A stretch of DNA of 28,343 bases. Source: an uncultured Erysipelotrichaceae bacterium (GTDB lineage: Bacteria > Bacillota_I > Bacilli_A > RF39 > UBA660). The position numbers and the translations under genes were made by a program. The DNA lies in the NCBI GenBank assembly GCA_902803685.1, contig CADCQR010000039.1:1-28343 (forward strand), read 5' to 3'. Of the stretch, positions 1-28,343 are shown in pieces. The notes below the pieces were generated by a model. The model did no database searches. It worked only from the letters and a program-made list of their open reading frames with translations, and was not told the DNA's origin. Numbering within the stretch: position 1 is the first letter of the stretch; every line of letters begins with the position of its first letter.

Positions 1-69
1 GATATAGTTAAATTAAATATACCTATTAGTCTTGATGTTGCATATGCTGAATATATGAATCAGTCATAA
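1..69 (+). CDS. C-terminal end of an upstream gene (partial, uncertain)
   Basis: Frame 1 is open from the left edge and stops at TAA 67-69, giving 22 residues that end in AEYMNQS. No family can be assigned from so short a piece. An open stretch of this length can also occur by chance in AT-rich DNA, so this is only a possible gene end. It would lie 59 bases upstream of the next start. Confidence 0.3.
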   Translation, partial: DIVKLNIPISLDVAYAEYMNQS

Positions 70-128
70 AGTTGAACACAGCATTTATAAAAAGGGAAAT
101 ATATGATACACTATGATAGGTGATTGAT

Positions 129-1277
129 ATGAAAAAGAATATTTTTATTGCTGCATGTTTTGTTGCTGTTTTTGTAATTGGAATTATTTTTGGTACATTA
201 GTTATTTCAACGGATAAAAAAGAGAATATCGATGAAAAGATTGTAAACATTGATATTAAGTACAATAAAGGTAAAAAATATTATATAATTAAAGCTGACT
301 ATAATGGAGAATATGACTATCAGGAAATAAATTTATTAGAAGAAAATAAGAATTATGAGAATGTAAACGATTTAATAAAAATTTACAATACTACAGAGGT
401 ACTTAGCTATAACCAATATTCTGAATTTTGCCAAAAATGGAATTTAAAAAGAAAATATAGTGACCAAAATAAAAACTATATGGTAGTTTCATATGCCTCT
501 AATAGAAGACCTATAGTAGAAGCAAGGCTTGCTAATGTTATTGAAACAGACGGACTTGTAGAACTATATCTTTGGGAAAATGTTGATGGAGTTACTGCAG
601 ATATTTCAGCTTATTTTTTAGCAATACCAGTAAGTACAAAAACACATCAAAGTGAAATCAATATGGCTTATACAATTGATGAATATAACGATATAATAAA
701 TCACAATAATAATGAAACTGAACAGGTGGTAAAAAAACCAATGCTATATATTTATCCAAAGAAAGAAATGGAAGTAAGTGTAAAATTGTTAAAATCATCA
801 TTAATAACTACATCATATCCTAAATATAATGCTGGCTGGACTATTATTGCTAACCCCGATGGAATGTTGAGAGAAACTGAAACTAATAGAAGTTATTATG
901 GATTATATTATGAAGGAAAAGAGCATAGTGTTACCATGAAGTCAGATGGGTTCATTGTTAAAAGCGAAGGTACAATAGATTTCTTAGAAGAAAAACTAAG
1001 AATATTAGGATTAAATGAAAGAGAAGCTAATGAGTTTATAGTGTATTGGTTACCAGAGTTGGAGGCAAGTAGATATAATTATATTAGATTTGAGACAGAA
1101 AAAGAGATTGACGAGTATATGCCAATTGAAATAACTCCGGAGCCTGATAGCATTATCAGAATAATTATGGATTACAAATCATTAAACGAACCAATAAAAA
1201 TATCTGAACAAAAGCTAACGCCTAAAGAACGTTATGGCTATAGTGTAATTGAATGGGGTGGAAGTAGAATAAATTAA
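129..1277 (+). CDS. membrane-anchored protein of unknown function with KPxLYxYP domain
   Basis: A 382-residue protein with one N-terminal hydrophobic segment (about residues 5-26), then an extracytoplasmic domain. No lipobox cysteine is seen, so it is probably anchored by the helix. The C-terminal half begins with KPMLYIYP (about 203-210), followed by YPKYNAGW (230-237) and YYGLYYEG (256-263). I recall this spaced signature from uncharacterised secreted proteins of gut Firmicutes, but I know no function for it. ATG 129 is preferred over the in-frame GTG at 120 because AGGTGA (118-123) sits five bases before it, and GTG 120 lies inside that Shine-Dalgarno site. A TATGAT element at 102-107 may be a -10, but no good -35 goes with it. 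The gene stands alone, followed by a weak AT-only hairpin and the hisS leader. Confidence 0.75.
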   Translation: MKKNIFIAACFVAVFVIGIIFGTLVISTDKKENIDEKIVNIDIKYNKGKKYYIIKADYNGEYDYQEINLLEENKNYENVNDLIKIYNTTEVLSYNQYSEFCQKWNLKRKYSDQNKNYMVVSYASNRRPIVEARLANVIETDGLVELYLWENVDGVTADISAYFLAIPVSTKTHQSEINMAYTIDEYNDIINHNNNETEQVVKKPMLYIYPKKEMEVSVKLLKSSLITTSYPKYNAGWTIIANPDGMLRETETNRSYYGLYYEGKEHSVTMKSDGFIVKSEGTIDFLEEKLRILGLNEREANEFIVYWLPELEASRYNYIRFETEKEIDEYMPIEITPEPDSIIRIIMDYKSLNEPIKISEQKLTPKERYGYSVIEWGGSRIN

Positions 1278-1339
1278 CTGCACATATATTAGTTAACCAG
1301 AACGAAAAATAAAATATTTTAAAACTTCTTCTTATAAGC

Positions 1340-1369
1340 ATAATTGTTGTAATTATATTTGTTTTTTTT
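1340..1369 (+). terminator. weak AT-only hairpin with T-run after the first gene
   Basis: ATAATT (1340-1345) and AATTAT (1351-1356) pair around a five-base loop, and a T-rich tract follows to 1369. The stem has no GC pair, so termination would be weak. The T tract also overlaps the -35 of the next promoter. Confidence 0.3.
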
Positions 1370-1387
1370 AAGTATTTGTTTTATACT
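1359..1387 (+). promoter_or_regulatory. promoter of the hisS-aspS operon
   Basis: TTGTTT (1359-1364) and TATACT (1382-1387) are separated by 17 bases. Transcription would begin near 1394, just before the first base-paired segment of the T-box leader, which fits that element well. Confidence 0.65.
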
Positions 1388-1393
1388 ATAGTT

Positions 1394-1577
1394 AACTTCT
1401 TGGGAAAGAGTATGCTTTTAAATTATTCAGAGAGAGTATGGTTGGTGAAAATACTTTAAGATAAAAGTTGAAGACATCCTAGTGAAAAGAAGCGTGTTAC
1501 TACGTTAAAGGTTATAATGAGTTAAAAGAAGGTGGCACCGCGGGATATTCCTGCCCTTTATGTGTACCATCTTTTTA
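1394..1577 (+). promoter_or_regulatory. T-box riboswitch controlling hisS-aspS, probably sensing tRNA-Asp
   Basis: The T-box core AGGTGGCACCGCGG is at 1530-1543. Stem I is closed by CTTCTT (1396-1401) with AAGAAG (1487-1492), and continues as GGGA (1402-1405) with TCCT (1477-1480). An AGTA/GAA loop-E-like pair (1409-1412 and 1470-1472) marks the specifier loop. The distal loop carries the typical CAGAGAG and GGTTGGTG elements (about 1429-1446). GAA is followed by GAC (Asp, 1473-1475) and then A1476 before the helix resumes. A His codon CAT overlaps it at 1475-1477. The antiterminator bulge TGGC would pair with an acceptor end GCCA. That fits tRNA-Asp (discriminator G) and not bacterial tRNA-His (discriminator C). 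The alternative terminator pairs GGTGGCAC (1531-1538) with GTGTACCATC (1562-1571, two-base bulge) ahead of TTTTT. Leader length is about 180 nt. Confidence 0.93.
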
Positions 1578-1592
1578 TTTTGGGAGGTAAAA

Positions 1593-2645
1593 ATGATACA
1601 GAAACAGAAAGGTTGTAATGACATATACGGTAGAGAAGCTAAAGTATGGAAATATGTAGAGAGTGTAATAGATGCTACAATGGAAAAATATAATTACAAT
1701 TATATTAGAACTCCTTTATTTGAAGCAAGCGAGTTATTTCACCGAGGAATAGGAGAATCTACAGATATCGTAACCAAGGAAACTTATGACTTCGTTGATA
1801 GAGGTGGAAGAAATATTACACTTAGACCAGAAGGAACAGCCGGAGTAGTAAGAAGTTACATAGAAAATAAGATGTATGGAGATCCATGCCAGCCAGTAAA
1901 AGTATATTATAATGGCACTATGTATAGGTATGAGCGCCCTCAATCTGGAAGAGATAGGGAACTTACACAGTTTGGTATGGAAGTTTTAGGCAGTGATGAT
2001 CCACTTAGCGATGCAGAGGTAATATCTTTGGCTGTTAATATATATAAAATGCTTGGCTTAAAGGAAATTAAAGTTAATATTAATTCCTTAGGGGATAAAG
2101 AAAGTAGAGATAATTACAGAAAAGTTTTAATTGATTATTTTAAGCCCCATATTAAGGAGCTATGTGAGGATTGCAACTCGAGAATAGATAAAAATCCTTT
2201 GAGAATATTGGATTGTAAAGTTGATGCTGATAGTGAGTTGTTAAAGAATGCACCTAAGACTATAGATTATTTGAATGAGGCTTCAAGAGAAAGATTTGAA
2301 AAAGTTAAAGACTATTTGGATATTTTTGAAGTTAAATATGAAGTTAATCCTAACATTGTAAGAGGACTTGATTATTATAATCATACTGTATTTGAAATAG
2401 AAGCAAAGATAGAAGGATTTGGTTCTAATAATGTTTTAGGTGGTGGCGGTCGTTATAATGGGCTTGTTAATCAGTTAGAAGGCCCAGAAACACCTTGTAT
2501 TGGTTTTGCTTGTGGTATTGGTAGACTAGTTAAGGCTCTTGAACTTGAAAAGGTTAAGATGCCATTGGTAGATAGTGTTGATATTTTCTTGATGTATGTA
2601 AATGAAGAAGAAAAAAATATGCTGCATATTTGTCACAGCAATTAA
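1593..2645 (+). CDS. hisS: histidyl-tRNA synthetase, catalytic part (reading frame broken near 2617)
   Basis: Class II aminoacyl-tRNA synthetase that charges tRNA-His. Visible motifs are LRPEGTAG (about 77-84), the motif 2 region YYNGTMYRYERP (105-116), the HisRS-specific RGLDYYNHT (about 257-265) and the glycine-rich motif 3 region LGGGGRYNG (about 282-290) with GFACGIGRL after it. ATG 1593 is chosen because GGGAGG (1582-1587) precedes it by five bases; the longer in-frame extension would start inside the T-box terminator. The frame stays normal to about residue 342, then reads eight foreign codons and stops at 2645. The missing anticodon-binding domain continues in the -1 frame from 2618. 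The break lies in a run of seven A (2611-2617); one more A would restore a gene of about 476 residues. A sequencing or assembly error, a true mutation and recoding are all possible. First gene of the T-box operon with aspS. Confidence 0.93.
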   Translation: MIQKQKGCNDIYGREAKVWKYVESVIDATMEKYNYNYIRTPLFEASELFHRGIGESTDIVTKETYDFVDRGGRNITLRPEGTAGVVRSYIENKMYGDPCQPVKVYYNGTMYRYERPQSGRDRELTQFGMEVLGSDDPLSDAEVISLAVNIYKMLGLKEIKVNINSLGDKESRDNYRKVLIDYFKPHIKELCEDCNSRIDKNPLRILDCKVDADSELLKNAPKTIDYLNEASRERFEKVKDYLDIFEVKYEVNPNIVRGLDYYNHTVFEIEAKIEGFGSNNVLGGGGRYNGLVNQLEGPETPCIGFACGIGRLVKALELEKVKMPLVDSVDIFLMYVNEEEKNMLHICHSN

Positions 2646-3019
2646 GATTAGCAGGATTTATTGTTGAGACTGAGTATACTGGGCGTGGATTAAAGGGACA
2701 ATTTAAGCAGGCTGATAGATTAAATGCAAAATTTACAGCTGTACTAAATAGTGAAAGTTTAGATAATAATGAGGTAAAAATCAAAAATAATAAAACTAAG
2801 AATGAGGATATTATTAGCTTAGATGTATTACTTTACTATTTAGATGAACAATTAGCTGAAATGGAAGCTGATGATGAGTGTGGTTGTGCCTGCCAAGACG
2901 ACGTAGAGTGCCATTGCCATGATGAGGAATGCGGATGCAGTCACGAAGAAGAACAAGAATGTTGTGGAAAACATCATGAAGCTACTCACAAATGTGAATG
3001 TCATCACAAGGAGGATTAA
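2618..3019 (+). CDS. hisS: histidyl-tRNA synthetase, anticodon-binding part plus Cys/His-rich tail
   Basis: Continuation of hisS in the -1 frame, about 133 residues to TAA 3017-3019. It starts YAAYLSQQLRLAGF and includes the GRGLKGQFKQADR segment typical of the HisRS C-terminal anticodon-binding domain, ending near YYLDEQLAEME. There is no convincing separate start: the only early candidate is a TTG at 2630 with no Shine-Dalgarno site. The two parts together give about 425 residues of ordinary HisRS, then an extra tail of about 50 residues with 11 cysteines, 8 histidines and many Asp/Glu (for example ECHCHDEECGCSH). This composition suggests metal binding, which is inference. The tail is in frame with conserved HisRS sequence and ends only two bases before the aspS start, so it is part of the gene. 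The aspS Shine-Dalgarno site AAGGAGG lies inside its last codons. Confidence 0.88.
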   Translation, partial: YAAYLSQQLRLAGFIVETEYTGRGLKGQFKQADRLNAKFTAVLNSESLDNNEVKIKNNKTKNEDIISLDVLLYYLDEQLAEMEADDECGCACQDDVECHCHDEECGCSHEEEQECCGKHHEATHKCECHHKED

Positions 3020-3021
3020 AT

Positions 3022-4335
3022 ATGAAAATAAGTGTTAATGAATTAAATGAATATGTTGGTAAAGAGATAACTTTTAGCGGATTTATCGATGCAATAAGAG
3101 ATAAAAAATGGGTAATGTTTGTAATACTTAGAGACGCAACTGGTAAAGTTCAAATGACTATAGAGAAGAGTGAAGAATCTAATAGTGAGATGTTAGAAAT
3201 TCTTGCCAATACTAAAGTCGAATCTACTGTTAAAGTTACTGGTAAATTGGTAGCTAATGAAACAGTAAAATTAGGTGGATTTGAAATTATTCCAAGTAAA
3301 GTTGAAATTACTAGTAATGCAGAAGATTTACCATTTGATTTTAATAACTTAGATGGTGTTAACATTGATACAAGAATGGATTACAAGTGGTTGGATATGA
3401 GAAATCCACGTAACACTTTAATTAGACAAGTTGAATCTTGTATGACACAAGCTATGAGAAACTATTTATATAGTAATAACTTCACAGAAATTCATTCCCC
3501 TAAATTGATTGGCATTGCTTCTGAATCGGGTAGTGAGGTATTTAAGGTTGAATATTTTGATAGAGATGCATATTTAGCTCAGTCTCCACAGTTCTACAAA
3601 CAAATGGCTTTGGCCGGTGGTCTTGATAAAGTATTTGAAGTTGGCCCTGTATTTAGGGCAGAAAAATCTAATACTAATAGACATGCAACTGAATTTACTG
3701 GCTTTGACTTAGAGTTTGCCTATATTGATTCATATGAAGATGTAATGAATTTAGAAGAAGATTTATTAATTGCTGGTCTTACAGCAGTTAAAGAAAAATA
3801 CGGAGATAAAATTTTAGAAGTGTTTGGAAAAGAAGTTATTATTCCAACTAAGCCGTTCCCTAGAATTAGATTAAAGGATTTATATGAAAAATTGCATGAG
3901 AAGTATGGTTTTGATATTCCATCTGAAGATGTTGGAGATATGAATGCGGAAGCAGAGAAGCTAACTTATAGACTGGCACAAGAAGAGTATAACTCCGAAT
4001 TTATGTTCATTGTTGATTATGCAGCTACTAAGAGACCTTTCTATCATATGAGAGATGAAAATGGTAAACTTCAGGGATATGATTTGATTTGGAGAGGTAC
4101 TGAGATTACATCCGGCGCTCAACGTGAACATAGATATGAAGAATTAGCTAAAAATGCTAAAGAAAAAGGCTTAGATGCCGATGTAAAATTCTATCTTGAG
4201 TTTTTCAAATATGGATGCCCACCTCATGGTGGTTTTGGAATAGGTGTAGACAGGCTTACAATGTTGTTATTGAACTTGTCAAGTATTAAAGAAACACAGT
4301 TTTTATTTAGAGGACCAAATAGATTAAATCCTTAA
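3022..4335 (+). CDS. aspS: aspartyl-tRNA synthetase, archaeal-type (aspartate--tRNA(Asp/Asn) ligase)
   Basis: A 437-residue class IIb synthetase. An N-terminal OB-fold anticodon-binding domain (about 1-105) is followed by the catalytic core. It contains the substrate-loop sequence YLAQSPQFYKQMA, motif 2 FRAEKSNTNRH (about 211-221) and motif 3 GIGVDRL (about 406-412). The protein ends FLFRGPNRLNP. It lacks the GAD insertion that makes the usual bacterial AspRS near 590 residues, and AQSPQ separates it from AsnRS. It therefore belongs to the archaeal/eukaryotic-like AspS2 group, which in bacteria often also charges tRNA-Asn for later amidation by GatCAB. Whether this one does cannot be decided here. 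ATG 3022 has AAGGAGG (3008-3014) seven bases upstream. It shares the T-box transcript with hisS, and an intrinsic terminator follows. Confidence 0.93.
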   Translation: MKISVNELNEYVGKEITFSGFIDAIRDKKWVMFVILRDATGKVQMTIEKSEESNSEMLEILANTKVESTVKVTGKLVANETVKLGGFEIIPSKVEITSNAEDLPFDFNNLDGVNIDTRMDYKWLDMRNPRNTLIRQVESCMTQAMRNYLYSNNFTEIHSPKLIGIASESGSEVFKVEYFDRDAYLAQSPQFYKQMALAGGLDKVFEVGPVFRAEKSNTNRHATEFTGFDLEFAYIDSYEDVMNLEEDLLIAGLTAVKEKYGDKILEVFGKEVIIPTKPFPRIRLKDLYEKLHEKYGFDIPSEDVGDMNAEAEKLTYRLAQEEYNSEFMFIVDYAATKRPFYHMRDENGKLQGYDLIWRGTEITSGAQREHRYEELAKNAKEKGLDADVKFYLEFFKYGCPPHGGFGIGVDRLTMLLLNLSSIKETQFLFRGPNRLNP

Positions 4336-4340
4336 TGTAC

Positions 4341-4367
4341 GAAAGACAATAATTTGTCTTTCTTTTT
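4341..4367 (+). terminator. terminator of the hisS-aspS operon
   Basis: GAAAGACAA (4341-4349) pairs perfectly with TTGTCTTTC (4354-4362) around a four-base loop and is followed by five T. It begins five bases after the aspS stop. Confidence 0.9.
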
Positions 4368-4368
4368 C

Positions 4369-4397
4369 TTTAAAAAAGCATAATAATTTGATATACT
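4369..4397 (+). promoter_or_regulatory. probable promoter of the 4426 gene
   Basis: TATACT (4392-4397) is a good -10. The matching -35 at 17-base spacing, TTTAAA (4369-4374), is poor and runs into the T tract of the preceding terminator. Confidence 0.4.
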
Positions 4398-4425
4398 TAT
4401 TATAAGAAAAGTAGGGTGGCTTGTT

Positions 4426-5106
4426 ATGAAACTAAAAATCGGCAAAAAAAAGATTAATAAAGATTCTAGTAGAGTAGTTTTACATAAATTTAGTAATGCA
4501 GTTATTAAAAAGAATTCTAGTGTTGAAAAAAATCATATTATTACTATGATAAAAAAACACGAAAAACTATATACACTAGGATTAGCTTCGGTTTTTATAC
4601 TTACTTTTTTTCTTATTGTATTATTAATCGGAACGTCTTATAAACACTATTTTAAAATGAATTATTATACTAGTGGCGAACTAACGGTTGAGTATCCGCC
4701 TTCCATTAATGGTATTGGAAATGTGATTACATTAAGTGATAGCAATATAATTGAAGACAAGTTGGCTAAATACAAAGAGGAATATGTTTTTTTTATTAAC
4801 AATCCTACTTTTAGAAAATTAAAATATCGTGTCACGATAAAACAAGATAATGAACTTATAGAATTAGATGGCTGTGGTAATAGATTGTTTTCTGATAAAG
4901 ACATTAAGTTTAATATAAATGGTTCGTCTGTTAAGTATTTAAGTAATAAAAAAAGCGGCGATGAATACATCATTGTTGAAGATGTTATTCCTGGCAATTC
5001 TACAAAGAAATATATTATGAATGTATGGATAGATAAAAACGTAAGCAAAGATGATAAACATTTTCATGCTTTGATAGAAGTTGATATGATTAATCCTAAG
5101 TGCTAA
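4426..5106 (+). CDS. single-pass membrane protein of unknown function
   Basis: A 226-residue protein. A basic N-terminal cytoplasmic part of about 48 residues (rich in Lys, with repeated KKINK-like segments) is followed by one strong membrane helix (about 49-70). An extracytoplasmic domain of about 155 residues, predicted from its residue pattern to be mainly beta, completes it. Two cysteines occur outside, one in DGCGN (about 150) and one as the last residue. AGGGTGG (4413-4419) lies six bases before ATG 4426. I do not recognise the family. Its topology resembles that of the small membrane proteins near 21815 and 25443, but I see no shared motif. The 3' end overlaps the convergent hydrolase gene by four bases, and no terminator lies between them. 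Confidence 0.75.
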   Translation: MKLKIGKKKINKDSSRVVLHKFSNAVIKKNSSVEKNHIITMIKKHEKLYTLGLASVFILTFFLIVLLIGTSYKHYFKMNYYTSGELTVEYPPSINGIGNVITLSDSNIIEDKLAKYKEEYVFFINNPTFRKLKYRVTIKQDNELIELDGCGNRLFSDKDIKFNINGSSVKYLSNKKSGDEYIIVEDVIPGNSTKKYIMNVWIDKNVSKDDKHFHALIEVDMINPKC

Positions 5107-5864
5107 TATTTTATAAACTCGTTAATTATATTTAGTGTTATTGTAGGATATTCTAAGTAGGAAAAATGTGAGGCGTTTTTAAATATAATTAGTTCAGAAT
5201 TTTTAATTTCTTTCTTGATTTTATAGGCATCCTTTAGCGGGGTGTCTTTATCTTTTTCACCCCATAAAATTAGTGTTTCGGCATTTATAGATTTTAAATA
5301 TGAAAATAAGTCTTCATTTACTATATTTTGAAATGTTTTTTTAACATTATCTTTTAATTTGAAGTAGTCAGCTGAAGAAAATAATTTTAGTAGTCTATTT
5401 TGAGCTTTTTTTCTATAGTTTTTGGGCAAAATATATGTTAATCTTTTTAGTAATTTATAGGTATAAGTTTTAATTATCTTTTTTATATTTCTTTTTTGTC
5501 TAATGCTTGCTATATCTATTAAAATTAGTTTTTTAATTTTATCTTTATAATAACCGGTTAGTAGTGTTGTTATTCTACCACCAAATGAATGAGCAATTAT
5601 AATTGGATTATTTATTTTTTCATGTAACATAAATTCTCGAATTAGGGAAGCATAATCATATATTGTAAGATTATTTTGTATAATTTCACTATTACCAAAT
5701 CCAGGATTATCTATAATATATACAGTATTATCTTTTGATAATTGCTGTATTAGGTAGTTAAAGGTAGGTCGAGTATCGCCCCATCCCGGAAGAATTAATA
5801 AAACTTGTTTTCCACTGCCGTATTTTTCATAAAACAATTTAAAGTTTCCATTTTTATAATACAT
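5103..5864 (-). CDS. alpha/beta-fold hydrolase
   Basis: A 253-residue alpha/beta hydrolase of the small, single-domain kind. The oxyanion-hole region is LPGWGD (25-30). The nucleophile elbow AHSFGG gives Ser93. The acid is probably Asp205 in WGEKDKDTP, and the base is His233 in NASHFSYLEYP. A basic, helical cap occupies about residues 120-190. The catalytic triad is complete, so it should be an active serine hydrolase (esterase- or lyase-like). The substrate cannot be read from the sequence. No signal peptide is seen, so it acts in the cytoplasm. ATG 5864 has AGGTGAT directly upstream. It stands alone on the minus strand and is divergent from the small RNA gene at 5950. Confidence 0.88.
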   Translation of the reverse strand: MYYKNGNFKLFYEKYGSGKQVLLILPGWGDTRPTFNYLIQQLSKDNTVYIIDNPGFGNSEIIQNNLTIYDYASLIREFMLHEKINNPIIIAHSFGGRITTLLTGYYKDKIKKLILIDIASIRQKRNIKKIIKTYTYKLLKRLTYILPKNYRKKAQNRLLKLFSSADYFKLKDNVKKTFQNIVNEDLFSYLKSINAETLILWGEKDKDTPLKDAYKIKKEIKNSELIIFKNASHFSYLEYPTITLNIINEFIKY

Positions 5865-5881
5865 TAAATCACCTAGTATAT

Positions 5882-5910
5882 AGTATTCTTTAGTGTAAAA
5901 TAAGTGTCAT
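5882..5910 (-). promoter_or_regulatory. possible promoter of the hydrolase gene
   Basis: On the minus strand ATGACA (5905-5910) and AATACT (5882-5887) are 17 bases apart. Both hexamers are imperfect, but the position suits the gene starting at 5864. Confidence 0.35.
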
Positions 5911-5914
5911 GTAC

Positions 5915-5943
5915 TTGTTTTGTATATTGCGTTGTGTTACAAT
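5915..5943 (+). promoter_or_regulatory. promoter of the small RNA gene
   Basis: TTGTTT (5915-5920) and TACAAT (5938-5943) are separated by 17 bases. Transcription would start near 5950, immediately before the outermost paired segment of the RNA. Confidence 0.6.
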
Positions 5944-5949
5944 ATAGAT

Positions 5950-6126
5950 GTCAGGAAGATGCGAGACCGGCTTCTTATAAAACCGACTAAAGTGACGATA
6001 AGGGAGACCTGATCAGTTATCGGTGTGAATGCCTAAATTTATTTAGGAATCCTAATGATAACGTACGGACACCCACCTGTGAGATGCAGGTTTTATCGTT
6101 AGCCAGGACGCTCGCCCTGATTTTTT
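5950..6126 (+). ncRNA. ssrS: structured small RNA, probably 6S RNA
   Basis: About 176 nt with its own promoter, and with its 5' and 3' ends paired to each other. TCAGG (5951-5955) pairs with CCTGA (6116-6120), GCGAG (5961-5965) with CTCGC (6111-6115), and GGCT (5969-5972) with AGCC (6101-6104). Further in, ACGATAA (5995-6001) pairs with TTATCGT (6093-6099). Inside lies an open region: 14 bases on the 5' side (6002-6015), and a 3' side with a small hairpin ACCTG/CAGGT (6075-6079 and 6087-6091). An apical arm closed by GTTATC/GATAAC (6016-6021 and 6057-6062) ends in CCTAAA/TTTAGG. Closing stem, central bubble with a 3'-side hairpin, and apical arm is the 6S RNA layout, which mimics an open promoter and binds sigma-A RNA polymerase. 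The place between aspS and tcdA matches the Bacillus 6S-1 gene. Six T (6121-6126) after the outer stem act as terminator. I see no close sequence match to a 6S RNA I remember, so identity rests on fold and context. Confidence 0.6.
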
Positions 6127-6127
6127 A

Positions 6128-6156
6128 TTGCTTTAAAATTTTTTTTTTGCTATAAT
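6128..6156 (+). promoter_or_regulatory. promoter of the 6180-8887 gene run
   Basis: TTGCTT (6128-6133) and a perfect TATAAT (6151-6156) are 17 bases apart. The start near 6163 leaves a leader of only about 17 bases before ATG 6180. Confidence 0.65.
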
Positions 6157-6179
6157 ATGCCTACGGGGGTATGCGTAAC

Positions 6180-6983
6180 ATGTTAGTATTACCGATAATT
6201 AATAGAGATAGAGTTTTAAATGTTCAAATAAGATTAAAAGGTGCGGAGAAAGTGAGACAGCATATAAATTATTCTGGAATTCAAGAAAGTGATATTTTAG
6301 TAAATGGCAAATTGTTCTCTAATTCTCTATATTTTAACTCAAAAGATGATAGTGCTACTGCGGATTTTATAAGATATAATTTATTACATTCTCCTAAAAG
6401 ATTTATTATAACAACTAGTTCTGAAAAAGATTCGCCATTTTATGATGTTTATGATATAGCACCACCACCTAGAAAGGTTGCTTCTAGTTTAGAAAATTTA
6501 TATAGTAAAGTAATTACGGATATGAGAAAAGAAGTGCCAGGAACAAATAATGGTAGATATCTTTCACTTGAAAAAATTGGTTTTACTGAGCTTTTTACAG
6601 ATGAGAAGATTGCTATTCTTAAGAATATTGTTACACACGAGAGAGATACCAGTAAATGGCCAGCTTTATTTAAAGAAGCTGGCGTAGCCGATATGGTTGA
6701 TTCTATTTCTTTTTTAAAGTATTTTGACTGTGAAGTTATACCTAAAAGCGCAATGTCTGAAAGAAGCCTAGTGGATTCACTTAAATCTTTAGAGGTTGTA
6801 CATACAAGGGATTATAAAAATCTAAGAAGCTTCTACGACAAGGCACGTAGTAATCGAGATATATATTCAAAATTAAGTTATGTTAGCCAGCTAGTTTATA
6901 ATGAGCCTTTAAACTTAATTCAATCCAAAAGTCAAAAAGAGAAGCATTTTGTTAAGGCTAAGGAGGGTTTAAATGCTGCCTAA
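6180..6983 (+). CDS. protein of unknown function upstream of tcdA
   Basis: A 267-residue soluble protein with no signal peptide, membrane helix or motif that I recognise. The N-terminus (LVLPIINRDRVLNVQIRL) looks like a small beta domain. The remainder is mostly helical and charged, with IAPPPRKV at about 98-105. ATG 6180 is preferred: GGGGG (6165-6169) is ten bases upstream, whereas the in-frame ATG at 6171 would leave one base between that site and the start. The gene overlaps tcdA by 11 bases, and the tcdA Shine-Dalgarno site lies inside its end, so the two are probably translationally coupled. First gene of a run with tcdA and the 7691 gene. Its function is unknown; a link to tRNA modification would be only a guess from position. 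Confidence 0.75.
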   Translation: MLVLPIINRDRVLNVQIRLKGAEKVRQHINYSGIQESDILVNGKLFSNSLYFNSKDDSATADFIRYNLLHSPKRFIITTSSEKDSPFYDVYDIAPPPRKVASSLENLYSKVITDMRKEVPGTNNGRYLSLEKIGFTELFTDEKIAILKNIVTHERDTSKWPALFKEAGVADMVDSISFLKYFDCEVIPKSAMSERSLVDSLKSLEVVHTRDYKNLRSFYDKARSNRDIYSKLSYVSQLVYNEPLNLIQSKSQKEKHFVKAKEGLNAA

Positions 6984-7665
6984 GTTAGTAAGATTAGAAA
7001 AAATAATAGGTAGAGATAATATATCCATTTTAGGGTCAAAAAGTGTATTAGTTTTAGGCTTAGGTGGAGTAGGTGGTTATGTAGTCGAAAGTTTGGTCAG
7101 AAGTGGTATTGGTAAATTGATAATTGTTGATTTTGATACGATTGACATTTCTAATATTAATAGGCAGATAATAGCACTAGATTCAACGATTGGAAATTTA
7201 AAGGTTGACGCTATGGAGAAAAGAATTTTAGATATTAATCCTAAATGTAATATAATTAAAATATCTGAATTTATTTCTGCCGATAATATTAACTTATTAT
7301 TTGACTATAATTTTGACTATCTTATAGATGCTTGCGATACAGTCTCTACTAAGAAAGCTGTTATTAAAGAGTGTCTAACTAGAAATATTCCTTTCATTAG
7401 TAGTATGGGTACAGGAAATAAATTAGATCCCAGCAAGTTGGAAATAGTTGATATTCGAAAAACTATAAATGATCCTCTAGCAAGAATTTTTCGTAAGTTT
7501 GTTAAAGACGAAAAAATAAGCAAAAAAGTAATGGTACTATCGTCAACTGAATTACCTGTTAAAACAGCTGATAGGACACCGGGATCTACGGCTTTTGTAC
7601 CATCTAGCGCTGGATTATTAATTGGTAGCCATGTTGTTAGAGATATATTAAAAAATAATATTTAA
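6973..7665 (+). CDS. tcdA: tRNA threonylcarbamoyladenosine dehydratase (TcdA/YrvM, ThiF/E1-like)
   Basis: A 230-residue E1-like enzyme of the ThiF/MoeB superfamily. It shows the nucleotide-binding loop GLGGVGG (29-35), the acidic pair in VDFDTID (D53, D55), the N-x-N-R signature (61-64) and DACDTVSTK (119-127). N-terminal start, length and motif order fit TcdA, which uses ATP to convert the t6A base at position 37 of ANN-decoding tRNAs to its cyclic form. Other ThiF relatives usually accompany thiS or moaD genes, and none is present here. ATG 6973 has AAGGAGG (6960-6966) six bases upstream. In Bacillus the corresponding gene also follows hisS, aspS and the 6S RNA gene, which supports both this call and the RNA call. 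Confidence 0.85.
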   Translation: MLPKLVRLEKIIGRDNISILGSKSVLVLGLGGVGGYVVESLVRSGIGKLIIVDFDTIDISNINRQIIALDSTIGNLKVDAMEKRILDINPKCNIIKISEFISADNINLLFDYNFDYLIDACDTVSTKKAVIKECLTRNIPFISSMGTGNKLDPSKLEIVDIRKTINDPLARIFRKFVKDEKISKKVMVLSSTELPVKTADRTPGSTAFVPSSAGLLIGSHVVRDILKNNI

Positions 7666-7690
7666 TTATTTTTTTTTAAGGAGGATATTT

Positions 7691-8887
7691 ATGGAGGACA
7701 TTTATAATATTTTTCTCGTGAAGACAATTCCTGGTATTTTAAAGTCTGAATATAGTATGCCACCTATACCTTTTGTATTTGATGAAAACACTATAAATGG
7801 GTTTCAAAAACATTTAGATCCGAATGATGATATTTATTATTTAATAGGTAGTAGATCAATTGAATATTTAAAAGATGTTAGAGATAAATATCTTACAGGT
7901 GTAGATGGAGATTATATCATAGTTAATGACCATTCCACTTTTTTTTCTTTATTGCAGGAAATTATTGAAGTTTATTCTGAAAGACTTGATAGGAATTTGT
8001 GTGACCCAAGAGATTTCATCCGTAGTATTTGGCTACGAATGGGAGTTGATGATATTAAGAATGTAGAGTCTTTTTTAAGAAAGCAACTTACTTTTTTGGA
8101 AAATGATTCTATGTTGAAAAAATATAGAGAAATGAGTAAGATTGATGAAGATTATGTCCTTGAGTATAGGATTGACGAAAACAACGATTGGTTTGAGACT
8201 AATCAACATATTACTTTCTCAATTAGGAAAAATAGCACTCAGGAGAATCTTTTTTACTTATATTTAAACCCAGATGATTATGATTATGATTTCCCTGCTA
8301 TTCATTTCGAATTGTTGGAGAAAAATGGGAAACCGACTTGTTATATTTACGGAATTCAATCTCTTGATGAAAGTCATAGCGAAGATATAAAAAAACGTCT
8401 TCAACCCGTTAGAAAAAAGCTTAGAAATAAATATGTTTCAGCTGATTTTTTAATAGCATTAGGTTTATTCTTTGATTTTTTGTATGACAATAATATTTGT
8501 GATGTTGAAATACCTACTTTACAAGTATTTAATTATCCTTATCATGAGAATTTATCTAGCAATACTAAAAGTTCTTTTTCTGGATATAGCAAAGAAGATA
8601 AAGAAGAGCTAGAAAAAGAATATAATGAAGGAAATGCAGATGATAAAATTTTGGATTATATACATACAAAAGAGATGGTTAATCGCTTTTGTGATAAACA
8701 AGATTCTATTAGTTATAACAAGACAGAAAGACTTATTTACACTCTTTATGAATTATCAGAGCGGAGTGAGACTATAGAAGTTGTTAGTGAACCATTTATA
8801 CAGAGTGAAAATATGCGTATTCATTTAAATGGAAAGATTGATTTATTGAGCGATATTCATAATAAAAAAGTGACTTCATCCTTGTAG
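7691..8887 (+). CDS. large acidic protein of unknown function downstream of tcdA
   Basis: A 398-residue, soluble, acidic protein. No catalytic motif, signal peptide or membrane helix is visible and I do not recognise a family. Aromatic and acidic clusters stand out, such as LYLNPDDYDYDFPAIHFE (about 191-208). A Lys/Glu-rich, probably helical stretch lies near 295-315. AAGGAGG (7678-7684) precedes ATG 7691 by six bases. It begins 25 bases after tcdA on the same strand, so it is probably cotranscribed. Its last codons and stop form part of a hairpin terminator shared with the convergent lexA gene. Confidence 0.75.
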   Translation: MEDIYNIFLVKTIPGILKSEYSMPPIPFVFDENTINGFQKHLDPNDDIYYLIGSRSIEYLKDVRDKYLTGVDGDYIIVNDHSTFFSLLQEIIEVYSERLDRNLCDPRDFIRSIWLRMGVDDIKNVESFLRKQLTFLENDSMLKKYREMSKIDEDYVLEYRIDENNDWFETNQHITFSIRKNSTQENLFYLYLNPDDYDYDFPAIHFELLEKNGKPTCYIYGIQSLDESHSEDIKKRLQPVRKKLRNKYVSADFLIALGLFFDFLYDNNICDVEIPTLQVFNYPYHENLSSNTKSSFSGYSKEDKEELEKEYNEGNADDKILDYIHTKEMVNRFCDKQDSISYNKTERLIYTLYELSERSETIEVVSEPFIQSENMRIHLNGKIDLLSDIHNKKVTSSL

Positions 8888-8896
8888 TCACTTTTT
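8864..8896. terminator. bidirectional terminator inside the ends of two convergent genes
   Basis: AAAAAGTGACT (8865-8875) and AGTCACTTTTT (8886-8896) form a perfect 11-bp stem with a ten-base loop. Either strand gives a stem ending in a T-run. The hairpin holds the last codons and stop of the 7691 gene and the first two bases of the lexA stop (8895-8896). Confidence 0.88.
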
Positions 8897-9512
8897 ATAT
8901 TTTCCTGTATAAACCAATAGCTTTGCCTAATATAGTTACTTCATTTAATATAATTGGTTCCATATTATCATTTTCTGGTTGAAGTCTAAAATGGTCTTTT
9001 TCTTTGTAAAATCGTTTTACAGTTACTTCATTGTCGGTATTCATTGCTACTACTATTTCACCATTATTAGCGGTATTTCTTTTTTCAACAATTAAAATAT
9101 CGCCATCATAAATACCAACATTTATCATAGATTCTCCACTTACTTTTAGGGTAAATACTTCTTTTTTGCTACCTATAAGAGATGCTGGTAAAGTAATATA
9201 TTCATCAGGAGTTTCTATTGCCTCTATTGGTGTACCAGCTGTTACTTTTCCTAAAAGTGGGACACTCACCACATCTTCTTGATTTTCTTTAAATTCATTT
9301 GGAACTAATAATTCTATAGTTCTGTTTTTATTGTCACCCTTTTTTATATACCCCTTTTCTTCAAGTTTTGTTAAATGGAAATGGATTGTTGCTGGCGAAG
9401 ATAAATTAGCTTTATTGCCAATTTCTCTTACTGTAGGTGGATATCCATTTTTTGCTATTAATTGCTTAATAATTTGAAGAATATTTTTCTGTTTATCAGT
9501 TATTTTTTCCAC
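8895..9512 (-). CDS. lexA: LexA repressor, SOS response
   Basis: A 205-residue repressor and self-cleaving protease. An N-terminal winged-helix DNA-binding domain (about 1-65) includes GYPPTVREIG and LSSPATIHFHL. The cleavage bond is Ala92-Gly93 in KVTAGTP. The catalytic dyad is Ser128 (VSGESM) and Lys166 (EVTVKRF). All residues needed for RecA-stimulated autocleavage are present. The start is a GTG at 9512, chosen because GAGGTG lies six bases upstream on the minus strand and no suitable ATG is near. Expression should be autoregulated by the operator overlapping the -35. Divergent from polA. Confidence 0.96.
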   Translation of the reverse strand: MEKITDKQKNILQIIKQLIAKNGYPPTVREIGNKANLSSPATIHFHLTKLEEKGYIKKGDNKNRTIELLVPNEFKENQEDVVSVPLLGKVTAGTPIEAIETPDEYITLPASLIGSKKEVFTLKVSGESMINVGIYDGDILIVEKRNTANNGEIVVAMNTDNEVTVKRFYKEKDHFRLQPENDNMEPIILNEVTILGKAIGLYRKI

Positions 9513-9532
9513 TTAGTTCACCTCATAATTAG

Positions 9533-9561
9533 ATTGTAGCATTACTGTTTTTGTTTGTCAA
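9533..9561 (-). promoter_or_regulatory. consensus promoter of lexA
   Basis: On the minus strand a perfect TTGACA (9556-9561) is 17 bases from TACAAT (9533-9538). Its -35 lies within the LexA operator. Confidence 0.85.
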
Positions 9562-9572
9562 ACAAATGTTTA
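9559..9572. promoter_or_regulatory. LexA operator (SOS box)
   Basis: CAAACAAATGTTTA matches the Bacillus-type SOS box CGAACRNRYGTTYG at 12 of 14 positions. The two differences are a symmetrical pair, one in each half-site. It overlaps the -35 of lexA, so bound LexA would block its own promoter. It also lies about 12 bases upstream of the proposed polA -35. A second palindrome, TTTGTTTG-T-CAAACAAA, spans 9550-9566. Confidence 0.72.
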
Positions 9573-9583
9573 ATCAAAAAAAT

Positions 9584-9612
9584 TTTAAGTTTATTTTTTA
9601 TTATGTTATACT
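9584..9612 (+). promoter_or_regulatory. probable promoter of polA-mutM
   Basis: TATACT (9607-9612) with a weak TTAAGT (9584-9589) at 17-base spacing. The start near 9619 would leave a leader of about 11 bases before ATG 9630. Confidence 0.45.
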
Positions 9613-9629
9613 AAATAATGGTGATTTTA

Positions 9630-12248
9630 ATGAAAAAGATTATTTTAGTTGATGGAAATAATTTGTTATTTAGAAGCTTTTATGCTACAGCTTATACTGG
9701 AAATGTTATGAGAAATTCTAAAGGGTTTCCTACAAATGCTTTATTTGGTTTTATAAATATGATGAATAAGATAATTAGGGAAGAGAATCCCAATTATATT
9801 TTAGTAGCATTTGATAAAGGAAAGACTTTTAGACATGATAAATATGAAGTATATAAAGCAGGTAGGGCTGCTATGCCTGACGATTTGAGAGTACAGTTTC
9901 CTATGGCAAAAAAAATACTTGGTGCGATGGGAATTAAGTACTTTGAGATAGATAATTATGAAGCCGATGATATTATTGGAACTATGGCGAAAGTAGTTGA
10001 TGAAGAAGATGAATTCATCGCCACTATTGTCTCAAGTGATAAAGACTTATTGCAGTTAATTAGTGATGAAGTTACGGTTAAATTACTTAAAAGCAATGAC
10101 TATATTTTGATGACTCCAGAAGTATTCAGAGAAACATATAAGTGTGATCCAATTAAAATGATTGATTTAAAAGCACTTATGGGAGATTCGTCAGATAACA
10201 TCCCAGGTGTCAAAGGAATTGGAGAGAAAACAGCAATTAGTTTAATAGAAAAGTTTGGGTCTTTACAGAATCTATACGATAATTTGGATAAAGTAACTGG
10301 TAAGACCAAAGAAAAATTGGCCTCAGACAGAGAAAACGCTTTTATGTCGTATGATATTGCTACTATATATAGAGAAGTTCCAATACCCTTTCAGTTAGCC
10401 GAGTGTAAATATGAAGGAATTAATAAGAAAGAATTATTAACTTATTTACAAGAACTAGAAATGCCTTCATTAATTAGAAAATATGATTTGTATGAAGAAA
10501 GCTTAGAGTTAAAAAAATCTGAATCTCTCGAAAATGTTCCTTTAGTGATAAAAGATATTTCAGATTTTGATTCTAATGTTGATTATGCAATCTATGTAGA
10601 GACAAGAGGCTCTATATACTCTAAGAGTGAATTATTAGGTATTGGTTTATATGATGGTAAAAATGGTTATTTTTTAACGCCTGATTTAATTGAGGCTAAT
10701 AAAAATATATTTGCAAGTAATAGTAGTAAAAGCATCTATGATTTTAAGAAAGGATTAGTAGTATTAAATTCTTATAACATCAATTTTGAAAACGTAAATT
10801 TTGATAGTGAAATCGCTTTATATTTACTAGATTATGTTGTTAAAGATGATATAAGTTTTGTAGCTAAAAATTTTGGTTATGATATTGAACTCTATGAAGA
10901 TTCCTATGGTACTGACAAGAGACCTAAGGAAATTAGTTTAACAGATATTAGTAACTTAGCTGTTTCTAAAGCCAAGTTTATATACGAGACAAGAGCTTTA
11001 ATCGAAGAAAAAATAAAGGATGAACAATTAGAGTATTTGTTTAGAGAAATTGAAATGCCATTGAGTATTGTTCTAGCCGATATGGAACTTACTGGTATAA
11101 AAGTTAATGTTGATTATTTGACAGAAGTTCAAGAAGAGTTAAAGAATAAGATGAATTTAGTTGAACAAGATATTTATGGTATGGCTGGAATGGAATTTAA
11201 TATAATGTCTCCTATACAACTTGGTGGGGTATTATTTAAAACCTTGGGAATACCTTATCCTAAGAAAATCAAGGATGAAAAGTATTCTACCAGTAAAGAC
11301 ATTTTAGATAAATTAGTTGATGATTATCCGATTGTTAGTAAGGTATTAGAATATAGAACGTTATCTAAGCTTTATACTAATTATGCTGTAGGATTAATTT
11401 CCGAAGTAAGAGATGATGGTAGAATACATACCATATATACACAAGCTTTAACAAGGACTGGTAGGTTGTCTAGTATAGAACCTAATCTTCAAAACATACC
11501 AGCTAGAGGTGATTATTCTAAGATAATTAGAAAGGCATTTATACCAGATGAAAATTCCATTTTATTAGGTAGTGATTATTCACAAGTAGAATTAAGAGTC
11601 TTTGCTTCTTTATCTAATACTGAGAATTTAATAAATGCCTTTATTCAAGATGAAGATATTCATACTAAAACAGCTTCGGATATATTTCATGTTCCCATTG
11701 AGACTGTCACAAAAGACATGCGAAGAACTGCAAAAGCAGTAAACTTTGGTATTGTATACGGGATTAGTTCTTTTGGGCTTGCTGATGATTTGGGAATAGA
11801 CTTTAAAGAAGCAAAGAATTTTATAGATAATTATTTAAAGACTTATCCAGGTATTGTTGATTTTATGGAAAAGCTAAAAAATGATGCTTATCAGAACGGA
11901 TATGTTAAAACATTGATGGGAAGAAAAAGAGTAATCGAAGAACTAAAGAGTAAAAATTATATGATAAGGCAGGGTGGAGAGAGAATGGCTCTTAACACGC
12001 CTATACAAGGAACTGCTGCAGATATTCTAAAAAAAGCAATGGTAGAAATATATGCTGAATTTAAAAAGCGTGACTTAAAAAGTAAAATGTTACTTCAGGT
12101 CCACGATGAATTGGTATTTAATGTCATAAAAAGTGAGTTAGACGAAGTGATGGTAATTGTAAAAGATATTATGGAAAATACATATAAATTAAAAGTACCA
12201 TTGAAAGTTGATATGGAATATGGAAATGATTGGTCTGAAACCAAGTAG
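9630..12248 (+). CDS. polA: DNA polymerase I
   Basis: An 872-residue family A polymerase for Okazaki-fragment processing and repair. The N-terminal 5'-nuclease domain (about 1-290) shows VDGNNLLFR, YEADDIIG, SSDKDLLQL and GDSSDNIPGVKGIGEKTA. The middle domain keeps the fold but has lost proofreading residues: the expected D-x-E is YVE in IYVETRG, and the later Asp positions are not seen. The polymerase domain is intact, with motif A SDYSQVELR (catalytic Asp649), motif B RRTAKAVNFGIVYG and motif C VHDE (Asp826). Loss of 3'-5' exonuclease is also known in Bacillus Pol I. ATG 9630 is preferred over an in-frame ATG at 9618 because GGTGA (9620-9624) lies five bases before it. Forms an operon with mutM, and the mutM ribosome site overlaps the stop codon. 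Confidence 0.97.
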   Translation: MKKIILVDGNNLLFRSFYATAYTGNVMRNSKGFPTNALFGFINMMNKIIREENPNYILVAFDKGKTFRHDKYEVYKAGRAAMPDDLRVQFPMAKKILGAMGIKYFEIDNYEADDIIGTMAKVVDEEDEFIATIVSSDKDLLQLISDEVTVKLLKSNDYILMTPEVFRETYKCDPIKMIDLKALMGDSSDNIPGVKGIGEKTAISLIEKFGSLQNLYDNLDKVTGKTKEKLASDRENAFMSYDIATIYREVPIPFQLAECKYEGINKKELLTYLQELEMPSLIRKYDLYEESLELKKSESLENVPLVIKDISDFDSNVDYAIYVETRGSIYSKSELLGIGLYDGKNGYFLTPDLIEANKNIFASNSSKSIYDFKKGLVVLNSYNINFENVNFDSEIALYLLDYVVKDDISFVAKNFGYDIELYEDSYGTDKRPKEISLTDISNLAVSKAKFIYETRALIEEKIKDEQLEYLFREIEMPLSIVLADMELTGIKVNVDYLTEVQEELKNKMNLVEQDIYGMAGMEFNIMSPIQLGGVLFKTLGIPYPKKIKDEKYSTSKDILDKLVDDYPIVSKVLEYRTLSKLYTNYAVGLISEVRDDGRIHTIYTQALTRTGRLSSIEPNLQNIPARGDYSKIIRKAFIPDENSILLGSDYSQVELRVFASLSNTENLINAFIQDEDIHTKTASDIFHVPIETVTKDMRRTAKAVNFGIVYGISSFGLADDLGIDFKEAKNFIDNYLKTYPGIVDFMEKLKNDAYQNGYVKTLMGRKRVIEELKSKNYMIRQGGERMALNTPIQGTAADILKKAMVEIYAEFKKRDLKSKMLLQVHDELVFNVIKSELDEVMVIVKDIMENTYKLKVPLKVDMEYGNDWSETK

Positions 12249-12260
12249 GAGGAAAGTAGT

Positions 12261-13082
12261 ATGCCGGAAAAACCAGAAGTCATGACAGTTGTTAAAAATT
12301 TAAAGCCAAGGTTGCTAGATAGAAAAATATTTAATTGTAATGTTTATTGGGATAATATAATAGCGTATCCAACAACAGCTGAATTTAAAAAACAAATAAT
12401 AAATCAAAAAATTAATGATATTACTACTAGAGGTAAATTTATAGTCATTGAATTAGACGATTATTGTTTATTAATACATCTTCGGATGGAAGGAAAATTC
12501 ATGTTTCGTGGTGAGGCCGATGAGGTTACTAAACATGAACACGTGGAATTTGAATTAGATAATGCTGTTAGTATGAGGTATCATGATGTACGTAAGTTTG
12601 GTAAGATGTATTTAATACCAAAAGATGAAGCTTATACTACTAAGCCTCTTAATGAATTGGGAAAAGAGTTTTATGATGAAACCTTAACTAAGAATTATTT
12701 ATATGATGCATTATCAAGATTAAAAGTACCAATAAAAACAGCTCTGTTAAATCAAAGTATTATTTGTGGTATAGGAAATATTTATGATGATGAAATACTA
12801 TTTTTAAGTAAGATAAATCCTAATAGAAAAGCAAATACAATTACCCTAGAAGAATGCTCAAGTATAATAGAAAATACAATACAGGTTCTTTCACATGCTG
12901 TTGAACTAGGCGGAACTACTATAAAGTCATTTACTTCATCTGAGGGGGTACATGGATTATTTCAAAATGAATTATTAGTACACAGTCAAGATAATAAGCC
13001 TTGTCCACATTGTGGAACTATTATAACAAAAACTAGAATAGGCGGAAGAGGAACCTACTATTGTAGTAAATGTCAAAGATAG
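12261..13082 (+). CDS. mutM: formamidopyrimidine-DNA glycosylase
   Basis: A 273-residue Fpg/MutM glycosylase/AP lyase that removes 8-oxoguanine and formamidopyrimidines. The N-terminus reads MPEKPEV; Pro2 (the Schiff-base nucleophile) and Glu3 are kept, although the usual Leu of PELPE is Lys. Lys59 lies in RGKF. HLRMEGKF, RYHDVRKFG and GIGNIYDDE are typical. The C-terminal zinc finger has Cys248, Cys251, Cys268 and Cys271, with Arg263 in the finger loop. AGGAGG (12247-12252) overlaps the polA stop and lies eight bases before ATG, so the two genes are cotranscribed, as in many Bacilli. A hairpin terminator follows. Confidence 0.95.
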   Translation: MPEKPEVMTVVKNLKPRLLDRKIFNCNVYWDNIIAYPTTAEFKKQIINQKINDITTRGKFIVIELDDYCLLIHLRMEGKFMFRGEADEVTKHEHVEFELDNAVSMRYHDVRKFGKMYLIPKDEAYTTKPLNELGKEFYDETLTKNYLYDALSRLKVPIKTALLNQSIICGIGNIYDDEILFLSKINPNRKANTITLEECSSIIENTIQVLSHAVELGGTTIKSFTSSEGVHGLFQNELLVHSQDNKPCPHCGTIITKTRIGGRGTYYCSKCQR

Positions 13083-13098
13083 AAAATTATGTTAATAT

Positions 13099-13137
13099 AA
13101 AAAAGTGAATTTGTGATTTTCATAGGTTCTCTTTTTT
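13099..13137 (+). terminator. terminator after polA-mutM
   Basis: AAAAAAG (13099-13105) pairs with CTTTTTT (13131-13137). A T-T mismatch and then GAA (13107-13109) with TTC (13127-13129) continue the stem. The last arm is itself the T-run. Confidence 0.7.
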
Positions 13138-13197
13138 GTTACATTAATTTTTACAGTGGTTTTGGTTTTATTTGCATAATATTTGCTTTTTTTATTA

Positions 13198-13226
13198 TTG
13201 AAAAGAATATTTATTTGTGATAAAAT
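13198..13226 (+). promoter_or_regulatory. promoter of pyk
   Basis: TTGAAA (13198-13203) and TAAAAT (13221-13226) are 17 bases apart, with an extended TGA directly before the -10. Confidence 0.7.
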
Positions 13227-13250
13227 CGTATTCGTTATGGAGGAGTATAG

Positions 13251-14672
13251 ATGAAAAAAACAAAGATAGTTTGTAGTATCGGACCTGCCTCTAATCAAGC
13301 TGATGTTATGGAACAAATGGTTTTAGCAGGTATGGATATTGCAAGAATAAATTTTACACATGCTACATTAGAAGAAAGAAGATTAGCAGCTGAGTCTGCT
13401 CGTGAGGTTAGAAGAAGAACGGGTAAAAATGTTGCTATACTTTGGGATACTAAAGGTCCTGAATTCCGTAGTGGCTTATTAGTAAATGATTCCATTGAAT
13501 TGGTTGATGGTGCAATAGTACGTATAGTTAAAGATAATATCATGGGTACTGCTGAAAGATTTACAGTTAACCATCCTGAGGCACTTGATGGATTAGAAGT
13601 TGGAGATATTGTTCTACTTGAAAATGCTAAGATGAAACTTGAAGTTATTAGTGTTGAAAGTGATGGAGTTACATGTCGTGTTCTTGCTGGTGGAACTCTT
13701 GGAAATCGTAAGAGTATGAGTGTTCCTGGTAAGGCATTAAAGATTCCTTATGTTAGTGATTTGGATCGCCAAGATATTAAGTATGCTTGTGAACATGGAG
13801 GAGAATATTTAGCAATTTCTTTTGTATCTACTAAGGAAAATGTTTTGGAAGTTAAAGAGATTTTAAAACAATATAACCGTGAAGATTTGAAGATAATTTG
13901 TAAGATTGAAAACCAAGTTGGTATTGACAATTTAAGAGAAATATTATCAGTATCTGAGGGTATTATGATAGGTCGTGGTGATTTAGGTACTGAGATTCCT
14001 AGTGAAGAGGTTCCTCACGCTCAGAAGTTAATGATTCAAATCTGTCGTGAAATGGGAAAAGTGGCAATCACTGCTACTGAAATGCTTGAAACAATGATGG
14101 AAAATAGTAGACCAAAGAGAGCAGAAACAAGTGATATTGCTAATGCTGTATTAGATGGAACTGATGCCGTTATGTTATCAGGAGAAACTACTATTGGAAA
14201 GCATCCAATTGAGACTGTTAAAGCAATGGCTGATATTTGTGAAGTTGCCGAGAAGTATACTAACTTTAATTACTTGGATAAGAAAACATCTAGTTCTAAT
14301 ATACAACATGCAATTGCTGAATCTGTAGTATTAAGCTCTGATAGACTAGGCGCTAAAGTTATAGTTGCTGAAACTGTAAGTGGTTCTACTGCTGAGGTTA
14401 TCAGTAATATGAAGCCTAAAGCACCAATTCTTGCTATGGTTCCTAGTGAGAAAGCAGGACGTTATCTTGCCCTAAATTGGGGAGTTTATCCGGTAGCCGT
14501 TCCAACTATTCATTCTACTGATGAAGCTGTAAATACGGCCATTAGTTGTGCGAAAGAAAAAGTTGGATTAGTTTCTGGTGATAAAGTTATTATTACTGGA
14601 AGTTTCCCAAGAGACAATAATGATGAAATTAACGCTACTAACTTTATGAAAATCGAAGAGATTTCTGAATAA
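13251..14672 (+). CDS. pyk: pyruvate kinase
   Basis: A 473-residue glycolytic enzyme converting phosphoenolpyruvate and ADP to pyruvate and ATP. Evidence is KIVCSIGPAS at the start, DTKGPEFRSG, the catalytic Lys in ICKIEN, the Mg/substrate segment IGRGDLGTEIP, and ATEMLETM followed by RAETSDIANAVLDGTDAVMLSGET. The length fits the form without the extra C-terminal PEP-utiliser-like domain of Bacillus Pyk. Some signatures deviate: NFTHA replaces NFSHG, and ATEML replaces ATQML. The gene uses CGT arginine codons often, while most neighbours use AGA almost exclusively, which suggests high expression. GGAGGAG (13239-13245) lies five bases before ATG. It is a single-gene unit with its own promoter and terminator. 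Confidence 0.95.
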   Translation: MKKTKIVCSIGPASNQADVMEQMVLAGMDIARINFTHATLEERRLAAESAREVRRRTGKNVAILWDTKGPEFRSGLLVNDSIELVDGAIVRIVKDNIMGTAERFTVNHPEALDGLEVGDIVLLENAKMKLEVISVESDGVTCRVLAGGTLGNRKSMSVPGKALKIPYVSDLDRQDIKYACEHGGEYLAISFVSTKENVLEVKEILKQYNREDLKIICKIENQVGIDNLREILSVSEGIMIGRGDLGTEIPSEEVPHAQKLMIQICREMGKVAITATEMLETMMENSRPKRAETSDIANAVLDGTDAVMLSGETTIGKHPIETVKAMADICEVAEKYTNFNYLDKKTSSSNIQHAIAESVVLSSDRLGAKVIVAETVSGSTAEVISNMKPKAPILAMVPSEKAGRYLALNWGVYPVAVPTIHSTDEAVNTAISCAKEKVGLVSGDKVIITGSFPRDNNDEINATNFMKIEEISE

Positions 14673-14675
14673 TAT

Positions 14676-14709
14676 AAGAATCCCACTCTTAAGAGAATGG
14701 GATTCTTTT
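14676..14709. terminator. terminator between pyk and the convergent membrane protein gene
   Basis: AAGAATCCCA (14676-14685) pairs perfectly with TGGGATTCTT (14698-14707), and CTCTT/AAGAG lies in the loop. It is T-rich after the stem on the plus strand and only weakly so on the minus strand, so it serves mainly pyk. Confidence 0.88.
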
Positions 14710-14711
14710 GT

Positions 14712-15041
14712 TTATTTTTCTTTAATTATAAAATACTTTTTATAAAGTGCCTGAGTACCATTTTCTAAATAATAATAATGGAAGATATAGGGCATGAATA
14801 AGGCTATTGCTAAAAAAAATAGTAATATCATTCCTATGTTATCTAGAATTAGACTAAACCCTAGAAATAATATTGCGGCAATCCCTACAAAGAATGTAAC
14901 AATTAGATGAATTAGCCTTTCATGCTGAAAGAATTTAATTTGAATTAATATTTCTTCTAAAATTTCTTGCTTATCTTTTTTTATCTCTCCATTTATATAT
15001 TGATCTAGATATTTATGATAGGATTTTAGACTTTGTTTCAA
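14712..15041 (-). CDS. small two-helix membrane protein of unknown function
   Basis: A 109-residue protein. A charged N-terminal part of about 40 residues (Lys/Glu-rich, helical, soluble) is followed by two membrane helices at about 43-65 and 68-90, then a short basic tail. No family recognised. The start is a TTG at 15041, supported by AAGGAGTG about five bases upstream on the minus strand. It follows tmcAL by 35 bases on the same strand and is probably cotranscribed with it. Confidence 0.75.
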   Translation of the reverse strand: MKQSLKSYHKYLDQYINGEIKKDKQEILEEILIQIKFFQHERLIHLIVTFFVGIAAILFLGFSLILDNIGMILLFFLAIALFMPYIFHYYYLENGTQALYKKYFIIKEK

Positions 15042-15076
15042 AATATCACTCCTTATTCTAAATTATATCATTTTTA

Positions 15077-16231
15077 TTAAAAGATATTTAAGTGATTTTT
15101 ATATTCTTCTGCTATTTTTTCACTTAAGTTTCTAGAATTTATTTCGTATATTTTTGTTGTTTCAATTTCAAATTCTAACATTTTATCTTTGTTTTTAGAT
15201 ATTTTACTTAATATAGGTATCTTAATATCCTTTTTTAGAGTATTTAAATACTGTTTTCCCTTTTTTGAGAAGCCCAATAATCTAATGTAGGTTATTTTGC
15301 TCATATTTTTAGCATCTTCCTTGGTAAATCCTACTAAGATATGGAGTAACATTCTCATTATTTTATTATGAGTATATCTTTTACTTTTAATTTTATCTAT
15401 TAATTCAGTATATGTATTGGAATCAACAATGGCTTTTTTTAATAAGTTTTCAATGCCCTCTGTAACAGTTTGATAACTATTTAGATTACTCTCTGTTAGT
15501 ATTTTATATTTTAAATACGGGAAGTAATCATCAATGAAATGTAAATCATTTAGATATTTTAAACTATATTGTGGGACTGAATTATCTATATCTACATTGC
15601 CTTTTAATGCTTTCCTTATTGCTGTAGCCGATGATATCTCTTTTATTTCTTCATCATGATAATCATTAGTTCTTTTGATTGTTTCTGGTATTATATGGTA
15701 GTTATTTTCTTTTATAGTTTTTATATAGCTAATTCCAAGTAAATCATTTGGCGTTTCTATAGCTTTTCCTGTTATATCACTTAATGCAAGTGATAGGGCA
15801 GTTGGGTAATTGTTCCCCTGCTTTGAATATATGTGTACTAATGTATTGAATTCCTCATTGTATAATTGGGCATTAACAATATCTTCTAAATCTTTAATAT
15901 TATTACACTCAGATCCGAATATAACTTTTTCTACTTTTAAATTTTCAAGTAAAGTTATACCACCATATGCAAAAAAGTCAGCTGATTGAGTAGCAAATGG
16001 AAATGGTAATTCAACAATTAAGTCAATTCCAGCTTCTAGGGCTATTTTGCTTCTTTTCCATTTGTCAATAATTGTTACTTCTCCTCTTTGCGTAAAATTT
16101 CCATTCATGACTAATACTAAAGTATAGTCAGAATATTTTTCTTTAATTTTTTTTATATGGTATATATGTCCGTTATGAAAGGGGTTATATTCAGCTATTA
16201 TACCAATGGCTCTATGTACATCATTTGTCAT
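15077..16231 (-). CDS. tmcAL: tRNA(Met) cytidine acetate ligase (TmcAL, YlbM family)
   Basis: A 384-residue nucleotidyltransferase-like enzyme. The N-terminal ATP-binding domain has EYNPFHNGH (HNGH at 19-22) and NGNFTQRGE (43-51), both typical of the YlbM/TmcAL family. GSECN and the helical C-terminal part also fit. Characterised members use acetate and ATP to form N4-acetylcytidine at the wobble position of elongator tRNA-Met. ATG 16231 has AAGGAAG upstream on the minus strand. The second gene of the unit is the small membrane protein at 14712. It is divergent from murG. Confidence 0.9.
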   Translation of the reverse strand: MTNDVHRAIGIIAEYNPFHNGHIYHIKKIKEKYSDYTLVLVMNGNFTQRGEVTIIDKWKRSKIALEAGIDLIVELPFPFATQSADFFAYGGITLLENLKVEKVIFGSECNNIKDLEDIVNAQLYNEEFNTLVHIYSKQGNNYPTALSLALSDITGKAIETPNDLLGISYIKTIKENNYHIIPETIKRTNDYHDEEIKEISSATAIRKALKGNVDIDNSVPQYSLKYLNDLHFIDDYFPYLKYKILTESNLNSYQTVTEGIENLLKKAIVDSNTYTELIDKIKSKRYTHNKIMRMLLHILVGFTKEDAKNMSKITYIRLLGFSKKGKQYLNTLKKDIKIPILSKISKNKDKMLEFEIETTKIYEINSRNLSEKIAEEYKNHLNIF

Positions 16232-16253
16232 ATAATCATCTTCCTTTTTTTGT

Positions 16254-16282
16254 ATTTTATCATAATATTCTTACATTAACAA
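16254..16282 (-). promoter_or_regulatory. promoter of tmcAL
   Basis: On the minus strand TTGTTA (16277-16282) and TAAAAT (16254-16259) are 17 bases apart, with an extended TGA before the -10. Confidence 0.55.
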
Positions 16283-16365
16283 TTAATTGGCAATTTAAAC
16301 ATATTATTTAATAGTTGTAAATAAGATTATTATTTTATGTATATCAATAATATTCTGAAAATTTA

Positions 16366-16374
16366 TGATATAAT
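16366..16374 (+). promoter_or_regulatory. extended -10 promoter of murG-murB-divIB
   Basis: TGATATAAT is an extended -10 with perfect TATAAT (16369-16374). No good -35 lies at the normal distance, which extended -10 promoters can tolerate. Confidence 0.45.
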
Positions 16375-16394
16375 TAAGTAACTGAGGTGACTAT

Positions 16395-17471
16395 ATGAGA
16401 GTTTGCGTTGTAGCGGGGGGAACTGGTGGACATATTTATCCAGCCATTGCCATTATTAACAAAATTAAAGAAAAAGAAAGATATAGTAAGTTTTTATTTT
16501 TTGGCACTACTGATAGAATGGAGAAAGACATTATTCCTTCTCTTGGTATACCATATGTTGGTTTGGAAATTAGCGGCTTAAGTAGAAAAAATATTTTTGC
16601 AAACGTAACTGTATTAAATAAGTTTTTTAAAGCCGTTAGTAAAGCTAAAAAAGAACTTCAAAAATTTAAACCTGATATTGTAATTGGTGTTGGCGGTTAT
16701 GTTACTGCACCTGTTTTATATGCTGCCCATAAATTAAAAATAAAAACGGTGATACATGAGCAAAATTCTATACCCGGAGTATCGAATAAATTCTTGGCTA
16801 ATTTTGCTGATAAGATATTTATTTCTCTACCAAATAGTAAGAAGTATTTTAAAAGCTCAAAAGTTGTTTATACAGGGAATCCTCGTAGTGAGGAGATTGT
16901 TTCAGCTAAGAAAATGTTAAAGTCTGAACTTGGTTTTTCAGAAAATAAAAAGCTAGTTGTTATTGTTATGGGATCTCTTGGGTCTACGACTATGAACCAA
17001 AAAATTGTTGATTTAGTACCTGAGTTTGAGAACAAGTCATATCAAGTTTTAATTATAACTGGAAAGAAGTATATTGATTCTTATAAAGAAATTGTTGTGC
17101 CCGAAAATGTAAAAATTTTGCCATTCATGGATAATTTGATTAATTTATTAAAAGACAGCGATTTGATAGTATCGAGAGCTGGTGCTTCCATAATATCAGA
17201 GATTACGTCGATTGGATTACCTGCGATACTTGTTCCTAGCCCTTATGTTACCGGAAATCATCAATATTTGAATGCTAAAGAGTTACAAGATGCTGGTGCT
17301 TGCGTTATTGTCGAAGAAAGTGAATTTAATTCTAAAAAAATAATTTTGGAAATTGATAAATTGTTTGATAACATTGATATGTATAGCGATATGATTAGAA
17401 GTAGTAAAAAATTGGCTATAAACGATTCGGCTACCAAGATTTATAAAGAAATAAAAGAAATAATTAGGTGA
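16395..17471 (+). CDS. murG: MurG, lipid II synthase
   Basis: A 358-residue GT-B glycosyltransferase that adds GlcNAc from UDP-GlcNAc to lipid I, giving lipid II at the inner face of the membrane. Signatures are the N-terminal glycine-rich loop GGTGGHIYPA (8-17), GVGGYVT, HEQNSIPG and, in the C-terminal donor domain, MGSLGS and SRAGAS with GNHQ. GAGGTGA lies just before ATG 16395. The stop codon lies within the Shine-Dalgarno site of murB, so the genes are tightly coupled. First gene of the wall and division cluster. Confidence 0.97.
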   Translation: MRVCVVAGGTGGHIYPAIAIINKIKEKERYSKFLFFGTTDRMEKDIIPSLGIPYVGLEISGLSRKNIFANVTVLNKFFKAVSKAKKELQKFKPDIVIGVGGYVTAPVLYAAHKLKIKTVIHEQNSIPGVSNKFLANFADKIFISLPNSKKYFKSSKVVYTGNPRSEEIVSAKKMLKSELGFSENKKLVVIVMGSLGSTTMNQKIVDLVPEFENKSYQVLIITGKKYIDSYKEIVVPENVKILPFMDNLINLLKDSDLIVSRAGASIISEITSIGLPAILVPSPYVTGNHQYLNAKELQDAGACVIVEESEFNSKKIILEIDKLFDNIDMYSDMIRSSKKLAINDSATKIYKEIKEIIR

Positions 17472-17475
17472 TTTT

Positions 17476-18384
17476 ATGGATAGTGTTTTTCAAGTAATTG
17501 AAAAAAATGGTTTAGGTAAACTAGAAAAAAATGTAAGTTTAAAAAATCTTACAACATACAGAGCCGGAGGCGTTGCTAAAGCTATTTTTTATCCTAAAGA
17601 CGTAGATTCATTAATACAAGCTTTAAAAATTATAAAGAGTGAAAATGTTAAATGGAAAATAATAGGTAACGGATCTAATCTTTTGTTTAGTAGTAAAACT
17701 TATAATGGTATTTTAATAAAATTAAGTGAATTTGATGAACTTGAATTTTTAAATAATAACAAAGTTAGGGTTGGTGCTGGATACTCGTTAGTAAAATTAT
17801 GCCTTCAAGTTTGTAAAAAAGGCTTGACAGGGTTAGAATTTGCTTCTGGTATACCTGGTAATATTGGTGGAGCAGTATTTATGAACGCCGGTGCCTATAA
17901 AAGTGATATGGGATATGTGGTTCAATCAATTAAGGTTTTAACACCAGACTTGAAAATAATTATACTTGAGAATAAAGAACTTAATTTTCATTACCGAACG
18001 TCATTTTTGCAAAAGCATCCTGGATATATTTGTTTAGAAGCTATTATAAAATTACATAAGGGAAAGAAAGAAGCGATAGACGAAGTAATAAAAGAAAGAA
18101 GAAAAAGACGGATATTATCTCAGCCTCTTGAATATCCATCGGCTGGGAGTGTGTTTAGAAATCCGGAAGGTGGATATGCTGGGCAAATGATAGAGGAATT
18201 AGGATTTAAAGGTATGAAAAAAGGTGGCGCTATGGTCAGTGATAAACATGCTAATTTTATCGTTAACTATAAAAATGCGAAAGCAGAAGATATAAAATAT
18301 TTAATAGGACATGTTCACGATGAAGTTATGAAAAAGTATGGTGTTGATTTAAAAATAGAACAAGAATTTGTAAATTGGGAGTAA
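17476..18384 (+). CDS. murB: UDP-N-acetylenolpyruvoylglucosamine reductase
   Basis: A 302-residue FAD enzyme that reduces UDP-GlcNAc-enolpyruvate to UDP-MurNAc. The FAD-binding segments TYRAGG (27-32), GNGSNLL (64-70) and ASGIPGNIGGAVFMNAGAY (123-141) are clear. Arg174 (FHYRTSF), Ser225 (SAGSVFRNP, the proton donor) and a C-terminal Glu near 297 complete the active site. The C-terminal domain lacks the extra region of type I enzymes, so this is the type II form usual in Firmicutes. AGGTGA overlaps the murG stop, and the end overlaps the ribosome site of divIB. Confidence 0.96.
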   Translation: MDSVFQVIEKNGLGKLEKNVSLKNLTTYRAGGVAKAIFYPKDVDSLIQALKIIKSENVKWKIIGNGSNLLFSSKTYNGILIKLSEFDELEFLNNNKVRVGAGYSLVKLCLQVCKKGLTGLEFASGIPGNIGGAVFMNAGAYKSDMGYVVQSIKVLTPDLKIIILENKELNFHYRTSFLQKHPGYICLEAIIKLHKGKKEAIDEVIKERRKRRILSQPLEYPSAGSVFRNPEGGYAGQMIEELGFKGMKKGGAMVSDKHANFIVNYKNAKAEDIKYLIGHVHDEVMKKYGVDLKIEQEFVNWE

Positions 18385-18389
18385 ATTCT

Positions 18390-19079
18390 ATGGCAAAGGA
18401 AATAGTAAAAAAAACAAAAATTAAATTTTTTAATCTTCTTATATTTTTGGTTATTATCCTTGGATTTGTTTTTGCCACTTATTTATATTTACAGATACCT
18501 GTAAAAAATATAATTATTAGAGGAACTAAATATTTAAATGATGACTATATTTTAGATTTGGCTAATATTAAAGATTATCCTAGTTACTATAAGTTTAGTA
18601 AAAAGAAGATTGCTAAGAATATTCATAAGTCTGAATACGTAAATAACGTCATTGTAAAAAGAAAGTTTTTCAATACTTTTGATATATCAATTGAGGAAAA
18701 AAAAGCGTTATTTTATCGCGATAGTGATCAGCGGTTTATTTTCAATGATAAGAGTAGTGTTGAAAAGAGTAATAGTTCTATTAACTTTTGTGTTCCCAGA
18801 TTACTTAATTATGTGCCAAATAACATTTATGATAACTTTGTAAAAGACATGAATAAGGTCAATGAAGATGTACTAAGTAGAATAAGTGAGATAGTATATG
18901 ATCCAAATGATATTGATAAAGAGAGATTTCTTCTTTATATGGACGATGGTAATATGGTTTATGTAACACTTACTAAGTTTAAAGCCATTAATTATTATAA
19001 TTCTGTCGTCGAACAGTTGGAAAATAGAAAAGGTATATTGTATTTAGATAATGGTAATCATTTTCAAATTAAAGAGTAA
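18390..19079 (+). CDS. divIB: cell-division protein DivIB/FtsQ
   Basis: A 229-residue protein: a short basic N-terminus, one membrane helix (about 13-35), then a POTRA-like domain (about 37-105) starting VKNIIIRGTKYLNDD and a beta domain. This is the FtsQ/DivIB layout, and the gene follows murB as in Bacilli. Sequence conservation is low, as usual for the family, so the call leans on topology and context. ATG 18390 has GGGAGT (18377-18382) seven bases upstream, and an in-frame TTG at 18375 is not needed. DivIB works with DivIC and FtsL in the septal synthase complex. A terminator follows directly. Confidence 0.82.
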   Translation: MAKEIVKKTKIKFFNLLIFLVIILGFVFATYLYLQIPVKNIIIRGTKYLNDDYILDLANIKDYPSYYKFSKKKIAKNIHKSEYVNNVIVKRKFFNTFDISIEEKKALFYRDSDQRFIFNDKSSVEKSNSSINFCVPRLLNYVPNNIYDNFVKDMNKVNEDVLSRISEIVYDPNDIDKERFLLYMDDGNMVYVTLTKFKAINYYNSVVEQLENRKGILYLDNGNHFQIKE

Positions 19080-19093
19080 TCTCCTTTTATTAT

Positions 19094-19123
19094 AAAGTCA
19101 TTTCTTTTAGCAATGACTTTTTT
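19094..19123 (+). terminator. terminator after divIB
   Basis: AAAGTCATT (19094-19102) pairs with AATGACTTT (19112-19120), and the T-run goes on to 19123. It separates divIB from ftsA. Confidence 0.85.
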
Positions 19124-19148
19124 GCGGCTTTTGTAAATAACAAACTCT

Positions 19149-19176
19149 TTGACAGCTGTACTTTTTATAGTATAAT
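19149..19176 (+). promoter_or_regulatory. consensus promoter of ftsA-ftsZ
   Basis: TTGACA (19149-19154) and TATAAT (19171-19176), both perfect, are 16 bases apart. This gives ftsA-ftsZ strong transcription independent of murG-divIB. Confidence 0.8.
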
Positions 19177-19204
19177 AAACATTGAAGAATAGGAGATGCT
19201 GTTA

Positions 19205-20437
19205 ATGGGAGATGTTTATACTAGTGTAGAGTTAGGAACTGATACTATTAAGGTGGTTACAGTAGAGAAAATGGGGGATATATATAACGTTTTAGCAGCA
19301 ACTACTTGTGAGTCTAAGGGAATAAAAAATGGTCAAATTAGCGATATCAAAGCAGCAGCATCAAGTGTTTCGACGGCAGTTGAAAAAGTCAATCAGCTTC
19401 TGGGAATTAAAATAAATAAGGTAATTGCTGCTATTTCTCCAGTTGAATGTAAGATGGATATTGTAGTCGGCTCAACTGATATAATAAGTGAAACGGAAAT
19501 AACTGGGAAGGATGTTAGTGCTGTTTTAAAAAATGCCATTGAGGGTCACAAAGCTGAAGGGTATGAGATTATTACTGTATCGCCAATAAGTTTTATGGTT
19601 GATGACATTGATAATATTAAGAATCCTAAGGGGATGCGTGGAACTACTTTGGAAGCTAAGGTAGTAATAAGTAGTATACCCAAGGAAAAATTATATGCTG
19701 TTTTAGATGTTATTAAGCAGGCTGGATTGAAACTAATAGATGTAGCATTTACCTCAACTGGGGATTATTATACAGTTCGAAATAAAGAGTCTGATTCATC
19801 TGTTGGAGCAATTATTAATATAGGGGAAAGTTCAACCAATATTTCTATATTTAATAAAGGAATTCAAATAAAGCATTCAATTATTCCTGTTGGTAGTGTT
19901 AATGTTGATAAAGATTTAACATATATTTACCCTATAAGTATCAAAGATGCCCGTAGTATTAAAGAGAATTTTGCCTTTGCATTAGAGAGTTTAACTGATG
20001 AGGCAGAGAGTATAAATGTTAAATGTACAGACAATTCTATTAAAGAGTTAAAACAAGCTGAAGTCTCAGAAGTTGTTGAAGCTAGGCTAAAAGAAATATT
20101 AAAACTTTCTAAAAATGAAATAAAAAACTTAACAAATAGGGAAATACGTTATATAATTGTAACAGGTGGATTAAGTGAGCTCCAAGGTTTTAACTACTTA
20201 TTAGATAGCAATTTTAATGGGCTTGCTAAAGTGTGTGAAATTTCAAATATTGGTATAAGACACAATAAATATAGTAGTACCTTTGGTGTCTTTATGTATT
20301 TTGATGAAAAGCTTTTGTTAAGGGAAAAAACCTATAACATGATTGATAGTAAGGATAAAGAAATTTTAACATCTACTGAAAATGGATTAAGTAATTATGG
20401 AGATTTTTATAATTTGTATAGTTGCTTATTTGATTAA
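19205..20437 (+). CDS. ftsA: cell-division protein FtsA (divergent)
   Basis: A 410-residue actin-fold ATPase that tethers FtsZ to the membrane. Recognisable are the N-terminal VYTSVELGTDTIKVV, the phosphate-2 segment AIINIGESSTNISIF and the adenosine segment IIVTGGLSELQGF. The sequence is quite divergent. The C-terminus, ending NYGDFYNLYSCLFD, is only weakly like the usual amphipathic membrane-targeting helix. ATG 19205 is chosen because AGGAG (19191-19195) lies nine bases upstream, whereas the in-frame ATG at 19196 touches that site. It lies directly before ftsZ, which strongly supports the call. Confidence 0.87.
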   Translation: MGDVYTSVELGTDTIKVVTVEKMGDIYNVLAATTCESKGIKNGQISDIKAAASSVSTAVEKVNQLLGIKINKVIAAISPVECKMDIVVGSTDIISETEITGKDVSAVLKNAIEGHKAEGYEIITVSPISFMVDDIDNIKNPKGMRGTTLEAKVVISSIPKEKLYAVLDVIKQAGLKLIDVAFTSTGDYYTVRNKESDSSVGAIINIGESSTNISIFNKGIQIKHSIIPVGSVNVDKDLTYIYPISIKDARSIKENFAFALESLTDEAESINVKCTDNSIKELKQAEVSEVVEARLKEILKLSKNEIKNLTNREIRYIIVTGGLSELQGFNYLLDSNFNGLAKVCEISNIGIRHNKYSSTFGVFMYFDEKLLLREKTYNMIDSKDKEILTSTENGLSNYGDFYNLYSCLFD

Positions 20438-20449
20438 GGAGGACGAGGT

Positions 20450-21640
20450 ATGTTAGGCGGATTAGAAATGGATCAATTAGCAAAGATTAAAGTCATTGGT
20501 GTTGGTGGCGGTGGTGGTAATGCTATCAATCGAATGGTTGAGTCCGGTGTTAAAGGCGTTGAATTTATAGCCGCTAATACTGATTTGCAAGTATTGAACT
20601 CATCTAAAGCCGATGTAAAAATTCAGATTGGTTCTAATCTAACTGATGGATTGGGCGCGGGTGCTAGACCAGAGATTGGAAAAGAAGCAGCCCTTGAATC
20701 TAAGAAAGAAATAGAAGATGCTCTTGAGGGAGCTGATATGATTTTTATTACTGCCGGTATGGGTGGTGGAACCGGAACTGGTGCGGCACCTGTTATTGCA
20801 GAGATTGCTCAAGGTTTGGGCGCTTTGACTGTCGCAATTGTAACTAAACCATTTTCTTTTGAAGGCAAGAGAAGAATGGATAATGCCCTAGGTGGTATTG
20901 ATGAGTTAAAGAAACATGTTGATACTTTAATTGTTATTCCGAATGATAGGTTAAGGGAAATAATTGATAAAACTACACCTATGATAGAAGCGTTTAAAGA
21001 GGTAGATAATGTTCTTCGTCGAAGTGTTCAGTCAATTTCCGATTTGATAGCCGTAGTTGGTTTGGTTAACTTGGATTTTGCTGACGTCAAAGCTGTCATG
21101 GAGGGCAGTGGTCATGCAATTATTGGAATAGGAATTGGTATGGGTGAAGAAAGAGCAATTGAAGCTGCTAAACAAGCTGTTTCATCACCGCTACTTGAAA
21201 TACCAATAACCGGTGCAACAGATGCTATAATAAATATAACAGGCGGTGTTAACCTTACTTTGTTTGAGGCCGAGCAGGCGGCTGAAGTTGTTAGAGCTGC
21301 CGCTGGTACTGATATTAATACTATATTTGGTTCTGTAATTAACGAGAATTTAAGTGATGAAGTTATAGTTACAGTAATAGCTACAGGCTTTGATAAAGCT
21401 GAAAAAGCAAAGAAATTACAAGAAGAAAAAGAAAAAGAGAAAATTGCCCAATTTGCTCAGCCAGAAATTTCGCAATCTTCTTATATAGATCAGATATCAT
21501 CACTACCAAGGCGTACTACACCAACTATTAAAGAAGATGATTATCCTGATACGAAACCAGAGAAGGAAAAACCTTCTAGGAGTAAGGCTGATAATGATGA
21601 TAGGTATGAACTACCACCATTTTTAAGGGATAGAGATTAA
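20450..21640 (+). CDS. ftsZ: cell-division GTPase FtsZ
   Basis: A 396-residue tubulin homologue that forms the Z-ring. It has the N-terminal [17 protein letters not shown], the GTP-binding signature GGGTGTG (105-111) and the T7 catalytic loop NLDFADV (207-213). A charged linker of about 55 residues leads to the C-terminal peptide [11 protein letters not shown], which normally binds FtsA and other tethers. AAGGAGG (20436-20442) lies seven bases before ATG. Cotranscribed with ftsA. An in-frame ATG at residue 7 is possible but has no better ribosome site. Confidence 0.98.
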
Positions 21641-21677
21641 TAATATTTAATTAACCTAACGTACAGTAAATTATTAT

Positions 21678-21701
21678 AGAGGGTTTAACACTCTCTTTTT
21701 T
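21678..21701 (+). terminator. terminator after ftsA-ftsZ
   Basis: AGAG (21678-21681) and CTCT (21691-21694) pair with a GT/AC extension across one mismatch, followed by a T-run to 21701. The hairpin is short but well placed. Confidence 0.65.
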
Positions 21702-21733
21702 ATTGCAAGAATTACAAAATTAAACTAATCTAC

Positions 21734-21762
21734 TTGTATAAAATTTAAAATCACAGTATAAT
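21734..21762 (+). promoter_or_regulatory. promoter of the 21815 gene
   Basis: TTGTAT (21734-21739) and perfect TATAAT (21757-21762) are 17 bases apart. Confidence 0.65.
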
Positions 21763-21814
21763 CTATTTATATAGTAGAAATCTAGTATTTAGATTTTGAT
21801 AGAAGGAGTTTAGT

Positions 21815-22276
21815 ATGAAGAACAAAGGGATATTAATTTTTATAGTTGTAGTAGTGATATTAATAATTGCTGGAATATTAATATCAGTATTACCAAAAAA
21901 GGACAATGATAAATCCGTAAAAGATAAGGCATATGGGAATGAGACAGATCTTTCTACTAAGCAATGTTTAGATAATGGCTTTTGTGTAGGCAACTTTAAA
22001 ATTAGCAAAAATTCCGATTATTATTTTGTATTTATAGAAGCTAAAAATGAAGGCAAAGAAACTTTGACAAGACCATTTGTAAAAATTGTGTTTAAAGTTG
22101 GTAATAAAGAGATATCATCATTATTTACAGTGTCCGAAATAAATGTTGCTGAAATAGTACAAGTTGATTTTCCGTTTACTGATGATGCTGATATTCTTAA
22201 AGCAAAAAAGTATGAATTAAGGAAACCAACAGACGAAGAAATAAAAGAATATAAAGAACAGATGGGGATAGAATAA
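21815..22276 (+). CDS. small membrane-anchored protein with C-x5-C motif, paralogue of the 25443 gene
   Basis: A 153-residue protein with one N-terminal membrane helix (about 5-26) and an extracytoplasmic domain. The motif KQCLDNGFCVGN places Cys51 and Cys57 near the start of that domain. A beta-rich core follows, then a C-terminal segment ILKAKKYELRKPTDEEIKEY. The protein at 25443 has the same order: KHCTDDGLCIEN, a beta core and ILKILDYKIRKATEEDI. The two are therefore paralogues. I know of no named family. AAGGAG (21803-21808) lies six bases before ATG. It lies just upstream of a giant pilin-like gene, as its paralogue does, which suggests a shared role at the cell surface. Confidence 0.8.
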   Translation: MKNKGILIFIVVVVILIIAGILISVLPKKDNDKSVKDKAYGNETDLSTKQCLDNGFCVGNFKISKNSDYYFVFIEAKNEGKETLTRPFVKIVFKVGNKEISSLFTVSEINVAEIVQVDFPFTDDADILKAKKYELRKPTDEEIKEYKEQMGIE

Positions 22277-22284
22277 ATATATTG

Positions 22285-22306
22285 AGCGATGAAATTCGCT
22301 TTTTTT
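22285..22306 (+). terminator. terminator after the 21815 gene
   Basis: AGCGA (22285-22289) pairs with TCGCT (22296-22300), followed by six more T. Confidence 0.75.
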
Positions 22307-22326
22307 GTCGACAACTAATTACTAGG

Positions 22327-22368
22327 TATTAGAACTAAAATTCTTATTTAATAAATAAAATTCTAATA
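22327..22368. repeat. 8-bp inverted repeat upstream of a pilin-like gene promoter
   Basis: TATTAGAA (22327-22334) and TTCTAATA (22361-22368) are perfect inverted arms 26 bases apart, ending right before the -35. It may be an operator or chance in AT-rich DNA. Confidence 0.35.
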
Positions 22369-22397
22369 TTGCGTAAATTAATGTAAAATATTATAAT
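22369..22397 (+). promoter_or_regulatory. promoter of the first giant pilin-like gene
   Basis: TTGCGT (22369-22374) and perfect TATAAT (22392-22397) are 17 bases apart. The paralogue at 26322 has the same arrangement with TTGCAT, and both leaders contain TAGAGGATAGTGATT. Confidence 0.6.
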
Positions 22398-22427
22398 TGT
22401 TAATATAATAGAGGATAGTGATTGGGT

Positions 22428-25400
22428 ATGGTTAGCTTGTCAGGTAAAAGAAATAAAAAAGGATTTACAATGCTTGAACTATTGGCTGTAATAGTAATAT
22501 TAGGGATAGTAGCAACAATCTCCATTGTTTCGGTTCAACGCTTATTGGTAAAAGCCAAGGCACAATATTACAAATCACAAGAGGAAAGTATGGTTATGGC
22601 TGGGCAAAATTATCTCGAAGCTAATAAGACCGCTCAACCAAAAATTAGTGGACAGCTGATTAAATTAGAACTAAAATCATTAAGAAATTCAAAATATATA
22701 GAAAATGTGGTTGATTATAGTAAGAAAGAATGTAACATTGATAATTCTTATGTTCAAGTATTTAAATATAAGGATGAATTACGTTATATGCCATATTTAG
22801 ATTGTTTACCTGATTATAAAACAGATTTAAATGCAGATGATAAAAAACCAAATATAGTAATCAGTTATCTAGAGGCTTTTACATCAAAACCCAAGGTTGA
22901 GATTAAATTAAAAGATGAACATAATGGATTATTTACATATTATTATAAAATTTATAAAGATGATAAACTTGTATATTCTAGTGATAATATAGATGGAAAG
23001 GGAACAACTGAAGAAATAAAAAAAATGTATAAGCTAAATGATTATGTTCCAGGAAAAATTAAAGTTGTAGTTACGGCTATAAATACTTATGGTAATTCTA
23101 TTACAAAGTCTGCTACACAGGATTTTGCGGACAAGACACCGCCCATATGTAAGAATATAATTGGCGACTCTACTACTTGGACAACCGGTTCAAGGGAAAT
23201 ATCAGTGGAGTGTGATGATGGTAATGGAATTGGATGTAAAAAACAGATTTATACTAAAAAGTTTAGTAGTGATACTAGAGTAGGTATAATAACAATAGAA
23301 GATAAGGCTGGTAATAAAACAGATTGTAATGTCAACGTTTATATTGATAAGGCACCTCCTAGTGTAACTGTAAAAATATATAAAAGAGAATCTAATGGTG
23401 AAAAAATAGGTTCACCTATACAAACAAAGCAAACTAAAGGATCAGAACCACTTGATATTGAAGTAATAGAAGATAACGTCGGAGGTTGGCTTAATAAAGA
23501 AAATTATCCATCCGGCGTCATCATAGAAGCAAATTATGAAGATAGTGTAAACGTTAGCAAGATAGAATGGCGCTGGAATGCTAGTGGACTTAAAAAGACT
23601 GATAGTAATGTAAATACTTATCCAGAAGGCAAATTGGAAATTACAGAACCAAATAAGCAAAAAGGAAAATATTTGCCTAGCCTCATTGCCGAAGGATATA
23701 GAAAAGCTCAAATGATAATATCAGATGAAGCTGGTAATAAAGCGACAATCAATTTAACTGTGCCGATGGATAGGACTGCACCTACTAAACCAGTTTTACA
23801 AAATTCACATGATAATAAATGGGTAAATTTTGATTATTCAATTTCAGGAACTACAACAGAAGCTTTGTCGGGCATTAGAGATTGGGCATATAGCTGGTCA
23901 AGTCAGGGTAAATATGAGACTTACGCAAACTCAAATAAGACTTCGTACACTACAACCAATTTTTCCTCTGATATAAATCAAGATGTTTATATTAGAGCTT
24001 GTGATGTTGCTGGCAATTGCTCAGAACCTGCCGTTAGTAAAATCAAAATTGATAAACAAAAACCAACTTGCACTAAAAGTGGAGAAGGTTCACCAGCTGA
24101 TTGGGCAAGCTCTAGAACGATAAAAATAGCCTGTAAGGATCAAGCAGCAAAAGTAAATAGTGGATGTACAATGGATAGCTCAACAGAAGAAGAAATAACT
24201 ACTTATACAGAAACAAAAGATTATATTTTAAAAGATAACGCTGGAAATATTTCTACATGTACAGCAGATATTTATGTTAATCCAAAAGATTCAATTGTTG
24301 TAAAAATTTATAAGTTAGATAATAAGGGGAATGCCACTGGTAATCCAGTAAAAACAGCTGTCATTGATGATACAGATATACATGAAATTCAAATTGATAA
24401 GGATACTGTAGGAAATGATAAGTGGTTAAATGCAACTAACTATCCTTATGGTATATACATTGAGTATACTTATAGCGGTACCAAGCTGGATACATTTACA
24501 TGGAAATATAATGACGCAAATATTGCTAAAAATAGCTCGGATGTAAACAATTTATCTAATAGTAATTCAGTAACCGTTAATGAAACAAGCTGGTCAGGTG
24601 GCAAAAAAATAGGAGTAGATGGGTATCGAAAGGCTCAGATGATATTTAAAACTGTAACTGGAAAAGTATATAAGACTAATTATACTGTACCTCTTGATAA
24701 AACTGCACCAAAGCTTTCAACAAAAAATCTTGGAAGCGTTTCTAATACAGTGGCTACTCAAAAGGTTTCTGCAACTTTTAATGATTTATCTGGAGTAGCA
24801 ACTGCATCTTATTGTATTAAATACAATGATTCTGCTAATCCAACAACTGATGATGATAAATGCTTTAAATTAAATGATACTGCATCTAACTCTTCTACAG
24901 GAAAATATACTAGAAATTGTAATCAAGAAAATTATTTTTGGGTTGTAGCAACAGATAAAGCTGGAAATAAAACGGAAATAATAAATTTGGGTAATAACGA
25001 GGATGGTGAAAATAAGTATGGAGCTTGGCCAGAATGTACGAAATACTGTGGAAAAAATGCATATGTGACAAGAACCAATTCATGTGCCCTAGTGACCTCA
25101 GACAGGAAAAAGTCTTGTCAGATAATTACAAATTGCCCTAAATCACTGAATTGTAAATATTATGGAAAACTTATAACAAATGAGCCCATCATAGGTCACT
25201 GGGATAACTGCACTGGAAAGCATGCACATGATAATTCTGCGCGTATTCACTATTGCCTCGGAGCTGATGGTACTGTATATGTTAAGAGCGGCGGTAATGA
25301 TTTTGACCGAAATAAAAAACTGGCAAAAAAATATGATGGTATAAATGCAACAGTTTCTACTACAATGGACGCATCTTACGCTTGCCCCAATAAGCCATAT

Positions 25401-25430
25401 GCTGATTGGACACTAATAACAATGAAATAA
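22428..25430 (+). CDS. giant pilin-like surface protein with repeated four-cysteine Ig-like modules
   Basis: A 1000-residue protein. The N-terminus has a type IV prepilin signature: KKG|FTMLELLAVIV, cleavage after Gly12, Glu at +5, and a long hydrophobic helix to about 37. A pilin-like head extends to about 235. Then comes a composite module seen twice. Part A has four cysteines (Cys241, 262, 270, 300; second copy 548, 569, 580, 611) and ends in EDKAGNKT- or KDNAGN-type sequence. Part B runs from VKIYKR or VKIYKL to GYRKAQMI and TVPMDRTAP or TVPLDKTAP (about 315-452 and 624-760). Between the copies lies another Ig-like unit (454-542) with CDVAGNCSEP. A cysteine-rich C-terminal domain of about 130 residues begins near 868. 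ATG 22428 is preferred over TTG 22422; AGTGAT five bases upstream is the likely ribosome site. Substrate and binding partner are unknown. An adhesin or pilus-like role is inference. Confidence 0.85.
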   Translation: MVSLSGKRNKKGFTMLELLAVIVILGIVATISIVSVQRLLVKAKAQYYKSQEESMVMAGQNYLEANKTAQPKISGQLIKLELKSLRNSKYIENVVDYSKKECNIDNSYVQVFKYKDELRYMPYLDCLPDYKTDLNADDKKPNIVISYLEAFTSKPKVEIKLKDEHNGLFTYYYKIYKDDKLVYSSDNIDGKGTTEEIKKMYKLNDYVPGKIKVVVTAINTYGNSITKSATQDFADKTPPICKNIIGDSTTWTTGSREISVECDDGNGIGCKKQIYTKKFSSDTRVGIITIEDKAGNKTDCNVNVYIDKAPPSVTVKIYKRESNGEKIGSPIQTKQTKGSEPLDIEVIEDNVGGWLNKENYPSGVIIEANYEDSVNVSKIEWRWNASGLKKTDSNVNTYPEGKLEITEPNKQKGKYLPSLIAEGYRKAQMIISDEAGNKATINLTVPMDRTAPTKPVLQNSHDNKWVNFDYSISGTTTEALSGIRDWAYSWSSQGKYETYANSNKTSYTTTNFSSDINQDVYIRACDVAGNCSEPAVSKIKIDKQKPTCTKSGEGSPADWASSRTIKIACKDQAAKVNSGCTMDSSTEEEITTYTETKDYILKDNAGNISTCTADIYVNPKDSIVVKIYKLDNKGNATGNPVKTAVIDDTDIHEIQIDKDTVGNDKWLNATNYPYGIYIEYTYSGTKLDTFTWKYNDANIAKNSSDVNNLSNSNSVTVNETSWSGGKKIGVDGYRKAQMIFKTVTGKVYKTNYTVPLDKTAPKLSTKNLGSVSNTVATQKVSATFNDLSGVATASYCIKYNDSANPTTDDDKCFKLNDTASNSSTGKYTRNCNQENYFWVVATDKAGNKTEIINLGNNEDGENKYGAWPECTKYCGKNAYVTRTNSCALVTSDRKKSCQIITNCPKSLNCKYYGKLITNEPIIGHWDNCTGKHAHDNSARIHYCLGADGTVYVKSGGNDFDRNKKLAKKYDGINATVSTTMDASYACPNKPYADWTLITMK

Positions 25431-25442
25431 TAGGAATAAAGT

Positions 25443-25922
25443 ATGATAAAGAAAATAAAAAAAAATTATATAATTATTACTTGTTTAATTATTTTTGGAG
25501 GAATTCTAATTTTGGGTGGAGTTACAATAAAGAACTATATAGTAAAGAATAAACTTTTATCTGATTCTAAAAATGTTTCTGTAGATACTAGAATCGCTAG
25601 CAAGCATTGTACAGACGACGGTTTGTGCATAGAAAACCTTTTCGTGGCTGAAAGCAATGGAGAATATATGATTACTGGTGAGATTACTAATATTAACGAA
25701 CACTCTCTAAGTGATTTATCTATATCAATTGATTTTATTACAGAAAAAAAGACACTTACTTTTACTTTTCCAAATATTTATCTTAATGCAAAGGAAAGTA
25801 GTGTAATTAATATATCAGATATTGATGATGTAGAGATATTAAAAATACTTGATTATAAAATCAGAAAAGCAACCGAAGAAGATATTATTGAGTACGAGAA
25901 AACACATAACCCTAATAATTAA
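25443..25922 (+). CDS. small membrane-anchored protein with C-x5-C motif, paralogue of the 21815 gene
   Basis: A 159-residue protein with an N-terminal membrane helix (about 9-31) and an extracytoplasmic domain. KHCTDDGLCIEN gives Cys56 and Cys62, spaced as in the 21815 protein, and the C-terminal ILKILDYKIRKATEEDIIEY also matches it. It starts only 12 bases after the giant pilin-like gene, with AGGAA as ribosome site, so the two are probably cotranscribed. Possible roles are a helper in display or folding of the large protein, or a minor surface component. Both are guesses from position. Confidence 0.8.
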   Translation: MIKKIKKNYIIITCLIIFGGILILGGVTIKNYIVKNKLLSDSKNVSVDTRIASKHCTDDGLCIENLFVAESNGEYMITGEITNINEHSLSDLSISIDFITEKKTLTFTFPNIYLNAKESSVINISDIDDVEILKILDYKIRKATEEDIIEYEKTHNPNN

Positions 25923-25941
25923 CAGATTTGTATTTTATAGT

Positions 25942-25963
25942 CTTTTTGAACCAATTCAAAAAG
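25942..25963. repeat. perfect 9-bp inverted repeat after the 25443 gene
   Basis: CTTTTTGAA (25942-25950) and TTCAAAAAG (25955-25963) with a four-base loop. No T-run follows on the plus strand, so it is not a standard terminator. It could protect the mRNA end or bind a regulator. Confidence 0.45.
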
Positions 25964-26045
25964 GTATGTTGTACATTGAAATAATATTCTAAAAATAAAA
26001 AAGTATGAAGAATTATCAACATACAGGAACAAAACGTTAAACTAT

Positions 26046-26083
26046 AAAAACAGTCAATGTATTAAAACTTTGGCTGTTTTTTA
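26046..26083 (+). terminator. terminator of the 22428-25922 unit
   Basis: AAAAACAGTCAA (26046-26057) pairs with TTGGCTGTTTTT (26070-26081) with one G-T wobble. It is followed by a few more T. It lies about 120 bases after the last stop codon. Confidence 0.8.
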
Positions 26084-26263
26084 TATTGAATCACGATGCT
26101 ATTTTTACAAAATTGTATGTAAATTTTCTTATTAATTTTTTCATTATTAGTTATTTAATTAAATATGTAAAATTTCAATACGATAAAGCTTAATTTCAAA
26201 TCTATAAAAAGTATTGAATCTAATATATAATTTTAGAAAATTATACAAACTAAACTTAAAATA
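26084..26263. other. AT-rich spacer with one inverted repeat, no gene seen
   Basis: This part of the 399-base gap between 25922 and 26322 holds no supported reading frame. TTCAATAC (26174-26181) and GTATTGAA (26211-26218) are perfect inverted arms 29 bases apart. A similar repeat lies upstream of the other giant pilin-like gene. Confidence 0.4.
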
Positions 26264-26292
26264 TTGCATAAGACCATTAAAAACATTATAAT
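26264..26292 (+). promoter_or_regulatory. promoter of the second giant pilin-like gene
   Basis: TTGCAT (26264-26269) and perfect TATAAT (26287-26292) are 17 bases apart, the same design as at 22369-22397. Confidence 0.6.
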
Positions 26293-26321
26293 TTATATTA
26301 TAGTAGAGGATAGTGATTTTT

Positions 26322-28343
26322 ATGGCACAGTATAGTAAAAAAGTTAGAAAAAAGAACGGCTTTACAATGGTAGAATTGCTTGCAGTAATAGTAATCTTAG
26401 GAATATTAGCAACAATTTCAATTGTTTCGGTACAGAGACTATTAGCAAAGGCAAAGATTGAATATTATAAATCTCAAGAAAATAGTCTTGTGATGGCTGG
26501 ACAGAACTATCTCGAGGCAAATAAAAAATATCAACCAAAAGTAAGTGGTCAAGTATATAGAATAAAATTGAGTAAATTGACGGAATCCAAATATATAGAA
26601 AATGTAGTTGATTATAGTAAAAATGCGTGTGACTTAGATAATTCATATGTGCAAGTATTTAAATACAAGGATGAGTTTCGATATACGCCATATTTAAAAT
26701 GTCCAAATTATGAAACTAGCTCAACTACAGGAAGTGAAAAGCTAGATATAAGCATAGCTTACAATGATACTGTATCTAATGCCAACGTAAAAATTACACT
26801 TAGCGATGAAGAAAATGGATTGTTCACCTATTATTACAAGATATATACTGTAGAATCTGGGGTAAGTAAACTTATATATTCAAGTGATGTTATTGATGCT
26901 AAAGGTGCAAAGAAAGTAGAAAAGACATATAAATTAAATGCATATATACCTGGAACAGTTAAAGTAACAGCTACTGCTATTAATACCTATGGTAATTCTA
27001 GGACTGAAACATCAATCAAGACTTTCGAAGATAATATAGCACCGCTTTGTGATACGGTAGAGGGAGCATCGAAGGAATGGACAACATCTTATAGAACTAT
27101 AAAAGTAAAATGTAATGATGGAAATGGTGTTGGTTGCAAAAAAGAATGGTATATAAAGAAATTTACTACTGATACTAGAGTTGGTAAAATAACAATAGAA
27201 GATAAAAATGGAAATAAAACAAACTGTGATGTAGATGTGTATATTAGTAAGAGCGCTCCTACGGTAACTATAAATATATATAAAAGAGCATCAGATGGAA
27301 GCAAAGCAGATTCGAACGCAGTCCAAACTGCCAAAACAGATGGTTTAGAACCTCTTGATGTACAAATCACAAAAAATGTAGTAAATAAATGGCTTAATAA
27401 TGAGAACTATCCTTATGGGGTAATAATAGAAGCAAAATATAAGGATAGTATAATGGTTAGTAAGATAGAATGGAAATGGAATAATAAGGAACTTAAAGAA
27501 ACAGATACAAATGCCAGTAACTTAAATAATACAAGCATAGAGACTCCAAATCAATCAACTGGAACATTTGCTCAAGGAATTAGTGCGGAGGGGTATAGAA
27601 AAGCCCAGATGATAGTATCTAATGAGGCTGGGAATAGTACAATAATTAATTTCACAGTTCCAATGGATAGGACAGCACCAGGAGCACCAACTACAAGTAC
27701 AGTAAAATGGAAAGATAACAGTGGGTCAACGCCGACTAGCCCAGACGGTTTGGATAAATATGACAGCGGATGGGTAAATAAATACATATATGGTTATCCG
27801 TCTAACGCAACAGACACATTATCTGGTATGGACTCAAGTAAATACGAATATCAAATGACCAGCGGAGAAACTGTTACAAAAAAAGTGGCACCTAATTTTG
27901 TCGTAAAAAGTAACGGTAAAACAACAGTAAAATACAAGGGTTGTGATAAAGCTGGCAACTGTTCTGGTTATGGAGCCGCTAAGGAGATACAAATTGATAC
28001 TATTCCACCAGGATGTGAAATAGGTGGAGGAAGCGATAATTGGGTAAATGCATCGGCAACTAACAAATATCGAACAATAACTGCAAAATGCTCATACGAT
28101 GGATTAAGTGGGTGCTCATCAGGTACAACATCATATAAATATGATTCGAATATAAACACTACAACAGCTGGTGCGGGCGGAAACAATGTTGGTGGAACAG
28201 TCTACGATAATGCTGGAAATAAGACAACCTGTTCAGCTAACCAGGTTGTAAAAATAGATTTGACACCACCAACCGCAATTGTAAAAATATACAAAAGAGG
28301 TGCGGATAATAACAAGGCCGATCAAACAATCCGTCAACAATCA
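26322..28343 (+). CDS. second giant pilin-like surface protein, 3' end beyond the window
   Basis: The frame is open for 674 codons from ATG 26322 to the last base, with no stop, so the gene is partial only because the window ends. The N-terminus has the prepilin signature KNG|FTMVELLAVIV (cleavage after Gly13, Glu at +5). The helix and the head, with GQNYLEANK and YIENVVDYSK, closely match the protein at 22428. The same composite module follows. Part A has Cys243, 264, 272 and 302. Part B starts at INIYKR and ends with GYRKAQMI and TVPMDRTAP (about 317-452). An intervening unit contains CDKAGNCSG. A second part A has Cys565, 590, 598 and 637, and a second part B begins VKIYKRGAD. The likely ribosome site is AGTGAT five bases upstream, as in its paralogue. 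Confidence 0.87.
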   Translation, partial: MAQYSKKVRKKNGFTMVELLAVIVILGILATISIVSVQRLLAKAKIEYYKSQENSLVMAGQNYLEANKKYQPKVSGQVYRIKLSKLTESKYIENVVDYSKNACDLDNSYVQVFKYKDEFRYTPYLKCPNYETSSTTGSEKLDISIAYNDTVSNANVKITLSDEENGLFTYYYKIYTVESGVSKLIYSSDVIDAKGAKKVEKTYKLNAYIPGTVKVTATAINTYGNSRTETSIKTFEDNIAPLCDTVEGASKEWTTSYRTIKVKCNDGNGVGCKKEWYIKKFTTDTRVGKITIEDKNGNKTNCDVDVYISKSAPTVTINIYKRASDGSKADSNAVQTAKTDGLEPLDVQITKNVVNKWLNNENYPYGVIIEAKYKDSIMVSKIEWKWNNKELKETDTNASNLNNTSIETPNQSTGTFAQGISAEGYRKAQMIVSNEAGNSTIINFTVPMDRTAPGAPTTSTVKWKDNSGSTPTSPDGLDKYDSGWVNKYIYGYPSNATDTLSGMDSSKYEYQMTSGETVTKKVAPNFVVKSNGKTTVKYKGCDKAGNCSGYGAAKEIQIDTIPPGCEIGGGSDNWVNASATNKYRTITAKCSYDGLSGCSSGTTSYKYDSNINTTTAGAGGNNVGGTVYDNAGNKTTCSANQVVKIDLTPPTAIVKIYKRGADNNKADQTIRQQS

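Follow-up and report, generated by a model that had tools for sequence, protein, structure and literature searches.

We present two giant genes, GP1 and GP2, located in a stretch of 28,343 nucleotides (the window), whose products are probably modular minor type IV pilins bearing Ig stalks as adhesins and deployed via a minimal PilB-PilC machine. This interpretation follows from the description of modular pilins in the accessible text of PMC8179133 and from a machine of four core proteins that matches 15 of 20 related genomes. The computed elements are the signal, the predicted pilin fold, the predicted Ig string, the machinery in relatives, the expansion of the giants and the companion gene.

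GP1 (22428..25430, + strand, ATG start at 22428) encodes 1000 aa and GP2 (26322..28343, + strand, ATG at 26322) at least 674 aa, its frame being open at the window end. Both carry a class III signal, with Gly at -1, a hydrophobic stretch and Glu at +5, and both lie above the curated cut-offs of Pfam N_methyl (GP1 30.7 and GP2 28.6 bits; cut-off 21.2) and NCBIfam TIGR02532 (28.1 and 28.6 bits; cut-off 16.3). The leader peptide of GP1 covers residues 1–12 (22428..22463, +), with predicted cleavage after G12 in the sequence KKG/FTMLE. A preceding sequence-only reading had described two adjacent giants with prepilin starts; the lengths and the signals stand, whereas the adjacency has to be relaxed, as orf159 and about 400 non-coding bases occupy the interval between them. 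G12, F13 and E17 were invariant among 37 aligned N-termini, which had been selected by a pattern that demanded F13 and nearly demanded G12 and E17. Among 85 ORFs of at least 500 aa with a class III-like signal, found by a rule without a Glu requirement, Glu was present at +5 in 83 and Gly at -1 in all 85 although the rule permitted Ala or Ser, counts to be read with the caveat that many of the loci had been retrieved by a pattern that includes this Gly and Glu. GP1 and GP2 are 51–52% identical overall, with 79% over the first 70 residues and down to 33% at residues 561–630. A protein search with GP1 matched 60 further proteins at E<=0.001 (563–1622 aa), whose similar size is partly by construction since the search was confined to 0.55–1.75 times the query length; it covered the 7995 candidates with the most words in common. 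GP1 as the sole query against genome contigs was uninformative.

According to the structure model, the first ~130 residues of GP1 and GP2 resemble an entire pilin, consisting of a helix of ~51 residues and a small globular head; in GP1 the module (22464..22805, +; mean pLDDT 91.9) has its helix up to residue 65 and its head up to residue ~126. A profile of the pilin region matched 20 sequences in the PDB, of which 19 are named pilins or pseudopilins. A predicted string of Ig-like domains occupies residues ~139–640 of GP1 (22842..24347, +; structure model and structure matches), and these strands bear out the modular extracellular repeats that had been proposed earlier. As modelled, GP1 thereby shows the composition by which a modular pilin is recognized, a pilin module fused to a domain that is not pilus-specific.

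Residues 862–898 of GP1 (25011..25121, +) resemble the thrombospondin-type-1 (TSP1) region of the related protein P0028 (49% identity over 47 aa, partly preceding linker; E 7e-12). A TSP1 profile built from five relatives gave this stretch 12.6 bits, with an E-value of 0.031 for the whole sequence in a set of 64 proteins, and in the shuffle control with 20 shuffles per protein none reached E<=1. Because the Pfam scan of GP1 returned no TSP1 above the curated cut-off and the resemblance to the P0028 module is pairwise, the stretch is termed TSP1-like only. Among eight proteins scanned, the relatives P0028, P0031, P0034 and P0044 exceeded the Pfam TSP1 cut-off, the first three together with an N_methyl prepilin signal and P0044 with no prepilin start. 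A literature search, with most subscription journals outside its scope, found no paper that treats TSP1 together with a prepilin.

The window is low in GC and its source, judged by relatives, is a member of Bacilli. Its genes run in the order hisS (split across frames), Asp/Asn-tRNA synthetase, polA, fpg, pyruvate kinase, murG, murB, ftsQ, ftsA, ftsZ and then GP1/GP2. G007 (Bacilli bacterium isolate S32M_St_metabat_15, L007) is among the nearest genomes found, with identities of 92% in hisS, 85% in FtsZ and 62% in FtsA. The genomes of the relatives may belong to RF39, going by the name Onthousia (L018); the taxonomy entry reads Bacilli incertae sedis. Upstream of GP1 lies orf153 (21815..22276, +), a small single-pass membrane protein of 153 aa and a paralogue of orf159 (phmmer E 3e-15, first 40 residues cut off beforehand), for which the Pfam scan gave no family above cut-off. 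The gap between orf153 and GP1 contains a terminator-like hairpin followed by a T run (22284..22301, +), assigned by consensus match only; such matches number 4 in the stretch against 1.5 expected from shuffles. By pairwise DNA alignment, the upstream leader of GP1 (22364..22427, +) resembles that of GP2 (26259..26321, +), the common sequence being TATTGC...ATTATAATT...TAGAGGATAGTGATT. A TATAAT-like and a ribosome-binding-like sequence are found in both, and the GP1 leader probably comprises a promoter and a ribosome-binding site.

Of the 31 window ORFs of at least 80 aa, 24 were scanned and none was recognized as a pilus-assembly gene, in accordance with the previous observation that assembly ATPase, platform protein and peptidase are missing from the window; this says little, since the window stops 6.7 kb past ftsZ. 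pilC is located ~15 kb (G007) and ~19 kb (G004) downstream of ftsZ, a linkage which is not general, as pilC lies on the opposite side of ftsZ in G014 and 260 kb off in G005. A functional tie between the giants and ftsZ was considered and rejected, the giants following ftsZ in the window and at none of 13 other ftsZ loci, with G018 having only a short prepilin ORF after ftsZ.

Starting 12 bases past GP1, orf159 (25443..25922, +) encodes a small single-pass membrane companion of 159 aa, of which a protein search found one copy (99%). Neither this gene between the giants nor the TSP1-like stretch had been mentioned in the sequence-only reading. A companion was defined as an ORF of 80–320 aa, at most 150 bases downstream on the same strand, that has a single hydrophobic segment, at its N-terminus, and lacks a prepilin motif. 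In a first set, which did not include prepilins of 261–499 aa or giants truncated at a contig end, companions followed 20 of the 46 giants with a readable downstream neighbour (GP1 included), the corresponding counts being 70 in 984 for other ORFs (Fisher 8e-11) and 1 in 53 for small prepilins; given any close same-strand neighbour, the figures were 20/41, 70/719 and 1/46 respectively. A second set of 25 further regions, taken from matches to a head-plus-Ig profile (A5) under the same rule, gave 11/21 against 5/88 (p 2e-6; three giants cut), and a third, small set gave 2/8 against 2/35 (p 0.15; two giants cut), all of these p-values overstating certainty because kin genomes are not independent and some 'other' ORFs are not genes. 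The gap between giant and companion spans 8–16 bases in 19 of 31 cases from the first two sets. The companions form several sequence groups and not one family, only some of them clustering by sequence, and a Pfam scan of ten of them yielded no family above cut-off. No description of a companion membrane gene as a pilus accessory was found in the literature search of the same scope; if our reading is right, this gene is a candidate type IV pilus accessory.

Pilus machinery was sought in 20 genomes drawn from the 80 top-ranking loci among 267 relatives in a scan with alignment A1. A prepilin peptidase was found in 18 of them, PilC in 19 (G019 having only ComG-like matches) and a T2SSE ATPase in 19, of which 17 were strong and of PilB type (>380 bits); G002 and G007 showed only a ~100-bit CpaF-like T2SSE match and G001 none. 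The T2SSE matches of ~90–102 bits were tried as extension ATPases and rejected, as the two that were read (L133, L134) look CpaF/Tad-like, with a SAF-type neighbour. In G004 pilC adjoins the peptidase gene (L116), and in a few genomes weaker ComG-type PilB/PilC matches stand beside the main ones. PF11104, used to search for PilM, which Com-type pili lack along with PilN and PilO, gave 16 matches in 12 of the 20 genomes, above cut-off in 7 genomes; of these matches, 7 fall on located FtsA, 1 continues FtsA, 5 lie in unchecked frames of 414–427 aa and 3 are short pieces. Strong PilB, PilC and peptidase were jointly present in 15 of 20 genomes, corresponding to the set of four core proteins (pilins, peptidase, extension ATPase and platform) which likely suffices for a filament according to the accessible text of PMC10191384. 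Another gut lineage of reduced genome size carries genes for type IV pili according to the available part of PMC12306168, which calls RF39 a reduced Bacilli order.

The prepilin signal was counted in 18 genomes, all of the 20 but G012 and G015: N_methyl matched 165 times at E<=0.01, in a few cases below its cut-off. Lengths refer to stop-to-stop frames, some of which are truncated at a contig end. On this measure 61 of the 165 reach at least 500 aa, spread over 17 of the 18 genomes (G020 being the one without), and the range from 250 to 600 aa holds only 14. Of the 61 giants, 30 lie at most 7 kb from another giant, and since most related genomes possess several giants, half of them near another, one machine could show different adhesive ends. 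In the order of G007, A5 matched 59 of 288 genomes at E<=1e-10; match counts are lower bounds, as at most nine candidates were scored per genome, and some matches are restricted to the head or to an Ig repeat, while some lie in frames of <300 aa. PilC was detected in 271 of 288 genomes of this order, both sets being assumed identical, and its co-occurrence with A5 is uninformative because PilC is nearly universal.

Four of the 59 genomes lack PilC, and all four also lack the peptidase: G251, G296, G063 and G248, with A5 frames of 876, 613, 355 and 260 aa respectively. PilC and peptidase being neighbours in the type IV pilus locus, their joint absence may amount to one missing assembly segment, and a missing segment and true loss look alike where, as here, completeness is not given. 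Three of the four keep a strong PilB, while G251, which poses the most serious objection to the pilus reading, has a CpaF-like match alone. It lends weight to an alternative that we consider rather unlikely, in which the giants are membrane-anchored stalks whose prepilin helix, cleaved or uncleaved, serves solely as an anchor, and whose Ig string crosses the cell wall with no filament involved. Such stalks would also fit the giant genes being scattered and not gathered in a pilus operon, and the giants equalling or outnumbering the smaller prepilins in several genomes (6 of 10 prepilin matches in G001, 6 of 7 in G007 and 6 of 11 in G005). No sortase sorting signal (LPXTG-type) was found in GP1, which suits them likewise; the C-terminus of GP2 is beyond the window. 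However, the prediction for the N-terminal module shows a pilin complete with head and not a bare helix, and the retention of Glu at +5, subject to the sampling caveat above, the near universality of PilC in the order and the strong PilB kept in three of the four PilC-less genomes equally tell against this alternative.

The sequence-only reading had left the giants as minor pilins, filament-tip adhesins or mere anchors, and had reasoned that missing machinery in the lineage would favour anchoring. The predicted pilin module and the machinery in relatives favour the first two roles, the counts among the 20 genomes running mostly the other way from such an absence. That interpretation is nevertheless only partly supported, because the machinery counts come from relatives, because G251 holds a giant frame and none of the three machinery genes (with PilB counted only if strong), and because cleavage and filament incorporation are predictions.

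It is improbable that the giants are core tip pilins, needed to start every filament instead of the usual core minor pilins and hence not optional adhesins. In S. sanguinis, PilHIJK do have their place taken by PilABC, two of which (PilB and PilC) are modular, according to the accessible text of PMC10191384, yet the small prepilin-like genes beside pilB in the relatives (L135, L136, L140, L142) look like core minor pilins, one of 18 genomes (G020) is without a prepilin frame of at least 500 aa, and nearly all giants have Glu5, which the capping subunit lacks in that same text. That the giant ORFs are decaying or chimeric genes, as assembly artefacts or relics, is very improbable, for the two in-frame stops in one related stretch (G006:C1), the short prepilin ORF after ftsZ in G018 and the split hisS of the window are set against 60 other proteins matching GP1, frames of at least 500 aa in 17 of 18 genomes, a leader common to GP1 and GP2 and a recurrent companion gene.

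As modular minor pilins, GP1 and GP2 would be inserted into the membrane by their class III signal and presumably cut after the glycine by the prepilin peptidase (PilD). The minimal PilB-PilC machine could then take them up into a type IV filament through the pilin module, where they may be located at or near the tip. The Ig-like chain would form a projecting stalk, and the variable cysteine-containing end with the TSP1-like stretch could be the adhesive part. The product of the small membrane-protein gene that comes straight after a giant gene probably assists that giant within the membrane. More tentatively, these gut Bacilli may have made the type IV pilus into a platform for displaying interchangeable heads. 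A recurring two-gene cassette, comprising a giant Ig-stalk pilin and its own small membrane partner for loading or holding it, might have multiplied, so that each genome now has several alternative adhesins; the TSP1 domains at the end of some, which resemble those in matrix proteins of animals, would possibly serve to engage host surfaces.

If true, the lineage extends the modular-pilin strategy to subunits severalfold larger than usual, of which a genome has several, on a minimal machine, making it testable how heavily a pilin can be loaded and yet be polymerised, and offering a lead on the attachment of uncultured gut Bacilli. Modular pilins themselves are a published idea, of which few have been studied.

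Chains of Ig-like domains are shared by GP1 with SiiE and GhpA (Aureispira), both among the structure matches, a likeness of fold only. These giant Ig-stalk adhesins differ from GP1 and GP2 in export and anchoring. The PilY1/PilC tip adhesins are comparable to the proposed giants in being large adhesive tip proteins borne on a type IV pilus, but PilY1 falls outside the pilins and carries a beta-propeller at its C-terminus (accessible text of PMC8179133), a family that the Pfam scan of GP1 did not return (GP2 being incomplete). The Com pilus of monoderms, like the minimal machine proposed here, builds its filament from core proteins only (accessible text of PMC10191384), whereas a few of the present genomes hold the weaker ComG-type PilB/PilC matches in addition to the main ones. 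Closest are the modular pilins of PMC8179133, whose accessible text defines them by the grafting of a functional module onto a pilin module and counts more than 1,200 proteins in 264 architectures. Among them, PilB and PilC of S. sanguinis, also a monoderm, likewise join a small N-terminal pilin module to a grafted non-pilus domain, and adhesion has been demonstrated for PilB. The most extreme multi-domain example in that text has 860 residues and 12 repeat copies, compared with 1000 aa in GP1 and up to 1622 aa in its relatives, and the giants differ from the S. sanguinis modular pilins in their Ig-like strings, their presence in several copies per genome and their companion membrane gene. The feature is real and mostly of a known kind, and is unusual in its size, its expansion, its companion gene and its TSP1 modules.

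Two observations concern the small single-pass membrane companion encoded closely 3' of many giant prepilins. A 99% identical copy of orf159 (window 25443-25922) was retrieved by protein search on a public contig of 2834 bases (P0065), and the source organism has therefore been encountered elsewhere too. Locus L048 of a related genome (9992-14373 and just downstream) encodes one giant prepilin of 628 aa and another of 629 aa. A gap of 20 bases separates each from a 137-aa ORF; these two ORFs are similar to one another and lipoprotein-like, unlike the usual single-pass membrane companion, and could possibly represent a variant of it.

Possible remnants of prepilin genes were also observed among the related genomes. 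The stretch G006:C1:18305-18796 resembles the giant prepilin GP1 and is interrupted by two in-frame stops, apparently being a decayed GP1-like copy. In G018:C1 (L119, ~11100-11454), the position directly 3' of ftsZ, where the window has its giant genes, is taken by a short ORF whose prepilin motif is good and which may be a relic. Within the window itself, hisS (1560-3019) is read in two frames, 361 aa and then the C-terminal end in 2630-3019; the G007 hisS is one uninterrupted 455-aa ORF with 92% identity to the window copy across the first part, and the split would reflect either a frameshift or a sequence error.

Ordinary prepilins (186-222 aa) occur in pairs at L137, L138, L143, L145 and L147, adjoining one further gene that we take to be endonuclease IV, and these paired proteins are likely major pilins. 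Profile search further yielded an additional ATPase match of ~90-102 bits in 18 of the 20 related genomes. Among those 18, two loci were read, L133 (G007:C16) and L134 (G004:C9), whose ATPases appear CpaF/Tad-like and adjoin a presumed SAF-type gene, a hint that a Tad-like system may be present.
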